From assembly GCA_017547885.1 (NCBI GenBank), contig JAFYOP010000004.1, positions 445,312 to 509,311 of the forward strand: a stretch of 64,000 bases of DNA, in the 5' to 3' direction. The translations under genes were made by a program, and so were the position numbers. The notes beneath the pieces are model-generated. The model worked only from the letters and a program-made list of their open reading frames with translations. It was not told the origin of the DNA and searched no databases. Of this stretch, positions 1 to 64,000 are shown piece by piece. The stretch is from Clostridia bacterium (GTDB lineage: Bacteria > Bacillota > Clostridia > Christensenellales > CAG-138). Numbering within the stretch: position 1 is the first letter of the stretch; the number at the start of each line of letters is the position of its first letter.

Positions 1-2
1 CT

Positions 3-512
3 CCCGTACCTTCCGCCTTATTGCCGGAAGCGGAGACGGAGGAAACTGAGCGCCCCAGGGCAACAGTAAAGCCGGAACATACCCCGGTTATAACGCCTTC
101 TCCTTCACCAACCATAACACCTACGCCTACCCCAACTCCTAAACCAACGCCCACTGCCACCCCAAAGCCAACGGCAACGCCTGCGGCCACAGCTACACCC
201 AAGCCGACGCCAACGCCTGTACCCACCCCGAATACCGAAAAACTGATGCGGGAGGAACTGGATGACGTTTATGGCGAATACGTGGAAGAGTGGAATAAGC
301 TTTACGCAGAATATGAGAACAAGGTGGCGCAGGTACAGCAAAACCTGAACTTCATGGGAGAGCCCTCGGATGATCCCGAATATATTGAATACAGGGCGGC
401 GCTTGAGGCGGAGCTGGATAGGTATGCGGCGGAGTTCAAAGCCAAGGAAAAAGCCCTTGAGGAGGTTTACTATGGGCTGTATTCGGCCATATACGATAAA
501 TACGGTAAGTGA
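3..512 (+). CDS. Pro/Thr-rich linker plus acidic coiled-coil protein (5' end cut)
   Basis: The frame is open from the window edge, so the true start lies upstream. The first part seen is a low-complexity Thr-Pro-Lys-Pro stretch of about 60 residues, the kind of stiff linker found in cell-wall-spanning or secreted Gram-positive proteins. It is followed by about 90 charged residues rich in Glu, Ala, Lys and Tyr with a heptad-like pattern, probably a helical coiled coil. No enzyme motif is visible. It is followed directly by a terminator. The function is not recognised; a surface or envelope location is inferred from the linker only. Confidence 0.7.
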   Translation, partial: PVPSALLPEAETEETERPRATVKPEHTPVITPSPSPTITPTPTPTPKPTPTATPKPTATPAATATPKPTPTPVPTPNTEKLMREELDDVYGEYVEEWNKLYAEYENKVAQVQQNLNFMGEPSDDPEYIEYRAALEAELDRYAAEFKAKEKALEEVYYGLYSAIYDKYGK

Positions 513-524
513 TATGAAAATTAT

Positions 525-552
525 AAAAGCCCCGCTTAGCGTGGCTTTTATT
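525..552 (+). terminator. intrinsic terminator
   Basis: AAAAGCC at 525-531 pairs with GGCTTTT at 543-549, with an inner CGC/GCG stem and a short T-rich tail. It ends the Pro/Thr-rich gene and could also serve the opposing acyltransferase gene. Confidence 0.7.
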
Positions 553-563
553 TAGTGCGGATA

Positions 564-1853
564 TCAGCTGTCGTACCGGGTGGCGGCGTCTTTGAAGTTC
601 TGCCACTTGCCGCCCATAAAGCGGTGCATTTCCTCTGTGCAGTGCAGCCACTTGCCAACGCAGTGACCTTCCGGATAAAATTCCGTAAACTCGCCGTCAA
701 AGAATGTGTAGAAGCGGGAAACGTCTGTGCACATGCCGTATGTGGGAAGGTTGGAGCTGTCCATATGTAGCTCAACCTGCCGGCCGCGGCGGGTGCCCCG
801 GTAGGTTATGCCGGTGGAATCAAGGGTGAGGGTGCCTTCGCCTACTATCTCAGAGGTGGCCTGATTCTTCAGCAGCTTGTATTCCGGCAGCATGCCAAGC
901 TTTACGTGGCTTGTCAGCTCAAAGCCGGGGAAGGACACCTCCCTTGAGCATATTTTGCGCTCCCAGTCAAACCATGCGCGGGGAGTTTCGGGTATTACGC
1001 ATTCATCGTCAAAGGGGATAAGGTCGTAATATTCATTGAGGGTTGCGCCGTTGCCGCACTCGGTACAGTATATGCGGTTGTCTTCGCCAAGCATGGTGAA
1101 TTCCTTACGGCACTTGGGGCACATGTACAGCAGATCGTGAAGGTTCTTTGCCATTTCGCCGTGACCGTCATATGCTACCCGGGCCTTCTTGTTCCAGGCG
1201 TAGTCATCCTGCTTGAGAGCGTCGTGAAGCATATCGGTAACTTCATCCTCGCTGAGAGAGGCGAGCTGTTCGGGGGTAAAGAGTTGATCCACAGTTACCT
1301 TTACCCTGCCTCTGCGCTCATCCAGGCAGTATTTGGTGTTGGTAAGGTAGCCGCCCTCTATATGGCACATGAGCACAGGCACCTTAAAGTGCTTCAGCAG
1401 TTTTGCGGAGCCCAGAGCAACAGGCTGGTTTGCGCCGGATATGCTGCTCATGCCCTCGGGGAAAAGGCATATTATTCCGCCGCTTTTCAGTATGCGGGTG
1501 ATCTCCTTTATGCAGTACATGTCCGCGGTGAAATTCTTTTTAGGTATTATCTGCAGTATCCTGAATACCAACGCAAGATGAGAGCGGAAAAACTCATTAT
1601 AACCTGCCACGTAATTCATGCGATGGGGCAGGAAGGGAATGCCGGTATAAATATAGTCCATTCGGGAAGCGTGATTGCTTACCACGATAAAGGGGCCTTT
1701 GTAATCCTTGGGGTTTACCTTATATTCAAAGGTGACGCCCAGCCGCTTTACGAATATAAGCCTCCATATATTGGCAAGCAGGGGATATATCACCGCCGGG
1801 GGGCGGCGCAGCTTTCGGGATGCTATCTTTTGTGCCAGTGTGGGCTTTGACAT
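564..1853 (-). CDS. PlsC-family acyltransferase with zinc ribbon and C-terminal extension
   Basis: The N-terminal half is a lysophospholipid acyltransferase domain: the NHASRMD catalytic box (H-x4-D) sits near residue 60 and the acceptor-binding FPEG motif near residue 131. This family moves an acyl chain from acyl-ACP or acyl-CoA to 1-acylglycerol-3-phosphate at the membrane. The protein is 429 residues, against about 200-250 for ordinary PlsC. The extra part holds a CPKC...CTEC zinc ribbon near residues 245-270 and about 150 further residues that I do not recognise. The ATG start follows a GGAGGACAG-like site. The acyltransferase assignment is firm; its substrate and the role of the ribbon are not known. 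Confidence 0.85.
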   Translation of the reverse strand: MSKPTLAQKIASRKLRRPPAVIYPLLANIWRLIFVKRLGVTFEYKVNPKDYKGPFIVVSNHASRMDYIYTGIPFLPHRMNYVAGYNEFFRSHLALVFRILQIIPKKNFTADMYCIKEITRILKSGGIICLFPEGMSSISGANQPVALGSAKLLKHFKVPVLMCHIEGGYLTNTKYCLDERRGRVKVTVDQLFTPEQLASLSEDEVTDMLHDALKQDDYAWNKKARVAYDGHGEMAKNLHDLLYMCPKCRKEFTMLGEDNRIYCTECGNGATLNEYYDLIPFDDECVIPETPRAWFDWERKICSREVSFPGFELTSHVKLGMLPEYKLLKNQATSEIVGEGTLTLDSTGITYRGTRRGRQVELHMDSSNLPTYGMCTDVSRFYTFFDGEFTEFYPEGHCVGKWLHCTEEMHRFMGGKWQNFKDAATRYDS

Positions 1854-2019
1854 AGGGCTGTCCTCCCATGGATAGTAAAGTGTTTTTTAAATTATACCAT
1901 TCTCCGCGCGGCATGGCAAAGGCATATGAATGGGCGGCTTTTTTCTTGTGAGATTTACTGCGGTGTGATAGTATAATCAATGGCGTTTGTATATTTGTAA
2001 CGGCGAAAGAAGGAACCTT

Positions 2020-3273
2020 ATGAAACTGAGCCTGAAAAAACCCTATTATGGCTGGATAATCGTTGCGCTGGGCATATTGATAATGGCGGCATCGGTTGGC
2101 ATAGTGAATAACTGTACATCCCTGTACATTGTGCCAATATGCGAGGAGATGGGATATTCAAGAAAGGCCGTATCCATGCTTAATACCCTTATATCCACGG
2201 GCAGCATGGTGGTAGCTGCGGTATCGGCAGAGCTGTATCATCACTTTTCGGTGCGGCGCACCATGCAGGTATCCGCAGTTGTGATAAGCGTTGGATATTT
2301 TGCATTTTCCTTTGCCAATAAGCTGTGGCAGTTTTATGCAATATGCGTTGTTGTGGCCTGCGCACTGTGGCTGCTGGCCTATATTCCCTTTGCCGTTATA
2401 CTCAGCAACTGGTTTCACAAGCGGACAGGCTTTGTTATCGGCCTTACATATATGGGCACAGGCGTGGGCGGCATGATATTCAGCCCCATCATAGGCTCAC
2501 TTATTGCCAATGCGGGCTGGCGCCAGGCCATGGTAACAATGGCAATAGTGATGGCGGTAATACATATCCCCTGCACATTCTTCCTGCGGGATAAGCCTGA
2601 GGATATGGGCCTTGAGCCTTACGGCTATGAAGAGGAAAAGGAACAGGTGAGCCACAGGGATACCTTGCCCGGTATACCTTTTGCCGTGGGCAAGTATAGT
2701 GCCAAGTTTATTTTTATAGCGATAGCGGTATCCGTATTATGCTTTGCCAATGTGGGCTTCTGCACTAATCTGCCTGCCCATATGTCGGATAGGGGATACT
2801 CTATAGAAACCGCATCCCGCATAATGTCCGCAACCATGGCATCTCTCGCCATAGGCAAAATATCCCTTGGCTGGATTTATGATAGATTCGGCAGCAAGTT
2901 TGCCACTATACTTTCAGGGCTCATGCTGGCCACCTGTCCCATAGCGGGCATATTCCTGCCCGGTGTTGGGCCGATAGTGTGCATAGTGGTATGTTTCTCT
3001 CTGGGCATGGCATTTGGCTCGGTGGGTATTCCCATCATTGCAAGAGAAGCCTTCGGCCTCAGAGACTTTGATAGATACAATGGTGCCCTCAACGCCCTTA
3101 CCGGTGTGTTTTCCGCCCTTGGCCCTGTGTTCAGCGGATTTGTGTACGATGCAGCGGGCAGCTATGCCCCCGCATTTATAGCCTATGCGGTGGCATCAGT
3201 GGCCTTTACCGCGGTGCTGGTGCTGTGCCTGAGGAATAAGCAGAACTGGGACGAAACGGTGTCTGCCGCCTGA
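2020..3273 (+). CDS. MFS transporter, oxalate/formate-antiporter-like
   Basis: About 12 hydrophobic segments span 417 residues. The N-terminal motif PYYGWIIVALG and the first-helix region resemble the OxlT/OFA branch of the major facilitator superfamily, which exchanges organic anions. The ATG at 2020 is chosen because AAGGAACC lies just upstream; the frame stays open further up but has no better start. A small membrane gene follows after 25 bases and is probably cotranscribed. Substrate cannot be read from sequence. A second carrier of the same branch is at 42832. Confidence 0.88.
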   Translation: MKLSLKKPYYGWIIVALGILIMAASVGIVNNCTSLYIVPICEEMGYSRKAVSMLNTLISTGSMVVAAVSAELYHHFSVRRTMQVSAVVISVGYFAFSFANKLWQFYAICVVVACALWLLAYIPFAVILSNWFHKRTGFVIGLTYMGTGVGGMIFSPIIGSLIANAGWRQAMVTMAIVMAVIHIPCTFFLRDKPEDMGLEPYGYEEEKEQVSHRDTLPGIPFAVGKYSAKFIFIAIAVSVLCFANVGFCTNLPAHMSDRGYSIETASRIMSATMASLAIGKISLGWIYDRFGSKFATILSGLMLATCPIAGIFLPGVGPIVCIVVCFSLGMAFGSVGIPIIAREAFGLRDFDRYNGALNALTGVFSALGPVFSGFVYDAAGSYAPAFIAYAVASVAFTAVLVLCLRNKQNWDETVSAA

Positions 3274-3298
3274 TTGTGATTTTTGCGGAGGTGCTCTT

Positions 3299-3505
3299 AT
3301 GAATAAGAAATACACTGTGCCCTTACACATTCCGGTGCTGTGGTTTGTTACCACGGCGCTGTGGGCTGCTCGCCTGTGGGTAAAAGTTCATGACGGAAAG
3401 GAGCCGAACATATTGGATATAGCCGTTGTCTGCTTATCCCTTGCGGCGGCGGTGACAAATCTCATAAGATACATTAAAGGCGGGAAGACTGACAGGGAAG
3501 AATAA
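3299..3505 (+). CDS. small two-helix membrane protein
   Basis: This is a 68-residue protein with two hydrophobic segments, near residues 8-26 and 40-58, and charged ends. The ATG follows GGAGGTG with normal spacing. It lies 25 bases after the MFS gene and before a strong terminator, so it probably belongs to the same transcript. Small proteins of this type often accompany carriers as accessory subunits, but no known family is recognised. Confidence 0.7.
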   Translation: MNKKYTVPLHIPVLWFVTTALWAARLWVKVHDGKEPNILDIAVVCLSLAAAVTNLIRYIKGGKTDREE

Positions 3506-3521
3506 AATATCTTTATAAATT

Positions 3522-3552
3522 AAACCAGCAGGGCATTTGCTCTGCTGGTTTT
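3522..3552. terminator. bidirectional intrinsic terminator
   Basis: AAACCAGCAG and CTGCTGGTTT form a 10-bp stem with T-rich flanks on both strands. It separates the convergent MFS and dehydrogenase transcripts. Confidence 0.8.
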
Positions 3553-3567
3553 GTGCGCTTTTATGCT

Positions 3568-4683
3568 TTACAGCAGACTGCGGTATATTGCCGCCATGGT
3601 GGGAATATCAAACTTAACGTAGCTCTGGTTCAGCAGACGCTGCTGAAGCTCATCAACGTCCTTTGCGAAGCTGTCCGCCTCAGGGTCGGTCATGCCGTAG
3701 GCGCTGAGGGGCTTGCGGGGGATAATGCGGTCCAGCAGGCTTTCAAGGGCGTCGTATACCTTATCTGCCTCACAGCCCAGCTCCTTGGCGATGAGGGCCT
3801 CAAGGGTGAGTATCTTGCCCTCGGGTCGCTGGCGGCGGTATTCCTTGAATACGGCGGTAAAGAACTGGTAGTTGGCCTCGCCGTGGGTAACGTGGTATTT
3901 GCCGCTCAAGGGGTAGGACATGGCGTGTACCGCGCCGGTGCCTGCGTTGGCAAAGGCTATGCCTGCCATGTTGCTGGCCATAAGGAAGTCCGAAAGCAGC
4001 GCCATGCGGGCGGATTCGCCCTCGGCGAGCACCTTTGTAAAGCCGCTGATGATGAGCCGTATGGCCTCAAGGCTGAACAGCTCGGTATAGGGGCTGGCCT
4101 TGGGGGAAAGATAGGATTCGGCGGCGTGTATAAGTGCGTCTATTGCGCTGGTGGCGAATACCTCGTAGGGCATTTCCTCAAGAAGCTCGGGGATGAGCAC
4201 TGCGCAGTCCGGGAATATAGCCTCGTCTGCAAGGCCAAGCTTGGTGCTGCGGCTGGTAATGGAGGTAATGGATACGCTGGATACTTCGCTGCCTGCGCCG
4301 CAGGTGGTGGGCACGGCAATAAGCTCATGCTCCTTTACTATGGGCACCCTGCGCATAAAGATGTCCTCGGTGCACTGTGCGTCCTTGAGCACCAGCACCT
4401 TTGCCATGTCTATAACTCCGCCGCCGCCGATGGCGATGATGCGGCTGCATCCGCTCTGTCGGAAATCCTTTATCAGAGCGTCCATCATTATGTCGGTAGG
4501 TTCGCTTGTACCGTATTTGGATTTAAACTCCACATGGCATTCGAGGCCAAGATGAGCAAAGTATTTTTCGTATACCCGGCGGCTGATGAGCATAAAGTCG
4601 CTGGCGCAGAGATTGAATTCGCTGACGAACTGGGCTGCGCTGTCAAAGCTTTTTACGGCGGTCTTCTGGCGGAAAAGCTGCAT
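3568..4683 (-). CDS. 4hbD: NAD-dependent 4-hydroxybutyrate dehydrogenase
   Basis: This is an iron-containing alcohol dehydrogenase of 371 residues. The length and long stretches of sequence match what I recall of the Clostridium kluyveri enzyme, which reduces succinate semialdehyde to 4-hydroxybutyrate. The NAD-binding GGGGVID is near residue 97, PTTCGAGSE near 134, and a His-containing metal region DALIHAAE near 199 with HVTHGEANY further on. In clostridia this step links succinate or 4-aminobutyrate to butyrate. No partner genes of that pathway (CoA transferase, dehydratase) are in the window, so the gene stands alone here. Confidence 0.88.
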   Translation of the reverse strand: MQLFRQKTAVKSFDSAAQFVSEFNLCASDFMLISRRVYEKYFAHLGLECHVEFKSKYGTSEPTDIMMDALIKDFRQSGCSRIIAIGGGGVIDMAKVLVLKDAQCTEDIFMRRVPIVKEHELIAVPTTCGAGSEVSSVSITSITSRSTKLGLADEAIFPDCAVLIPELLEEMPYEVFATSAIDALIHAAESYLSPKASPYTELFSLEAIRLIISGFTKVLAEGESARMALLSDFLMASNMAGIAFANAGTGAVHAMSYPLSGKYHVTHGEANYQFFTAVFKEYRRQRPEGKILTLEALIAKELGCEADKVYDALESLLDRIIPRKPLSAYGMTDPEADSFAKDVDELQQRLLNQSYVKFDIPTMAAIYRSLL

Positions 4684-4767
4684 GTATCATATCCTCCTGA
4701 GGGTGAACTGTATTATAAGGCTATCATACAATAAATGGATACTTAATTCAATTTGATTTGCGGCGGA

Positions 4768-4798
4768 AAAAATCCCCCGCCGTGCTGGCGGGGGCATG
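4768..4798 (-). terminator. intrinsic terminator of the response regulator gene
   Basis: CCCCCGCC and GGCGGGGG form an 8-bp GC stem around a GTGCT loop; on the minus strand it is followed by a run of T. Confidence 0.8.
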
Positions 4799-4805
4799 TG
4801 GTGTA

Positions 4806-5507
4806 TCAGTCGTCATGGTCTATCATGCGGTAGCCCACGCCGGTTTCGGTGATGATAAACTGTGGGTCCGCAGGATTGGCTTCTATCTTGCGGCGGATGT
4901 TTGCCATGTTTACCCTGAGTATCTGGTTGTTTACCGTGGGACGGGCACCCCACACGCTGCGTATGATAAAGTCGTATGTAAGCACCTTGCCTATGTGCAG
5001 CATGGTAAGCATGACTATTTTGTATTCTATCTGGGTAAGGTGTATCTCCTCATTATTTACGTATACCCTGCGCTTGTCATAGTCTATGGTAAGGGCACCG
5101 TTTGTGGCTTTGCCGGAAGGAGTGTCGGGCCCGTCCACGCTTGAATGACGCAGAGCGATACGGATACGTGCCATCAGCTCTGCAGTGCCAAAAGGCTTGG
5201 TGACATAATCATCGGCGCCAAGGTCCAGCGCTTCAACTTTATCCTTTTCCCTGTTGCGGGCGGAGAGGACTATTATGGGCACGCGGGACCACTGACGGAC
5301 ATTGCGTATTATTTCTATTCCGTCCATATCACTGAGGCCCAGGTCCAGCAATACAACATCCGGACAGTGGGAGGATATGGAGGAGATGGCCTCGCGGCCT
5401 GTACCTACAGAAAGTACTTTGTAATCATTTGCGTTGAGTATGGTAGTAAGCAGATGCACTATGGCCTTGTCGTCTTCAACTACCAGCACGATGGGGAGAT
5501 TTTTCAT
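4806..5507 (-). CDS. KdpE-like response regulator (OmpR/PhoB family)
   Basis: The protein has an N-terminal receiver domain (acidic VVEDD pair near residue 9, phospho-acceptor Asp in VLLDLGLSD near 52, Lys in VTKPFG near 102) and a C-terminal winged-helix DNA-binding domain ending in TETGVGYRM. The start at 5507 is set by GGAGGAC upstream. It is divergent from a KdpD-type kinase across a 274-base promoter region and should be its partner. KdpE normally controls the potassium pump operon kdpFABC, which is absent here, so the targets are open. Confidence 0.9.
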   Translation of the reverse strand: MKNLPIVLVVEDDKAIVHLLTTILNANDYKVLSVGTGREAISSISSHCPDVVLLDLGLSDMDGIEIIRNVRQWSRVPIIVLSARNREKDKVEALDLGADDYVTKPFGTAELMARIRIALRHSSVDGPDTPSGKATNGALTIDYDKRRVYVNNEEIHLTQIEYKIVMLTMLHIGKVLTYDFIIRSVWGARPTVNNQILRVNMANIRRKIEANPADPQFIITETGVGYRMIDHDD

Positions 5508-5600
5508 TGCGTCCTCCGTATAGCTTGCTATATGAAGCATGTAATGGTTTTTTATTATTATACAATTTTATTAATGGGAAATAAAATAAGACAGTATATA

Positions 5601-5650
5601 TTTTGCGTTAAGAAACGTTAAGAAATATAAAGAAATGCTAAGAAACGTTA
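5601..5650. promoter_or_regulatory. tandem 10-bp repeats in the divergent two-component promoter
   Basis: Five consecutive 10-bp blocks share the pattern AGAAA-N2-NTA: AGAAACGTTA at 5611, AGAAATATAA at 5621, AGAAATGCTA at 5631 and AGAAACGTTA again at 5641, preceded by a half-matching block. One repeat per helical turn between the divergent regulator and kinase genes fits a site for cooperative binding of the OmpR-type regulator. The function is inferred. Confidence 0.6.
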
Positions 5651-5781
5651 ATAAAATTGAAGCTGACCGGGCAAAAAGATACGCCGGAGCAATGGAAAAA
5701 TAATAAAAAATTATGGCTTATAATTGCTAAAAACAGGTATTGCAGTAGGTATTTCATATATCGTTGTGATATAATCAAACC

Positions 5782-6855
5782 ATGAAAGAAGATATTATCA
5801 AAACATTAAAAAGAATAAAGAACTTCCGGGTGGAAGCCCTTCCTATGGTTTATACCATACTTATTATGATGGGGGCCACCCTTATAAGCTTTGTGCTTCA
5901 TAAGTTCTTTATCATGGATAACAATGTATCCATGATATATGCACTTGCGGTGGTATTGGTGGCCTGTGTGGTCCCAAATTATTTTTACGGCGTTATTGCT
6001 TCCCTTATAAGCGTAATCGGCGTTAACTATTTCTTTACCACTCCTTTCTGGGCACTTAATTTCACCATGACGGGTTATCCTATAACCTTCCTTATAATGC
6101 TTGTAACCTCTATAATTACCAATACTCTGGTTATAGGATATCGTGAGCGGCATAAGGCGGTAATGGAGGCAGATAAGGAAAAGCTAAGAGGTAATCTGCT
6201 TCGGGCAATATCTCACGATCTGCGTACTCCCCTCACTACTATTTCCGGTTCCAGTGCGGCTCTTCTTGAGGATCACGGCAGGATAAGCAGCGAAGACAGC
6301 AAAGCACTTCTTGCCGACATCCATGATAACGCCCAGTGGCTTATACGAATGGTAGAAAACCTTCTTTCTGTAACTCGCATGCAGAGCGGTGTGTCTGCTG
6401 TTAAAAAAGTGCCGGAGTTTACAGAGGAGGTAGTTGCAAATGCAGTATCTCAGGTGCGCAAGCGCTTTCCCGGCAGGGTTATTTCCATATCTGTAGAGGA
6501 TGATCCGCAAGATGTACCTATGGATGGTACGCTGATAGTTCAGGTAATAATCAATCTTATTGAAAATGCAATATTCCACAGCGGAAGCACAGAACCCATA
6601 CATGTATCTGCATCCATTCAGGAAACAAGCGCACTGTTTTCAGTAAGGGATCATGGCTGCGGGGTTGATGTGCAGCGCATGGAAAGGCTGATAGCGGGAC
6701 ACATAGACTCTGAGCATACCGGGGACAGCACAAGGGGTATGGGCATAGGCCTTTCGCTGTGCTCTGCCATAATAAAGGCCCATGGTGGAAGAATATGGGC
6801 CCATAATGCGGAGGACGGGGGAGCCGTGTTCAGCTTTGAGCTGCCTTTGGAGTGA
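5782..6855 (+). CDS. KdpD-like sensor histidine kinase lacking the N-terminal sensor
   Basis: Four hydrophobic segments near residues 20-115 form a DUF4118-type membrane domain. They are followed by a dimerisation helix with the phospho-acceptor in AISHDLRTPL near residue 144 and a GHKL ATPase domain (NLIENAIFHS, DHGCGVD, GMGIGLSL). At 357 residues it lacks the cytoplasmic KdpD sensor and universal-stress domains that make KdpD about 900 residues. It should phosphorylate the divergent response regulator. What it senses is unknown. Confidence 0.9.
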   Translation: MKEDIIKTLKRIKNFRVEALPMVYTILIMMGATLISFVLHKFFIMDNNVSMIYALAVVLVACVVPNYFYGVIASLISVIGVNYFFTTPFWALNFTMTGYPITFLIMLVTSIITNTLVIGYRERHKAVMEADKEKLRGNLLRAISHDLRTPLTTISGSSAALLEDHGRISSEDSKALLADIHDNAQWLIRMVENLLSVTRMQSGVSAVKKVPEFTEEVVANAVSQVRKRFPGRVISISVEDDPQDVPMDGTLIVQVIINLIENAIFHSGSTEPIHVSASIQETSALFSVRDHGCGVDVQRMERLIAGHIDSEHTGDSTRGMGIGLSLCSAIIKAHGGRIWAHNAEDGGAVFSFELPLE

Positions 6856-6884
6856 AATATATAATTAATCTGGCGAATGATATC

Positions 6885-6913
6885 TTGACGCAGCCATGGC
6901 CTTGTGATAACAT
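6885..6913 (+). promoter_or_regulatory. sigma-A promoter of the pyr operon
   Basis: TTGACG at 6885-6890 and TAACAT at 6908-6913 are separated by exactly 17 bases, placing the transcript start near 6920, ahead of the leader peptide gene. Confidence 0.7.
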
Positions 6914-6946
6914 ATCAAAGATTTGAGCCTGAAAGGAGGAAGAACC

Positions 6947-7024
6947 ATGAAGCAGCATATGGCAAACATAAAAATGCTTAATATCTGCGGCGCGGTATTC
7001 TTCCCTAAAATATTTATTTTTTAA
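6947..7024 (+). CDS. 25-residue pyr leader peptide (PyrL-like)
   Basis: An ATG with a near-perfect Shine-Dalgarno (AAAGGAGG at 6932-6939) opens a 25-codon frame whose TAA at 7022-7024 overlaps the first bases of a terminator stem. The last third of the frame is U-rich in mRNA and encodes Phe, Ile and Val residues. In enterobacterial pyrBI the leader has the same parts: U-rich pause tract, leader frame ending at the terminator, and coupling of a close-following ribosome to read-through when UTP is low. The match in arrangement is seen; the mechanism is inferred. Confidence 0.7.
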   Translation: MKQHMANIKMLNICGAVFFPKIFIF

Positions 7025-7055
7025 ATCTTTCCATTTTGATGGGAAGATTTTTTTA
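7023..7055 (+). terminator. pyr operon attenuator
   Basis: AAATCTTTCC (7023-7032) pairs fully with GGGAAGATTT (7041-7050, one G-U pair), followed by seven T. It lies between the leader peptide and pyrB. A ribosome at the leader stop codon would cover the 5' arm and prevent termination. Confidence 0.82.
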
Positions 7056-7088
7056 TAACTTTTATTTGACATGCGAAAGGAGAAAACA

Positions 7089-8018
7089 ATGCTTAAAGGA
7101 AGAAGTATTCTTGAACCCATGGACATGACCGTTGCCGAACTGGAGGGCATATTCGATCTGGCCGATGCCATAATCGACGATCCCGAAAAGTTTGCCCATG
7201 CCTGCGATGGAAAGCTGCTGGCAACCCTCTTCTATGAACCCAGCACCCGTACCCGTTTCAGCTTCGAGGCTGCTATGCTTCGTCTGGGCGGCAAGGTAAT
7301 AGGTTTCTCCGAGCCCAATTCCAGCTCTGTTGCAAAGGGCGAAAGCATTGCCGATACCATTCGTACCATTGCCTGCTATGCAGATATCGCCGTAATGCGT
7401 CATCCCAAGGAAGGCGCTCCCCGCATCGCAGCCAACAATACCGATATGCCTGTTATCAATGCAGGTGACGGCGGTCATATGCATCCCACCCAGACCCTTA
7501 CCGACCTGCTGACCATTCGCCGCCGCAAGGGTGGCTTCACCAACCTTAAGATCGGCCTCTGCGGCGACCTTAAGTTCGGCCGTACCGTACACTCTCTCAT
7601 CAAGGCTATGTCCCGCTATGAGGGCGTTGAGTTCATTATGATCTCCCCTGAAGAGCTGCGTGTTCCCGAATACGTACGCAAGGGCGTTCTGGAAGCCAAC
7701 AACATTCCTTACCGTGAGGTAAAGAAGATGAAGGAAGTTATGCCTGAGCTGGACGTTCTGTACATGACCCGCGTACAGCGTGAGCGCTTCTTCAACGAGG
7801 AGGATTACATCCGCCTGAAGGACCGTTACATCCTGGATCTTGAAAAGATCGAGAATGCCAAGGAAGACCTGATGATTCTCCATCCCCTGCCCCGCGTAAA
7901 TGAGATCGCTGTAGAGGTGGACAATGATCCCCGCGCACTGTATTTTGAGCAGGCCAAGAACGGCATGTTCGTACGTATGGCTCTCATCATGAAGCTGTTG
8001 GGCATTGAAGTACAGTAA
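7089..8018 (+). CDS. pyrB: aspartate carbamoyltransferase catalytic chain
   Basis: It makes carbamoyl-aspartate from carbamoyl phosphate and aspartate, the first committed pyrimidine step. At 309 residues it has the usual length. The carbamoyl-phosphate loop [12 protein letters not shown] is near residue 52, the mobile-loop SVAKGES near 80 and [10 protein letters not shown] near 134. The ATG at 7089 follows GAAAGGAG. It is the first enzyme gene of a tight seven-gene operon and is followed by its regulatory chain, so the holoenzyme is probably allosteric as in enterics. Confidence 0.97.
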
Positions 8019-8032
8019 AGGAGGAATAGAAA

Positions 8033-8461
8033 ATGATAGTCAACAGCATTGAAAAAGGCATCGTAATCGACCACATCACTGCAGGCACCGGCCACAGGAT
8101 ACTTGATTACCTCAACATAGACACCAAGAACAACACCGTGGCCTTCATCATGAACGCTTACAGCCAGAAGCATGGCCGCAAGGACCTGATAAAGATCGAG
8201 AACGTAACTGACGTTGACCTGACTGTGCTGGGTCTGCTGGATCCCACCGCCACTGTAAACGTGATTGAGAACGGTCAGATAGTAAAGAAGATCAGCCTTG
8301 AGCTGCCTGAGACCGTTGTGGACGTAATCAAGTGCAAGAACCCCCGCTGCGTTACCAGCGTAGAGCGCAACGCACACCACATCTTCCATCTGATGAACGC
8401 CGAGACCCACGAATATCGCTGCGAATACTGCGACGATATCGTAAACATGAAGGGCGAATAA
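8033..8461 (+). CDS. pyrI: aspartate carbamoyltransferase regulatory chain
   Basis: The 142-residue protein has the N-terminal nucleotide-binding half and a C-terminal zinc site built from CKNPRC near residue 109 and CEYC near 132. The zinc domain contacts PyrB, and the N-terminal half binds CTP/ATP to tune activity. The ATG follows AAAGGAGG 14 bases after pyrB. PyrI is common in enterics and archaea and patchy in Clostridia. Its presence together with the leader attenuator means both enzyme activity and transcription may respond to nucleotide pools. Confidence 0.97.
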   Translation: MIVNSIEKGIVIDHITAGTGHRILDYLNIDTKNNTVAFIMNAYSQKHGRKDLIKIENVTDVDLTVLGLLDPTATVNVIENGQIVKKISLELPETVVDVIKCKNPRCVTSVERNAHHIFHLMNAETHEYRCEYCDDIVNMKGE

Positions 8462-8471
8462 TGTAAACTTC

Positions 8472-8510
8472 GGGCTTGCTTCCCTGGGAAATAAAAAGAG
8501 AAGCAAGCCC
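8472..8510 (+). other. intercistronic hairpin between pyrI and pyrC
   Basis: GGGCTTGCTTC and GAAGCAAGCCC form an 11-bp stem with a 17-base loop. Only a weak T tail follows, so it may be a partial terminator or an mRNA-stability element that raises pyrBI over the downstream genes. Confidence 0.6.
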
Positions 8511-8543
8511 TTGTACTATACAAAAAGGGAAAGGAGCCGGGTA

Positions 8544-9770
8544 ATGAACATTCGCATAGCAGGAGGCAGGCTGACAGACCCCACCATCGGGCTGGACAGC
8601 ATGGGAGATATCTACATAAAGGAAGGCGTTATTGCCGCGATACGGGCAGAGGGCTTTGAACAGGGAGATATTCCCGAGGGGGATACTCAGCAGGTAGATG
8701 TTAACGGAGCCCTTGTGACTCCCGGCCTTATAGACCTTCACGTCCATTTCAGAGACCCCGGCTTCTGCTATAAGGAAGACATGACCACCGGCTGTGCATC
8801 CGCAGCAGCAGGCGGATTTACCACCGTATGCATGATGCCGAATCTCAAGCCTATAACGGATACACCCGAGCTTGTTGCTGACCTTGCAAAGCGGGCTGAG
8901 GGCATCCGTGCCCTGCCCGTTGGCTCCATAACTATGGGACAGAAGGGCGTGGAAATAACCGATGCCGCAGGCATGAAGGCGGCGGGCGCCTGCGCCATAA
9001 GCGAAGACGGACGCTCCGTAATGGATGCCGCCGTAATGTACAGGGCGATGGAAGCCGCCGCAAAGGCGGACATGCCTGTATTTGACCATACCGAGGACGA
9101 CTCCCTCGCGGGAACCGCCGCAGGCGAAGCGGTCATCGCTGTAAGAGATATGCTCTTTGCCAAGGAGACCGGCTGCAGGCTGCATCTGTGCCACATCAGT
9201 TGTGGTCTGTGCCTGGACGCCATACGTGCCGCCAAGGCAAACGGCCTTGACGTAACAGCGGAAACAGGCCCCCATTACTTTATGTTTGACAAATCCCGTG
9301 CAACCCACGGTCACTTTAAAATGAATCCTCCCCTCAGAACCAGGGAGGATGTGCAGGCTGTTATAGAGGCCATAAAGGACGGCACTGTGGATGTTATAGC
9401 CACCGACCATGCCCCTCACAGCGCCGAAGAAAAGCTCTGTGGCTATGATAAGGCAATGAATGGTATAATCGGCCTTGAAACCTCATTCCCGGTAAGCTAT
9501 ACTGCCCTTGTAAGGGGTGGTCATATCAGCCTTGATAAGCTTATCCGCCTTATGAGTTGCAACGGCGCCGCAATCCTTCGGGATGACAGTCGAGGCACCC
9601 TCAAAGTGGGCGCTGCGGCGGACGTGGCGGTGTTTGATATCGATACTCCTTACGTAATTGATCCTGCCGCGTTCAAGTCCAAGGGACGCAACACTCCCTT
9701 TGAGGGCATGGAAGTATACGGCAGAACGCTGCTTACCATTTGCGGCGGCGAGATAGTTTACAGGGCATAA
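8544..9770 (+). CDS. pyrC: dihydroorotase
   Basis: This zinc amidohydrolase cyclises carbamoyl-aspartate to dihydroorotate. HVHFRDPG near residue 57 supplies metal-binding His residues. HISC and the ATDHAPH motif near 290 supply further metal and catalytic residues. The 408-residue length fits class I dihydroorotase. The ATG at 8544 is chosen for the AAAGGAG just upstream. Confidence 0.96.
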   Translation: MNIRIAGGRLTDPTIGLDSMGDIYIKEGVIAAIRAEGFEQGDIPEGDTQQVDVNGALVTPGLIDLHVHFRDPGFCYKEDMTTGCASAAAGGFTTVCMMPNLKPITDTPELVADLAKRAEGIRALPVGSITMGQKGVEITDAAGMKAAGACAISEDGRSVMDAAVMYRAMEAAAKADMPVFDHTEDDSLAGTAAGEAVIAVRDMLFAKETGCRLHLCHISCGLCLDAIRAAKANGLDVTAETGPHYFMFDKSRATHGHFKMNPPLRTREDVQAVIEAIKDGTVDVIATDHAPHSAEEKLCGYDKAMNGIIGLETSFPVSYTALVRGGHISLDKLIRLMSCNGAAILRDDSRGTLKVGAAADVAVFDIDTPYVIDPAAFKSKGRNTPFEGMEVYGRTLLTICGGEIVYRA

Positions 9771-9793
9771 ATAAAAAGAAAGGAACCGCAGAC

Positions 9794-10699
9794 ATGATAG
9801 ACATTCTTATCAACAGAATAGACGAGCTGAACAACCCCACCGTGGTGGGTCTTGACCCCACCCTCGAGATGATCCCCGGCCACCTGAAGGAGGCTAAGTT
9901 TGCCGAGTTCGGAAAGACCCCCCAGGCTGTAGCGGAAATGTTCGTGGAGTTTAACAGGCAGATTATGCTTGCGGTTCAGGGCATAGTTCCTGCCGTAAAG
10001 CCCCAGGTCGCTTTCTATGAGCGCTACGGCATCCATGGCCTCATGGCATACGAAAGGACCTGCAGCCTTGCAAAGAAGATGGGCTTTATCGTAATCGGCG
10101 ACATCAAGCGCGGCGACATAGGCTCCACCGCTGCGGCATATGCTGCGCATATCGGCGGCACCGATATTGAGGGCGAAAAGTATGACCTGTGGCATGAGGA
10201 CTTTATCACCGTAAACCCCTACCTTGGTGTAGATGGCATTAAGCCCTTTGTGGATGCCTGCAATGCAAATGACAAGGGTATATTCGTACTGGTAAAGACC
10301 AGCAATCCCTCCAGCAGCCAGCTTCAGGACAAGCTTGTTGACGGCGTTCCCGTATATCTTCACGTGGCAGCTCTGGTTGACGAGTGGGGTCGGGATGCAA
10401 TGGGCGAAAAGGGTTACAGCAGGGTTTGTGCCGTTGTTGGCGCGACCCATCGCGAGCAGGGTGCAAAGGTGCGTCAGGCTCTGCCCAATACCTTCTTCCT
10501 TGTGCCCGGCTACGGTGCACAGGGCGGTACCGCAGAGGATATCCGCGGCTTCTTTGACAGTAACCGCCGCGGCTGCATAGTCAATTCCTCCCGCGGCATA
10601 ATTGCCGCCTACAAGAAAAACGAAAAGTATGGCGAAAAGGACTTTGCGGACGCCGCTCGTGACGCTGCCCTCGCCATGCAGAAGGATATCATGGGATGA
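9794..10699 (+). CDS. pyrF: orotidine 5'-phosphate decarboxylase (type 2)
   Basis: It converts OMP to UMP. The catalytic DxKxxDI-type array reads DIKRGDIGSTAAAYA near residue 103. The 301-residue length fits the longer type 2 branch rather than the 230-residue type 1. The ATG at 9794 follows AGGAACC. The 3' end overlaps the start of pyrK by 4 bases, which implies translational coupling. Confidence 0.95.
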   Translation: MIDILINRIDELNNPTVVGLDPTLEMIPGHLKEAKFAEFGKTPQAVAEMFVEFNRQIMLAVQGIVPAVKPQVAFYERYGIHGLMAYERTCSLAKKMGFIVIGDIKRGDIGSTAAAYAAHIGGTDIEGEKYDLWHEDFITVNPYLGVDGIKPFVDACNANDKGIFVLVKTSNPSSSQLQDKLVDGVPVYLHVAALVDEWGRDAMGEKGYSRVCAVVGATHREQGAKVRQALPNTFFLVPGYGAQGGTAEDIRGFFDSNRRGCIVNSSRGIIAAYKKNEKYGEKDFADAARDAALAMQKDIMG

Positions 10700-11454
10700 A
10701 GAAGATATCAGTCGCAGGTATAAAAGAAAATATGCTCATAGCTCCGGATATTTACAGGATGGAGCTTGAGCTTTCAGAGGATATAAATGCCCTTCCCGGC
10801 CAGTTTGTAAACGTATATCTGGATGACGGCGCGCATCTTTTACCCCGCCCCATAAGCATCTGTCGTGCAGAGGATAATAGGCTGACTCTTGTATATCGTG
10901 CAGTGGGTGTTGGCACAAAGATAATGGCCGGTCTCACCGAGGGCGATACTCTTCGAGTATCTGATCCTCTTGGCAACGGCTTTACCCTGCCCGAAAGCGG
11001 CACCGTGCTGCTGGTGGGCGGCGGCGTTGGCGTGCCTCCCATGCTTGGTACTGCCATTGCCGCAAAGGCAAAGGGCCTTAATGTAATTGCTGCCCATGGC
11101 TATCGCAGCGAACTGTTCTTAAAGGAAGAATTTGAGCGTGTCGGTCAGCTGCTTATCGCCACCGATGACGGCAGTGCAGGCTATCACGGCACGGTTGTGG
11201 AGCTGCTTAGGAGCTCTGATATTCCTGCCGATACTACTGTCCTTTCCTGCGGCCCCAAGCCCATGCTCAAGGCGCTGGTGCAGTACTGTGAGGAAAAGGG
11301 ACTGCCTGTGCAGGTGTCCCTTGAGGAGCGCATGGGATGCGGCTTTGGCGCATGCGTAGGCTGCGTATGCAAGCTGAACCAGAACGGCAATATCGTACAG
11401 AAGCGGGTCTGCAAGGACGGCCCGGTATTTAACGGCAGCGAGGTGATATTCTGA
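10696..11454 (+). CDS. pyrK: dihydroorotate dehydrogenase B electron-transfer subunit
   Basis: A ferredoxin-reductase fold of 252 residues: FAD-binding LPRPISIC near residue 51, NAD-binding GGGVGVPPML near 113, and a C-terminal 2Fe-2S cluster region with Cys in GCGFGACVGC and RVC. It passes electrons from PyrD to NAD+. It overlaps pyrF upstream and pyrD downstream (TGATG), so it is coupled to both. Confidence 0.96.
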   Translation: MKKISVAGIKENMLIAPDIYRMELELSEDINALPGQFVNVYLDDGAHLLPRPISICRAEDNRLTLVYRAVGVGTKIMAGLTEGDTLRVSDPLGNGFTLPESGTVLLVGGGVGVPPMLGTAIAAKAKGLNVIAAHGYRSELFLKEEFERVGQLLIATDDGSAGYHGTVVELLRSSDIPADTTVLSCGPKPMLKALVQYCEEKGLPVQVSLEERMGCGFGACVGCVCKLNQNGNIVQKRVCKDGPVFNGSEVIF

Positions 11455-12365
11455 TGACTAAGGTCGATCTTTCTGTAAATTTCGCTGGCCTTCAGATGAA
11501 GAACCCCGTCACCACCGCCAGCGGCACATTTGCCGCCCGTGAAAGCGGCGAGTTTTACGATATTTCCCGCCTTGGCGCAGTTATCACCAAGGGCGTGGCG
11601 GCGGAACCCTGGCAGGGCAACCCCACTCCCCGCATTGCGGAAACCTATGGAGGCATGCTGAATGCCGTAGGCCTTCAGAATCCCGGTGCAGAGGAATATA
11701 TCAAAAAAGAACTGGGCTATCTTAAGGATTTTGACGTACCGGTTATAGCTAACCTTGCCGGTCACAGCATAGAGGAATACTGCGCTGTAACCGAAATGCT
11801 CAACGATACCGACGTTGCAATGTACGAGCTGAACATATCCTGCCCCAATGTAAAGCTGGGGGGGATAGGCTTTGGCACAGACCCTAAAATGGCGGCGGAG
11901 GTTACCGAGGCGGTCAAAAAGGTATCCAGGAAGCCCCTTATAGTAAAGCTTACCCCCAACGTTACGGACATCACTGCCATAGCAAAGGCGGTTGAAAGCG
12001 CAGGCGCAGACGCCGTATCTCTCATCAATACCTTGCTTGGCATGCGTATAGACCTTAGGTCAAAGCGCCCCCTCCTTGCAAACGGTACAGGCGGCTTCTC
12101 GGGCCCCGCCGTAAAGCCTGTTGCCATACGCATGGTATATCAGGTGCGCAGAGCAATAAGCCTGCCCATACTGGGCCTTGGCGGCATTATGACAGGCGAA
12201 GATGCGGCGGAATTCCTTATGGCAGGCGCAGACGCCGTTGCGGTAGGAACAGCAGCCCTTGTTGACCCCACCGCTCCCGTGGATGTGGTGGAGGGACTCA
12301 AGGCATTTATGGAAAGAGAAGGATACGAAAACATTGCGGCGCTCAAGGCTGCATTCAAGGGATAA
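11454..12365 (+). CDS. pyrD: dihydroorotate dehydrogenase B catalytic subunit
   Basis: This FMN TIM-barrel enzyme oxidises dihydroorotate to orotate. The class 1B active-site Cys lies in LNISCPNV near residue 129; KLTPNVTD and the GLGGIMTGEDA phosphate-binding loop follow. At 303 residues and with adjacent pyrK it is the NAD-linked type 1B. The ATG shares its A with the pyrK stop codon. Confidence 0.96.
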   Translation: MTKVDLSVNFAGLQMKNPVTTASGTFAARESGEFYDISRLGAVITKGVAAEPWQGNPTPRIAETYGGMLNAVGLQNPGAEEYIKKELGYLKDFDVPVIANLAGHSIEEYCAVTEMLNDTDVAMYELNISCPNVKLGGIGFGTDPKMAAEVTEAVKKVSRKPLIVKLTPNVTDITAIAKAVESAGADAVSLINTLLGMRIDLRSKRPLLANGTGGFSGPAVKPVAIRMVYQVRRAISLPILGLGGIMTGEDAAEFLMAGADAVAVGTAALVDPTAPVDVVEGLKAFMEREGYENIAALKAAFKG

Positions 12366-12379
12366 CAGGGAGGATAATC

Positions 12380-13063
12380 ATGAGCTATAAGTCTGAATTT
12401 ATTACCTTTATGGCCCAGTCAGGTGTGCTGACCTTTGGCGATTTTACCACCAAGAGCGGCCGCAAGACCCCTTATTTCATCAACACCGGCAACTATAAGA
12501 CCGGCGGTCAGATTTCCCGTCTGGGCGAGTTTTACGCCGCCTGCATAGAGGAGCATATCAAGTCCGGCGAGCTGCCCGAGGATATCACGGCTCTCTTTGG
12601 CCCCGCATACAAGGGCATCCCTCTTGCGGTATCCGCTGCTGCAGCCCTTTATAAGGGCGGACGTGACCTGAACTACTGCTTCAACCGCAAGGAAGTCAAG
12701 GATCACGGCGAAGGCGGCTCCATGGTAGGCTATAAGCCCAAGGACGGCGACAAGCTGCTGATAATCGAAGATGTTATCACTGCAGGCACCGCTGTGCGTG
12801 AAACTCTTCCGGTGCTGCAGGCCGCCGCAAAGGTAGAGGTACCAGGCCTTATTATTTCCGTTGACCGTATGGAGCGCGGCCAGGGTGAGCTTACCGCCAT
12901 TCAGGAGATAAAGCGCGATTTTGGTATCACCACTTTCCCCATCGTCACGGTTGTGGATATTCTCGAGACCCTCAGCGGCAAGGAAGTGGACGGCAGGGTA
13001 CTTATCGATGCTGACATCCGCCGCAGGATGGAGCAGTACATGGCAGATTACTGCGTAAAATAA
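12380..13063 (+). CDS. pyrE: orotate phosphoribosyltransferase
   Basis: It joins orotate to PRPP to give OMP. The PRPP-binding motif LLIIEDVITAGTAV is near residue 125 and the flexible-loop RKEVKDHGEGG near 96. It is 227 residues long, a little over the E. coli enzyme. The ATG follows AGGGAGG 14 bases after pyrD. It is the last gene of the operon. I see no clear terminator after it; an operator-bearing promoter for the next gene begins within 20 bases. Confidence 0.95.
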   Translation: MSYKSEFITFMAQSGVLTFGDFTTKSGRKTPYFINTGNYKTGGQISRLGEFYAACIEEHIKSGELPEDITALFGPAYKGIPLAVSAAAALYKGGRDLNYCFNRKEVKDHGEGGSMVGYKPKDGDKLLIIEDVITAGTAVRETLPVLQAAAKVEVPGLIISVDRMERGQGELTAIQEIKRDFGITTFPIVTVVDILETLSGKEVDGRVLIDADIRRRMEQYMADYCVK

Positions 13064-13077
13064 AAATATAATTAAAT

Positions 13078-13141
13078 TGTAAAGCGCACTTTACATTTTG
13101 GGAGGCATGTGCTATCCTGTAAATGTAAAGTGCATTTTACA
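13078..13141 (+). promoter_or_regulatory. promoter with two 18-bp palindromic operators
   Basis: TGTAAAGCGCACTTTACA (13078-13095) and TGTAAAGTGCATTTTACA (13124-13141) are near-identical inverted repeats spaced 46 bases apart. The -35 TTTACA (13090-13095) is the right arm of the first, a TATCCT -10 lies 17 bases on at 13113, and the second covers the start site. This is the expected form of an autorepressed promoter for the XRE gene that follows. Confidence 0.75.
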
Positions 13142-13164
13142 TTTTGGCATTGGATGGTGAGTAC

Positions 13165-13362
13165 GTGAATAATAAGATAAAGGAATACAGAAAGAACCTC
13201 AAAATAACCCAGGATGACCTTGCAAGGGAAGTGGAGGTTACAAGGCAGACCATAATTGCTCTGGAAAACGGCAAGTATGATGCTTCGCTGAAGCTTGCAT
13301 ATAAAATTGCAAAGTACTTTGGGTCAGCTATTGAGGATGTATTCTTGTTTGAGGAGGAATAG
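13165..13362 (+). CDS. small XRE-family transcriptional regulator
   Basis: A 65-residue protein that is almost entirely one helix-turn-helix domain: [18 protein letters not shown] carries the turn and recognition helix, followed by [13 protein letters not shown]. The GTG at 13165 is preferred because GGTGA precedes it and other family members start at this point. It probably binds the two palindromes just upstream. The next gene, a four-helix membrane protein, starts 2 bases after its stop, a common pairing in Firmicutes. Confidence 0.9.
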
Positions 13363-13364
13363 CA

Positions 13365-13775
13365 GTGGATTACAGGAAAAAGCTTAAAACAAGGCTGTAT
13401 ACAGCCATAACAATGATAGCCAGCGGAATAATTTTTACCGTTTTCGCTGTATTCTCCGAGGTGGAGATGGCCTCAACCTTCGGCGCGGTGTTCCTTGTGA
13501 TGGGCATTGCGAGGGTGATACAGTACAGGCGGCTGCTGAATGACCCGGAGGAAATGCGCAGGCGGGAGATAGCGGAGCATGACGAGCGCAACGTAATGCT
13601 GTGGACAAAAGCAAGAAGCCTTGCTTTTGTGGTTTACATAATTGCCATGGGCATAGCTGTGATTGTGCTGCAAATGCTGGAAATGGGACAAGAGGCAAAC
13701 ATAGTATCCCTGTGCATGATGGGGTTCATGATCATATACTGGATATGCTACTTTATCATAGTTAAAAAGAACTGA
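13365..13775 (+). CDS. four-helix membrane protein, DUF2178-like
   Basis: A 136-residue protein with four hydrophobic segments near residues 12-32, 36-50, 85-105 and 112-131. A charged cytoplasmic loop carries EHDERNVMLWTKARS, a motif I associate with DUF2178-type proteins paired with small XRE regulators. It starts with GTG preceded by GAGGAGG inside the end of the XRE gene, so the two are translationally coupled. Its role is unknown. Confidence 0.8.
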   Translation: MDYRKKLKTRLYTAITMIASGIIFTVFAVFSEVEMASTFGAVFLVMGIARVIQYRRLLNDPEEMRRREIAEHDERNVMLWTKARSLAFVVYIIAMGIAVIVLQMLEMGQEANIVSLCMMGFMIIYWICYFIIVKKN

Positions 13776-13788
13776 TGAACAAAGCAAA

Positions 13789-13816
13789 ACAAGGCGGTAC
13801 TGCCGCCTTGTTTTTA
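13789..13816. terminator. bidirectional intrinsic terminator
   Basis: AACAAGGCGG and CCGCCTTGTT pair across a 5-base loop with T runs on both strands, between convergent genes. Confidence 0.85.
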
Positions 13817-13827
13817 TTGTGAGGGTA

Positions 13828-14664
13828 TTATACGTTCAGAAGTATCATTGCGGCAAATATGAGCAGCACCGCCGCCCATTGGAGCCTGCTGAGCTTCTCC
13901 TTGAAGAAGAACAGTCCTGTAAGGGTAACCACCATCAGCGTGCCAACGTGGCAGGAAGGGTAGAATATGGAAGCGGGAATGTATTCCAGAGCCTTCAGGG
14001 TTATCCTGGCGGCGTAAAAATTGGGTATGCCAAGGAGCAGGCCAAAGAGTATATCCGCCTTGCCGACATTTTCGTGGCGAACAAAGGTGAGTATGCCGGC
14101 TAACAGTGCCGCCACTACAAAGATATAGAACAAAAACTGATCCGACATGCTTGTGGGGCCAAACTGTTCATATACCTTGCTGATGGCATCTGCGCTGCCG
14201 TTGATGATAAGCAGCAAAGGGAGGCCTATTTTCCAGTGGATGATATTGTCCTGATCCTTAAGGTTGATGAGGATTATGGCCAGCAGAGCAAGCAGCACCC
14301 CCGCAAACTGGATAAGGCTGGGCCTTTCGCTGAAGAAAATAAGAGAAACCACCAGCGGAACCAGCAGCCCCAGCTTCATAAAGGTGGAGGAGAGGACTAT
14401 GCCGTTTTTCCTTACGTTCAGCTCCAGCAGCACAAAGGATGACAGATACAGCACGCCGCCTATGGAGCCTATGATAATTGGGGCAGAGGAGCCTTTTGCA
14501 ATGAGGGACTGGCCTGCAATGAGCATATGTATGGCTGCCAAAAGAGTGCTTGTACAATAGCTGATAGCCAGCTTAGGGGTCTTTTTTGAGGTGTAGTCCT
14601 CGCTGATGCGCATGACTATGGCGATCATGGCGCCGCCAAGTATAGCCGGAATAAGGTAAAGCAA
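13828..14664 (-). CDS. EamA/DMT-superfamily transporter
   Basis: A 278-residue protein with about ten hydrophobic segments arranged as two five-helix halves, typical of drug/metabolite exporters of the EamA type. The second half ends with LSRLQWAAVLLIFAAM, the usual last helix. The frame opens with TTG without a convincing Shine-Dalgarno, so the start is uncertain. Substrate is unknown. A second, distinct EamA protein is at 56209. Confidence 0.82.
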   Translation of the reverse strand: MLYLIPAILGGAMIAIVMRISEDYTSKKTPKLAISYCTSTLLAAIHMLIAGQSLIAKGSSAPIIIGSIGGVLYLSSFVLLELNVRKNGIVLSSTFMKLGLLVPLVVSLIFFSERPSLIQFAGVLLALLAIILINLKDQDNIIHWKIGLPLLLIINGSADAISKVYEQFGPTSMSDQFLFYIFVVAALLAGILTFVRHENVGKADILFGLLLGIPNFYAARITLKALEYIPASIFYPSCHVGTLMVVTLTGLFFFKEKLSRLQWAAVLLIFAAMILLNV

Positions 14665-14746
14665 AGTAAAATACCGCCCGAATAATTAATCTCCGGCAAT
14701 TATAACACACAAACATATAAAAAGTAACAATAAGCGACACAATATA

Positions 14747-14772
14747 AAATCCGGGAGATACATCCCGGATTT
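14747..14772 (-). terminator. intrinsic terminator
   Basis: AAATCCGGGA and TCCCGGATTT form a 10-bp stem directly beyond the stop codon of the minus-strand four-helix-bundle gene. Confidence 0.75.
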
Positions 14773-14779
14773 CACTGCT

Positions 14780-15214
14780 TTACAGATATTGGCGTATATC
14801 TATGGCCAGCTTTTCCTCAAGGTCTATGAGCCGCTTTGTAATGTCCTTTGACACTTCGTCTGCGGCCTCGTACTGGTTAAGATAGCGGTTCAACGACTTT
14901 ACACCCATATTGCAGCCGTCTGTCATAAGGTCGGCAATAGTTGCGTCTGTGTCCTCAAGGCCAAGCTTTACGTTGGTCTTCATCCAGGACATACCCTTTG
15001 CAATTGGGTTGGGGTCCTTGCCGTCATCCTGATACTTTTCCAGCAGGTGTTGAAGCTCGGCCTGAAGCTTCAGGTGTTCTTCCTTGCATACGGAAAGCTT
15101 TTCCCGAAAGTCCTTGCTTTCAACGTGTTCGATCACCTCTTCGATGGAGGAAATGCCCATCTTGATGCCTGCGTCGCATTCGCGAAGAAGTTTTACGGTA
15201 TCCTGTTCTATCAT
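14780..15214 (-). CDS. DUF2383-like four-helix-bundle protein
   Basis: A 144-residue, mainly helical, charged protein without signal peptide or membrane segment. It resembles the ferritin-like DUF2383/PA2169 family: paired amphipathic helices (HVESKDFREKL, LKLQAELQHLL), then TDGCNMGVKSLNRYLNQY and a C-terminal helix. ATG follows AAGGAG. It lies next to rubrerythrin in the same direction but has its own terminator. A stress-related role is likely but unproven. Confidence 0.72.
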   Translation of the reverse strand: MIEQDTVKLLRECDAGIKMGISSIEEVIEHVESKDFREKLSVCKEEHLKLQAELQHLLEKYQDDGKDPNPIAKGMSWMKTNVKLGLEDTDATIADLMTDGCNMGVKSLNRYLNQYEAADEVSKDITKRLIDLEEKLAIDIRQYL

Positions 15215-15289
15215 ACAAAAGCTCCTTAATTAATAATGGTATGCCTTTAGTATGCGCAGCGGGCCGGTATATATAAGGCTGTTATACAA

Positions 15290-15312
15290 AAAGACCGCTC
15301 CAATTGGAGCGG
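15290..15312 (-). terminator. intrinsic terminator of the rubrerythrin gene
   Basis: CCGCTCC and GGAGCGG pair around AATT; on the minus strand TCTTTTTG follows. Confidence 0.8.
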
Positions 15313-15335
15313 CCAATTTTTATAAAGGATATGGT

Positions 15336-15878
15336 TTAGTTGAAGTACCTCTTCAGCAGGCCTTCAAAAGCTTTGCCGTGACGGGCCTCGTCGCGTGCCA
15401 TTTCGTGAACGGTGTCATGGATGGCGTCCAGGTTCAGCTCCTTGGCGCGCTTTGCCAGCATGAACTTGCCTTCGGTAGCGCCGTTTTCGGCCTCTACGCG
15501 CATCTCAAGGTTCTTCTTGGTGCTGTCGGTAACAACTTCGCCCAGCAGCTCTGCGAACTTTGCGGCGTGCTCAGCTTCTTCGTAGGCGGCCTTTTCCCAG
15601 TACAGGCCGATCTCGGGATAACCCTCGCGATGGGCAACGCGGGCCATGGCCAGATACATACCTACTTCGGTGCACTCGCCGGTGAAGTTGGCGCGAAGGC
15701 CTTCGATGATTTCGGGATCAACGCCCTTGGCAACGCCAACAACGTGCTCGGCGGCCCAGCTCAGCTTGGTCTCGTCAACGGCAGCGAACTTTTCGGCGCC
15801 GGCCTTGCAGGTGGGGCAGAAATCGGGAGCGGCGTCGCCCTCGTGAACATAACCGCAAATGGTGCAACGGAATTTCAT
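15336..15878 (-). CDS. reverse rubrerythrin (NADH-linked peroxidase type)
   Basis: The rubredoxin-like iron site ([10 protein letters not shown] and CPTC) is at the N-terminus, residues 5-25, and the di-iron ferritin-like four-helix bundle follows, with Glu/His ligands in [25 protein letters not shown] and DEARHG. Classical rubrerythrins have the opposite order. In clostridia the reverse form reduces hydrogen peroxide and oxygen in the cytoplasm. It has 180 residues, as usual. ATG follows CAGGAGG. A TATAAT lies about 30 bases upstream of the start; no convincing PerR box is visible. Confidence 0.92.
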
Positions 15879-16173
15879 AAATAAATCCTCCTGAATTTTT
15901 AATATTATACCATCGGGATAGCCGATATGAGATGCTATGGATGGCGGCGGTTAGTCATATGCAATTACCACCACATAGATGATATACTATTTGCCTTTTT
16001 TTAGCAATATTCTTTATATCAATTTGCGCAAAAAACACAAAGACGTCACTTTTATGGGGAAAATTTAGTCAGCTTAGCCATATTGACCCAACTGTGTTGA
16101 ACTTAGTGGGGCAAAGTGAGATAATAAATATATTAAGAAGGCTGCTCCCCCACGGAGCGTGGATAGGATTATT

Positions 16174-16920
16174 ATGGTTTTTTCTGCTGAGCTTTTTGCT
16201 TTTATTGCCGCAGCTTGCTTTATGGGAGCCTTTGTTCAGAGGGTAAGCGGCATAGGATACGGCATAATAGTAATGCTGTTTTTCCCGCTTGTATTGAGTA
16301 TGGGAGAGGCTACAGCGCTTTCGGGAATGGGTTCGCTTATAGCTTCCTGCGTGGTGGCGTATACCATGCGAAAGCATGTAAATATAAAAAAAGCAATGAT
16401 GCCCATGGTTCCGTATTGCATAATAGCCTGCCTGATGATGCTGTTTGTAAAAAGCGCTGCCAATGAGCTTCTGCTGTTGCTGCTGGGTATCGCTTTGCTT
16501 GGTATGAGTATTTATCTCTCTTTTTTCAGCGGCAGGATAAGCATACGTCCCACAGCGAGAAACGCAATGATAGCGGGCAGTATAGGCGGGGTGCTGTCAG
16601 GGCTGTTTTCCATGGGCGGGCCGCCGGTAATGGTGTATTTTCTCAGCTGCAGCGACACAAATGACGAGTACCTTGCAAATATTCAGTTCTTTTTTGTGGT
16701 ATCAAATGCGGTATCCACCGTGGCCAGGTTTGCAAACGGCTTTGTTACCCCGCAGGTGCTGTGGCTGCTGCTGCCCTCTGCGGCGGCTATGGTTGCGGCA
16801 AACTATACAGGGGGAAAGGTATATAAAAAGATAAGTGCCGATGGCCTTCGCAAGGTGGTGTACGGAGTTGTGGGGCTATGCGGCCTGCTTACCATACTCA
16901 GAGCCGCCGTGCTGTCCTGA
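16174..16920 (+). CDS. TauE/SafE (TSUP) family membrane carrier
   Basis: About eight hydrophobic segments over 248 residues and the family pattern GxxGxxSGLFSMGGPPVMVYF near residue 140 mark a sulfite/organosulfonate exporter-type protein. The ATG at 16174 follows GGATAGGA; a GTG five codons earlier lacks a proper ribosome site. TTGAAC and GATAAT spaced by 17 bases at 16096-16124 are a plausible promoter. The next gene, a Cys-rich membrane protein, starts 41 bases on and is probably cotranscribed. Substrate, likely a sulfur-containing anion, is inferred from the family only. Confidence 0.85.
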   Translation: MVFSAELFAFIAAACFMGAFVQRVSGIGYGIIVMLFFPLVLSMGEATALSGMGSLIASCVVAYTMRKHVNIKKAMMPMVPYCIIACLMMLFVKSAANELLLLLLGIALLGMSIYLSFFSGRISIRPTARNAMIAGSIGGVLSGLFSMGGPPVMVYFLSCSDTNDEYLANIQFFFVVSNAVSTVARFANGFVTPQVLWLLLPSAAAMVAANYTGGKVYKKISADGLRKVVYGVVGLCGLLTILRAAVLS

Positions 16921-16961
16921 TGGATGTTTTATTAATGACATGTAAATTTACAGGAGGGAAA

Positions 16962-17726
16962 ATGGAACAGACCTGCTACAAATCAAATGGCAAGCAGCCC
17001 GTGTCAAGACTTCGCAAGGCGTATTTTGCAAGGCTGGTGGAACGTTGTTTGTTGTTTTGTGTATGCATATATCTGTGGATAAAGCACCCCGAAGAATTTG
17101 ATGTTTTGCATGGGATGAATTTCTTTAATAGGTTTTCTTTCCTGCATATAATGTGGATTATATGGGTAATAGATATGATCTGCCAGCTGATGCCCATAGG
17201 GAAAAAGATTTCTCTGGGTTCTCACAAGCTGTTTAAGCAGCGGTTCAGGCCCATACTTGATAAAATAAACCATAATGCACTGAGGGAGTATATAAACACC
17301 ACCACAAAGTCTGCGTACAAGGTTATGCTGCTGTGGTTGGGTCTTGCTGCGACCATAGCAGGGCTGTATTATGCGAAAATAACAAATCGTATAGTTATGT
17401 TTATGATAACCGCGGCGTTTTCTATATGTGATCTTATCTGTGTGCTGATATGGTGCCCATTCAGACTGCTGATGAAGACTCGTTGCTGCACCACCTGCAG
17501 AATATTTAACTGGGATCATCTTATGATGTTTACCCCTATGATATTTGTGAAGAGCTTTTATTCATGGAGCCTGTTCTTTATGGCACTGCTGGTGTTTGCG
17601 GTGTGGGAGCTGTTTATATTGATGTATCCGGAACGCTTCTGGGAACATTCAAACGATGCGCTCAAGTGTGTAAACTGTACAGATAAGCTATGCACTCAGT
17701 ATTGCAGAAAGCTGGCACGCAATTAG
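16962..17726 (+). CDS. Cys-rich polytopic membrane protein of unknown function
   Basis: The 254-residue protein has about five to six hydrophobic segments and two Cys clusters: RCCTTCRIFNWDH near residue 175, just before a membrane segment, and a C-terminal CVNCTDKLCTQYC tail. The arrangement suggests metal or Fe-S/redox binding at the membrane face. The ATG at 16962 follows AGGAGGG. It sits behind a TauE/SafE carrier and before a terminator, suggesting a shared sulfur-related role. I do not recognise a named family. Confidence 0.75.
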   Translation: MEQTCYKSNGKQPVSRLRKAYFARLVERCLLFCVCIYLWIKHPEEFDVLHGMNFFNRFSFLHIMWIIWVIDMICQLMPIGKKISLGSHKLFKQRFRPILDKINHNALREYINTTTKSAYKVMLLWLGLAATIAGLYYAKITNRIVMFMITAAFSICDLICVLIWCPFRLLMKTRCCTTCRIFNWDHLMMFTPMIFVKSFYSWSLFFMALLVFAVWELFILMYPERFWEHSNDALKCVNCTDKLCTQYCRKLARN

Positions 17727-17745
17727 CCGAACAATACATTAAACC

Positions 17746-17776
17746 AAACCGCCAACGGGCAGTCGTCGGCGGTTTT
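17746..17776. terminator. bidirectional intrinsic terminator
   Basis: AAACCGCC and GGCGGTTT form the stem, with T runs on both sides, between convergent genes. Confidence 0.8.
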
Positions 17777-17779
17777 TAT

Positions 17780-19141
17780 TTATTGCACAGATGAGGGCGT
17801 TTCTGGTCTCGGTCCCACGTTTACTATACCGGAAATGGAGCGATATTTATCCTCTGTGACCAGTACCTTGTCTATCAGTTCTCCATTGGCGGAATAATAC
17901 AGTTTGTGGGTTTCGGCTACGCTGCCCCGGCGGGCCTTGCGTACAGTTTTGCTTTCTCCGGGGGCAAGGGAGGGGTCATATACGGTTTCTGTGCCCGGCG
18001 AGGAAAGGGTGGCGGTCTTTTTTGAGGTCAGCTCAATGCGCATACCATCCTTCAGTGGGCGGCCGTATATCCTTACAGTTACGGTTTTATTTCCCTTGTC
18101 CGTAATGGCAGATATGGTTATAGGGGCAGGGCCGGAGTTGACAAATCTTAGGTTTGGCCCCCCTGTGGAAATGGTGGCGTCTCTGCCTATATCCACATAA
18201 CCCAGCGGCCAGGAGTGATGGTGCCGTTCGGTTATATCGAGGTCTGCCATAAGTGCGGCGTTGTACAGCGTGGTGGACACCTGGCACACGCCTCCGCCGT
18301 ATTCCTGAACATAAGTGCCGTCTCTTATACCTGCTGCGGTTTTCCAGCCGCTTTCTTCATTGCGAGGGCCAAGGATGGCGTTGGTGTCGAATTCTTCGCC
18401 CGGGGCAATGGTTTTTCCGTCTATTAGCGAAGCGGCCTTTACTATGTTGAATACCCTGTTTGCCTTGCCGTATGTGCTGCCTGAAAAGGAGGTGGTAAAT
18501 TCGGATACAAGGGTAGTATCCTGGCGGGCCATATCCGAGGTGTATTTGGCAGGAACGGCGGAGGTAACCGCAGAAACAGAACCACCTTTGCCGCTGGTAA
18601 TAAGCTCGTGCACGCCGCTGCACAGATGCTCATAATCCAGTGCTCGTCCGTCCGCATGGTCGGTGTATGTGAAGCCATTTTCGGGGGAATAGGTGGCTTT
18701 GGCGTCTGTGGCGTCATATTGAAGCTCTGAGGACAATTCCTCAAGGGCTTTGCGCAGTTCATCTATGTCTGCACCCATAGAGGTATAAAGCTTGCGGGGT
18801 TCGATGCCCTCGGGCCAGTGTTTTTTTAGCGAAAGGGCTTCCATTACGGTATCTCGTGTATCAAAGGTTATGGGCAGAAGGGCAGCGTTTATATCCAAGC
18901 TGTCCTCCTCTGCTGTAATTGTGTAGTACAGGCCTTTGAGCATTTGGGTGTGGGCCTGTTCTACTGCGCTTACAGCCTGAACGGGGGTCATGCCTGATAC
19001 ATTCACGTTGTCTATAAAGATGCACTCACCAAGAGTTGCGCCTGAATTTTGTGCATCCTCCATGTCAGTATATTTTTTTGCACAGCCGCACAAAGACGCG
19101 GCGGCAAGCAGTATCAGCAGGTATAAAGCGATTTTTTTCAT
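17780..19141 (-). CDS. VanW-domain lipoprotein
   Basis: The start at 19141 follows GAGGAT and gives a lipoprotein signal (Lys-Lys, hydrophobic core, LCGC lipobox at residues 17-20). Residues about 40-240 look like PG_binding_4 modules. The VanW domain follows, with GEEFDTNAILGPR, GGGVCQVSTTLYNAAL and HHHSWPLGYVD, then a short beta-rich tail resembling a G5 domain. VanW-type proteins are cell-envelope proteins whose chemistry is unknown; the name comes from vancomycin clusters but they are widespread in sensitive clostridia. A membrane-anchored paralogue is at 21297. Confidence 0.88.
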   Translation of the reverse strand: MKKIALYLLILLAAASLCGCAKKYTDMEDAQNSGATLGECIFIDNVNVSGMTPVQAVSAVEQAHTQMLKGLYYTITAEEDSLDINAALLPITFDTRDTVMEALSLKKHWPEGIEPRKLYTSMGADIDELRKALEELSSELQYDATDAKATYSPENGFTYTDHADGRALDYEHLCSGVHELITSGKGGSVSAVTSAVPAKYTSDMARQDTTLVSEFTTSFSGSTYGKANRVFNIVKAASLIDGKTIAPGEEFDTNAILGPRNEESGWKTAAGIRDGTYVQEYGGGVCQVSTTLYNAALMADLDITERHHHSWPLGYVDIGRDATISTGGPNLRFVNSGPAPITISAITDKGNKTVTVRIYGRPLKDGMRIELTSKKTATLSSPGTETVYDPSLAPGESKTVRKARRGSVAETHKLYYSANGELIDKVLVTEDKYRSISGIVNVGPRPETPSSVQ

Positions 19142-19254
19142 GGGCACATATCCTCGTTTTTTGCTTGATTGCCGTAGTATCTGCAATGAAAAACAAAAGA
19201 ATACCTGATTAAAAATGTTAACAAGCTGGCATAAATAAAGTACATTCAATATAC

Positions 19255-19290
19255 TTGAAAAACATTGTATTTTAGTATACAATTGTACAC
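19255..19290 (+). promoter_or_regulatory. gntR promoter with overlapping palindrome
   Basis: TTGAAA (19255-19260) and TACAAT (19278-19283) are 17 bases apart. The -10 is the left half of the perfect palindrome TACAATTGTA (19278-19287), which extends imperfectly to GTATACAATTGTACAC. FCD-type GntR proteins often bind TTGTATACAA-like sites, so autoregulation is likely. Confidence 0.6.
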
Positions 19291-19330
19291 AGAGACAATA
19301 TATTAACCTGTCTCTTCAGGAGGAAACACA

Positions 19331-19972
19331 GTGGTTTTTGAACCCAATGACAAGCAATCCCTTACCGCAAAGGTGTACGATTACATACGAAACGGCATAC
19401 TTGACGGCAGCTATAAGGATGGAGACTATCTGGTGGAAACTCGTCTGGCGGACGAGCTTCAGGTAAGCCGCACTCCGATTCGCGAGGCACTTAAGCAGCT
19501 GGAGCTTGAAGGCCTTGCAATGTCCATGCCCAACAGGGGCGTAGTGGTAAAGGCTATTTCGCAGAGCGATATTGACGATATGTACAATATCCGCCAGATA
19601 TTGGAAGGCCTTGCGGCTTTCTGGGCTGCACAGCGCAGAACTCAGGAACAGCTGGAAGCCCTTTCCGAAAAGATAGATTTTATGGATTTCTATACCGGCA
19701 GAGGCGGCGCAGAGCAGCTTTCACGGTTGGATAATGAATTCCACGAGCTTATTTACAAGGCCTGTGACAGCCGCATGCTCAGTCACATTCTGGCATCACT
19801 TCACCAGAATACCCGCAGGGCGCGCACCAGCAGCCTTACCATACCCAGCCGCCCGAATGATTCCCTTAACGAGCACAAAGCGGTGTTTGCCGCAATCAAG
19901 GCGGGAGATCCGGAGGCTGCCAAGGAAGCCATGGAGAACCACGTAAAGAATGCCCACAGCGCAACCATGTAA
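19331..19972 (+). CDS. GntR-family regulator, FCD subfamily
   Basis: An N-terminal winged helix (residues 8-75, with SRTPIREALKQLELEGL as the signature) is followed by an all-helical FCD ligand domain containing DNEFHELIY and the later ENHV metal/ligand residues. It is 213 residues, normal for the family. GTG start preceded by CAGGAGG. It is divergent from the VanW lipoprotein and is followed by a terminator, so its target is probably itself or the VanW gene. The effector is usually a small organic acid. Confidence 0.9.
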   Translation: MVFEPNDKQSLTAKVYDYIRNGILDGSYKDGDYLVETRLADELQVSRTPIREALKQLELEGLAMSMPNRGVVVKAISQSDIDDMYNIRQILEGLAAFWAAQRRTQEQLEALSEKIDFMDFYTGRGGAEQLSRLDNEFHELIYKACDSRMLSHILASLHQNTRRARTSSLTIPSRPNDSLNEHKAVFAAIKAGDPEAAKEAMENHVKNAHSATM

Positions 19973-19984
19973 AAAGACGGCTTA

Positions 19985-20014
19985 GGGAGATGCATCTGAG
20001 CATCTCCCTTTTTT
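19985..20014 (+). terminator. intrinsic terminator
   Basis: GGGAGATGC and GCATCTCCC form a 9-bp stem followed by six T. Confidence 0.88.
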
Positions 20015-20038
20015 CATAGGCAGATCAAGGAGGATACA

Positions 20039-21211
20039 ATGGCACGTATCGATTGCAGCGGAGAAATTTACGGTGCGGGTGGCCCCGGCCTGTTTATGCT
20101 GGGAAGGGCAGAGAAGGCAGGCGAAGAACTGCTCCAAAGCTATGCCGGGAAGGTAAGACTAATATACCTTGATCCACCCTTTGGCACAGGGGATACCTTT
20201 GCGGTAAAATCCGGCCCAAAAGGTAAAAGTGTAAAGATACCTGCATATGCCGACAACCTTTCCCAGGACAAATATATGGAGATGATGTACAGGGTGCTGA
20301 CCTTGTGCAAGGAGCTGCTGACGCCCGACGGTACCATATACCTTCATGTGGATTACCGAATGGCCGCGTATCTTAAGGTCATGATGGATGAGATATTCGG
20401 CAGGAAGAACTTTGTGAATGAGATAATATGGGCGTATAAATCAGGCGGAAGGGCCACAAAGCACTTTTCCAGAAAGCATGATGATATTCTGGTATACCGC
20501 AAGGGCGGATCAAACTATTTTGACATTTTGTCTGTGGGCATACCCAGAGGACCTGAGCGCCGCAACCACATGAAGCAGCAGGTGGACGAGGAAGGCAGGG
20601 TGTATTACTCCATACGCTCGGGGGGAAAGGTGTATAAATACTACGAGGATTCTCTGGTATTCCCCAGCGATGTATGGACGGACATAGAACATCTTCATCA
20701 GCGCGATCCAGAGCGCACCGGATACAGCACCCAAAAGCCCGAGGCGCTGCTGAAGCGCATAATACTGGCATCCTCACAGGAAGGGGATATAGTTGCAGAC
20801 CTGTTCTCCGGCAGCGGTACAACTGCCGCAGCCGCCGCAAAGCTGGGACGCCGCTGGATAGCTGCAGACGCATCTCCTGCGGCGCTGATGACCCTGAGAA
20901 AGCGCCTGCTGGACTGTCACAGTGACACCAGCATGTTTGCTGAGGATCATCGCATGGAGATACGGTATATTGCGGATGTTCAGGGCGGCAAAAAGCCGGA
21001 TGTGACCGTAAAACGGGAAAAGGACAGCTTTATACTGTACCCCAATGAGGATCTGTCATATATTGCCGCAGGACATATGGAAGAGAGGGCGTTTGTGGCG
21101 GAATCATATGATACTGCGCCTGTGCCCGGAAAAAAGCTGGCGGTAAAAGGAGAAAGGCTCACGCTGCTTGTATCTGACCTGTACGGAAATATATCGGTAT
21201 GGGAGTATTGA
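20039..21211 (+). CDS. orphan beta-class DNA methyltransferase
   Basis: The catalytic motif IV, DPPFGTG, is near residue 45 and the SAM-binding motif I, DLFSGSGTT, near 255. This order (IV before I) marks the beta class of amino-methyltransferases that modify adenine-N6 or cytosine-N4. Between them, TGYSTQKPEALLKRI is the usual Type III Mod-like stretch. About 90 C-terminal residues are unassigned. ATG follows AAGGAGG. No restriction endonuclease or specificity gene is nearby, so it is a solitary methyltransferase, possibly regulatory. Confidence 0.9.
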   Translation: MARIDCSGEIYGAGGPGLFMLGRAEKAGEELLQSYAGKVRLIYLDPPFGTGDTFAVKSGPKGKSVKIPAYADNLSQDKYMEMMYRVLTLCKELLTPDGTIYLHVDYRMAAYLKVMMDEIFGRKNFVNEIIWAYKSGGRATKHFSRKHDDILVYRKGGSNYFDILSVGIPRGPERRNHMKQQVDEEGRVYYSIRSGGKVYKYYEDSLVFPSDVWTDIEHLHQRDPERTGYSTQKPEALLKRIILASSQEGDIVADLFSGSGTTAAAAAKLGRRWIAADASPAALMTLRKRLLDCHSDTSMFAEDHRMEIRYIADVQGGKKPDVTVKREKDSFILYPNEDLSYIAAGHMEERAFVAESYDTAPVPGKKLAVKGERLTLLVSDLYGNISVWEY

Positions 21212-21256
21212 TGGTTTTTTGAAATGTTAGCTAAAAATAATAGAGTGGAGCAACCA

Positions 21257-21282
21257 AAAAGCCGCACAGCTGTGCGGCTTTT
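21257..21282. terminator. bidirectional intrinsic terminator
   Basis: AAAAGCCGCACA and TGTGCGGCTTTT form a 12-bp stem between the convergent methyltransferase and VanW genes. Confidence 0.85.
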
Positions 21283-21296
21283 GATGTATTGTGGGT

Positions 21297-22850
21297 TTAC
21301 GCGGTGGGCTTGGGCAGGCTGGGGTCGCCTGTGCCTATGGTTATCTTGCCCTGTACGGCACGGTAGCTGTCGGTATACAGCAGCTCGGAGCTGTCCAGCG
21401 TGCCGTTTACGTACTTATCGCGGAATACCTCGGACTTGTAGCCTTTGCGTGCGGTTACGGTCTTTTCCTGATAACCCATGGGCCATTCGGGATTTTCTTC
21501 CGTAACGGTTTCGGCGGGTTCTATGGTTTCCTTGACTTCGCCGCGGGTCTTGTAGGTAACGCCCTGGGGGAGAGGCTCACCGTAGAGGTAGATAGTCATG
21601 GTGTGGTTGGACTGGTCGCAGTAAGCGAATATGTACAGGGGAGCCCCGGTGTTGTTTATAAAGTTTAGGCTCTTGCCGCTTTCCACGCTGCCTGTAACGG
21701 TGGAGTCAAGGCCGATATCAGCATAGCTGGAGGGCCAGGAGTGATGGTAGCGCTCGGTAATTTCTATTTCGCTGCCGCCGCAGAGGAGGGCGTTGTACAG
21801 GGTGGTGGAAACCTGGCATATGCCGCCGCCTGCCTGCATTTCGTATGTGTTGCCGTTTACTATGCCGGGGGCAAGAGGCCATCCGCCGGACTCGGTACGG
21901 GGACCGATAAAGCCGTTAAAGTTGAATTCCTCGCCCACTTCTATCTTGCAGCCGTTGAGCAGGGTAGTAGCCTTTTGAATATTGCCAACGCGGTTGGCAT
22001 TGCGCAGGCTGGAGCTGCTGCCAAAGTCCGTCTGCCATGTGGCTCTGAGCTGGGTGTTTTCCTTAAGCCAGTCCAGAGAATGGCTGGGGGCCTGAGTGAC
22101 AAGCTCAGGCTTTATGAGGGCCTGGAAATTTCCTTCGCTGAGGGCTGCGGTAATGGAGGCAAGCAGCGCCTCCTGATCCAGTACGTGCCCGTCTTCGCCT
22201 TCGTGATAATTGAAAGCGGGGGTGGATGCCCATATATTGGCCTCGGCTGAGGGTTCTACCGCAGGGGTGTCCACGGATGCGGCAATGTTTGCGATCTGGT
22301 TCTTGAGGGAGGCAACGTCGGGGGAGAAGCTTACTGCAAACTCCTTGCCCAGCTCCTTGAGCTCCTTCTTTGCCTTGCTGTTGGCGGCAGCTGTATCGCC
22401 CCGGCCATACAGCATTGCCTGAGCCAGTACGTATTCAAGGTCTGTGGATACCTTCATATCCGCGCCGGTAAACAGCCACAGGCTGGAGCCGTAGGATACG
22501 CCTATGTTTACCTCCTTGGCGGTCTCCGCCAGCATTGGAGAGATGGCGCTGCGGGCTTCGTCCAGTGTCATGCCGGATACGTTTTTGCCATTGATGACAA
22601 TGCCGCTGAGGTATGTGCCTTCGTCAAGGTAGGAGCGGAGCTTCTTTTCGCCGGGAATATGGGTATGGCGGAAGCGTATAAAAAACACCACGGCAAGGGC
22701 TGCGATGAGCACTGCTGCCAATGCGAACAGCTTGCGGCTCAGCGCCTTGTAAGGGTTCTTTTTTCTTTTTCTGCGGCCGCTGTGATTCATATCCGCCGCC
22801 GTATCGGCGGAAACCGGGCGGCTGCTGCGGTTGCGGGTTCTGTTGTCCAT
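21297..22850 (-). CDS. VanW-domain membrane-anchored protein
   Basis: A basic, Arg/Lys-rich cytoplasmic tail of about 40 residues precedes one hydrophobic segment (residues 42-62), giving a type II membrane anchor. Residues about 75-275 hold PG_binding_4-like repeats, then the VanW domain with GEEFNFNGFIGPR, GGGICQVSTTLYNALL and HHSWPSSYADIG, then a G5-like tail. It is 517 residues. ATG follows GGAGAAA. It shares the domain order of the lipoprotein at 17780 but uses a different anchor. Confidence 0.88.
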   Translation of the reverse strand: MDNRTRNRSSRPVSADTAADMNHSGRRKRKKNPYKALSRKLFALAAVLIAALAVVFFIRFRHTHIPGEKKLRSYLDEGTYLSGIVINGKNVSGMTLDEARSAISPMLAETAKEVNIGVSYGSSLWLFTGADMKVSTDLEYVLAQAMLYGRGDTAAANSKAKKELKELGKEFAVSFSPDVASLKNQIANIAASVDTPAVEPSAEANIWASTPAFNYHEGEDGHVLDQEALLASITAALSEGNFQALIKPELVTQAPSHSLDWLKENTQLRATWQTDFGSSSSLRNANRVGNIQKATTLLNGCKIEVGEEFNFNGFIGPRTESGGWPLAPGIVNGNTYEMQAGGGICQVSTTLYNALLCGGSEIEITERYHHSWPSSYADIGLDSTVTGSVESGKSLNFINNTGAPLYIFAYCDQSNHTMTIYLYGEPLPQGVTYKTRGEVKETIEPAETVTEENPEWPMGYQEKTVTARKGYKSEVFRDKYVNGTLDSSELLYTDSYRAVQGKITIGTGDPSLPKPTA

Positions 22851-23051
22851 TTATTTTCTCCGTAAGTGCATATTTCAACCTATACATTATACCTGAATAC
22901 AGGGCGGGTATCAACAGCTTTCGGCGGCTGATGGGCTGGAAAAATAATACTGCCGGCAGCCGTGGATTCTATGCGATGCATTATACAGCAAAAGTAATAA
23001 TAAATGGCCATGTTCACAATATCACCCCATATTGTTTACAAAATAGTGCCC
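22851..23051. other. intergenic stretch without recognised feature
   Basis: Between the divergent VanW and RNase J genes I see no gene, RNA or clear repeat in this stretch. The RNase J promoter lies just downstream. Confidence 0.5.
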
Positions 23052-23080
23052 TTGTGGCAATTGGGTATGGATAGTATAAT
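23052..23080 (+). promoter_or_regulatory. sigma-A promoter of the RNase J gene
   Basis: TTGTGG (23052-23057) and TATAAT (23075-23080) are 17 bases apart. It implies an untranslated leader of about 90 bases before the coding start. Confidence 0.65.
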
Positions 23081-23177
23081 ATTGATGTATACTGGAAATG
23101 GTGTGTCTATATGGCACAAAGACATATACTGAAAATTGATATGTACATTATTATTGAGTACAGAAAGGAAAACCAAA

Positions 23178-24833
23178 TTGGCATCAAAGAAACTTAAGAT
23201 AATCCCTCTTGGAGGCGTAGGGGAAATAGGCAAGAACATGACCGTAGTGGAATACGGCAGCGACATAATAATAATCGACTGCGGACTGGCATTCCCCGAT
23301 GACGATATGCCGGGCATAGACGTTGTGATCCCCGACATGTCCTACCTTGAAAAAAACGCCCAGAATATACGCGGCATACTTATTACCCACGGCCATGAAG
23401 ACCATATCGGCGCTGTGCCCTATGCCCTGCAGAAGCTGAAGGTGCCCGTATACGCCACAAAGCTCACCATCGCCCTTATCGAGCAGAAGCTCAGCGAGAT
23501 AAAGGTTGACCATGTGGACCTTAATTGTGTAAGCCCCGGGGATACCATACGCCTGGGCTGCTTCAATGTGGAATTCATAAAGACCAGCCACTCCATAGCG
23601 GATTCCTGTGCCCTTGCTATAAATACTCCCATCGGCACGGTAATACACACCGGTGACTTTAAGGTGGACTATACACCCATCGACGGCGAGCCCATCGATA
23701 TCGCTCGCCTTGCCTATTACGGCTCCCGCGGCGTGCTGGCTCTGATGAGCGACAGCACTAACGTTGAAAACGACGGCCATACCCCATCAGAGCGGGGCAT
23801 AGGCAAAACCTTCGAGCATTACTTTGACAAGGCCAAGGGCCGCGTGATAGTGGCAACTTTTGCTTCCAATATTTACCGCATACAGCAGATCGCGGATGTG
23901 GCCATATCCTTTGGCAGGATGATATGCTTCCAGGGCCGCAGCATGGTAAAGATCGCCGAGATAGCCCGAGAACTTGGTTATCTCCAGCTGCCGGATGAGA
24001 GCATAGTGGACGTAAATCAGCTTAAAAAGCTCCGGGATGACCAGATATGCGTGATCACCACCGGCTCTCAGGGCGAGCCCATGAGCGGCCTGTTCCGCAT
24101 GGCAAACTCTTCCCACAAGGTAAACGTGGGCAAGGGTGATATGGTAATAATCTCCGCATCCTCCATACCCGGCAATGAAAAGAGCGTGTCCAGGGTAATA
24201 AACCAGCTCTATCAGCACGGTGCAAGGGTAATATACGACCGCATGGCGGACGTGCACGTTTCAGGTCACGCCTGCAAGGAAGAGCTGAAGCTTATGCTTA
24301 CCCTTGTAAAGCCTAAGTTCTTTATTCCGGTCCACGGCGAGGCAAGGCATCTTTACCAGCATGCCGAGCTGGCGGAGGAACTGGGCATTTCCGAGGAAAA
24401 CGTATTCATCACAGAGATAGGCGATGTTGTGGAGCTTAGCCGCAACAAGGGCCGTATGGCGGGCAGCGTTACCGCCGGCAGCGTAATGGTGGACGGCAGC
24501 GGGATAGGCGATATAGGCAACGTGGTGCTCAGGGACAGAAAGCTGCTTTCGGAGGATGGTATATTTACCGCCGTTATTACTCTGAACCGCCAGACAGGCG
24601 CTCTGCTTGCGGCACCCGAGATACTTTCCCGCGGCTTTGTATACGAAAAGAACTCTGAGGAACTGCTGAAGGAAGCCAGGGAGTTGGTGCGCTCCAAGGC
24701 CGCACAGTTTGAAAAGAACCACAAGAGCAACTGGTCTTCCATAAAGAACGACATACGCAACAGCCTTAAGAACTACCTTTACGACCAGACAAGGCGCAGG
24801 CCCATGGTACTGCCCATAATAATCGAAATATAA
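23178..24833 (+). CDS. rnjA: ribonuclease J
   Basis: A metallo-beta-lactamase/beta-CASP nuclease of 551 residues. The zinc motif HGHEDHIG is near residue 71, with later His/Asp ligands in HTGDFKVD and HVSGHACKEE. RNase J has 5'-3' exonuclease and endonuclease activity in mRNA turnover and rRNA processing. I choose the TTG at 23178 because AAAGGA precedes it and it gives the family's usual N-terminus; no ATG fits. It heads a run of four genes with ylbF, mltG and a U32 protein. Confidence 0.93.
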   Translation: MASKKLKIIPLGGVGEIGKNMTVVEYGSDIIIIDCGLAFPDDDMPGIDVVIPDMSYLEKNAQNIRGILITHGHEDHIGAVPYALQKLKVPVYATKLTIALIEQKLSEIKVDHVDLNCVSPGDTIRLGCFNVEFIKTSHSIADSCALAINTPIGTVIHTGDFKVDYTPIDGEPIDIARLAYYGSRGVLALMSDSTNVENDGHTPSERGIGKTFEHYFDKAKGRVIVATFASNIYRIQQIADVAISFGRMICFQGRSMVKIAEIARELGYLQLPDESIVDVNQLKKLRDDQICVITTGSQGEPMSGLFRMANSSHKVNVGKGDMVIISASSIPGNEKSVSRVINQLYQHGARVIYDRMADVHVSGHACKEELKLMLTLVKPKFFIPVHGEARHLYQHAELAEELGISEENVFITEIGDVVELSRNKGRMAGSVTAGSVMVDGSGIGDIGNVVLRDRKLLSEDGIFTAVITLNRQTGALLAAPEILSRGFVYEKNSEELLKEARELVRSKAAQFEKNHKSNWSSIKNDIRNSLKNYLYDQTRRRPMVLPIIIEI

Positions 24834-24854
24834 GAATACTTTGGAGGTACAGCT

Positions 24855-25196
24855 ATGGTATACGATAAGGCGAACGAACTGGCACAGGACATAAAGAACA
24901 GCGAGGAATACAGGGAGTATAAGGCCACCAAGGAAAAGGCTTTTGAAAACCAGACCACCGCTTCCCTCATAAAGGAATATCACAAGCTGCAGATAACAGC
25001 CCAGGCCGCCATGGTCACCGGCAATAAGGATGACGAATCCCTCCAGAGGCTGCAGAAGATAGGCGAGCTGCTTCAGATGAACCACGATGCATCCGCTTTC
25101 CTTATGGCGGAATATCGCCTTAATCGTATGGTGAGCGATATCTATAAGATACTTGCCGAGGCCATAGATGTGGACCTTGGCATGTTGGAGGAATAA
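24855..25196 (+). CDS. ylbF: YlbF/YmcA-family protein
   Basis: A 113-residue all-helical protein matching YlbF: an N-terminal helix pair with ELAQDIKNSEEYREYK, a central QITAQAAMVTG and a C-terminal MVSDIYKILAEAIDVD. In Bacillus, YlbF with YmcA and YaaT forms the Y-complex that directs RNase Y. Here it follows RNase J, which keeps the link with RNA decay. ATG follows TTGGAGG; its stop codon abuts the mltG start. Confidence 0.85.
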   Translation: MVYDKANELAQDIKNSEEYREYKATKEKAFENQTTASLIKEYHKLQITAQAAMVTGNKDDESLQRLQKIGELLQMNHDASAFLMAEYRLNRMVSDIYKILAEAIDVDLGMLEE

Positions 25197-26375
25197 ATGG
25201 AGCGCAGCGAAAACAGCCGTGAAAATCAGGCTGCCGAAAAGCTTTCCGCCGCAAGGCGGAAGAAGTACAGGCGCAGAAAAGCCATACGTATACTGCGCCC
25301 TGTGCTGATATACGGCATAAGCATAGCCATATGCTTTGTAATAGCCAAGGTGGCTATCAACTACGCTCTTAATGAGTATGTACGCCCTGTGGACAGCAAC
25401 GACGCTACCCCCATAACCGTAACCATAGAAAAGGGCAGCGGCGCTTCCACCATAGCCAAGCTTCTCTATGAGGCGGGCGGCGAGGGAAATGTGGGCCTTA
25501 TAAAGAGCAAGGCCGCGTTCAAGATATATGTTGACTTTACAGGCAAGTCCAGCATACTTAAGTCCGGCACATACGTACTCAGCCGCAATATGGACATCGC
25601 CCAGATGGTAGACATAATCTGCACAGGCAACCCCGCCCGTCAGACCGTGAAGTTTACCATACCCGAGGGCATGGAGATAGCGGATATTGCGGACAGGCTG
25701 GTGGAGCTGGGAATATTGGAAAGCAAGACGGAGTTCCTCTCCCTGTGTGAGACAGGCGAGGCCTTCAGCGAATACAGCTTTGTAAACGCAATACTTCAGA
25801 GCGAGGATGCGGGCGATAGAAGATATGCCCTTGAGGGATATCTGTTCCCTGATACATATGAGGTTTATGTGGGCGCATCTCCCAAGAGCATAATCACCAA
25901 GATGCTCATACGCTTCAATGAGGTATTCAACGACGAATACATGGCCCGCGCACAGGAGCTGAATATGTCGGTGGACGATGTGGTTACCCTTGCTTCAATT
26001 ATTGAGCGGGAAGCAAAGACCGCAGACTTTGCCAAGGTATCCGCCGTATTTCACAACCGTATGGATGAGGGAATGCGCCTGCAGAGCGATGCCCCTCTTA
26101 AGTACATATTCAATACGGAAAACGTACTGGACTTTACATCCGACCAGATGGAAGTGGATTCTCCCTACAATACCTATAATGTTGACGGCCTCCCTGTAGG
26201 CGCCATTGACAACCCGGGAAACAACGCCATATATGCGGCCTTGTATCCCGATGAAGAATTTATGGAAGACGGCTATCTGTACTTTGTGCTGAAGTCCAGA
26301 GATTCCACCGAGCTGGTATTCTCCAAGGATTATGACGACTTCTTAGAAGACAAGGAGGCTTATCAGAAGAGCTGA
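25197..26375 (+). CDS. mltG: MltG-like endolytic transglycosylase
   Basis: A basic N-terminus and one membrane helix (residues 38-60) anchor an extracellular YceG domain. LEGYLFPDTYEV near residue 215 and ASIIEREA with the catalytic Glu at about residue 270 are family signatures, followed by LQSDAPLKY and NPGNNAIYAAL. It cuts nascent peptidoglycan strands internally and sets glycan length. It starts at the base after the ylbF stop and overlaps the next gene (TGATG), so the three are coupled. Confidence 0.92.
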   Translation: MERSENSRENQAAEKLSAARRKKYRRRKAIRILRPVLIYGISIAICFVIAKVAINYALNEYVRPVDSNDATPITVTIEKGSGASTIAKLLYEAGGEGNVGLIKSKAAFKIYVDFTGKSSILKSGTYVLSRNMDIAQMVDIICTGNPARQTVKFTIPEGMEIADIADRLVELGILESKTEFLSLCETGEAFSEYSFVNAILQSEDAGDRRYALEGYLFPDTYEVYVGASPKSIITKMLIRFNEVFNDEYMARAQELNMSVDDVVTLASIIEREAKTADFAKVSAVFHNRMDEGMRLQSDAPLKYIFNTENVLDFTSDQMEVDSPYNTYNVDGLPVGAIDNPGNNAIYAALYPDEEFMEDGYLYFVLKSRDSTELVFSKDYDDFLEDKEAYQKS

Positions 26376-27616
26376 TGAGTATTAAGCTTCCCGAACTGCT
26401 GGCACCCGCAGGCAATATGGAGCGGCTTGTCACCGCCATAGACTACGGCGCGGATGCAGTATACGTAGGGGCTCAGAGCATGAGCCTGAGAAACTTTGCG
26501 GACAATTTTACCGTGGAGCAGCTGAAAGAGGGCTGTGACTATGCCCATGCCCGGAGCGGCAAGGTATATGTAGCCTGTAATGCCTTTGCCCACGATAAGG
26601 ACCTTGAGGAGCTGCCAGGCCTGCTGGAACAGCTGCAAAGCACCGGCGCGGATGCCCTCATTGTAAACGATCCCGGCGTTATTCGCATGGCAAGGCGCTG
26701 CGTGCCGGATATGTCGCTGCACCTTAGCACCCAGGCAAATACCCTCAATACCGAGGCGGCCCTGTTCTGGCATGAACAGGGTGTGGAGCGTATAGTTCTT
26801 GCTCGTGAGCTTTCCATTGCCGAAATAGGCGAGATGCGCAAAAAACTGCCTCAGAGCCTTGAGCTGGAGATGTTCATTCACGGAGCAATGTGCATATCCT
26901 ATTCCGGGCGATGCCTGCTTAGCAATTACCTTAACGGACGTGATTCCAACAGGGGAGAGTGTGCTCAGCCCTGCCGCTGGAAGTATGAGATACGTGAAAA
27001 GGGCAGCGACGGCGAATACTTTACCATGGAGCAGGACGACAAGGGCACATTCATAATGAATTCCCGTGACCTGCGGCTTATAGAGTATCTTCCCCAGGTT
27101 ATCGACGCGGGCATAATGAGCCTTAAGATAGAGGGCCGCATGAAGTCCATAGCCTACGTGGCAACGGTGGTAAACGCCTACCGCATGGCACTGGATGAGT
27201 ACAGCCGCAGCGTGGAGCTTGGCATACCCTATAAGGTGCCTGAGCTGGTTATGAAGGAGCTGGAGCTTGCTTCCCACAGGCCATATACCACAGGCTTTGC
27301 CTTTGGCGAGCCGGGGCCCGGCGGTCAGGAGACGGATGCGGGCGGCTATATTTCAGACGGAGCCATTGCCGCTGTGGTGCAGGCTTATGACGCAGAGAAC
27401 AAGATAGCTGCCATTGCCCAGCGAAATAAGTTCGTGGATGGGGAAGAGCTGATGATCCTCTCTCCCCGGGATATCGGACGAAGCTTTGTGGTAAACGGCA
27501 TGAAAAACACCGAGGGAGAAGCGGTGGAAAGCGCACCCCATCCCAAGGAAAAGCTGTATATCGGATGCGGCCAGCCTGTAAGGCCGGGAGACATCCTTAG
27601 AAAAAAGGTAGAATAA
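26375..27616 (+). CDS. peptidase U32-family protein
   Basis: The 413-residue protein begins with LPELLAPAGNMERL and carries the U32 signature MFIHGAMCISYSGRCLLSNY near residue 166 with conserved Cys, plus CAQPCRW. Family members once called collagenases include RlhA, needed for hydroxylation of 23S rRNA, and tRNA hydroxylation proteins, so an RNA-modification role with Fe-S chemistry is more likely than proteolysis. It ends in a terminator and closes the rnj-ylbF-mltG operon. Confidence 0.9.
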   Translation: MSIKLPELLAPAGNMERLVTAIDYGADAVYVGAQSMSLRNFADNFTVEQLKEGCDYAHARSGKVYVACNAFAHDKDLEELPGLLEQLQSTGADALIVNDPGVIRMARRCVPDMSLHLSTQANTLNTEAALFWHEQGVERIVLARELSIAEIGEMRKKLPQSLELEMFIHGAMCISYSGRCLLSNYLNGRDSNRGECAQPCRWKYEIREKGSDGEYFTMEQDDKGTFIMNSRDLRLIEYLPQVIDAGIMSLKIEGRMKSIAYVATVVNAYRMALDEYSRSVELGIPYKVPELVMKELELASHRPYTTGFAFGEPGPGGQETDAGGYISDGAIAAVVQAYDAENKIAAIAQRNKFVDGEELMILSPRDIGRSFVVNGMKNTEGEAVESAPHPKEKLYIGCGQPVRPGDILRKKVE

Positions 27617-27620
27617 CGTT

Positions 27621-27652
27621 AAAGCGCCATCAGGCTCTGATGGCGCTTTTTA
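27621..27652 (+). terminator. intrinsic terminator
   Basis: AAAGCGCCATCA and TGATGGCGCTTT form a 12-bp stem followed by T residues. Confidence 0.88.
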
Positions 27653-27671
27653 TGTGAAAAGCCCGAAATGC

Positions 27672-27770
27672 TTGATTTTTTGGTGGCTTTTTGCTATCAT
27701 TACGCTTGGTGAGTTCGAAACCATCCTCACCAAACCGCATATTTGCGGGGAAAAAACAAAACTAAGGAGA
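27672..27770 (+). promoter_or_regulatory. promoter and candidate preQ1 riboswitch upstream of queT
   Basis: TTGATT (27672) and TATCAT (27695) are 17 bases apart, so transcription should begin about at 27704, right at a hairpin: TTGGTGAG (27706-27713) with CTCACCAA (27726-27733). A second hairpin, CCGCA/TGCGG, follows at 27735-27748, then an A-rich stretch and AAGGAG at 27764. This order (first-base stem, second small stem, A-rich strand, Shine-Dalgarno) resembles preQ1-II leaders, and the gene behind it is a typical preQ1-regulated transporter. The class is not settled; preQ1-III is also known near queT in related bacteria. Confidence 0.5.
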
Positions 27771-27778
27771 ACAAAAAA

Positions 27779-28273
27779 ATGAATACCCGTTACTCTGTGC
27801 GCGGCCTTATACACGGCGGCGCGATCGCTGCGCTGTATGTGGCGCTTACTTTTGTTTCCGCTCAGCTGGGGCTGTCTTCAGGTGTGATCCAGCTCAGGCT
27901 CAGCGAGGCTCTTTGCATCCTGCCCATATTCACCCCTGCGGCTATACCCGGCCTTGCCATAGGCTGTATGCTTGCCAACGCCATGACAGGCAGCGTAATA
28001 CTGGACGTTATCCTTGGCAGCATTGCTACCCTCATAGGCGCAATAGGTACACGGCTGCTCAGGAGCCGCCATGTGCTTTCGGTAGTGCCGCCTATACTTG
28101 CCAATGCTTTTATAGTGCCCTTTGTTCTGCGCTATGGCTACGGCATGCCGGATGCGGTGTGGTATATGATCATCACTGTGGGCGCGGGAGAGATACTTTC
28201 CGCAGGTGTGCTGGGAATTTTGCTGTACCGGGCAATTCGCTGTCGTGCGGAGCAGATATTCAGCCGCAGCTGA
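27779..28273 (+). CDS. queT: QueT-family queuosine-precursor transporter (ECF S component)
   Basis: A 164-residue protein with about five to six membrane segments. GVIQLRLSEALCILPIFTPAAIPGL near residue 35 is the hallmark of QueT (DUF988), the substrate-binding subunit of an ECF transporter thought to import preQ1 or queuine. It needs the shared EcfA/EcfA'/EcfT module, which is not in the window. ATG follows AAGGAG, part of the structured leader. Confidence 0.88.
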   Translation: MNTRYSVRGLIHGGAIAALYVALTFVSAQLGLSSGVIQLRLSEALCILPIFTPAAIPGLAIGCMLANAMTGSVILDVILGSIATLIGAIGTRLLRSRHVLSVVPPILANAFIVPFVLRYGYGMPDAVWYMIITVGAGEILSAGVLGILLYRAIRCRAEQIFSRS

Positions 28274-28330
28274 TTGACGGCGAAGCAAAAGAGCGGTATC
28301 ATTGACATGAACACAACTGAATAAAATACA

Positions 28331-28560
28331 TCTTTGGGTTCCGTGGGCATGGCCCATGGTCAACAGGGGAATGGAAGTGAGATTCTTCCGCGAGGCCGTC
28401 ACTGTGAAAGGGAAAACCACCCTCAAGTCAGAATACCTGCCCAAAGAGCCCTGCAAGGAGCTGCGGAACCCCGGCCGATTTGTATAAAGCTGGCAGATGA
28501 TCTGCCCGGTCTCTCTTTTTCTTTGCATGGCATGGTTGTGCAAAAAAAGAAAAGGAGAGA
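28331..28560 (+). ncRNA. cobalamin riboswitch
   Basis: The aptamer is closed by TCTTTGGG (28331-28338) with CCCAAAGA (28440-28447). Inside are the conserved strands GGGAATGGAAGTGAGATTC-like (from 28367), GCCGTCACTGTGA and the B12-box-like AAGTCAGAATACCTGCC (28424-28440). Downstream, CTCTCTTTTTCTTT (28511-28524) pairs with AAAGAAAAGGAGAG (28546-28559) and hides the Shine-Dalgarno, so control is probably at translation start: B12 bound means off. It precedes a DUF4430 protein and an ECF S component. Confidence 0.9.
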
Positions 28561-28567
28561 TTTTTTA

Positions 28568-28969
28568 ATGCAGAACAAGAAAAAGACGATCATTGCCATT
28601 GCTGTTGCGCTGGTGCTGATGGCGGCTTTTATCGCCTGCTATGGGGTATTCATGCCCAAGGGCAGCGAAGGAACCAAGGACATAACCGTGCTGGTAGTGC
28701 ATGCCGATGGTACAGAAAAGGTATTGGAAATAAGCACGGAAAGCGAAAACCTCAGGGGCGCCCTTGAGGAGCAGAAGCTTATAGAAGGGGATGACAGCGG
28801 CGCCACGCTGTTTGTTACCACAGTGGATGGCTATGCCGCAAATGCCTCCAACGAGGAATGGTGGTGCTTTACAAAGGGCGGCGAGACCATGATGACCGGC
28901 GTGGACGATACGGTCATCGCTGACGGAGATAAGTATGAGATAACCCTTACGGTGGGATATGACTGGTAG
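28568..28969 (+). CDS. DUF4430 (transcobalamin-like) membrane-anchored protein
   Basis: The 133-residue protein has an N-terminal signal/anchor helix (residues 5-27) and one extracellular domain of about 95 residues ending in NEEWWCFTKGGE...DGDKYEITLTVGYDW. This pattern fits DUF4430, whose fold matches the C-terminal beta domain of human transcobalamin and intrinsic factor. Being directly behind a B12 riboswitch and overlapping an ECF S-component gene by 11 bases, it is probably an extracellular cobalamin- or corrinoid-binding partner. The binding itself is inferred. Confidence 0.85.
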   Translation: MQNKKKTIIAIAVALVLMAAFIACYGVFMPKGSEGTKDITVLVVHADGTEKVLEISTESENLRGALEEQKLIEGDDSGATLFVTTVDGYAANASNEEWWCFTKGGETMMTGVDDTVIADGDKYEITLTVGYDW

Positions 28970-29468
28970 CAGGCTTACAGTGCGGGAAATGGCGGTGCTT
29001 GGTATGCTTGGGGCGCTGATGTTTGCCCTTAAGGCTGCCATGATGGCGCTGCCCAACATCCATCCCGTGGCGGTGTTTATAATTGCAGGCACAATTTACT
29101 TTGGCTGGCGCATGCTGTACGCCGTAGCGGTGTATGTTATGCTGGAAGGCATAGTATACGGCTTTGGCATATGGTGGATATCATACCTTTACATATGGCC
29201 GTTGCTGGTGTGCATTACCATGATGTTCAGAAAGACCCGGGCGAGGCTGTTCTGGGCGGTGGTGGCGGCGGTGTTTGGCCTGTGCTTTGGGGCTCTGTGC
29301 GCTATACCTTACCTTATTTCGGGCGGCTGGGCAGCAGGCTTTTCTTACTGGCTCAGCGGAATACCCTTTGATATTGCCCACTGTGTCGGCAACTTTGCCG
29401 CAGTGCTGGTGCTGCTGCCTGTGCTGCTTAGGGTGATAGAGGCGGCATCGGGCAAGAATGGGAAATAA
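28959..29468 (+). CDS. ECF transporter S component, predicted corrinoid-specific
   Basis: A 169-residue protein with about five to six membrane segments and the ECF-S style N-terminus (MAVLGMLGALMFALKAAM). It starts inside the DUF4430 gene, so both are made from the B12-riboswitch mRNA. S components bind the substrate and share the EcfAA'T motor, which is not encoded nearby, so this is a group II arrangement. The substrate, cobalamin or a precursor, is inferred from the riboswitch and the partner. Confidence 0.82.
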   Translation: MTGSRLTVREMAVLGMLGALMFALKAAMMALPNIHPVAVFIIAGTIYFGWRMLYAVAVYVMLEGIVYGFGIWWISYLYIWPLLVCITMMFRKTRARLFWAVVAAVFGLCFGALCAIPYLISGGWAAGFSYWLSGIPFDIAHCVGNFAAVLVLLPVLLRVIEAASGKNGK

Positions 29469-29482
29469 ACATTCGCATGCAG

Positions 29483-29505
29483 GGGCGGTTTTGGCCGCCC
29501 TTTTT
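29483..29505 (+). terminator. intrinsic terminator
   Basis: GGGCGG and CCGCCC pair around TTTTGG and are followed by TTTTTG. Confidence 0.82.
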
Positions 29506-29641
29506 GTATTTCTTGCGCTGCATGGGCTCTCTGTTGTATATTATTGATAGGGGATACAAAGACTGTTCCCCGGCATTTCTCTCTAAATTTCAGCATAAAC
29601 TGATACACCAACCGGGAAATAAACGGAGGTGTACAGACTTT

Positions 29642-30331
29642 ATGCTGGAGGCAATACTTAATCTGCTGGGCGGTATATTCGCCTTTGCGGGACATATTGG
29701 CGGCGGAAGCTCATTCCCTGAGCCATTGTCACCGGAGGAGGAAAGGGCGTGCCTTGACCGTCTTGAAAAGGGTGACCCTGAGGCCAGAAGGCTGCTGATA
29801 GAGCATAATCTTCGCCTTGTGGCGCATGTTGCCAAGAAATACACTACGCCCAGAAGGGACGCGGACGACGTTATATCCATAGGGGTGGTGGGGCTTATAA
29901 AGGCGGTTTCCACCTTTAACGCCCAAAAGGGAAATACCCTTGCCACGTATGCCGCGCGGTGCATAGAGAATGAAATACTCATGTCCCTGCGTTCCGAGAA
30001 AAAGCAGGCGGGGGAAGTATCCCTGACCGACCCCATAGGCGTGGATAAGGACGGAAACGAGATATCCCTGAGCGAGGTGCTGGGTTCTGACGGCGACGAT
30101 GTTCACAACGCTGTGGAGCTTTCTGTGGCGGGAGAATACCTGCGCTCTGCAATGGCGCGGGTTCTTACCAAGCGGGAGCAGAAGGTCATAGAGCTGCGCT
30201 ACGGCCTGCACGGCGGCCATCCCGTGCCCCAGCGGGAGATAGCAAAGCTCCTTGGTATATCCCGAAGCTATGTGTCACGCATAGAGAAAAAGGCTCTGAG
30301 CAAGCTCAACAGGGAGCTTGTGGATATTTAG
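29642..30331 (+). CDS. sigK: sporulation sigma factor K (pro-form)
   Basis: A 229-residue sigma-70 family factor with regions 2 (NLRLVAHVAKKYTTPRRDADD), 3 and 4 (REIAKLLGISRSYVSRIEKKAL). The N-terminus is a hydrophobic stretch LLGGIFAFAGHI followed by FPEPLSPEEE, which matches the pro-sequence and junction of Bacillus pro-sigma-K. It should direct late mother-cell genes after cleavage by a SpoIVFB-type protease. The gene is continuous, without a skin insertion. ATG follows GGAGGTG with slightly long spacing. Confidence 0.9.
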   Translation: MLEAILNLLGGIFAFAGHIGGGSSFPEPLSPEEERACLDRLEKGDPEARRLLIEHNLRLVAHVAKKYTTPRRDADDVISIGVVGLIKAVSTFNAQKGNTLATYAARCIENEILMSLRSEKKQAGEVSLTDPIGVDKDGNEISLSEVLGSDGDDVHNAVELSVAGEYLRSAMARVLTKREQKVIELRYGLHGGHPVPQREIAKLLGISRSYVSRIEKKALSKLNRELVDI

Positions 30332-30367
30332 ATAAATACACTGATCGGATAATATACGGAGGTAAAC

Positions 30368-31237
30368 GTGATAAAACCTAAATTCGGCCCTGCGGGCAAC
30401 AGTGACAGCTTTTATCAGGAGGGTTTCTCTGCCAGCGTGGATATGCCAAAATGGCTTGCGGCAAGGGAACTTGATGCATTTGAATATTCCTTTGGCAGGG
30501 GAATACGCCTGGGAACGGAGGGCGCAAAGGCCATCCGTGCAGAAGCTGAAAAGTACGGCATTCAGCTGAGCGTGCATATGCCTTACTTTATCAACCTTGC
30601 CACAGAAGAGGATGAAAAGAAGATAAAGAACATAGGCTACTTTGTGGATTCCCTCAAGGTGGCGGAGGCGCTGGGTGCAAAGAGGGCGGTATTTCATCCC
30701 GGCTCCGCCAGCGGCGGCGACAGGGGGGCCATACTTCAGCGGGCAAAGGTTTTCTTTAAGGAGATAATCGCAACGCTGGACGATATGAACCTTATGAACG
30801 TAACCCTTTGCGCCGAGACCATGGGCAAGATAAACCAGCTGGGCAGCCTTGAGGAGGTCATAGAGCTGTGCAATGTGGACGAGCGTGTATGGCCCACCAT
30901 CGACTTTGGCCATCTTCATTGCCGCGGACTTGGGGCGATAAACTCCAAGGAAGACTACGCCGCCATTCTGGACAAGCTGGAAAACGGTATAGGCACAGAG
31001 CGTGCAAAGACCATGCACGTGCATTTTTCCCGCATAGAGTACACCAAGGGCGGGGAAAAGATGCACCATACCTTTGCGGATGTGCAGTACGGCCCTGAGT
31101 TTATGCCACTTGCGGAGCTGATAGCGGAGCGCGGATATGAGCCTGTTTTTATCTGCGAATCCAAGGGCACAATGGCAGAAGATGCAAAAAGTATGAAGGA
31201 TATGTATTTTTCCGCCATAAACGGCTTGTTGAAGTAG
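30368..31237 (+). CDS. endonuclease IV-like TIM-barrel protein
   Basis: A 289-residue protein of the AP endonuclease family 2. Metal-ligand candidates appear in the family order: LSVHMPYFINLA near residue 68, AVFHPGSAS near 108, CAETMGK near 140, TIDFGHLHCRG near 177, and CESKG near the end. Nfo-type enzymes cut DNA at abasic sites with three zinc ions. GTG start after GGAGGTAAAC. The xylose-isomerase-like fold is shared by sugar epimerases, so the nuclease role is probable rather than certain. Confidence 0.82.
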   Translation: MIKPKFGPAGNSDSFYQEGFSASVDMPKWLAARELDAFEYSFGRGIRLGTEGAKAIRAEAEKYGIQLSVHMPYFINLATEEDEKKIKNIGYFVDSLKVAEALGAKRAVFHPGSASGGDRGAILQRAKVFFKEIIATLDDMNLMNVTLCAETMGKINQLGSLEEVIELCNVDERVWPTIDFGHLHCRGLGAINSKEDYAAILDKLENGIGTERAKTMHVHFSRIEYTKGGEKMHHTFADVQYGPEFMPLAELIAERGYEPVFICESKGTMAEDAKSMKDMYFSAINGLLK

Positions 31238-31350
31238 TGCAATATGTGGTAAAATACTTAAGGTTATAATCTCCACATGCCTTACGGATAAAAGTGTGGA
31301 TAGGATAAACGAAAATACATTTTACAAATTTACTTTGGAGGTAAATCCTT

Positions 31351-31908
31351 ATGATCATGGCTGGCGATTTCAGGAAGGGCGTTACTGTGGAGATTGACGG
31401 GCAGGTTTGGTCCATTGCTGACTTTCAGCATGTAAAGCCCGGCAAGGGCGCCGCTTTCGTGCGCACCCGCCTCAAGAACGTTATGACCGGTGCTGTGCTG
31501 GAGCGCACCTTCAGCCCCACCGATAAGTATCCCAAGGCTCACATCGAGACCAAGGAGATGCAGTATCTGTACAATGACGGCGAGCTGTACTACTTCATGG
31601 ACACCGAGTCCTACGAGCAGCTCCCCCTCAACTATTCTCAGGTTGAGGACGCCATCAACTACATCATCGAGAACGACAACGTGACCGTACGCTTCTACAA
31701 GGGCAATCCCTTCTCCGTACAGGCTGCCAACTTCGTTGTTCTTACCATCACCGAGTGCGAGCCCGGCGTTCGCGGCGATACCGCTACCGGCGCAAACAAG
31801 CCTGCTACTCTGGAGACCGGTCTTAAGGTAACCGTTCCTCTGTTTGTAAACGAGGGCGATAAGATCCGCGTTGATACCCGTACCGGCGAATATATGGAGC
31901 GCGTATAG
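31351..31908 (+). CDS. efp: elongation factor P
   Basis: The 185-residue, three-barrel protein relieves ribosome stalling at proline runs. The tip loop [15 protein letters not shown] near residue 29 holds the Lys normally modified in the family, and the C-terminal signature [12 protein letters not shown] is complete. ATG follows TTGGAGG. No modification enzyme (EpmA, YmfI) is nearby. Proline-run proteins such as the Pro/Thr linker protein at the window start would be natural clients. Confidence 0.97.
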
Positions 31909-31940
31909 CACAGCCTAACATAAAAGCAAGGAGGTCAACT

Positions 31941-32345
31941 ATGGCTTACATGAAAGAAAAAGTGGCATACCTTAGGGGCCTTGCAGAAGGCATGAACATC
32001 GGCGAAGAAGGCATGGGCAAGCTGGTCAATGCAATGATCGCCACCATGGACGAGATGGCCGGTGCCATCGACGAGTACGAAGCTGCCATGGCAGAGATCG
32101 ACGAATGTCTGGATGACATCTATGATGAGCTGGACGACATCGACGATTATCTCGAAGGCGATTTCGACGAGGACGACGAAGACTACGAAGACTTCGACGA
32201 GGATGACTATGTAGAGCTGGAGTGCCCCGAGTGCGGCGAGTCCATCTATTTTGACGAGGCCATGCTGGAGTGCGGCGAGGAGCTGCTCTGCCCCAACTGC
32301 AACGCGGTTCTGGTACCCGTTCTGGAAGAGGACGACGAGGACTAA
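31941..32345 (+). CDS. very acidic protein with C-terminal zinc ribbon
   Basis: The 134-residue protein opens with a helical domain (MKEKVAYLRGLAEGMNIGEEGMGKL) that I associate with the CD1247-type family of Clostridia. It continues with a run dominated by Asp/Glu (about residues 55-95) and ends with a CPECGES...CPNCNA zinc ribbon. Acidic tails with zinc ribbons often contact basic proteins such as RNA polymerase or ribosomal proteins. ATG follows AAGGAGG, 32 bases after efp, so it is probably cotranscribed with it. Confidence 0.8.
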   Translation: MAYMKEKVAYLRGLAEGMNIGEEGMGKLVNAMIATMDEMAGAIDEYEAAMAEIDECLDDIYDELDDIDDYLEGDFDEDDEDYEDFDEDDYVELECPECGESIYFDEAMLECGEELLCPNCNAVLVPVLEEDDED

Positions 32346-32380
32346 TACTCTCATAGCCCACAACACAGCATCAAACAATA

Positions 32381-32412
32381 AAGTGCCTGCGCACACCGTG
32401 CAGGCACTTTTT
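32381..32412 (+). terminator. intrinsic terminator
   Basis: AAGTGCCTGC and GCAGGCACTT form a 10-bp stem followed by TTT. Confidence 0.85.
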
Positions 32413-32439
32413 ACAAGAAAGCACAAAAGCGGAGGATAG

Positions 32440-33054
32440 ATGAATCAGGCTTTAACATACTGCGCGGCCGCAATAGCGGGATACCTTATGGGCAACATAC
32501 AGTTTGCCGTGATATTCAGCCGTATACTGCATAATGATGACGTTCGCCGTCATGGCAGCGGCAACGCAGGCAGTACCAATATGCTTAGGGTATACGGTGT
32601 AAAGGCCGGAGTTGTCACCTTTATCGGCGACCTTATCAAAGGCACGGGCGCTGTGCTGCTTGGCCGTGCCATAGGTGGGCAGGAAGCCGCCTACTGTGCT
32701 GCGCTGGGCGTTGTTACAGGCCACTGCTGGCCCGTATTCTTCCGCTTTAAGGGAGGTAAGGGCGTTGCCTCATCTTTGGGCGCGGCAGTGATGCTGAATC
32801 CTTTCTGGGGCCTTATAGCGGGTGCTGCAGGCATTGTGGTGGTGCTGATCACCCGCACAATATCCCCCGCATCCCTTACCGGGTTCACAGTATACCTTAT
32901 AATCGCCCTGATATTCGGAAGTACACTGTGGGACAAAATAGCCGCCGCGCTGCTTTTTGCCATAGTGGTATACCGCCACAGGGAAAATATAGTGCGCCTG
33001 ATACAGGGAAAAGAGGCCGCCGTGTTTGCCAAGGCGGATAAGCAAAACAAATAG
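32440..33054 (+). CDS. plsY: acyl-phosphate:glycerol-3-phosphate acyltransferase
   Basis: The 204-residue protein has about five membrane helices and the PlsY signatures HGSGNAGSTNMLR near residue 36, GHCWPVFFRFKGGKGVA near 95, and a third motif with a conserved Glu (HRENIVRL) near the end. It makes lysophosphatidic acid from acyl phosphate, the first step of phospholipid synthesis in Gram-positives. ATG follows GCGGAGG. PlsX is not in the window; the PlsC-like gene at 564 could act after it. Confidence 0.96.
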   Translation: MNQALTYCAAAIAGYLMGNIQFAVIFSRILHNDDVRRHGSGNAGSTNMLRVYGVKAGVVTFIGDLIKGTGAVLLGRAIGGQEAAYCAALGVVTGHCWPVFFRFKGGKGVASSLGAAVMLNPFWGLIAGAAGIVVVLITRTISPASLTGFTVYLIIALIFGSTLWDKIAAALLFAIVVYRHRENIVRLIQGKEAAVFAKADKQNK

Positions 33055-33069
33055 AATAATACATTTGAT

Positions 33070-33108
33070 AAATACCGCATGCTGTGATATGGCCTGCGGT
33101 ATTTTTTA
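33070..33108 (+). terminator. intrinsic terminator
   Basis: AAATACCGCA and TGCGGTATTT form a 10-bp stem with a 15-base loop, followed by TTTTTA. Confidence 0.8.
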
Positions 33109-33257
33109 TTGCAAAACAATAAAACGGGATTCCTGTAACCATATCCATGAATTACAATTATGCTATTCATCTCATCAAAACGCATACCGCACAGAACCCT
33201 ATAATTTACCAGGCCTATCTGAATCAAAACATAAATATTGCATGGAGGACCGGATAA

Positions 33258-33881
33258 ATGACAACTCAAAAGGTATATGGTTATATAAGGGTATCTACCA
33301 AGGAGCAGAACGAGGACAGGCAGTATATCGCAATGAGGGAATTCGGCGTAAACAACAGAGACATTTACATGGACAAGCAATCCGGCAAGGACTTTAACCG
33401 CCCTGCGTACAAGCGGGTCCTGCGGCTGCTGAAGCCCGGCGATGTGCTGGTGGTAAAGAGTATCGACAGGCTGGGCAGGAACTATGAGGAGATAATAGAG
33501 CAGTGGCGCATGATAACCAAGATAAGGGGAGCGGCGATCGTGGTGCTGGATATGCCCCTATTGGACACCCGGCAGAAGGACAAAGACCTTACAGGTACCT
33601 TTATTGCCGATTTGGTATTGCAGATACTAAGCTATGTGGCGCAAACCGAGCGTGAGTTTATGCGGCAGCGTCAGGCGGAGGGAATAGCCGCAGCCCGGGC
33701 CAAGGGTGTGCGCTTTGGCAGGCCCCCCATGCCCAAGCCCCCTGCATTTGAGATGTTCCGTCAGGAATGGATGAATAACGAGATATCCGCACGGGAGGCG
33801 GCAAGGTGTCTGGGGATAGACCATAAGACCTTTATAACCTGGGCAAATCAGGCGTCAGAGGCAGAAAAGGTCTGCGGATAA
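33258..33881 (+). CDS. solitary serine recombinase (resolvase/invertase type)
   Basis: The N-terminal catalytic domain has YIRVSTKEQNEDRQ with the nucleophile Ser near residue 13 and SIDRLGRNYEEI near 68; the E helix and RRPxMPKP-like hinge lead to a C-terminal helix-turn-helix. At 207 residues it is a small resolvase, not a large integrase. No transposase, inverted element or partner gene lies beside it. An inverted repeat GCAAATG/CATTTGC lies just downstream at 33889-33943. ATG follows ATGGAGG. It may be a remnant of a mobile element or a domesticated invertase. Confidence 0.9.
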   Translation: MTTQKVYGYIRVSTKEQNEDRQYIAMREFGVNNRDIYMDKQSGKDFNRPAYKRVLRLLKPGDVLVVKSIDRLGRNYEEIIEQWRMITKIRGAAIVVLDMPLLDTRQKDKDLTGTFIADLVLQILSYVAQTEREFMRQRQAEGIAAARAKGVRFGRPPMPKPPAFEMFRQEWMNNEISAREAARCLGIDHKTFITWANQASEAEKVCG

Positions 33882-33969
33882 AGGCGGAGCAAATGAAGCG
33901 GGCAGAAGGGCCGGGCTGCCCGGGAAGGCGGGGAACCATTTGCGTGTGACGGGTTGACATATGCAAAAA

Positions 33970-33997
33970 ACAGCCCTGTGTGTACAGGGCTGTTTGG
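33970..33997. terminator. bidirectional intrinsic terminator
   Basis: ACAGCCCTGT and ACAGGGCTGT form a 10-bp stem flanked by A and T runs, between the convergent resolvase and binding-protein genes. Confidence 0.82.
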
Positions 33998-34013
33998 CAT
34001 GGACTGAACCCCG

Positions 34014-35012
34014 TCAGTTGGCCTCAGCCATTACCTTTTCGCCGATGCTGTTATCCACAAGCTCGTCAAGCTTTACCCGGGCGGAAAGTTCACCTGCTCC
34101 GTCCATTATGTCCTGAAGCCTTGAGAAGGCGTCTTCCGTCATGGTGGGCACCTTGGTCCAGGAGTCGGTGGCACGGTAGCTCTTGGCTACCATGGCAAGG
34201 GTGGCAAGGTCGGTGTCAGGGAAGTAATCCTGCATGGCGGCGGCCACTTCCTCATCTGTGGCGGACCACACCCAGCACTGTGCATTGTATACTGCCCTTA
34301 CAAAGGCCTCCGCAAACTCGGGTTCCGCTGCTATGGTCTCCTGCCGCATCATGAAGGTGGTGTAGGGCACTTCGCCGCTTTCAAGGCCCATATTGGTGAC
34401 GATATGGCCCTTGCCCTGTGCCTCAAAGGCGGAGGCGGTGGGTTCAAAGAGGGTAACATAGTCCCCTGTGCCGCTTTCAAATGCGCCGCCCATAAGGTTA
34501 AACTGTATGTTGCTGATGACCTCAACATCCCTGCCCGGCTCAAGGCCGTGGCTGCGCAGCACGTACAGCAGCGTCATGTAGGGCATACCGCCGGGCCGGC
34601 CGCCAATCACCGACTTGCCCCGCATTTTCTCAAAGTCAAAGCTGTCATCCGCCTCACGGCCCAGCAGGAAGGAGCCGTCCCGCTTGGTGAGCTGGGCAAC
34701 TATCATGGGGTGATCTTCTTTGCCCTGATTCACCACGTAAATGCCGGTCTCGGGGCCCATGAGGGCAACGTCCGCCTCGCCGGAAAGCAGTGCCGTCATG
34801 CTGGCGTCGCTGCCGCCGCCGGTGACGATATCCACCTGCAGTCCCTCCTCCTCAAAGAAGCCCATGGAGCAGGCCGCGTACAGGGGCGCATAGAATACCG
34901 AGCGGGTGACCTCGTTGAGGGTAACGGTGCGAAGGCCGCCGCTTTCTGCGCCGCAGGCGCAGAGGCACAGCATCATAAGCAGGCACAGTACTGCCGCTGT
35001 CAGTCTTTTCAT
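34014..35012 (-). CDS. SsuA/THI5-like substrate-binding lipoprotein
   Basis: The start at 35012 follows GGAGGAT and gives a lipoprotein signal with CLCACG lipobox near residue 20. The rest is a type II periplasmic-binding fold of the NMT1/SsuA kind: LNEVTRSVFYAPLYAA, GFFEEEGLQVDIVTGGG, ALLSGEADVALMGPE and the RPGGMPYM region. Such proteins deliver sulfonates, nitrate or thiamine precursors to an ABC importer. No permease or ATPase gene is adjacent, so its partner must lie elsewhere or it acts alone. Confidence 0.9.
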   Translation of the reverse strand: MKRLTAAVLCLLMMLCLCACGAESGGLRTVTLNEVTRSVFYAPLYAACSMGFFEEEGLQVDIVTGGGSDASMTALLSGEADVALMGPETGIYVVNQGKEDHPMIVAQLTKRDGSFLLGREADDSFDFEKMRGKSVIGGRPGGMPYMTLLYVLRSHGLEPGRDVEVISNIQFNLMGGAFESGTGDYVTLFEPTASAFEAQGKGHIVTNMGLESGEVPYTTFMMRQETIAAEPEFAEAFVRAVYNAQCWVWSATDEEVAAAMQDYFPDTDLATLAMVAKSYRATDSWTKVPTMTEDAFSRLQDIMDGAGELSARVKLDELVDNSIGEKVMAEAN

Positions 35013-35080
35013 ATCCGGTAATATCCTCCATTGTTTTGTTGCTCCATAATATGCGCCCGCGCAAAAAGTGTGCAAAAATA

Positions 35081-35104
35081 AAAGGACGGGATCTCCCGTC
35101 CTTT
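35081..35104 (-). terminator. intrinsic terminator
   Basis: AAAGGACGGGA and TCCCGTCCTTT form an 11-bp stem; on the minus strand TATTTTTG follows, ending the ribbon-helix-helix gene. Confidence 0.82.
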
Positions 35105-35120
35105 GGTGATGCTTTGAGGT

Positions 35121-35297
35121 TTACTTACCCTTGCAGCCATCCTGAATGTTATCCAGCGCATACTCAAGGCATTGCTCAACAACAGAGGTAAATGTAGTGT
35201 TGTTTTCTTTGGCTATTTGCTCCAGCCGGCTTGCAAGATTCTCGGGCAGGCGCATTGTCTTTGTAACAGTCTTATCCTTGGGCTTAATCTCCAGCAT
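35121..35297 (-). CDS. ribbon-helix-helix protein
   Basis: A 58-residue protein with the pattern KTMRLPENLASRLEQIAKENNTTFTSVVEQCLEYAL, a beta strand followed by two helices as in Arc/CopG-type DNA-binding proteins. I choose the ATG at 35297 because GGCGG precedes it. It lies 26 bases after the surface-protein gene in the same direction and before a terminator, so the two may share a transcript. No toxin partner is visible. It could regulate the surface gene. Confidence 0.75.
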   Translation of the reverse strand: MLEIKPKDKTVTKTMRLPENLASRLEQIAKENNTTFTSVVEQCLEYALDNIQDGCKGK

Positions 35298-35323
35298 AGT
35301 CAATGCCGCCTTTCGCCAATATT

Positions 35324-36862
35324 TTAGAAGCCGAAGAACTGAGCGATGGCCGTCCAGAAGGACACATCGCCGGTCTTGGGGATTATTACCTCGGTGCATA
35401 CCACATTACCATCGGGAGTGAAGTTAGTGGTAACAGAAGTAGAGTTCCAGCGTACAGTTACCCACTTTGCGTTGGGGTCGATGCAGCCTACTGTGAAGTT
35501 ATTGCCATCGCCGGAGAAGGATACGGGCACGTTGTCAATTTCAACGCCGGTGGGCACGTCGCTCTTGGAAGTGGAGAAGCTGTTGCCGCCGTTGTAGGTG
35601 AGCTTAATGCCGCTGCCGCTGGAAGAACCGGAGTTTTCGGGTTTGGATTCACTTGCGGATCTGCATTCGCAGCCAGGAGTGGGATCGTCAGCGCCGCTGC
35701 AATCATCTTTAACAGTTACACCCTCGTGGGTATCTGTACCATAAACGCCCTGACCGCCACCATAGAGCTGGTTAAATTTACATAGGATGAGGTGGTCTTC
35801 ACCATCGTTATGAACGTGGTTATCATCAACAACTTCGTTGCCGTTTGCATCCGTAGGATGACCGTATCTGGGGTTGGAGTAAGCGGAGTTGCTGACACCT
35901 GCCTGCACTCTTACATAAGGCCAGGATGTACCTGCAAATTCGCAATAGGTATATTTTGCCCAGTCGCAATAGGTTACTGTGCAGTTTTCGGCGGTGAGCT
36001 GAGGAGCATCTGCATAGGTTTTTCCGTTAACTGTTATGGTTTTGCCGGGGTTGCCGATCAGCATGCCGCAGCGGCGATAGGCATACCACTGGTAGGAAGA
36101 TGTTACATCGTTATAAGCATCGATTCTGCAGGCAACGTCGCAGTCTTCGAGATGGATAGTTGCGTTTCCTCCGCAGCCGCCGATGAGACCGCCGGTGGAG
36201 TTATCAAAATCGCCCCACTGAGCTGCGACGGTGGTTGATTTATATACATCGCAATTTATATACTGATGTTTGCCGCTTGCCCAGCCGACAACACCGCCTG
36301 CATAGTACTGATAGTCTGCAACTGTTGAGTTGACTACATCGATGTTTTCAAATACGCAATCTCCGTATGCGCAGGCTGCAACAGTTCCGCATATTGCAGA
36401 TTCGCCGGAAATATTTGCGCCGTCCATTCTGAGGTTTTTGATGGTTGCGTCTTCAACTTTTCCAAACAGGCCCAAGCCTAAATCGCTGTAAGCATAGCCT
36501 GTATTTAAAGCCCAGGTATTCTGGCTGAGATTCTTGATGGTATGGCCTTGTCCGTCGAAGGTTCCCATAAAGGATTTATCCTGCCTGTAGGAGCCGATGG
36601 GGTTAAAGATTATTTCTTTAAGATCCAAACAAGCTCCCAGCTTTACAGTCTTACCCGCAAAAGTATTGACGTCGTCTACCAGCTCAGCAAGACCTGCCAG
36701 CTGTTCGGCAGTAGTCAGAACGAACTCGGTAGCGGTATTGTTATACCAAGAAATATCTGCGGTGCCGTCCCAAGTATCAATTACTTCGGCTGCCAGAGCC
36801 ATACCGGGAATCATGCACAGCACCATTGCTATGGCCAGCATGATGGAAATACGTTTTTTCAT
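35324..36862 (-). CDS. secreted beta-helix (GLUG-type) surface protein with degenerate sorting signal
   Basis: A clear Sec signal ends at GMALAAEV (residues 20-27). Then come parallel beta-helix repeats with FDGQGHTIKNL, GLFGKVEDATIKNL, AGGVVGWASG and GGLIGGCGG, the GLUG-like coils of bacterial adhesins. A Ser/Gly linker near residue 410 and a beta domain follow. The last residues hold IPKTGD and then a short hydrophobic end without the basic tail of a sortase signal. It is 512 residues and rich in Tyr, Asn and Cys compared with its neighbours. No sortase is nearby. Confidence 0.82.
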   Translation of the reverse strand: MKKRISIMLAIAMVLCMIPGMALAAEVIDTWDGTADISWYNNTATEFVLTTAEQLAGLAELVDDVNTFAGKTVKLGACLDLKEIIFNPIGSYRQDKSFMGTFDGQGHTIKNLSQNTWALNTGYAYSDLGLGLFGKVEDATIKNLRMDGANISGESAICGTVAACAYGDCVFENIDVVNSTVADYQYYAGGVVGWASGKHQYINCDVYKSTTVAAQWGDFDNSTGGLIGGCGGNATIHLEDCDVACRIDAYNDVTSSYQWYAYRRCGMLIGNPGKTITVNGKTYADAPQLTAENCTVTYCDWAKYTYCEFAGTSWPYVRVQAGVSNSAYSNPRYGHPTDANGNEVVDDNHVHNDGEDHLILCKFNQLYGGGQGVYGTDTHEGVTVKDDCSGADDPTPGCECRSASESKPENSGSSSGSGIKLTYNGGNSFSTSKSDVPTGVEIDNVPVSFSGDGNNFTVGCIDPNAKWVTVRWNSTSVTTNFTPDGNVVCTEVIIPKTGDVSFWTAIAQFFGF

Positions 36863-36888
36863 TTTTTATGTATCCTTCCTAAAATCAA

Positions 36889-36944
36889 CTTTTTGAGTTG
36901 TGCTTTAAGGGTATTACGGTTATTGTCAAAAGTCAACTCAAAAA
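36889..36944. repeat. inverted repeat in the surface-protein/XRE divergent promoter
   Basis: TTTTTGAGTTG (36890-36900) is repeated in inverse as CAACTCAAAAA (36934-36944), 33 bases apart. It lies between the divergent surface-protein and XRE genes and is a candidate operator for the XRE protein. No exact -35/-10 pair is convincing here. Confidence 0.55.
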
Positions 36945-37000
36945 ACGCCATTATACATATTAGAAAGCTTTTATCAAATTTTTATGCAAGGAGAATAAAA

Positions 37001-37237
37001 GTGACAATAGGTATGGCTGTAAGGCAGAGGATACTTGAGCTTTGTCAGGAAAACCGCATAACTGTCAACAAACTTGCCACCATCAGCGGCATAACCCAGT
37101 CCACCCTCAATAATATCTTTTCCGGCCGCAACAACAGCGCCACCGTTGCCACAATCAAAAAGATATGCGACGGATTAAACATTACAATACAGGACTTTTT
37201 AATGCTGAGTGCTTCCGTGATCTGGAGCAGGAGATAA
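37001..37237 (+). CDS. small XRE-family regulator
   Basis: A 78-residue single helix-turn-helix protein: VNKLATISGITQSTLNNIFSG is the turn and recognition helix, then a Cro-like TVATIKKICDGLNITIQDFL. GTG start at 37001 after AAGGAG; an ATG five codons later is an alternative. It is divergent from the surface-protein gene, with an inverted repeat between them, so it probably controls that gene and itself. Confidence 0.85.
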   Translation: MTIGMAVRQRILELCQENRITVNKLATISGITQSTLNNIFSGRNNSATVATIKKICDGLNITIQDFLMLSASVIWSRR

Positions 37238-37255
37238 AATAACATACATCAAAAC

Positions 37256-37280
37256 GGCGGCTCACAGAGCCGCCTTTTTT
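37256..37280 (+). terminator. intrinsic terminator
   Basis: GGCGGCTC and GAGCCGCC pair around ACA, followed by six T. Confidence 0.88.
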
Positions 37281-37313
37281 GCATGAATATTTATTATTGT
37301 ATTTTTAATGTAA

Positions 37314-37853
37314 TCATGCCTTGCGCTGGGCAAACTGCGTCCTGCCGTAATGCACAAGGGCCACAAAGGAGAACGCTACGGAAAGGCCGAAAACAAGGGT
37401 GCTTGCGCTGCATATGCGGGTAAGGAAGGGGGAGAAGTTCAGCTCCCTTATCAGCGCCATTACAATGCTTGTGCTGAACAGGGTGGTGGCGGCCTTGCCG
37501 AAGGTGTCCGCATAGGCCACGGCATGACAGCGCAGCATTATAAGCCCTCCCAGCATCATTATGCTTTCCTTTATAATTACCGCAATCATCATGTACTGGG
37601 GTATCCAGCCCGCCCGGTAAAAGCATATGGATATTACAAGCAGCGTCACCTTGTCCGCAACGGGGTCCAGTATCTTGCCAAGGTCGGATACCCAGCCGTG
37701 TGCTCTTGCAAGGGCGCCGTCCAGTATGTCTGTCAGCATGGACACGCCGAAGGATACACAGCATGCGGTGTAGTTGTCTTCCATAAAGAAGCAGGCGAAC
37801 ACTCCCGCCATAAGTATGCGGATGGAAGTGAGTATGTTTGGCAGATGTTTCAT
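37314..37853 (-). CDS. pgsA: CDP-alcohol phosphatidyltransferase, PgsA-like
   Basis: The 179-residue membrane protein has the family motif D-x2-DG-x2-AR-x8-G-x3-D-x3-D, seen as DILDGALARAHG...DLGKILDPVADK near residues 42-68, and about five to six hydrophobic segments. PgsA makes phosphatidylglycerol phosphate from CDP-diacylglycerol and glycerol 3-phosphate. The start lies close to a weak GAGGAAATGCA-type site. The exact alcohol substrate (glycerol phosphate rather than serine or inositol) is the likeliest option for this length but is not proved by the motif. Confidence 0.88.
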   Translation of the reverse strand: MKHLPNILTSIRILMAGVFACFFMEDNYTACCVSFGVSMLTDILDGALARAHGWVSDLGKILDPVADKVTLLVISICFYRAGWIPQYMMIAVIIKESIMMLGGLIMLRCHAVAYADTFGKAATTLFSTSIVMALIRELNFSPFLTRICSASTLVFGLSVAFSFVALVHYGRTQFAQRKA

Positions 37854-37984
37854 TGCATTTCCTCTGTGATCAATGCCATTGGCATAATATCATTATTATG
37901 ATTTAAAGATACGTCATGTACTCCGGGAATGGCAATGAACCCAGAGTGAAAGAATTGTAAAATTCGCCGAAAGGTGGAAAACCT

Positions 37985-38053
37985 ATGACAAAAAACGTAC
38001 AAAATTTAAACACGGGGGGTTCTTTCGTTGACAGGGCGGGTGCTAAAGGATAA
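37985..38053 (+). other. possible 22-codon reading frame upstream of prsA
   Basis: In the 301-base gap between pgsA and the foldase gene, an ATG preceded by AAAGGTGG opens a 22-codon frame that runs across the -35 and -10 of the foldase promoter. It could be chance. Nothing else is seen in the gap apart from that promoter. Confidence 0.2.
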
Positions 38054-38056
38054 AAT
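38028..38056 (+). promoter_or_regulatory. sigma-A promoter of the foldase gene
   Basis: TTGACA (38028-38033) and TAAAAT (38051-38056) are 17 bases apart, giving a leader of about 90 bases. Confidence 0.75.
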
Positions 38057-38154
38057 AAATAAGGTTATGTACCGGATTGACCTGAGCGGCAGCGAGCCTC
38101 AAAAGGCCTGTGCCGTCAGCGTTATAAACACACACATATTTAAGGAGATAAGTT

Positions 38155-39330
38155 ATGCGTAAGAACACCCGTACCCTTCGCCTTGCGGCAGCAGCCATGA
38201 CCCTGATCCTGGCGATGACAGCCCTGGTTGGCTGCAGCGCCGTGGTTTCCGATCCCGTGGTTGCCAAGGTTGGGGACGTTGAGATCAAGTATTCCACCTT
38301 CTACAATGCTTTCAGTACCTATGCCCAGTACGGCATCATCGACACCAGTGACGCCGTCACCGCTCAGGAAGGCCGTGATATGATCATGGACATGCTGGTT
38401 GATTCCGTAGTGCCTATGGCTCAGGCCAAGGCAGAGGGTATCACCCTGACCGATGAAGAGGCTGAGGAAGCAAAGGCAGAGGCTGTTGCCATGATGGAAA
38501 GCTATCTGACCAGCTATATGGACGATACTATCGAGGACGAGGCCGAGCGCGAGGCTGCCGCCATCAAGGGCTTTGATGCTGCATACAAGGCAGCAAACCT
38601 GAAATATGCCGACCTCCTTGTCCAGATGGAAAATGAATATCTGGATAACGCCATGGGCAATAAGCTCCTGGAGGCAGTTTATGCAGAAATAGCCGAGCCT
38701 TCTGAAGAGGACATTCAGGCCCGTTATGACGAGGAACTGGCCGCCGACGTGGAAGCCTATACCGCCAACCCCAGCCAGTACTACAATGACGGTATGTACT
38801 ATGGCTACTATGGCAACCTTCGTCCCCTGCAGGCTCCCGAGGGACTGTACTATGTAAAGCACATCCTCATCAAGAACGCCGAACTGGCCGATGAAGAGGA
38901 TAAGGATCGCGACTACAAGGCTCTTGCTCAGGAAGTAATGGACAAGGTAAACGCAGGCGAGGATTTCGAAGCTCTCATTAAGGAATACAATGAAGATCCC
39001 GGCATGGAGAGCAATCCTGACGGTTATGTTATAGGCGCTGATTTCACCGGCGTTTATGATGAACCCTTCCAGAAGGCCGCTGCCGAGCTGAAGAAGGAAG
39101 GCGATGTTTCCGGCATGGTTGAAGGCACCAACGGTATCCACATCATCAAGCGCTATGGCGACGTAAGCACTGAGCCTGTAGCTCTGGACGAGGTAAAGGA
39201 AGAGATCAAGGAGCTGGTTCTGGACGAGAAGAAGAGCGAACTGTACAGCGCAAAGGTAGCCGAGTGGAAGGAAGGCCTTGACGTGGTCACTTATGACAAG
39301 CGTGTTCAGTACGTTGGCGTAAATCAGTAA
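38155..39330 (+). CDS. PrsA-like foldase lipoprotein (parvulin PPIase)
   Basis: A signal with lipobox LVGCS near residue 25 precedes a helical N-terminal SurA-like part (residues 30-190) and a parvulin domain with YYVKHILIKNA near residue 236 and EYNEDPGMESNPDGYVI near 280, ending HIIKRY. PrsA proteins fold secreted proteins outside the membrane. The 391-residue length is longer than Bacillus PrsA because of extended acidic helices. ATG follows AAGGAG. It is monocistronic: its own promoter and terminator. Confidence 0.92.
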   Translation: MRKNTRTLRLAAAAMTLILAMTALVGCSAVVSDPVVAKVGDVEIKYSTFYNAFSTYAQYGIIDTSDAVTAQEGRDMIMDMLVDSVVPMAQAKAEGITLTDEEAEEAKAEAVAMMESYLTSYMDDTIEDEAEREAAAIKGFDAAYKAANLKYADLLVQMENEYLDNAMGNKLLEAVYAEIAEPSEEDIQARYDEELAADVEAYTANPSQYYNDGMYYGYYGNLRPLQAPEGLYYVKHILIKNAELADEEDKDRDYKALAQEVMDKVNAGEDFEALIKEYNEDPGMESNPDGYVIGADFTGVYDEPFQKAAAELKKEGDVSGMVEGTNGIHIIKRYGDVSTEPVALDEVKEEIKELVLDEKKSELYSAKVAEWKEGLDVVTYDKRVQYVGVNQ

Positions 39331-39347
39331 TAAATCAATTGCAATCG

Positions 39348-39381
39348 CATCGCCGCATGTTAAATGCGGCGATGTTTTTTT
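39348..39381 (+). terminator. intrinsic terminator
   Basis: CATCGCCGCAT and ATGCGGCGATG form an 11-bp stem followed by eight T. Confidence 0.9.
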
Positions 39382-39448
39382 ATTGCTTTTTTTATTGTGG
39401 TTTTGTATGCTAATAACTGTATGAAATGCTCTGAACGGAGAGGGAAAA

Positions 39449-40663
39449 ATGACTAAGCGTGCTTATTATAATGATGGCGCACTCAGCTGCGAGGCTGTGG
39501 TGCTGGACTGCGTTGCTGTGGAAGGCGGCTACGAGATACTTACCGATGTTACTTCCATATTCCCCGAAAGCGGCGGACAGCTTTCTGACACCGGCCGCAT
39601 AGGGGATGCGGTCATATCCCATGCCCGGGAGGATGGAGAGCTGGTGTGGCATATGGCGGACAGGGCCATTGAGAAGGGGATCAAGGTCACTATAGTGGCC
39701 GACCAGGAGCCCCGCATGGACCATACCTGTCAGCACAGCGGTGAGCATATACTTTCCGGCCTTGCCAGCAAGCTTTTCGGTGCGGTAAACGTAGGCTTTC
39801 ATATGGCGGAGGACTACGCCACAATAGACTTGGATACTTTGCTTACCCATGAGCAGATACAGCAGCTTCAGCGCGAGGCCAACAGAGCGGTACAGCGCAA
39901 TGTGCCTGTCAGCTGTGTTGTGGTGCAGGGAGAGGAGCTTGAGAACATTACCCTGCGCAAGCAGGCAAAGGGCCTTACAGGGGATATACGCATAGTTTAC
40001 TTTGACGAAGGTAACGTGGATTCCTGCACCTGCTGCGGCACTCATGTGGCGTTGTCCGGAGAGATAGGCTATATCAAGATAACTTCACATATGAAATACA
40101 AGGGCGGCACCCGTATATGGTTTGCCTGCGGCATGAGGGCCGTGGAGGATTCACTGAAGAATCAGGACATAGTGGATACACTGGCTGTGCGGTTCAGCGC
40201 CAAGGCGGAGGATGTGGTATCCGCCGTAATCCGACAGGGAGACGAGCTGAACGCAGCAAAGCATCAGCTGCGGGAGCGCACACAGCAGCTGCAGAAGTAC
40301 GTTGCGGCGGAGCTGCTGGAGGGAGCTGAAAATATCAACGGCACCCGCCTTGTAATGAGCCTCCAGCAGGGGGGCCAGATGAATGAGCTTAAGACCCTTG
40401 CGGAAAAGGTTACAGAGCAGCCGGATGCCCTTGCGGTATTGTTTGCAAAGAACGGCGATACCCTTATGTATCAGCTGGCCCGGGGCAAGGGCGTAAAGCA
40501 CAGCGTAAGGGAACTGATACAGGCCGTAAACGCCGCAGTGGGCGGCAAAGGCGGCGGACGGGATGACTTTGCTCAGGGCAGCGCGCCCATTAGCGGCGCC
40601 TCTGATGTTGAAGGCACGGTGGAACAGATAAGGAACTACTGCAAGGCTGTGCTGAAGGGCTAA
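39449..40663 (+). CDS. alanyl-tRNA editing protein (AlaX-L type)
   Basis: The 404-residue protein has the AlaRS-like second additional domain with the zinc motif HTCQHSGEHIL near residue 92 and CTCCGTH near 192, then a coiled-coil and a DHHA1 domain ending in GKGGGRDDFAQG. It removes Ser or Gly wrongly attached to tRNA-Ala. It lacks the aminoacylation domain, so it is a free editing factor. ATG follows ACGGAGAGG. Confidence 0.93.
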   Translation: MTKRAYYNDGALSCEAVVLDCVAVEGGYEILTDVTSIFPESGGQLSDTGRIGDAVISHAREDGELVWHMADRAIEKGIKVTIVADQEPRMDHTCQHSGEHILSGLASKLFGAVNVGFHMAEDYATIDLDTLLTHEQIQQLQREANRAVQRNVPVSCVVVQGEELENITLRKQAKGLTGDIRIVYFDEGNVDSCTCCGTHVALSGEIGYIKITSHMKYKGGTRIWFACGMRAVEDSLKNQDIVDTLAVRFSAKAEDVVSAVIRQGDELNAAKHQLRERTQQLQKYVAAELLEGAENINGTRLVMSLQQGGQMNELKTLAEKVTEQPDALAVLFAKNGDTLMYQLARGKGVKHSVRELIQAVNAAVGGKGGGRDDFAQGSAPISGASDVEGTVEQIRNYCKAVLKG

Positions 40664-40700
40664 AAATGCCAAAATATATAGATGAAATCTAAAAAATCCA

Positions 40701-40860
40701 TTGACAAAAGCCTGTGATGTGGTATAATAACCCACGGTAAAAGCAGAAGCAGCCCGCTTCTCACCCGCCGGCGGCACAGTCAGGCGCGGTATCACGGCAA
40801 TAATAAACCATGTGGTTTAGTGTGTTCAGCGGGTAGATTCTGCCCGCTGAATTTTATTTT
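40701..40860 (+). promoter_or_regulatory. promoter and leader attenuator of infC-rpmI-rplT
   Basis: TTGACA (40701) and TATAAT (40723), 16 bases apart, give a start near 40735. The leader contains a GAAGCAGCCCGCTTC hairpin, a GC-rich middle part and a terminator: TTCAGCGGG (40825-40833) with CCCGCTGAA (40843-40851) and a T-rich tail right before the infC ribosome site. In Firmicutes this operon is controlled by an L20-responsive leader of this general form. L20 binding is inferred. Confidence 0.75.
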
Positions 40861-40876
40861 ATGGAGGTGTCCCACC

Positions 40877-41392
40877 ATAGCCAAGGAAGAACTTCAGATC
40901 AATGAAGAAATTCGCGACAAGGAAGTGCGCCTTATCGACGAAGAAGGAAACCAGCAGGGTATAGTACAGCTGGATGTGGCTTTCCGCATGGCCGACGAAG
41001 CCGGACTGGATCTGGTCAAGATCGCTCCTCAGGCCACTCCCCCCGTATGCAAGATAATGGACTACGGCAAGTACAAGTTTGAGCAGGGCAAGCGCGAGAA
41101 GGAAGCCAAGAAGAACCAGAAGGTTATCGAAGTAAAGGAAATTCGTCTTTCCGCCACTATCGATACCCACGATATGGAAGTTAAAGCCAAGGCTACCGAA
41201 AAGTTCCTTAAGAACGGGGACAAGGTAAAGGTGACCATCCGTTTCCGCGGCCGCCAGATAAAGCACGGCGACCTGGGCCTGGATGTTATGGATGCCTTTT
41301 ATGAAATGGTCAAGGACAGTGCTGCGATCGATCGTCCTGCAAAGCAGGAAGGCCGCAATATGTTCATGATATTAACACCTAAAACCAATTAA
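40877..41392 (+). CDS. infC: translation initiation factor IF-3
   Basis: The 171-residue protein starts with AKEELQINEEIRDKEVRLIDEEG, the typical IF-3 N-terminus. It continues with the linker-rich KREKEAKKNQKV and the C-terminal domain KVTIRFRGRQIKHGD. The only in-frame initiator at the right distance (8 bases) from GGAGGTG is ATA at 40877; there is no ATG, GTG or TTG. E. coli and Bacillus infC start with AUU, which makes IF-3 check its own synthesis, and ATA here implies the same autocontrol. Confidence 0.95.
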   Translation: MAKEELQINEEIRDKEVRLIDEEGNQQGIVQLDVAFRMADEAGLDLVKIAPQATPPVCKIMDYGKYKFEQGKREKEAKKNQKVIEVKEIRLSATIDTHDMEVKAKATEKFLKNGDKVKVTIRFRGRQIKHGDLGLDVMDAFYEMVKDSAAIDRPAKQEGRNMFMILTPKTN

Positions 41393-41408
41393 TACAGGAG
41401 GAAACCCC

Positions 41409-41606
41409 ATGCCTAAAATCAAGACTCACAGGGGTGCGGCAAAGCGTTTCAGCCTCACCAAGTCTGGCAAGATTAAGAGAGCAAAGGCTTACAAGAGCCA
41501 CATCCTTACCAAGAAGACCACCAAGCGCGGCCGCAGACTGCGTCAGACCGGCTACATTGCCGAGTGCGAAGCCAAGAAGGTTCGCGAGCTGATACCTTAC
41601 AAGTAG
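41409..41606 (+). CDS. rpmI: ribosomal protein L35
   Basis: The 65-residue, strongly basic protein starts [23 protein letters not shown] and matches bL35 throughout. ATG follows CAGGAGG, 16 bases after infC, and rplT follows 13 bases later: the conserved infC-rpmI-rplT order. It is an assembly-stage component of the large ribosomal subunit. Confidence 0.98.
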
Positions 41607-41619
41607 GAGGAAATTAATC

Positions 41620-41976
41620 ATGGCAAGAATTAAGAGAGCAGTTAATGCCGTTAAAAAACGCCGCAAGGTTTTCAAGCTTGCTAAGGGCTACTATGGCGCC
41701 AAGAGCAAGCAGTATCGTTCTGCTTCCCAGCAGGTAATGCGCTCCATGGCTTACGCCTATGTTGGCCGTAAGCTCAAGAAGCGTGAGTATCGCAAGCTGT
41801 GGATCGCCCGTATCAACGCCGGCGCCCGTATCTGCGGCACCACCTACAGCCGCATGATCGACGGCCTCAAGAAGGCTGGCGTAGATGTAAACCGCAAGGT
41901 TCTGGCTGACCTGGCAGTAAACGATATGGCCGCCTTCAAGAAGCTGGCTGATATCGCTGTTGAGGCCCGCGCATAA
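41620..41976 (+). CDS. rplT: ribosomal protein L20
   Basis: The 118-residue basic protein matches bL20 ([20 protein letters not shown], later [16 protein letters not shown]). It is needed early in large-subunit assembly and in Firmicutes also represses its own operon by binding the leader. ATG follows AGGAGG. A terminator follows. Confidence 0.98.
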
Positions 41977-41991
41977 CTAACAGCATTTAAG

Positions 41992-42020
41992 GCGCAGTCG
42001 CAATATCCGGCTGCGCTCTT
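41992..42020 (+). terminator. intrinsic terminator of the ribosomal operon
   Basis: GCGCAGTCG and CGGCTGCGC form a 9-bp stem with one G-T pair, followed by CTTTTC. Confidence 0.75.
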
Positions 42021-42050
42021 TTCATTTAATTATCGTCGGAGGGATATACC

Positions 42051-42809
42051 ATGCTTATCCAGAGCACGCAGAACGATACCGTAAAGCGCATGCGCTCCCT
42101 TGCCGCCAAAAAAGGCAGACAGGAGACCGGCCTTCACTTTATTGAAGGGGAAAGGCTGGTGCGGGAGGCAATAGCCTCGGGCGCTGATATTGCCGAGCTC
42201 TTTATTGAGGAGGGCAGGGAGGCAGAGGACATAGCCTCTTCAGCGGCACGGGTTTATACCGTTACCCGCAGAGTGCTGGAGAGCATGACAGACACCGGTA
42301 CTCCACAGTGGATATGCGCTGCTGTGCGCACTCAGGATACCACCCCTCCCGAAAGCTATCCCGATGGCCTTATCGTGGCGCTGGACAGGGTGCAGGATCC
42401 CGGAAATTTGGGTACAATCCTTCGTACCGCCGACGCTATGGGGGCGGTTGGCCTGCTGCTGGGCAGCGGCTGTGCGGATCCCTTTGGCCCCAAGGTGCTG
42501 CGCTCCACAATGGGCAGCCTGTATCATATTCCACTCTGGCAGGGAGAGCTTGATCAGGAGCTTTCAAAGCTTAAGCAGGCGGGCTTTTCCCTTGTTTGCG
42601 GCCATCTGGAGGGAAATGAGACACTTCCCCCTGTGGGGGATAAATGCGTGCTGATAATTGGCAACGAGGGAAATGGGGTATCCGACCGGGTTGCGGATAT
42701 GTGCTGCAAGTACCGCCTGCCAATGTACGGCAGGGCGGAGAGCCTGAATGCATCTGTGGCGGCGGGGATACTCATGTATGAGCTTGCCCGTACCATGAGA
42801 GGACAATAA
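42051..42809 (+). CDS. SpoU/TrmH-family RNA 2'-O-methyltransferase
   Basis: The N-terminal substrate-binding part (HFIEGERLVREAI near residue 29) is followed by the knotted SPOUT domain with ALDRVQDPGNLGTILRTADA near 116, LIIGNEGNGVSD near 204 and LNASVAAGILMYE near 234. It is 252 residues, as usual for RlmB/TsnR-like rRNA methyltransferases, which often follow rplT in clostridia. ATG follows GGAGGGA. The modified nucleotide is not identifiable from sequence. Confidence 0.92.
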   Translation: MLIQSTQNDTVKRMRSLAAKKGRQETGLHFIEGERLVREAIASGADIAELFIEEGREAEDIASSAARVYTVTRRVLESMTDTGTPQWICAAVRTQDTTPPESYPDGLIVALDRVQDPGNLGTILRTADAMGAVGLLLGSGCADPFGPKVLRSTMGSLYHIPLWQGELDQELSKLKQAGFSLVCGHLEGNETLPPVGDKCVLIIGNEGNGVSDRVADMCCKYRLPMYGRAESLNASVAAGILMYELARTMRGQ

Positions 42810-42831
42810 AACAAATACTGCGGAGAAGCAT

Positions 42832-44055
42832 ATGAATAACGAAAAAACCTTTGCAAAGAATTACGCTGCCCTGCGTTGGGGCTACCTTGTGCTCTGCACC
42901 CTCCTGCTGCTGTTTCTGGGGCTTATTTATGCATGGTCTGTATTCCGTATACCCCTTGAAACAGAATTCGGCTGGACGCCCTCACAGGCCTCTCTGGTGT
43001 TTTCTGTAAGCATGATGCTGTTCTGCCTTGGCGGCCTTGCGTCCGGCATGCTGCAGAAAAAATTCAGCATCAGGATAACCGTAATCTGCAGCGCCCTGTG
43101 CATGCTGGCGGGCTTTTGCGCCGCTTCCATGGCAAAGGGACTGCTGGGCATCTGCTGCACATATAGCCTGCTGTGCGGTCTTGGTGTAGGCTTGGGCTAC
43201 AATTCCTGCCTCAGCGTGGTAATGTCCTGGTTCCCCGATAAAAAGGGACTGGTATCCGGCATAGCGCTAATGGGCTTTGGCTTTGGCGGCATGGTGTTCG
43301 GTACATTGAGCGCAAACCTTATAGGCTCCATTGGCTGGCGCAAAACCTTCCTGGTTTTCGGCTTTGTGTTCTTTGCGGTAATTCTTATAGGCGCCTTTAT
43401 CCTTAAGGTCGCTCCGTCCGAGTTTGCCGCGAAAATGGCAGCGGGCAGCAAGGCAAAGGCATCCCTCAGGGAAATGGAGTGGAAGCAGATGATCAAATGC
43501 CGTCAGTTCTGGCTGTATTTTGCATGGGCCATCATACTTTCTGCGGCAGGCCTTGCGGTAATGAATGAGGCCGCATCCTTCGCCCAGTGCTTTGTGGGAG
43601 AGAACCTTGCCCGTGCGGCTGCCCTTGCAGGTATGGTGTCCATAGCAAACGGTGTGGGCCGCATAATATTCGGCCAGCTGTTTGACAGGATAGGCTACCG
43701 CAAAACAATGCTGGGCGTGTGCGGCATGTTTATCTGCGCATCCGCAGCTCTGCTCCTTGCCAACAGTACCATGAGCATCCCTGTGCTGGCGGCGGGCTTT
43801 ATTCTGCTTGGCCTTGCCTATGGCGGAGTTACCCCCACAAATTCGGCGTACGCTTCTTATTTCTTCGGCACTAAGAACTACGCTTTTAACTTCAGCCTTG
43901 TAAATCTTAACCTTATTATTGCCTCATATCTTGGGCCTGCCTGTGGCAGCCTCTCATATGCGGGCACATTCCTCGTAATACTTGCCTTTGGTGTAATGGG
44001 TGTATTCATAAGCCTTGCCATAAGGGAATATAAGGAAACCGCTGTACAGGCGTAA
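42832..44055 (+). CDS. MFS transporter, OxlT/OFA-like
   Basis: Twelve membrane helices in 407 residues; RWGYLVLCTLLLLFLGLIYAWSVF at the start and GLGVGLGYNSCLS near residue 115 are typical of the oxalate/formate antiporter branch. It is of the same branch as the carrier at 2020 but only distantly alike, so not a recent duplicate. ATG follows CGGAGAAGC, 22 bases after the methyltransferase gene. Substrate unknown. Confidence 0.88.
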   Translation: MNNEKTFAKNYAALRWGYLVLCTLLLLFLGLIYAWSVFRIPLETEFGWTPSQASLVFSVSMMLFCLGGLASGMLQKKFSIRITVICSALCMLAGFCAASMAKGLLGICCTYSLLCGLGVGLGYNSCLSVVMSWFPDKKGLVSGIALMGFGFGGMVFGTLSANLIGSIGWRKTFLVFGFVFFAVILIGAFILKVAPSEFAAKMAAGSKAKASLREMEWKQMIKCRQFWLYFAWAIILSAAGLAVMNEAASFAQCFVGENLARAAALAGMVSIANGVGRIIFGQLFDRIGYRKTMLGVCGMFICASAALLLANSTMSIPVLAAGFILLGLAYGGVTPTNSAYASYFFGTKNYAFNFSLVNLNLIIASYLGPACGSLSYAGTFLVILAFGVMGVFISLAIREYKETAVQA

Positions 44056-44067
44056 ATATGCATATTT

Positions 44068-44097
44068 AAAGGCGCGGCAATATTGCCGCGCCTTTTT
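44068..44097. terminator. bidirectional intrinsic terminator
   Basis: AAAGGCGCGGCAAT and ATTGCCGCGCCTTT form a 14-bp near-perfect palindrome with T on the plus strand, between convergent genes. Confidence 0.88.
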
Positions 44098-44104
44098 GTG
44101 TGCT

Positions 44105-45550
44105 TTATAAACTATCACCAAAGTCCCTGCGGAACGCAGCCGCAAGCTGTTCCTGCCAGTCGCTGTCCGCCTCCAGCTTACCGAAGAAAAAGCGGAGTGT
44201 TCCGGGTTCTTCCACCCAGCGAAGGCCGCCGATAAGGTGGCGGTTTTTAAACAACCACTCAATGCGGTCAACGGCGTACATGACCTGAGACAGGGTAAAT
44301 ACCCTGCGGGGCATGGCAAGGCGTACCAGCTCCATGGCTGCCATGGGTTCTGTGCCGTCTGGCTCACGCTGTTCCGAGAGGGTGCCGCGCTCCATGCCGC
44401 GGATGCCGCCTGCGATGTATATTGCTGCCGCAAGGGCGCCGGCAGGGTACTGATTGCCCTGAAGATGGGGAAGGAACTCGCGGGCGTTCAGATGGCAGCC
44501 AAGGCCGCCTGCGGGCGTTACAACCGGTATACCGCGCTTGATGAGTTCATCCGTCATAAACCGGATAAACTGAGGGCCTTGGCTGATGATATCCTCATCC
44601 ATAGTTTCATCAAGACCAACGGTGATGGCTTCCATTTCACGGACGCTCATGCCGCCGTAGGTGAGGAAACCCTCAAACATGGGCACAAGTTCCATCATGC
44701 GGTCATTCAGTGCCTTGTCGCGCACACAGATGCCGCCGCCCCGGGCAAAGCCAAGCTTTCTGGCGGAAAAGTATACGATGTCAAAGCAGTCCGCAAGGGC
44801 ACGGGCGATCTCGCGGATGGACATATGGGCGCAGGCTGCCTCGCGTGTCTTTATGAAGTGGAGATTGTCCTGAAGGAGACTTGCGTCCAGTACGGTCAGG
44901 ATGCCGTTATCGTGTGCAAGCTTTGTGGCGACGCGGCAGTTTTCCAGGGAGAAGGGCTGACCGCCGATAAGGTTGGTGCCAGCCTCAAGGCGCAGGAATG
45001 CCATGTGGCCTTTATTGCGCTGTATGCATGACTGGAGCTTATCAAGGTCCATATTGCCCTTGAAAAGGCAGGAGCTTTGGGTATTGATGCCCTCGTCGCT
45101 TACCAGCTCCTCAACTGTGCCGCCGCATTGGGTGATGTGGGCCTTTGTGGTGGTAAAGTGGAAGTTCATTGCCACCACATCGCCGGGTTTTACAAAGGTT
45201 TTTGCAATGATGTGCTCTGCGGCTCTGCCCTGATGGGCGGGCAGGAAGAATTCCATGCCAAATATTTCCTTAAGCTTTGCATGGAGACGGTTGAATGTCT
45301 CACTTCCGGCGTATGCGTCGTCTGCTACCATCATGGCGGCAAGCTGATTGTCGCTCATGGCGTTTACGCCGCTGTCGGTAAGCATATCCATGAATACGTC
45401 ACGGTTCTGAAGCAGGAATGTATTGCAGCCGGCCTGCTTTATGGCAACGAGGCGCTGCTCCACCGGGGGAAGGTTAAGCTTCTGTACAATGCGTACTTTG
45501 TGCATTTCGAGGGGGATGTTTTCGCCGCTGAAGAATTTTACCTTGGTCAT
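44105..45550 (-). CDS. beta-eliminating lyase, tyrosine phenol-lyase/tryptophanase family (divergent)
   Basis: A 481-residue PLP enzyme. Family blocks are clear: KQAGCNTFLLQNRDVFMDML, LTDSGVNAMSD, HQGRAAEH, FHFTTTKAHI, ELVRLAMPRRVFT. The PLP lysine is in YFSARKLG near residue 258. As I recall, the family usually has DATRC and SxKKD; here they read DASLL and SARKL, so the Arg after Asp-Ala-Thr and the first Lys are changed. Substrate may therefore not be tyrosine or tryptophan. It has a T-box riboswitch and its own promoter. ATG follows GGAGG. Confidence 0.88.
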   Translation of the reverse strand: MTKVKFFSGENIPLEMHKVRIVQKLNLPPVEQRLVAIKQAGCNTFLLQNRDVFMDMLTDSGVNAMSDNQLAAMMVADDAYAGSETFNRLHAKLKEIFGMEFFLPAHQGRAAEHIIAKTFVKPGDVVAMNFHFTTTKAHITQCGGTVEELVSDEGINTQSSCLFKGNMDLDKLQSCIQRNKGHMAFLRLEAGTNLIGGQPFSLENCRVATKLAHDNGILTVLDASLLQDNLHFIKTREAACAHMSIREIARALADCFDIVYFSARKLGFARGGGICVRDKALNDRMMELVPMFEGFLTYGGMSVREMEAITVGLDETMDEDIISQGPQFIRFMTDELIKRGIPVVTPAGGLGCHLNAREFLPHLQGNQYPAGALAAAIYIAGGIRGMERGTLSEQREPDGTEPMAAMELVRLAMPRRVFTLSQVMYAVDRIEWLFKNRHLIGGLRWVEEPGTLRFFFGKLEADSDWQEQLAAAFRRDFGDSL

Positions 45551-45630
45551 TTTGAGCCTCCTAAAAATAAATAATTGATTTTCGGAGGTATCCTTTGGCG
45601 GCGATACCGGCCGATAAAATTATCGGGAAC

Positions 45631-45959
45631 AAAAAAGCCCGTCCCCTGACATGCAGAGGACGAGCGCCAAATCCCGTGTTACCACCTCAATTTATCCGGT
45701 TCTCGCGATACCGGACCTTTTCGAGTACCCTATGCGGACACAGCCGCCCTATACTCTATCACTGTAACGGGTGAATCCCGTCCCCGCCTACCGGTTGCCT
45801 TTCGGGGGGAGGCTGATGGCGTGTATTCCCAAGCGGCGGCCTGTTGACTTGCACCAACCGTCAACTCTCTGTAGGCTCCGTTCATGGTACTATTTCGCCG
45901 TCACGGCCTTTTCAATACCAATTGCGTTGAATTATATATTATGTGAATCGCATTGTCAA
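45631..45959 (-). ncRNA. T-box riboswitch (probable Tyr specifier) with promoter
   Basis: On the minus strand, TTGACA (45959-45954) and TATAAT (45936-45931) are 17 bases apart. Stem I has the distal AGAGAG...GGTTGGTGCAA signature and a specifier loop reading GAATACA between UGGG and CGCC; the codon is most simply UAC (45825-45823). The T-box core AGGTGGTAACACGGGAT (45687-45671) has UGGU, fitting a tRNA with discriminator A such as tRNA-Tyr. A terminator with six T follows (45665-45631). Uncharged tRNA should allow read-through into the lyase gene. Confidence 0.9.
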
Positions 45960-46076
45960 GCGCATAAATAATTTTATTTTTGATGCATCATGGATTAATT
46001 ATGCAAATATCCAGCAAAACAGCTGAATATTTAATATTGGGATATTGTGAAAATGGTCTGTCTCCCAATACATTCA

Positions 46077-46105
46077 TTGCCTGACATGGGGGCTGATGAT
46101 ATAAT
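46077..46105 (+). promoter_or_regulatory. sigma-A promoter of the alcohol dehydrogenase gene
   Basis: TTGCCT (46077-46082) and TATAAT (46100-46105) are 17 bases apart, about 70 bases before the start codon. Confidence 0.68.
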
Positions 46106-46174
46106 AAATATATAATATTTGATAAATGCCGGGTCGGCACAATAAATATCTATCCGCAAGAGGAGCTTATCTTT

Positions 46175-47344
46175 ATGAAAAACAATACCAATCTCAGCGC
46201 ACCCTTCAGCTTTATACTGCCCACCAGAATAGAATACGGCACCGGATGCCTTGCAAAGCTGCCGGATATACTCAAAGAAGCGGGAGTAAAGCGGCCCTTG
46301 CTGGTAACGGATAAGGGCATAAAGGCCGCTGGCATAGTGGACAAGGTAACAGCCTGTCTGGATGGGGCGGATGTCACATATCTTGTGTTTGACAATATTG
46401 AGCCCAATCCCAAGGATTATAACGTGGAAGAGGGCGCAGCGGTGGCTCGAGAATTCGGCGCGGATTCCATAATAGCCGTGGGCGGAGGCAGCCCCATAGA
46501 CTGCAGCAAGTCCATAGGCGTTCTGCTTGCTCACGATGCCGATAAGATAAAGCCCTACGAAGGCAAAACCGGCGTAAAGAAGGCTATACCGCCGCTGTTT
46601 ACAGTACCCACCACATCCGGCACAGGCAGCGAGCTGACCTTCTCTTCCGTTATTACCGACACTGCCAATCAGTACAAGATGACGGTAAAGAGCCCCCTTA
46701 TTGCCGCCAGCGTTGCCCTGTGCGATCCTGAGCTTACGGTATCAGTGCCTGCAAGTGTTACCGCTGCCACCGGCGTGGATGCCCTCACCCATGCCATAGA
46801 GGCGTATACCGCAAACTGCTCCGAGCCCTTCAGCGATGCGGCCGCCCTCTATGCTATAGAGCTTATTTACAACAATCTGGAAACTGCTGTAAATGACGGC
46901 GCCAACATAGGCGCAAGGGAAGCCATGCTTATGGGCAGTATGCTGGCAGGCGTGGCCTTCAGCCATTCCGACGTTGCCTCTGTGCATTGCATCGCAGAGA
47001 CCCTTGGCGGCATATATGATCTGCCCCACGGCCTGTGCAATGCCATTTTCCTGCCCCACATGATGGAATACAATTCCTGCTGCTGTCAGGATAAGTACGC
47101 CCGCGTGGCAAGGGCAATGGGCCTTGAGTTTGCCACGGAGGAAGAAGGTGCCGCAAAGGCAGTTGCCGCCGTGCAGCAGCTGTGTCTGGATGTGGATCTG
47201 CCTGAGTTCAAGTCTCTTAACGTGCCGGAAGAAAGCTTCCAAAGGATTGCCGAAATATCCGCAAGGAATATTTCCACCGAAAGCAACCCCAGACCCATGG
47301 CTGTTGAGGATTATGTGGCAGTATTGAAAAAAGCAAATCAATAG
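46175..47344 (+). CDS. iron-containing alcohol dehydrogenase
   Basis: The 389-residue class III dehydrogenase has the NAD(P) motif AVGGGSPIDCSKSIG near residue 100, TVPTTSGTGSE near 148, and metal ligands Asp/His in GVDALTHAIEAY near 202 and HCIAETLGG...DLPHGLCNAIFLPH near 275. It interconverts an alcohol and aldehyde, probably a short-chain primary alcohol or 1,3-propanediol-like substrate. ATG follows AAGAGGAGC. It stands alone between its promoter and a terminator. Confidence 0.93.
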   Translation: MKNNTNLSAPFSFILPTRIEYGTGCLAKLPDILKEAGVKRPLLVTDKGIKAAGIVDKVTACLDGADVTYLVFDNIEPNPKDYNVEEGAAVAREFGADSIIAVGGGSPIDCSKSIGVLLAHDADKIKPYEGKTGVKKAIPPLFTVPTTSGTGSELTFSSVITDTANQYKMTVKSPLIAASVALCDPELTVSVPASVTAATGVDALTHAIEAYTANCSEPFSDAAALYAIELIYNNLETAVNDGANIGAREAMLMGSMLAGVAFSHSDVASVHCIAETLGGIYDLPHGLCNAIFLPHMMEYNSCCCQDKYARVARAMGLEFATEEEGAAKAVAAVQQLCLDVDLPEFKSLNVPEESFQRIAEISARNISTESNPRPMAVEDYVAVLKKANQ

Positions 47345-47385
47345 CACGACCGGAACACATTTAAAAATATAAATATGAATACACT

Positions 47386-47416
47386 AAAAATCCCCCCTGC
47401 GCAGGGGGGATTTTTA
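47386..47416. terminator. bidirectional intrinsic terminator
   Basis: AAATCCCCCCTGC and GCAGGGGGGATTT form a 13-bp perfect stem flanked by A and T runs, between convergent genes. Confidence 0.9.
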
Positions 47417-47429
47417 GTGGTTGTTAGCT

Positions 47430-48332
47430 TTAGCCTATACTGCGGAGCATGGATGCATACGCATCGGATATTTCCAGCATAGAATGTTTCATGGCAGAGG
47501 AAAACTCCGTTGTGTCGGTATAGCCGGTTTCCGTAAGTGCGCTGAGAGAGGCGGTGCATTTATCACAGCACTGCACAAGGGCTGAAAGGGCAGGGGATGC
47601 GTCCTGATATTTGTAAAGCTCCTGACATGCGGAGGAAAGATTAGCCTGTATTTCCTTTACCAGTGCCGCCCCTTCTGAAGGGCTCATGGATTTTTCGTCA
47701 AACTCTATGCATGCGGCACAAAGGGCGGTTTGAGCGTCGTTTAGGGCGTAAAAGCTTTGCTTTATGTTTTGTATTTCGTCTTTTCCAGCAGTAATGCTGA
47801 AGGTGACAGCAGGGGCAGAAATATCGTATACCGCGCAGTCTGACCCTTCGCTGATAAGCCGCTCCTTTACGGTGCGGGCCTCGGTTTCTGTGCCATAGCC
47901 TGAGGCTAGCACACGATACATGCCCTGATCATCATACACATACCCGCCTGCGCCTCGTTCCTTAAGGCTGGCGGAAAGGGCGGAGGCGTTCTCCTCGGAT
48001 GAAAATACGCCCATCTGCAGGGCAAAGCAGCTTATGGCAGGCAGTTCAACCTTTTCGTTTACGGAGGATATGCCGCCGTTTAGGCTGACCTCAAGGGATT
48101 CTTCATTGGCAGAACTCTCCTGTTCCAGCCTATCCAAACCATCGGTATTAAAAACAGGCAGCTCGGACAGGGCGCTGAAGGCGGGAGCCATAACCTCCTC
48201 AGCCAGCCACTTGCCTGCGGCGGATGCGGTAAACAGGTATATGATAAGCCCCACCATAACAAGTGCGCCAAGGGCTTTGCCTGCGCCGGAAGAATTTCTG
48301 CGCCTGCGTTTTCTCCGTCTTGCGTATTCCAT
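47430..48332 (-). CDS. SPOR-domain membrane protein
   Basis: A very basic N-terminus (about ten Arg/Lys) precedes one membrane helix at residues 19-38, placing the rest outside. Residues about 95-170 form a SPOR domain (CFALQMGVFSSEENASAL...YRVLASGYGTETEA), which binds denuded septal glycan strands. A helical C-terminal region of about 125 residues with several Cys is unassigned. ATG at 48332 follows AAAGGAG. A role at the septum or in sporulation is likely from the domain. Confidence 0.85.
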   Translation of the reverse strand: MEYARRRKRRRRNSSGAGKALGALVMVGLIIYLFTASAAGKWLAEEVMAPAFSALSELPVFNTDGLDRLEQESSANEESLEVSLNGGISSVNEKVELPAISCFALQMGVFSSEENASALSASLKERGAGGYVYDDQGMYRVLASGYGTETEARTVKERLISEGSDCAVYDISAPAVTFSITAGKDEIQNIKQSFYALNDAQTALCAACIEFDEKSMSPSEGAALVKEIQANLSSACQELYKYQDASPALSALVQCCDKCTASLSALTETGYTDTTEFSSAMKHSMLEISDAYASMLRSIG

Positions 48333-48453
48333 TGCAATATCTCCTTTGTGGTATGGTATATGGATATTCAGCAAAGGGGTTGTACAGAACAGGCGCGTGG
48401 AATCATAGGGGAGAAAGTGATATAATTGCTGTAATCTCATCAGGGGAGGTGAC

Positions 48454-49291
48454 GTGGTGAAAAGCAGGATAAAACTGATATCTGCAGGCATGGTGCTGGC
48501 TGTGCTGCTGTGCATATGGATAGCCCACGGCAACCAAAACATAGGCCTTACTGCCTATGAGGCGGAAGTAACAGGACTTCCATTATCCTTCGAGGGGCTA
48601 AAGGTCGTTCAGCTGTCCGACCTGCACAATGTTACCTTTAAGGATGATAATAAAAAGCTGATTTCCATTATTGCCGATGCTGAACCCGATATGATATTCA
48701 TCACGGGGGATATGCTGGACTCCAGAAAAACCAATATGGAAGCGGCGCTGGATATCGCACAGCAGGCTGTGACCATTGCTCCAACGTATTACGTGCCCGG
48801 AAATCATGAATCCCGAATAAAAGAGTATGCTGAGTTTGAGAGCCGCCTTGTAAAAACCGGGATAACAGTGCTGAGAAACAGCGCCGTATCCGTTGAAAAA
48901 GATGGGGAGGCAATAACCATAGCAGGGGTGGACGACCTTGATTTTCTGGATGCTGAGGATGCTGAAGCGGCGATGAGCGCAATGCTGAATCGACTTAACA
49001 TAGAGGGATGTGCACTGCTGCTTTCACACAGACCCGAGCTGTTTGATGTATATGCCGATAAGGGCATAGAACTTACCTTTTCCGGCCATACCCATGGCGG
49101 TCAGATACGGCTGCCTTTTTTAGGGGGGGCTGTATGCGCCGGGGCTGGGCTTTTTCCCGGAATATGACGGGGGACTGTATCATAAGGGCAGCAGTACAAT
49201 GGTAGTGAGCAGAGGCATAGGCAACAGCCTTTTTCCATTCAGGGTGAATAATGATCCTGAGGTGGTGCTGGCTATTCTCAGATGTAAATAA
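48454..49291 (+). pseudogene. metallophosphoesterase interrupted by a frameshift in a G7 run
   Basis: The first frame encodes an N-terminal membrane anchor and calcineurin-type motifs LSDLHN near residue 51, GDMLD near 88, GNHES near 117 and GHTHGGQI near 209, then runs into AVCAGAG and a stop at 49167. The missing family C-terminus (LYAPGLGFF...MVVSRGIGNS...VNNDPEVV) continues in the next frame to a stop at 49291. The switch point is the run of seven G at 49123-49129; six G would restore one frame. It may be a sequencing error, phase variation or a real loss. GTG start after GGGAGG. Confidence 0.85.
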
Positions 49292-49294
49292 AAC

Positions 49295-49323
49295 AAAGGC
49301 ACATGATTTCTCATGTGCCTTTT
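49295..49323 (+). terminator. intrinsic terminator
   Basis: AAAGGCACATGA and TCATGTGCCTTT form a 12-bp stem ending both the phosphoesterase and, in reverse, the rnpB region. Confidence 0.82.
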
Positions 49324-49330
49324 AAAAATT

Positions 49331-49690
49331 TGTGCGAGCAAGCCGTAAGCCGAGTTCTGTCCGGGACTTTCGTCCTTGGGTGACCATCTATCTAGGCCTG
49401 TCGTTGCCGGCAGGCTCGTGCGATTATCAAGAGCGTGACGGGCCGCCATTAAATGCTCTCATTCCAATCTTGCACCGGGTGGGGTTTACATGGCGGACAA
49501 GTCGCCAGGCCGCCGGTGAGCTCTTACCTCGCCTTTCCATCCTTACCGCAGTAAACTGCGGCGGTATATTTCTGTTGCACTTTCCCTGGAGTCGCCTCCG
49601 CCGGACGTTATCCGGCACCCTGCCCTATGGAGCTCGGACTTTCCTCATACGGTCAAAGCCGCATGCGGTCACCTGTCTTACTCGCAAATT
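49331..49690 (-). ncRNA. rnpB: RNase P RNA, class A
   Basis: On the minus strand, the conserved 5' element GAGGAAAGTCCGAGCTCC, the GCAGGGTGCCGGATAACGT stretch, AAAGTGCAACAGAAA, and the 3' elements with GATAGATGGTCACC and ACAGAACTCGGCTTA are in the correct order over about 360 bases. This RNA is the catalytic part of the enzyme that matures tRNA 5' ends. Exact ends are approximate. It lies just behind a zinc-ribbon coiled-coil gene, an order seen in other Gram-positives. Confidence 0.95.
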
Positions 49691-49713
49691 TTGTATGCGG
49701 TTGTAAATGTGCG

Positions 49714-50433
49714 CTATTGCTTATTGTAAAGTATCCTGCCGCAGTTTTCACATTCTACCACACCTGTGCCGGATTCCACCTTTTTTACTATTGAGGTGGG
49801 AAGTGACATGCGGCATCCGCTGCACTGGTTGTTTTCCACCGTGGCTATGGGGTTGGCATAGTTGGAGCGGATTGCTGTATAACGTTTAAGCAGTGCCGGG
49901 TCAATGCCCGCTTTCAGCTTATCCGCCGCGGCAACGGCCTGCTCCCTTTCGGGGGCTGCCTGAGCTTTTTCTTCTTCGCAGGCGGCACGTACCGCGTCGT
50001 ATTCCTTCTTGGCCTTGCCTGCCTTTGCATAGGTTTCTTTATAGTCTGCGCTGGCCTTCTCAAGGAAGGTGATAGCGTCGGTGATGTCCTTGCGGGCGGA
50101 GGTTATCTGATCCATAAGGCCTTCCATGGACTTGCGGGCCTCGGTCATTTCGGCTGCGGTGCATTCTTCGTCCTTTTCCATGGTGGAGAACTCGGAAAGC
50201 TCCAGCTCAAGCCTGCGCTCAAGATCCTGACAAAGGGCGGTGAGCCTGGTGAGGGCGGCACCCTTTGCTTCGATATTCTTAGTGAGGGTGGCTGCCTGTG
50301 CCTGCTGCTCGGTAAGGAAGGAATGGAGCTTGTTGAGGCGGGCACGGTTGGGGGTGGACTTGAGGCGGTTGTCTATCTTTGCAACTGCCTGCTGAGCCTG
50401 GTCATACAGCCAGAGATCATCTATCTTGGTCAT
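49714..50433 (-). CDS. coiled-coil protein with C4 zinc ribbon (DUF164)
   Basis: A long helical hairpin (residues 1-180) with heptad patterns is followed by CSGCRMSLP and CENCGRILY, the four-Cys ribbon at the end of the protein. DUF164 proteins are widespread; chlamydial and other members bind nucleic acid or secretion components, but no common role is settled. ATG follows AGGAGG. It is followed by rnpB and preceded by nif3-like and trmK genes, a conserved clostridial neighbourhood. Confidence 0.9.
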   Translation of the reverse strand: MTKIDDLWLYDQAQQAVAKIDNRLKSTPNRARLNKLHSFLTEQQAQAATLTKNIEAKGAALTRLTALCQDLERRLELELSEFSTMEKDEECTAAEMTEARKSMEGLMDQITSARKDITDAITFLEKASADYKETYAKAGKAKKEYDAVRAACEEEKAQAAPEREQAVAAADKLKAGIDPALLKRYTAIRSNYANPIATVENNQCSGCRMSLPTSIVKKVESGTGVVECENCGRILYNKQ

Positions 50434-50467
50434 GGGATTACCTCCTGTAGTGATAGCCCGGGGCCTG

Positions 50468-51232
50468 TTATATACCCCTGAGACATGCCGATTCCGAACA
50501 TGTCAACTTATATTGTACATCATTAGTAAGGGCTTGTAAACGGCTGATAAGTGGCTGTAAAACCACTTTTTCCGTCTCATAATGTCCTGCCTCTACTATA
50601 CACAGGCCCATTGCGTCTGCCTGTATGGCAAGATGGTGTTTCATTTCTCCCGTAATGAAGGCATCTGCGCCTGCGGCCTTTGCGGCAAAAAGCTCATCTG
50701 CGGCGCTGCCGCCCACCAGTGCAATACGCTGTACCATGGCATTGTCGCTGCCGGTTATGCGTACTCTGGTGCTGAGCCTTCGCTCCACAGTGCGGGCAAA
50801 GTCGATAAAGGACATGGGAGAGGAGAACATACCTATGCGGCCCAGATTGTCAGGGGGCAGTTTTTCGATATTCTCAAGCTCCAGGGTTTCCGCAAGGCAG
50901 TCATTAACGCCGCCGTCTGCAGAGTCAAGGTTTGTATGGGCGGCAAAAAGGCCTATGCCATTGCGTATAAGCATATATGCTCCTGCCGTATCCGGGTCAT
51001 CCGGAGCAATGCGCTTTACTCCGCCGAAGAACACGGGATGATGGGTGAGCAGAATATCTGCGCCCCATTCAATTGCTTCCTTTGCGGTCTGTACGGAGCA
51101 GTCCAGAGCGACAAGCACTTTGGATATTTCATCTTTTTCCGTTCCTATGAGCAGGCCGGGGTTGTCCCAGGGATAGGCCAGCTCCTTTGGGGCTATGGTT
51201 TCCATTGCGGCGATAAAGTCAGCAAGCTTCAT
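50468..51232 (-). CDS. Nif3-like dinuclear metal-centre protein (DUF34)
   Basis: The 254-residue protein has the NIF3 signatures YPWDNPGLLIG near residue 20, DILLTHHPVFF near 60, AHTNLDSADGGVND near 97, and the C-terminal ITGEMKHH and EAGHYETE with His/Glu ligands. Family members bind two metals; a GTP cyclohydrolase I type 2 label is common but unproved. It overlaps the trmK stop by 4 bases (ATGA), as in many Firmicutes. Confidence 0.92.
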   Translation of the reverse strand: MKLADFIAAMETIAPKELAYPWDNPGLLIGTEKDEISKVLVALDCSVQTAKEAIEWGADILLTHHPVFFGGVKRIAPDDPDTAGAYMLIRNGIGLFAAHTNLDSADGGVNDCLAETLELENIEKLPPDNLGRIGMFSSPMSFIDFARTVERRLSTRVRITGSDNAMVQRIALVGGSAADELFAAKAAGADAFITGEMKHHLAIQADAMGLCIVEAGHYETEKVVLQPLISRLQALTNDVQYKLTCSESACLRGI

Positions 51233-51942
51233 TTTTTCATCTCCGTAGCTAAGTTTATAAGTGTATCTGCTCTTTTGATTATATCCAGCAGCGCATCGGG
51301 CGAGACGCCTTTATTCTTTGCCTGCTGCAGTCTTTTTACATGACCCTGCTTATACTGCTCCAGCAGCGGCAGCAGCAGCGGGTCATTTTTTTCAAACATC
51401 ATGTATCCAAGGGAATATTCGTCCCGGAGAAACCATGCCGGAACGGCGGCAGGCTCACCCGGAGTAACGGCGATTATCTGGTATATGCGTCCTGCGTCCA
51501 GCACCAGCCTTTCGTCGGTTATGCAAAAGCGATTTTCCCGCAGGAAGCGCCGCAATTCCTCCACGCCACGCATGGGCTGCATAACTATTGTGTTTGCGCT
51601 GTGGGCCACATCGGGTGCTGCCCCCAGTATCCTTGCAATAAGCTCCCCGCCCATGCCTGCGATTATCATGGCGTCTGCATCCCCTATGGAAAGGTGGCTT
51701 ATGCCATCGGATACAACAGTGCTCATTCGCTCCTGCAGGCCGCACTTATGTGCCAGCAGCCTTGCCTTTTCCAGAGATGGTTCGCTGATGTCGGATGCGG
51801 TGACATGCTGTGCGCGGCCCTGCTGAAGCAGAGCCACCGAGAGCCTGCCATGGTCGCAGCCTATATCTGCGGCGTGGTTTGCCGCTTGTATCATGTCCGC
51901 CGCGGCCTGCAGCCGGGGACGGAGCTGAACAAAATTCCTCAT
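51229..51942 (-). CDS. trmK: tRNA (adenine-22-N1) methyltransferase
   Basis: The Rossmann motif ADIGCDHGRLSVALL is near residue 25, followed by the family's GMGGELIARIL near 93 and QPMRGVEELRRFL. A helical C-terminal domain follows. TrmK methylates A22 of tRNA-Ser and related tRNAs. The ATG at 51942 has no Shine-Dalgarno; TTGCAT and TATAGT, 17 bases apart, end 6 bases before it, so the mRNA may be leaderless. An upstream in-frame TTG also lacks a ribosome site. Confidence 0.9.
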   Translation of the reverse strand: MRNFVQLRPRLQAAADMIQAANHAADIGCDHGRLSVALLQQGRAQHVTASDISEPSLEKARLLAHKCGLQERMSTVVSDGISHLSIGDADAMIIAGMGGELIARILGAAPDVAHSANTIVMQPMRGVEELRRFLRENRFCITDERLVLDAGRIYQIIAVTPGEPAAVPAWFLRDEYSLGYMMFEKNDPLLLPLLEQYKQGHVKRLQQAKNKGVSPDALLDIIKRADTLINLATEMKK

Positions 51943-52071
51943 ACTGATACTATATAATAAATACCCCGCTGATGCAAACTGCAATGACAAAAGGTCAGTT
52001 GTGTAATATAATATACTTATCTATAAGTATACACATCTCATTTCCCTGCAAAGGGGAACAGGAGGCAAAAT

Positions 52072-53802
52072 ATGATGACAAAATGGGCAGGACAGCTGGA
52101 CAAGGATAGCGTACTCATGGAGTATCCCCGTCCACAGCTGCGTCGCAACAGCTATATAAACCTAAACGGACTGTGGAACTATGCCATGGTTCGGGGCAAG
52201 GGCATACCAGATAAGCCGGACGGAGAGATTCTTGTGCCCTTTTCGCCGGAGTGCGCTCTTTCCGGTGTAATGCGCAGGGTAACCCCTGAGGATACCCTTT
52301 GGTACATGCGCAGCTTTATACTGCCTGAGGGTTTTAACATTGGCCGTGTGCTGCTGCACTTTGGCGCGGTGGATCAGATAGCTACGGTGTATCTCAACGG
52401 TATTGAGCTGTGTACCCATACCGGAGGATATACGCCTTTCTGCATAGACATAACCCGTGAGCTCAGGGAAGAAAACCAGCTCATCGTAAAAGTAAAGGAC
52501 CTTACGGATACATCACACCATACCCGCGGCAAGCAAAAGACCCGTAAGGGCGGCATATGGTATACCCCTCAGAGCGGCATATGGCAGACGGTATGGATGG
52601 AAAGCGTGCCCGAGGAGTATATTTCAGGGCTGCGTATAACCCCGCTGTACGATGAAGAGGCGGTAGAGATAACCGTATTCTCTCAGGCAGATCGTCCCTG
52701 TACCGCAAGGGTGGGCATGGTGGTTGCTCAGGGCAATACCAACATCCCCATGCGCATGAGCCTGCAGGGCTTTACCCCCTGGACCCCCGAGGAACCCTAT
52801 CTTTACGATTTTTCCGTGCTGATGGGAGAGGACAGGGTAGAGAGCTATTTCGGCATGCGAAAGTTTGAGATAAAGGAGGACGAGGCGGGGATAAAGCGCC
52901 TGTTCCTCAATAATAAGCCGTACTTCCACAACGGCGTGCTGGATCAGGGATATTGGCCGGACGGCCTGTATACACCTGCCTCCGATGAGGCCATGACAGC
53001 GGACATCAGCGCCATGAAGGAGCTGGGCTTCAATATGCTGCGCAAGCACATAAAAATAGAGCCCCTGCGCTGGTATTATCATTGCGACAGGCTGGGCATG
53101 CTGGTGTGGCAGGATATGGTAAACGGCGGAGGCAAGTATGACAGCCTTACCGTTGTAGCCCCACTGTTTACCGGGGCAAAGATAAAAGACGACAGATATT
53201 CCCGCTTCAGCCGAGCTGATGAGGATGGCAGAGAGCAGTTTAAAAAAGAACTGGATGAAATGATAACTCACCTGTACAATTGCGTATCCATTGCCGTATG
53301 GGTGCCTTTCAATGAAGGCTGGGGCCAGTTTGATGCGGCGGAAATTGCTGAACGTGTAAAGGCCATGGATCCAACAAGGCTTATAGACCACGCCAGCGGA
53401 TGGCACGATCAGGGGGCGGGAGATATATACAGCCGCCATGTGTATTTCAGACCTTATCGCTTTAAGGCTGATGATAAGGGCAGAGCAGCGGCCCTTACGG
53501 AGTGCGGAGGCTACAGCCTGCGCCTTGAGGGCAATGGCGAGGCGGCAAAGGAATTCGGCTACAAAAAGCTTAAAAGCCGTGAAGAACTTATGGCCGCGTA
53601 CCGAAAGCTGTACGAGCAGGAGATAATTCCCGCCATCCCCAAAGGGCTGTCCGCCGTGGTATATACCCAGCTCAGCGACGTGGAGGGGGAGACAAACGGC
53701 ATTTTCACCTATGATCGCGATATATTGAAGGTGGATGCAGATGCTGTACGGGAGATAAACAGCAGGCTGAACTACGCTCCTCAGGGAGAAAGCGAAAGCT
53801 GA
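52072..53802 (+). CDS. glycoside hydrolase family 2
   Basis: The 576-residue protein has a GH2 sugar-binding jelly-roll domain (residues 1-185), an immunoglobulin-like domain to about 265, and a TIM barrel. The acid/base Glu is at about residue 415 in PFNEGWGQ and the nucleophile Glu at about 477 in LTECGGY. There is no signal peptide, so it acts on imported oligosaccharides. Substrate (beta-galactoside, mannoside or glucuronide) cannot be told. ATG follows AGGAGGC. Its last 22 bases overlap the end of spoIIP on the other strand. Confidence 0.9.
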   Translation: MMTKWAGQLDKDSVLMEYPRPQLRRNSYINLNGLWNYAMVRGKGIPDKPDGEILVPFSPECALSGVMRRVTPEDTLWYMRSFILPEGFNIGRVLLHFGAVDQIATVYLNGIELCTHTGGYTPFCIDITRELREENQLIVKVKDLTDTSHHTRGKQKTRKGGIWYTPQSGIWQTVWMESVPEEYISGLRITPLYDEEAVEITVFSQADRPCTARVGMVVAQGNTNIPMRMSLQGFTPWTPEEPYLYDFSVLMGEDRVESYFGMRKFEIKEDEAGIKRLFLNNKPYFHNGVLDQGYWPDGLYTPASDEAMTADISAMKELGFNMLRKHIKIEPLRWYYHCDRLGMLVWQDMVNGGGKYDSLTVVAPLFTGAKIKDDRYSRFSRADEDGREQFKKELDEMITHLYNCVSIAVWVPFNEGWGQFDAAEIAERVKAMDPTRLIDHASGWHDQGAGDIYSRHVYFRPYRFKADDKGRAAALTECGGYSLRLEGNGEAAKEFGYKKLKSREELMAAYRKLYEQEIIPAIPKGLSAVVYTQLSDVEGETNGIFTYDRDILKVDADAVREINSRLNYAPQGESES

Positions 53803-54725
53803 CCTGAAGTAAGTCCGCCGCAGTTGGCGATGGCTTCTGCCAGAAAGTCCACGCTGTTCAGCGCCTGCTCAAGTGTGTTGGCGTTGTGGCCCACCTCCAC
53901 CAGCAGGCACTGATCGGATATGTGCTGATTGTATCGCCCGGTCTTTACCCGTATCTCGCGGACAAGGCCCTCGTCAATGCCTGCAACATATTCCGTTATG
54001 CGCTTTGCAAGGGCATAGTTGGCCTCAAAGTCCGGCATTTCAGAATATCCTGTGCCGGTGGCGCCTTTGCCTGTGCCCACCACAAACATAATTCGTGCGT
54101 ATTCTTTGCCGTCTATGGTAACATAGTCGGCAATTTCTTTTGGGTTATTTCCATAGGCATCCCGGTGAACGTCGATGAACATGGTAAGAGATGGATACTT
54201 TTCTTTATATTTTTCCATGGTTACCACAGAGCGGGAGTATGCTGTGGCGAGCTTTGGGGGCTCGTGGTTGGTGGTGTCGTGCAGTACGGCAATGCCGTAG
54301 CTTCTAAGCTCTTCCGCAAGCTTTTCACCTACGGCTATCATGTTCTTGTCGTTTTCATTGGTGCGCCACTTGCTGCTGTCTTCATATGTGCTGTCCTTGG
54401 TTTTGAAGTAGGCTTCGGTGGCGTGGGTGTGGTATATGAGTATCTTGGGCTCGCTGCCCCCAAGGTCTATGTCCGGTGCGCCGGGTATAAGCTCTATGCT
54501 TATGCCGGGCGGCAGAGGGTCAGGCTGGGCTGTGGGTTCAGGCGCGGCATCCTGCATTGGCACAGCCTGCAAAAAGGGAAACTCCATGCATAGCAGAAGA
54601 TGCCCAAGGTCACAGTTTCCACCATAATAAGCACCTATCCGTAAAACGTAGAAAAAGGAGCACAGTATAAACAATATAAGCGATGTAATGGATATCCCAT
54701 ATGTTTTGCGGCGTTTCTTCTGCAT
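53781..54725 (-). CDS. spoIIP: stage II sporulation protein P
   Basis: One N-terminal membrane helix (residues 10-32) and an extracellular amidase/endopeptidase domain with ILIYHTHATEAY near residue 95, FIDVHRDAYG near 185 and LVEVGHNANT near 275, which hold the zinc ligands. SpoIIP with SpoIID and SpoIIM thins septal peptidoglycan during engulfment. It lies downstream of gpr, the usual gpr-spoIIP pair. The Shine-Dalgarno GGGAGGG lies inside a hairpin. Its tail overlaps the GH2 gene. Confidence 0.94.
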   Translation of the reverse strand: MQKKRRKTYGISITSLILFILCSFFYVLRIGAYYGGNCDLGHLLLCMEFPFLQAVPMQDAAPEPTAQPDPLPPGISIELIPGAPDIDLGGSEPKILIYHTHATEAYFKTKDSTYEDSSKWRTNENDKNMIAVGEKLAEELRSYGIAVLHDTTNHEPPKLATAYSRSVVTMEKYKEKYPSLTMFIDVHRDAYGNNPKEIADYVTIDGKEYARIMFVVGTGKGATGTGYSEMPDFEANYALAKRITEYVAGIDEGLVREIRVKTGRYNQHISDQCLLVEVGHNANTLEQALNSVDFLAEAIANCGGLTSGQLSLSP

Positions 54726-54734
54726 AGCGTGACA

Positions 54735-54765
54735 AGCCCTCCCATACATGGTATGAGGGAGGGCT
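54735..54765 (-). other. hairpin in the gpr-spoIIP gap covering the spoIIP ribosome site
   Basis: AGCCCTCCCATAC pairs with GTATGAGGGAGGGCT across a 3-base loop with a small bulge. On the minus strand no T run follows, so it is not a clear terminator, and its 3' arm contains the GGGAGGG in front of spoIIP. Confidence 0.6.
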
Positions 54766-54775
54766 TTGGGGTATG

Positions 54776-55699
54776 CTATGCGATCAGCATGCGTACATCC
54801 TCGTAATCTGTCTTAAACAGGGCAAGGTTAATGGCGTCCGCTATGACCCGTGACATATCCTCTGCAATGGCATCGATATCCTTTGGGGTCACAACCAGTG
54901 GCCCCAGGCTTTCGCTTATCACCTGGGCGGCAAGGTCTCTGAGCTTTTCTTCGTCTCCGTGGAGCCCTGTCTTATCCGCGATAAGAGAGATGACCTCCTG
55001 AGAAATGGTGGCGGCGTGAACCACCATAGGAACCCCTATGGCGATAACGGGCACGCCGAAGGCCTGGCTGTTAAGGCCCTTGCGGGTGTTGCCCACGCCG
55101 CTGCCGGGGCTTATGCCTGTATCCGTCAGCTGTATGGTGGTGCTGATGCGGGCGGCGCGGCGGGAAGCAAGTGCGTCTATGGCTATGATCAGGTCGGGCT
55201 TTATGTGTTCAGTCACTCCGCGGACTATCTCCATGGTTTCTACACCTGTTACCCCAAGCACGCCGGGAGCTACAGAACAGACGGAGCGCACAGGGCGAGG
55301 CAGTGCCTCCGGCATGTATTCGTTGATATGGCGGGTAACGTATATCCTTTCCGCAACGCGGGGGCCAAGGGAATCCGGCGTGATGGCCCTGTTGCCCAGG
55401 CCAACCACAAGCACCGTGGCCCTGTCGGGAAGGCTGCCTGCCATGTGGGCTATTTCTTCCGCCAGCGCCTTGCTTACCTCCTCAAACAGGGGCAGAGGCC
55501 TGCTTGCAAGGGCGGGAGCGTCCAGCGTAACGTACAGCCCCATGGGCTTTTCCAGTTTTCTTGCTGCTTCGTCGGTTTCTATTTTTATGCGGGATACAGC
55601 GTATCCTTCGGTTTCTTCGGTTTGCTCGGTTACTCCCTTTATATCCGGATTAAGCTCGCGGGACTCCATGGCAAGGTCTGTGTATATGCTGTTTGCCAT
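54776..55699 (-). CDS. gpr: GPR germination protease
   Basis: The 307-residue protein has the short N-terminal pro-piece ending in YTDLAMESREL, and core motifs VVGLGNRAITPDSLGP near residue 95, SVAPGVLGVTGVET and IAIDALASRR near 175, and TGISPGSGVGN. GPR degrades small acid-soluble spore proteins when spores germinate and is made as a zymogen in the forespore. The ATG at 55699 follows AAAGGAGG. spoIIP lies downstream in the same direction. Confidence 0.95.
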   Translation of the reverse strand: MANSIYTDLAMESRELNPDIKGVTEQTEETEGYAVSRIKIETDEAARKLEKPMGLYVTLDAPALASRPLPLFEEVSKALAEEIAHMAGSLPDRATVLVVGLGNRAITPDSLGPRVAERIYVTRHINEYMPEALPRPVRSVCSVAPGVLGVTGVETMEIVRGVTEHIKPDLIIAIDALASRRAARISTTIQLTDTGISPGSGVGNTRKGLNSQAFGVPVIAIGVPMVVHAATISQEVISLIADKTGLHGDEEKLRDLAAQVISESLGPLVVTPKDIDAIAEDMSRVIADAINLALFKTDYEDVRMLIA

Positions 55700-55860
55700 T
55701 TGTTTTCCTCCTTTAGAATAATATACTTGTATTATGGCGTAAAAGCGGATACAATATTTTGCGGAAAATGAGCGGAACAGAAAAATAAAAGCTTGCATTG
55801 GACAAGTTCATGTGATATAATGCATTCTGTTCGAGTAAAAAACACAGGGGGTGAATTGTT

Positions 55861-56121
55861 TTGGCTAACCATAAGTCCGCTTTGAAGCGCGTAGGCGTCA
55901 GCGAGAAGAAGAATCTTCGCAACCGTATGATCACTTCTCAGGTTAAGACTGCCGTTAAGAGCTTTGATAAGGCTCTGGCTTCCGATGACAAGGCCGCTAT
56001 CGATAGCGCCTATGTTAACGCTGTAAGCACCGTCGATAAGGCTGCCGGTAAGGGCGTTATCCATAAGAACGCTGCTGATCGCAAAAAGGCTCAGTTGGCA
56101 ATAAAGCTGGCGGCAAAATAA
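55861..56121 (+). CDS. rpsT: ribosomal protein S20
   Basis: The 86-residue basic helical protein (ANHKSALKRVGVSEKKNLRNR at the start) matches bS20. The start is TTG at 55861 after GGGGGTGA, giving the conserved ANHKSA N-terminus. It has its own terminator. S20 binds 16S rRNA early in small-subunit assembly. Confidence 0.96.
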   Translation: MANHKSALKRVGVSEKKNLRNRMITSQVKTAVKSFDKALASDDKAAIDSAYVNAVSTVDKAAGKGVIHKNAADRKKAQLAIKLAAK

Positions 56122-56159
56122 AGCCAAAAGAATTGCCCGTTTAATAGACGCGTTAAAGG

Positions 56160-56184
56160 CCAACCCTTAGGTTGGTTTTTTTCG
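56160..56184 (+). terminator. intrinsic terminator
   Basis: CCAACC and GGTTGG pair around CTTA, followed by seven T. Confidence 0.85.
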
Positions 56185-56208
56185 TGCGAAAGAGAGGAAT
56201 TAGTCTTT

Positions 56209-57111
56209 ATGAAAAACAAAGGCGTTTTTTATGCGCTTGGTGCAGGCATAAGCTGGGGCGTAAGCCTTGGCATATTTGCGCGGTATATGACCGCATTTGG
56301 CTTTACCGCCATGCAGATATCCGCCGTGCGCACCACCATCAGCGCAATAACCTTTATCCTCCTTGCCCTGTTTACCGACAGGGGGGCGTTCAAGCTCAAT
56401 ATCAAGGACAGCTGGATATTCCTTTGCTCCGGCTTTATCAGCGTAACGCTGTTTTGCTGGTGCTATTTTACCGCCACACAGAACTGCTCTCTGGCGGTTG
56501 CGGGCATATTGCAGTACACCGCCCCAATATGGGTGGTGGTACTGTCGGCTATAGTATTTAAAGAGCGTATTACCAAGGTAAAGGGCTGGGCCATGATAGT
56601 TGCCATAGGCGGAAGCGTTCTGGTCAGCGGCATAACCGAGGGCATCGGCAATGTTTCGGCATATGGCCTCATTGCAGGCGTGCTGTCCGGTATTGTGTAT
56701 GGCCTGTATACCATATTTACCCGCTTTGCGGTGCCCAAGTATCGCGCCATGACCATAAACGTATACACCTTTATCGTGGCTTCTGTATCCTCACTGCTGA
56801 TGGCAGGGCCTGTAAAGACTGTAAAGGCCGTATGTACTCCCGAGGTACTGCCTGTGGCGGTAATCGGCGGCATAATGTGCGCAGCCGTGCCCTATTACCT
56901 TTATAATAAAGGCATGGAAACACTGGATAACGGCAAGGCCAGCATACTGGCTACCATAGAGCCCGTGCTTGCGGTAATGGTATCCGTATTCATATTTAAG
57001 GAGCCCCTCAGCCTTGCGGCATTCATCGGTATCGTAATGATACTGGGTGCAGTGCTTACAATTGCCTTGTATAAGGAAAAGCCCGCTGCTGTGGAGAATC
57101 AAATACAGTAA
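56209..57111 (+). CDS. EamA/DMT-superfamily transporter
   Basis: Ten membrane helices in two EamA repeats over 300 residues: ALGAGISWGVSLGIFARYM at the start, then GILQYTAPIWVVVLSAI near residue 98 and LATIEPVLAVMVSVFIFKEPL near 250, the two signature helix-5 regions. It probably exports a metabolite or amino acid. ATG follows GAGAGGAAT with long spacing. Confidence 0.9.
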   Translation: MKNKGVFYALGAGISWGVSLGIFARYMTAFGFTAMQISAVRTTISAITFILLALFTDRGAFKLNIKDSWIFLCSGFISVTLFCWCYFTATQNCSLAVAGILQYTAPIWVVVLSAIVFKERITKVKGWAMIVAIGGSVLVSGITEGIGNVSAYGLIAGVLSGIVYGLYTIFTRFAVPKYRAMTINVYTFIVASVSSLLMAGPVKTVKAVCTPEVLPVAVIGGIMCAAVPYYLYNKGMETLDNGKASILATIEPVLAVMVSVFIFKEPLSLAAFIGIVMILGAVLTIALYKEKPAAVENQIQ

Positions 57112-57118
57112 ACACAGA

Positions 57119-57140
57119 GCCCGAAGCAATTCGGGCTTTT
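57119..57140 (+). terminator. intrinsic terminator
   Basis: GCCCGAA and TTCGGGC pair around GCAA, followed by TTTTAA. Confidence 0.82.
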
Positions 57141-57260
57141 AATTTAGACTTTTTTGTGAAATAAAAGTAAAAAGCGAAAATGTTTAAAGGAATTTGCCCT
57201 TTTGCGCAGAAAAAAACAAAGTAGGGAATTTTTTTAAGCCCTGTAAGGAGGCTTTTATTT

Positions 57261-58283
57261 ATGATAGACAGCAAATCATTCAGACAGTACGTTGAAGAGA
57301 GCGAGCGCTCCGTGCTCTCACCCTATGCTGCTTTTTCTGCGGATACCAAGGGCCGTGAGCGTCCCCTTACTCCTTGCCCCGTGCGTACCGAATATATTCG
57401 CGACAGGGATAAAATAATACACTGCAAGTCTTTCCGCAGGCTCAAGCATAAGACCCAGGTATTTCTGTCTCCCATAGGCGACCATTACCGCACCCGCCTT
57501 ACACATACCCTTGAGGTGAGCCAGATAGCCCGTACCATATCCCGTGGGCTGAGGCTCAATGAAGACCTTACCGAGGCCATAGCGCTGGGCCATGACCTTG
57601 GGCATACCCCCTTTGGCCATGCGGGCGAGGCTGTGCTGGATGAGCTGCTTCGTGACGAGGGCGGCTTTGAGCATAACGAGCAGAGCATCCGCGTGGTGGA
57701 AAAGCTGGAAAACGACGGCAAGGGGCTGAATCTTACACTGGAGGTACGGGACGGCATACGTCACCATAAAAAGAGCGGCACCCCTATGACCCTTGAGGGA
57801 TATGTTGTAAGCTATGCGGACCGCATTGCCTACATAAATCACGACATTGACGACGCTATCCGTGCGGGGATACTTTCCTCTGAAGATTTGCCCAAAAGCT
57901 GCCTCGATCGGCTGGGGCACAGCCACGGCGAGCGCATAAATACCCTGATACTTGACCTTCTGGAGCACAGCTTTATGCAGCCCCGCATCACCATGAGCGA
58001 GGATGTGCTGGAGCAGTTTAACGTGCTTAGGGACTTCATGTTTGAAAACGTGTATCTCAACGGCAAAGCAAAGGGTGAGGAAGATAAGGGCAAACACCTT
58101 GTGGAGCAGCTTTTCGGCTACTATCTCAACCACGTGGAGCTGCTGCCTCCGGAGTTCCTTATGAACCTTGAGGCGGACGGGGCAAAGCGTGTTGTGGCGG
58201 ATTATATCGCCTGCATGACGGATACCTATGCCATATCCGTCTTTGAAAAGCTTTTTGTGCCCCGTGAGTGGAGCAGCTTATAA
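57261..58283 (+). CDS. dgt: dGTPase-like HD-domain triphosphohydrolase
   Basis: The 340-residue protein has the HD-domain ligands in order: HTLEVSQIAR near residue 75, ALGHDLGHTPFGHAGE near 111, and YADRIAYINHDIDDA near 187. KSFRRLKHKTQVF near 54 is a dNTPase signature. It removes triphosphate from dNTPs and so adjusts the dNTP pool. ATG follows AAGGAGG. It stands directly before dnaG and rpoD, the usual clostridial macromolecular-synthesis cluster. Confidence 0.93.
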   Translation: MIDSKSFRQYVEESERSVLSPYAAFSADTKGRERPLTPCPVRTEYIRDRDKIIHCKSFRRLKHKTQVFLSPIGDHYRTRLTHTLEVSQIARTISRGLRLNEDLTEAIALGHDLGHTPFGHAGEAVLDELLRDEGGFEHNEQSIRVVEKLENDGKGLNLTLEVRDGIRHHKKSGTPMTLEGYVVSYADRIAYINHDIDDAIRAGILSSEDLPKSCLDRLGHSHGERINTLILDLLEHSFMQPRITMSEDVLEQFNVLRDFMFENVYLNGKAKGEEDKGKHLVEQLFGYYLNHVELLPPEFLMNLEADGAKRVVADYIACMTDTYAISVFEKLFVPREWSSL

Positions 58284-58359
58284 ATTAAAAAAATTAAAGG
58301 AATTTTGCAATTTATATCGAATAAGATAAATTGTGCGCAAAAACAGAAAGGGGGAGGCC

Positions 58360-60120
58360 ATGGCAAGATTTCCGGATCATTGGATGAGCGAGCTGCTGAG
58401 CAAGAGCGACATTGCCGCCATCGCCTCAGAGTATACCCTTCTAAAGCCTAAGGGAAAGAGGCTGTGGGGCTGCTGCCCTTTTCACAGCGAAAAAACCCCG
58501 TCCTTTTCCGTAACGCCTGATTCTCAGATGTATTACTGCTTTGGCTGCCATGCAGGCGGCGGCGTAGTGCAGTTTGTGATGGAAATGGAAAAGCTCAGCT
58601 ATATCGACGCCATAAAATACCTTGCCCAGCGGGTGGGAATGGAGCTGCCCGAAGAGGTGGATGACGATAAGCTCCGCAAGGAACGGGCGGTAAAGGAACG
58701 GCTGTATGCCGCATGCAAGGCCGCCGCAATGTTTTATCACGAAAAGCTAATGTCTCCCGAGGGGAAAACTGCCCAGCAATACCTTGCAAAGCGGGGCATA
58801 GACGGCGCCATCGCCACCAAGTTCGGCCTTGGCTACGCTCCGCCGGGATGGGACAACCTGCTGAAGCACCTGACAGCACAGGGGTTCAGCAAAAAGGAAC
58901 TTATCTCCGCAGGCCTTGCGGTGCAGGGCCAAAAGGAAGGCGGATGCTATGATGCCTACCGGGACAGGGTTATTTTCCCCATAATCAATACCTACAAGCG
59001 TGTGCTGGGCTTTGGCGCCCGTACCATGGGAGAGGATACTCCCAAGTATCTTAACACCGGCGACACTCCCATATTCAATAAGCGCAATAACCTTTACGCC
59101 ATAAACCTGCAAAAGGGCGAGCACAACGCTGACCTTATAATGGTAGAGGGCTATATGGACGTTATCAGCCTCTATAAGGCCGGCGTAAAGAATGCCGTAG
59201 CAAGCCTTGGTACCGCCCTTACACAGCAGCAGGCGCGGCTTATAAAGCGCTTTGTGCCAAGGGTATACATAAGCTACGATGGCGATTCCGCCGGTCAGAA
59301 CGCCACCCTCAGAGGGCTTGATATTCTGGCCAAAGAGGGCCTCGAGGTAAGGGTGATAGTCATACCCAACGGCATGGACCCTGATGACTACGCCAGAAAG
59401 TTCGGCGGGGAGGAATATCTTTCCCTGAAGGACAAGGCTATGACCCTTAACGCCTTCAAACTGGACAGCCTTATGAACGGGCTGGATCTGAATACGGCGG
59501 ACGGTCGTGAGGAATACGCCAAAAAGGCCTGTGCGCTGCTTTCAGAGCTGCAGCCTGTGGAGCAGGAACGCTATATACCCACCGTCTCCCGGCGGACAGG
59601 CCTCAGCGCGGAGACCATACAGCGCCAGTGCGGCGTTACCCCCCGTGTGGAAGGGAATATCATTGGCAATAATCGGAATACTAAGCAGAAATCAAGGGAA
59701 ATATCCCAAGGACCCAACAAGGCGGAGATATCCCTGCTCAGCTGCATGATAAATTCCTCCGATGCGCTGCTGTATGCCATGGATAAAATGGCAGAATACG
59801 GCATTGAGTTTTCCTCAGAGGGGCTGGATGAGTTTGCGGCGGAATTGCTTGCTGTCAATGCTGTAGGTGAAAAGCCAAATATCCCTGTAATGCTGTCCGC
59901 ATTGCCCGCAGAAGCGGCAGAGGCAATAGGTGCGGCGCTGAGCGCTGATGAGCAGATGATAGACCCGGCAGCTACCGCTGAGGACTGCATAAACGCCATG
60001 GCAAGGGCACAGCTGGACAGGAAAATAACCGAGCTTGCAGCCCAAATGGAGCAGGATGGCAGCAGCGAGGTCAGAAGTGAATATATGAGGCTGGTAAGGG
60101 CTCGAGCCTCATTAAAATAA
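58360..60120 (+). CDS. dnaG: DNA primase
   Basis: The zinc-binding domain CCPFHSEKTPSF...YYCFGCHAGG lies near residues 37-65, the catalytic core with FGARTMGE near 218, and the TOPRIM motifs MVEGYMDVISL near 263 and YDGDSAGQNA near 310. The C-terminal helicase-binding region (from about 450) is less conserved. It makes RNA primers for replication. ATG at 58360 follows GGGGGAGG. 586 residues, normal length; rpoD follows 43 bases on. Confidence 0.96.
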   Translation: MARFPDHWMSELLSKSDIAAIASEYTLLKPKGKRLWGCCPFHSEKTPSFSVTPDSQMYYCFGCHAGGGVVQFVMEMEKLSYIDAIKYLAQRVGMELPEEVDDDKLRKERAVKERLYAACKAAAMFYHEKLMSPEGKTAQQYLAKRGIDGAIATKFGLGYAPPGWDNLLKHLTAQGFSKKELISAGLAVQGQKEGGCYDAYRDRVIFPIINTYKRVLGFGARTMGEDTPKYLNTGDTPIFNKRNNLYAINLQKGEHNADLIMVEGYMDVISLYKAGVKNAVASLGTALTQQQARLIKRFVPRVYISYDGDSAGQNATLRGLDILAKEGLEVRVIVIPNGMDPDDYARKFGGEEYLSLKDKAMTLNAFKLDSLMNGLDLNTADGREEYAKKACALLSELQPVEQERYIPTVSRRTGLSAETIQRQCGVTPRVEGNIIGNNRNTKQKSREISQGPNKAEISLLSCMINSSDALLYAMDKMAEYGIEFSSEGLDEFAAELLAVNAVGEKPNIPVMLSALPAEAAEAIGAALSADEQMIDPAATAEDCINAMARAQLDRKITELAAQMEQDGSSEVRSEYMRLVRARASLK

Positions 60121-60163
60121 ACCTAACGACACTTAAATAATACATCAAAAGGAGAAACTGGTT

Positions 60164-61246
60164 TTGGAGAACAAGGACCCTAAGAAGAGCCAGAATAAGA
60201 TCGAGGAGCTTATAGAGCTGGGCAAAAACAAAGGCGTGCTCACCTATAAGGAAGTAATGGACACCCTGGAGGAGCTGGAGCTGGATTCTGAGCAGATCGA
60301 AAAGATCTACGACCGCTTTGAGGCACTCAATATCGACGTAGTGGAAGAGACTGACCCTGCGGACGTTGCAGAGGATATCGCCGATATCGAAAGCGATCTG
60401 GGCGGTGCGGACGGCGTTGCCATAGACGACCCCGTTCGTATGTACCTCAAGGAAATAGGCAAGGTGCCCCTGCTCAGCGCCGCTGAGGAAATAGACATAG
60501 CCAAGCGCATGGCAGAGGGCGATCAGGAAGCAAAGCGTCAGCTGGCAGAAGCCAACCTGCGCCTTGTTGTATCCGTGGCAAAGCGCTATGTAGGCCGCGG
60601 TATGCTGTTCCTGGACCTTATCCAGGAGGGCAACCTGGGCCTTATCAAGGCAGTAGAGAAATTTGACTATCGCAAGGGCTATAAGTTCTCCACTTATGCC
60701 ACATGGTGGATCCGTCAGGCCATCACCCGTGCCATTGCAGATCAGGCCCGTACCATACGTATACCTGTTCACATGGTTGAGACCATCAACAAGCTTATCC
60801 GCGTAAACCGTCAGCTTCTGCAGGAATACGGCCGTGAGCCACGCCCCGATGAGATAGCCCGCGAAATGGGCATAAGCGAAGACAAGGTACGCGAGATCAT
60901 AAAGGTTGCACAGGAGCCCGTATCCCTTGAGACCCCCATCGGTGAGGAAGAGGATAGTCACCTTGGCGACTTTATTCCCGATGACGATGCACCTGCCCCT
61001 GCTGAGGTCGCCGCCTTCACGCTGCTCAAGGAGCAGCTGATGGAAGTGCTGGATACCCTCACTCCCCGCGAGGAAAAGGTACTGCGCCTGCGCTTTGGCC
61101 TGGATGACGGCAAGGCACGTACCTTGGAAGAGGTTGGTCGCGAGTTCAACGTTACCCGTGAGCGCATCCGCCAGATAGAAGCCAAGGCTCTGCGCAAGCT
61201 CCGCCATCCTTCCCGCAGCAAAAAGCTTAAGGATTTCCTTGAGTGA
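60164..61246 (+). CDS. rpoD: primary RNA polymerase sigma factor
   Basis: The 360-residue factor has a short region 1.1, region 1.2 ([19 protein letters not shown] near residue 88), region 2 with [21 protein letters not shown] and [18 protein letters not shown], region 3 and region 4 with [20 protein letters not shown]. It directs housekeeping promoters such as the TTGACA/TATAAT pairs seen here. Start is TTG at 60164 after AAAGGAG; the family-typical N-terminus follows. It is the last gene of dgt-dnaG-rpoD. Confidence 0.97.
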
Positions 61247-61290
61247 TCCTGAAATATACAGCTTTAAAGTGACCAACTAAGGAGGAAACA

Positions 61291-62301
61291 ATGAAAAAGA
61301 ATCTTTTAACTGTGATGCTGTTGGTTGTAGTATTGCTGGCAGCAGGCTGTGCAAGCCCTGCCCCCGCAGCAGATCCCGCCCCCGAAGCAGAGGTGGCCAC
61401 TGAACCCGAAACCGTACCCGAAGCCGCAGAAGAAGCAGCTCCTGAGTACACCATGCCCGAGAACAGCATGGGCCTGACCAATGCCACCGTTGCGGATATT
61501 CAGACCCTTGTGAATAACGGCGAAGCTTTCTATCTCTTTGTGGATGGCGGCGAGGCTGTTCCCTATGACTACGAGGCACTCAGCCAGGGTGTAGCTACCC
61601 TGTTTAAGGATCATGAGTTCCCCGAGGAATTCTACTACGTTGATGCAAGCATTCTCCCCGAGGAAGAATTTGCAATGCTCAAGGGCGCTCTGGCTGTAGA
61701 GGAAGCGCAGGTTGCCGAGGGCGTAACCACCTATGCGGGCCTCTATGCATTTGAAAACGGCGCCGTAAAGAACACCCGCTATGACTTTGTTCCCAGCGAA
61801 GAGAATAAAAATATCTCCGGCAAGGTTACCAATTTTGTATTTGAAAGCGACCTGTTCACCAATGACCACGGCTGGGAACTGGTGACCTATGAGCAGCTGC
61901 TTGAAAAGAGGGACTCCGGCGAGAAGTTCATGGTATACATTGGCCGTGATACCTGCCCCTACTGTGTACCCTTTGTAAAGAGCCTCATGGTAGCATTTGA
62001 GACCAGCCCCGCAAACCTGCCTGTATATTACCTCTACACCCAGTCCTATAAGACTGCTATAAACAATGCAGTAGAGGGCGCTCAGGAAACCTGGGATGCG
62101 CTGAAGGCAGAGCTTGGCATTTCCGGCACTCCTTCTCTGCTGGTATTTGATGGCGGCGAGGCGAAGCTTTCCTGCGAGAGCAGCGTGGGTTCCGAGTACT
62201 TCAGCATGAACGACAGCGAAAAGCAGGTAGAGCGTGATAAGCTGGCCGAAGAGCTTGAGCTGTGGCTGGTTGAGTACGGCCTTACCGGTGAAGTTGCGTA
62301 A
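61291..62301 (+). CDS. thioredoxin-fold lipoprotein
   Basis: A lipoprotein signal (VVLLAAGCAS, Cys near residue 20) is followed by an Ala/Pro/Glu-rich linker, then two domains. The first (residues 60-175) has a thioredoxin-like strand pattern without a CxxC. The second (residues 195-330) has YIGRDTCPYCVPFVKSL with a CPYC active site near 230 and a cis-Pro candidate in SGTPSLLVF. It probably reduces or isomerises disulfides outside the membrane. ATG follows AAGGAGG; it has its own terminator. Confidence 0.82.
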   Translation: MKKNLLTVMLLVVVLLAAGCASPAPAADPAPEAEVATEPETVPEAAEEAAPEYTMPENSMGLTNATVADIQTLVNNGEAFYLFVDGGEAVPYDYEALSQGVATLFKDHEFPEEFYYVDASILPEEEFAMLKGALAVEEAQVAEGVTTYAGLYAFENGAVKNTRYDFVPSEENKNISGKVTNFVFESDLFTNDHGWELVTYEQLLEKRDSGEKFMVYIGRDTCPYCVPFVKSLMVAFETSPANLPVYYLYTQSYKTAINNAVEGAQETWDALKAELGISGTPSLLVFDGGEAKLSCESSVGSEYFSMNDSEKQVERDKLAEELELWLVEYGLTGEVA

Positions 62302-62318
62302 TTAAGCATAATACAATA

Positions 62319-62344
62319 AAAAGCCGCATAATTGCGGCTTTTTT
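62319..62344. terminator. bidirectional intrinsic terminator
   Basis: AAGCCGCA and TGCGGCTT form an 8-bp stem flanked by A and T runs, between convergent genes. Confidence 0.85.
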
Positions 62345-62346
62345 GC

Positions 62347-62625
62347 TTATTGCAGCTGCTTCAGTACCGATTGCAGCCGCTGCTGCTGATCGGGGGAGAG
62401 CATTGGGGCAATGCGACTCGCCACCGAGGCAAGAGCAGCGGGGTCTATAAGGCCGCTCTGCTTTGCAGCGGCCAGCTCCTGCATAAGCTCTGCTTCGGAT
62501 TTATTGCCGTATTTGTCTACAACGTTCTGTACATTGCCCAGCATACCGGGGTCGATTTGCTCCGCGGCCTTTTTCATTTCATCCATATTTGGCATGGGCT
62601 TGCTGTTGCGCAGGGTACGCTTCAT
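62347..62625 (-). CDS. small helical protein of unknown function
   Basis: A 92-residue charged protein without signal or membrane segment: helices around MDEMKKAAEQIDPGML, NVVDKYGNKSEAELMQELAAAK, and a C-terminal PMLSPDQQQRLQSVLKQL. ATG at 62625 follows TGAGGTGAT, a strong site, so it is probably real. It is divergent from the Met/Gly-rich gene at 62741 with only 115 bases between them. I recognise no family. Confidence 0.72.
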   Translation of the reverse strand: MKRTLRNSKPMPNMDEMKKAAEQIDPGMLGNVQNVVDKYGNKSEAELMQELAAAKQSGLIDPAALASVASRIAPMLSPDQQQRLQSVLKQLQ

Positions 62626-62740
62626 ATCATCACCTCAGGGTAATAATATGCGCAGAAATCGTGAAAGGTTCATTCCGGTGCCTTTTTGCATACAATAAAG
62701 TACCGGGGAGATATCTTCGGCAGAAGGGAGGGCTAACAGC

Positions 62741-63160
62741 ATGCAGAGAACTGCCCCAACATCACTACCCCAGCGGCGGGAGGGAAACGGTTCCCCTGCC
62801 CTTACAATGGCCAGCCGCATACGGGCGGAACAAGGACCTGAGCGGGCGGCCCAGTACCTCAGCGCAATGGAGCCCTTCCTTGCACCGGGGGAGCGCACCT
62901 ATATTGCTTATACCCTTGGCCTGCCCATTCCGCAGCCTGTGCAGCAAAGCTATTCACCGCCACAGCAAACCCCTAATATGAATCCTCTTGGCGCTTTGGG
63001 CGGTATGGGGAATATGGGAGGCCTGGGCAATATAAGCAGCATAATGCAGATAATGCAGCTGATGAACAGCCTGCAGGGGGCACAGAGCGGACAGGGCGGC
63101 AACCCTCTGATGCAGATGCTGGGAAACCTTATGGGTGGGGGAAATGGCGGAACAAAGTAA
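62741..63160 (+). CDS. Met/Gly/Gln-rich small protein of unknown function
   Basis: The 139-residue protein has an N-terminal part with ALTMASRIRAEQGPERAAQYLSAMEPFLAPGERTYI, probably helical, then a Pro/Gln linker and a low-complexity tail of Met, Gly, Leu, Asn (GGMGNMGGLGNISS, MQIMQLMNSLQG, MLGNLMGGGNGG). ATG follows GGGAGGG. The first half shares the PxLxPxxR-type spacing seen in its divergent neighbour, so the two may be related in function. No family recognised. Confidence 0.72.
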   Translation: MQRTAPTSLPQRREGNGSPALTMASRIRAEQGPERAAQYLSAMEPFLAPGERTYIAYTLGLPIPQPVQQSYSPPQQTPNMNPLGALGGMGNMGGLGNISSIMQIMQLMNSLQGAQSGQGGNPLMQMLGNLMGGGNGGTK

Positions 63161-63163
63161 AGC

Positions 63164-63192
63164 AAAACGGATGCATATGATGCATCCGTTTT
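63164..63192. terminator. bidirectional intrinsic terminator
   Basis: AAAACGGATGCAT and ATGCATCCGTTTT form a 13-bp stem between convergent genes. Confidence 0.87.
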
Positions 63193-63202
63193 AAAATTTG
63201 CT

Positions 63203-64000
63203 TTAGGGTATCATACTTAGCAGCAGCGCTGTGCCAATTCCGAGATAATTGCCCACTGCGTATCCCAATATACCGCAGATAAGGCCGGGCAGAACAACCT
63301 GACGGTTATTAAGTGCATTTGCCGTAGGCACTATGAAGGCCGGGCCGTATATACCTGCTGTGGAGGTTATGATGGCGGTATCCGCGTCTATACGGGCAAT
63401 ACGGGCAAGCAGCAGATGGAGTATTACAGAGCCGAACTGAGCTGCCGCAAACATGCACAGGAACAGCAGGGAGTTAAGGTTTATTGCGCTGAAGTCAAAG
63501 GAAAGGCCTATGCCTACGGAGAACATGTATATGAGATACTGGCCTGCGGAGTAGGAGCCGGGAGCCTGACGTATTTTCTTTACAAAGGACAGGCCTATGC
63601 CGAGGGTGGTTACCACCAGCATTATTATCATAACGTCCAGCTCACCTGTAATAAGTAAGGCAAGCCCTGCGGCTATGCCGAGGCACAGCACACCGAGAAG
63701 AACTATAGGAGCGCGCTTAAGCATGAGCCTGAATGAGAAGATATCCTTTTCAGGTATAAAGTTTGCCCCAAGATCCTGCTCAAACTGAGTAGAGGTATCG
63801 TCGGAAAGGCTGCTGCTGAAAGCAGGGAGAAACCTGCGGCACAGCTTTGGCATTACGGATATCAGCAGCAGGAAATATATGCCGCCCACCACAACGTCCG
63901 CGGTATTTGCAAGAACTATGTGACTGGAATCAACCTTAAGCGCTGCGCCGATGGCCATAAGGTTGGGGGTGCCGCCGGTATAAAGGCCTATCATCATGCC
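63203..64000 (-). CDS. DUF819-family membrane protein (5' end cut)
   Basis: The visible 265 residues hold about seven to eight hydrophobic segments. GLYTGGTPNLMAIGAAL near the cut end and the mirrored STAGIYGPAFIVPTANAL in the second half are the paired DUF819 signatures, resembling inverted-repeat anion/proton carriers. A charged loop of about 45 residues separates the halves. The start lies beyond the window. Substrate unknown. Confidence 0.85.
   Translation of the reverse strand, partial: GMMIGLYTGGTPNLMAIGAALKVDSSHIVLANTADVVVGGIYFLLLISVMPKLCRRFLPAFSSSLSDDTSTQFEQDLGANFIPEKDIFSFRLMLKRAPIVLLGVLCLGIAAGLALLITGELDVMIIMLVVTTLGIGLSFVKKIRQAPGSYSAGQYLIYMFSVGIGLSFDFSAINLNSLLFLCMFAAAQFGSVILHLLLARIARIDADTAIITSTAGIYGPAFIVPTANALNNRQVVLPGLICGILGYAVGNYLGIGTALLLSMIP

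Follow-up and report, generated by a model that had tools for sequence, protein, structure and literature searches.

A tyrosine-type T-box leader precedes a tyrosine phenol-lyase-like enzyme that may supply tyrosine

A gene of the tyrosine phenol-lyase (TPL) family was found directly behind a T-box leader with the tyrosine specifier UAC, and since the UAC T-box recurs on orthologues of this lyase in many bacteria, the enzyme probably makes tyrosine. The reading that we favour, with slightly less than even confidence, is that the lyase subfamily supplies tyrosine under a tyrosine T-box, the likeliest reaction being tyrosine formation from phenol, pyruvate and ammonia (or serine); we infer both that the lyase forms tyrosine and that phenol is its precursor. 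T-boxes raise expression on starvation for the specified amino acid, and an enzyme that is made when tRNA-Tyr is uncharged should therefore supply tyrosine. An earlier note on this DNA had described the arrangement as reversed logic, which holds only when canonical TPL is the yardstick; if the enzyme forms tyrosine, this is the normal logic of a T-box.

The T-box leader and its specifier

The unit lies on the minus strand of the window, i.e. the whole 64,000-nt stretch of DNA that was analysed, in the order promoter, T-box, terminator and 481-codon lyase gene, and its extent was corrected to 45959-44105, so that the promoter is included. A sigma-70-type promoter (TTGACA, 17 nt, TATAAT; 45931..45959, minus strand) with 12 of 12 consensus bases was located by a scan. 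The leader was matched over its full length by the Rfam T-box model RF00230 at 45913-45653 (minus strand; cmscan), with 102 bits against a gathering score of 93 and an E-value of 2.4e-21. The modelling that had been proposed earlier for fixing the specifier placed UAC (Tyr), within GAA-UAC-A, at 45825-45823 (minus strand); the Rfam alignment position, 12 aligned lyase leaders and the register of trpB T-boxes agreed with the earlier reading of GAATACA as UAC. The UGGU of the T-box bulge, also noted before, was located at 45684-45681 (minus strand) by sequence and Rfam alignment, and its predicted partner is the tRNA acceptor end ACCA (discriminator A). An intrinsic terminator stem was detected by scanning and folding at 45665-45637 (minus strand), with a TTTTTT tail at 45636-45631, a free energy of -26.4 kcal/mol and a z of -3.65, and none of 200 shuffled sequences was equally good. 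The leader thus combined a score above the gathering value, a specifier followed by a purine, a UGGN bulge and a competing terminator. No tRNA gene was detected within the 64,000-nt window.

The register of the specifier was determined by comparison with nine T-boxes that precede trpB or trpB2 in genomes which also carry the lyase (G000, G131, G192, G200, G202, G203, G210 with two, and G212), in which GAA (or AAA) was followed directly by UGG and then by a purine. Tryptophan has no codon but UGG, so these leaders fix the frame; applied to the lyase leader this frame yields UAC and then A, and a one-base shift to ACA (Thr) was thereby settled against. It is scarcely credible that the lyase is an ordinary family member with a chance T-box or a misread specifier: only the possible one-base register error spoke for this, and the UGG register of the trpB T-boxes, the UAC found in 19 of 19 leaders and the full-length covariance-model match all spoke against it. 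In the alignment of 12 lyase leaders GAAUAC was invariant and the neighbouring stems were variable. RNAalifold predicted 42 pairs, some of which span distant regions and look spurious, and 16 of the 42 showed changes on both sides with pairing preserved; most of these 16 fall in the hairpin that precedes the T-box sequence, and a few are in stem I and the terminator. By covariance model, codon register and terminator folding, the leader is a tyrosine-specific, terminator-type T-box.

Other RNA elements were observed as well. A second T-box, with an apparent UUC (Phe) specifier in place of UAC, was present at L063:6150-6386, downstream of the lyase and ahead of a gene for an amino acid binding protein of the branched-chain type. 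In the window, a cobalamin riboswitch (28319-28458, plus strand, 47 bits) lies upstream of a small exported protein, which we take to be possibly of the DUF4430 kind.

Family, fold and active site of the lyase

The lyase (481 aa; ORF at 44105..45550, minus strand) belongs to the beta-eliminating lyase family, as had been claimed: it passed PF01212 with 157 bits (cut-off 27) and NF009709, the PRK13238 subfamily, with 550 bits (cut-off 285). The equivalog cut-offs were reached neither for TPL (TIGR02618, 408.9 vs 720.7 bits) nor for tryptophanase (TIGR02617, 302 vs 825.8 bits; NF053783, 354 vs 750 bits), and no aminotransferase family was matched at the thresholds used. A quick tree set the subfamily apart from TPL and tryptophanase on a separating branch 1.95 changes per site long (SH-aLRT 100). 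The predicted structure (AlphaFold, pLDDT 87.6) found TPL as its nearest fold, with Z 50.4 and an rmsd of 1.7 A over 444 residues; after TPL and tryptophanase came thiocysteine lyase and threonine aldolases, and this fold search gave no pointer to a different function. Judged by profile scores, tree and recurrence, the lyase is a member of a distinct, conserved subfamily of the TPL family that spans many phyla.

With TPL (EC 4.1.99.2; TIGR02618; structures 1tpl, 2ez1 and 1c7g) the lyase shares the fold (Z 50), about 38% identity, the catalytic residues K257, D214, Y71, R404 and N185 and the ring-binding residues T124, M379, R381, F448 and F449 (TPL numbering throughout). It differs in R217L, K256R, D258L, N262R, A181E and T183G, which are invariant or nearly so in the subfamily. 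In a residue survey of 90 subfamily sequences, T49, Y71, R100, F123, N185, D214, S254, K257, M379, R381, R404 and F449 were invariant, and T124 and F448 were found in 85; the remaining five sequences are divergent proteins of the home family. The residues by which TPL holds the ring (T124, M379, R381, F448, F449 and Y71) were thus kept in the lyase, and on the cofactor side R217, K256, D258 and N262 were all replaced. The changes A181E, T183G, T216S, R217L and K256R were invariant across the 90 sequences and N262R nearly so; position 258 was L in 76 of the 90 and otherwise I, F or M, and position 69 was D in most. The two altered blocks pointed out earlier proved to be a family signature: DASLL (residues 222-226; 44873..44887, minus strand) corresponds to TPL D214-C218, DATRC, with R217 changed to L, and SARKL (residues 262-266; 44753..44767, minus strand) corresponds to S254-D258, SGKKD, with the Schiff-base K257 kept and K256R and D258L substituted. 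D214, L217, S254, R256 and K257 were all invariant in the 90 sequences.

Five positions have been reported to separate phenol- from indole-lyases, namely T124, M288, M379, R381 and F448 (PMC5805759), and the lyase was of the phenol type at four of them, with F288 of the indole type. Tryptophanase (tryptophan indole-lyase) shares with it the family, the fold (Z about 48) and F at 288, but at 124, 379, 381 and 448 the lyase does not have the residues of an indole-lyase. Among the three options raised before, i.e. operation in the synthetic direction, another substrate or a new biosynthetic enzyme, the evidence favoured tyrosine supply; for those 85 of the 90 sequences that carry both T124 and F448, a wholly different substrate was argued against by the ring pocket, which was TPL-like at four of the five discriminating positions. 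The five exceptions (L096, L097, L098, L099 and L100) form a divergent home-family sister clade which keeps the cofactor-side signature, carries T124G and has F448 changed or lost; no T-box was found at these loci, and their residues suggest that they probably act on another substrate.

We take R217 to contact PLP O3' and E69 and N262 to lie at the monovalent-cation site of TPL. The replacement of R217, together with R262 and, in most sequences, D69, suggests altered cofactor tuning and cation use, and the changes to E181, G183, L217, R256 and R262 may have altered the type of reaction. No counterpart of this five-residue signature was present in the TPL or tryptophanase sequences compared, which fits a rival explanation that we consider distinctly improbable, namely that the lyase supplies tyrosine from another 4-hydroxyphenyl-type ring precursor or through an unforeseen PLP reaction; no adjoining gene indicates such a precursor, and the gene is mostly monocistronic. 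The main rival explanation, unlikely but to be taken seriously, is a tyrosine aminotransferase on the TPL scaffold, converting 4-hydroxyphenylpyruvate to tyrosine with the ring pocket kept and the cofactor side rebuilt. It would be compatible with the T-box and with an active site that is altered towards PLP and conserved around the ring, but the closest folds are all lyases, and Y71, the TPL acid that aids protonation of the ring carbon, is invariant, though it may also serve cofactor binding.

Recurrence of the T-box on lyase orthologues

A scan with one genome per species kept 80 relatives of the lyase, at 61-74% identity, from Bacillota, Pseudomonadota, Bacteroidota, Verrucomicrobiota, Fibrobacterota, Lentisphaerota, Planctomycetota and other phyla. 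A T-box was present upstream of the lyase at 15 of 33 named Bacillota/Mycoplasmatota loci and at 4 of 5 loci in the home order; the survey of the subfamily called for earlier therefore yielded 19 orthologues with a T-box, all with UAC. Of the TPL/tryptophanase-like homologues, 11 had upstream sequence long enough to judge, and all 11 were without a T-box (Fisher p 0.003, a statistic that ignores kinship). By sequence pattern, on which absence was judged, no T-box was found at about half of the Bacillota orthologues or at any outside Bacillota/Mycoplasmatota. The T-box label needed 10 changes on the protein tree, and the pairing of leader and lyase has therefore been kept or regained in several lineages.

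These results bore on whether the enzyme might be an ordinary TPL that degrades tyrosine, its T-box having been recruited for another reason, which was considered very improbable. Membership of the TPL sequence family and the TPL ring pocket would suit this explanation. A parallel would be the Enterococcus durans tyramine cluster, in which a tyrS-like gene transcribed mostly without tyrosine adjoins the tyrosine decarboxylase genes (PMC3315439); here the T-box lies directly upstream of the lyase itself, and does so in 19 orthologues. The lyase also scored 409 bits against a TPL cut-off of 721. In Erwinia and Citrobacter, canonical tpl is activated by tyrosine via TyrR (PMC1173090), whereas the lyase is predicted to be induced by T-box on lack of tyrosine; because canonical TPL is induced by tyrosine, degradation by the lyase is unlikely, and the earlier remark that ordinary tyrosine degradation fits poorly was upheld.

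Known Tyr-type RF00230 T-boxes, on tyrS, NhaC-type transporters and phenylalanine-4-hydroxylase of B. cereus, share UAC, UGGU and the terminator with the present leader; the difference is that the controlled gene here is a TPL-family enzyme. Control of phenylalanine-4-hydroxylase, an alternative tyrosine-forming enzyme, by a Tyr T-box in the B. cereus group (PMC2494555) provides a precedent. Searches of an open-access library for TPL or tryptophanase genes behind a T-box returned nothing relevant, and an earlier description may exist elsewhere.

Two further kinds of leader sequence were observed at lyase loci. Downstream of the T-box terminator at six Clostridia loci (L013, L024, L026, L039, L063 and L068), a short ORF that has a ribosome-binding site of its own opens 71-88 nt ahead of the lyase start; it encodes M-D-x-D and then Tyr residues (mostly YYY). 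At L026 this ORF is in frame with the lyase, and at the other five loci it runs across the lyase start in another frame. By its composition it is a possible second sensor of tyrosine, acting at translation. At six other loci (L014, L016, L019, L022, L031 and L044) a leader without a T-box, about 100-200 nt upstream, carries repeated GUAG / UGGNAGG motifs at its start and a terminator-like hairpin at its end. No related Rfam family was matched, and TRAP was rejected as the regulator, with MtrB in only 1 of 7 tested genomes without T-box leaders; the repeats suggest that this is possibly a new RNA or operator element.

Proposed tyrosine supply and host aromatic metabolism

Under the favoured reading of tyrosine supply, uncharged tRNA-Tyr would accumulate when tyrosine is low and pair with UAC and UGGU, the antiterminator would form and the monocistronic lyase would be made. 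The lyase would then form tyrosine by the synthetic direction of TPL, from phenol, pyruvate and ammonia, or from phenol and serine; as the ring pocket is of the phenol type and the acid Y71 of TPL is retained, TPL run in synthesis would be the simplest reaction. The enzyme would do for phenol and tyrosine what is done for indole and tryptophan by the standalone TrpB (indole and serine to tryptophan), which is under Trp T-box control in the same genome. Standalone TrpB/TrpB2 behind Trp T-boxes share the regulatory logic and the genomes with the lyase and would likewise turn a free aromatic ring back into an amino acid, but they have another PLP fold and use another ring. Phenol occurs in guts and digesters. 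A wider proposal, made with clear reservation, is that the subfamily is a 'tyrosine synthase' widely distributed in nature: derived from TPL and switched on by a tyrosine T-box, this PLP enzyme would convert free phenol back to tyrosine, and beside T-box-controlled standalone TrpB it would form a two-armed salvage of phenol and indole from neighbouring tyrosine- and tryptophan-degrading bacteria.

In the genome that carries the window (G000, 86% complete) and in G131 (94%), profile searches found chorismate synthase, and no TyrA, prephenate dehydratase (PheA) or TrpA above cut-off. Since neither TyrA nor prephenate dehydratase was found, the standard tyrosine route appears to be missing in both while the T-box-lyase unit is kept, and in its own genome the lyase may be the only route to tyrosine; the genome being incomplete, the absence of TyrA, PheA and TrpA there is not proof. 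In the aminotransferase explanation, 4-hydroxyphenylpyruvate would have to come from outside in these two genomes. On the other side, TyrA-family genes (PF02153), whose prephenate dehydrogenase members make 4-hydroxyphenylpyruvate, were present in 15 of 15 named lyase carriers tested, which also suits an aminotransferase. These matches ruled out replacement of TyrA as the general role of the lyase, and in most hosts it therefore adds to the standard route and does not replace it.

Both G000 and G131 carry TrpB without TrpA behind a UGG T-box (L185:1861-3105, i.e. G000:C28 about 350453-351968, for the former), and the home-family TrpB grouped with the extra, standalone TrpB of Rhodobacter relatives with 100/100 support. 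Among 296 Rhodobacteraceae genomes the lyase was found in 3 and standalone TrpB in 21, and all 3 lyase carriers were within the 21 (hypergeometric p 3e-4, a statistic that ignores kinship).

Proteins of the subfamily score as relatives of tryptophanase and TPL, and in gut and digester metagenomes they would naturally be counted as tyrosine or tryptophan degraders and producers of phenol or indole. If the subfamily makes tyrosine, such predictions therefore have the wrong sign for it. If true, natural phenol-to-tyrosine salvage would be an added route to an amino acid, would explain how TyrA-less genomes might manage without imported tyrosine and would make it easy to test whether the specificity of a riboswitch can tell in which direction an enzyme works.

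Genes for phenol synthesis or uptake were not found beside the lyase. Conserved operon partners were rejected, with almost none seen and the gene mostly monocistronic; the one telling partner was DAHP synthase at L033:1054-3342, which follows the lyase on the same strand, with a UAC T-box about 430 nt upstream. The neighbours GroES, DUF1015, a glycosyltransferase and a polyprenyl synthase, several named by reading the sequence, look local. In the window, a divergent gene for an iron-dependent alcohol dehydrogenase lies upstream of the lyase, and an MFS transporter of the L-lactate/oxalate-formate type is convergent to it downstream (42832-44055), as was also observed at L055:7525-8898 and L064:7539-8822.
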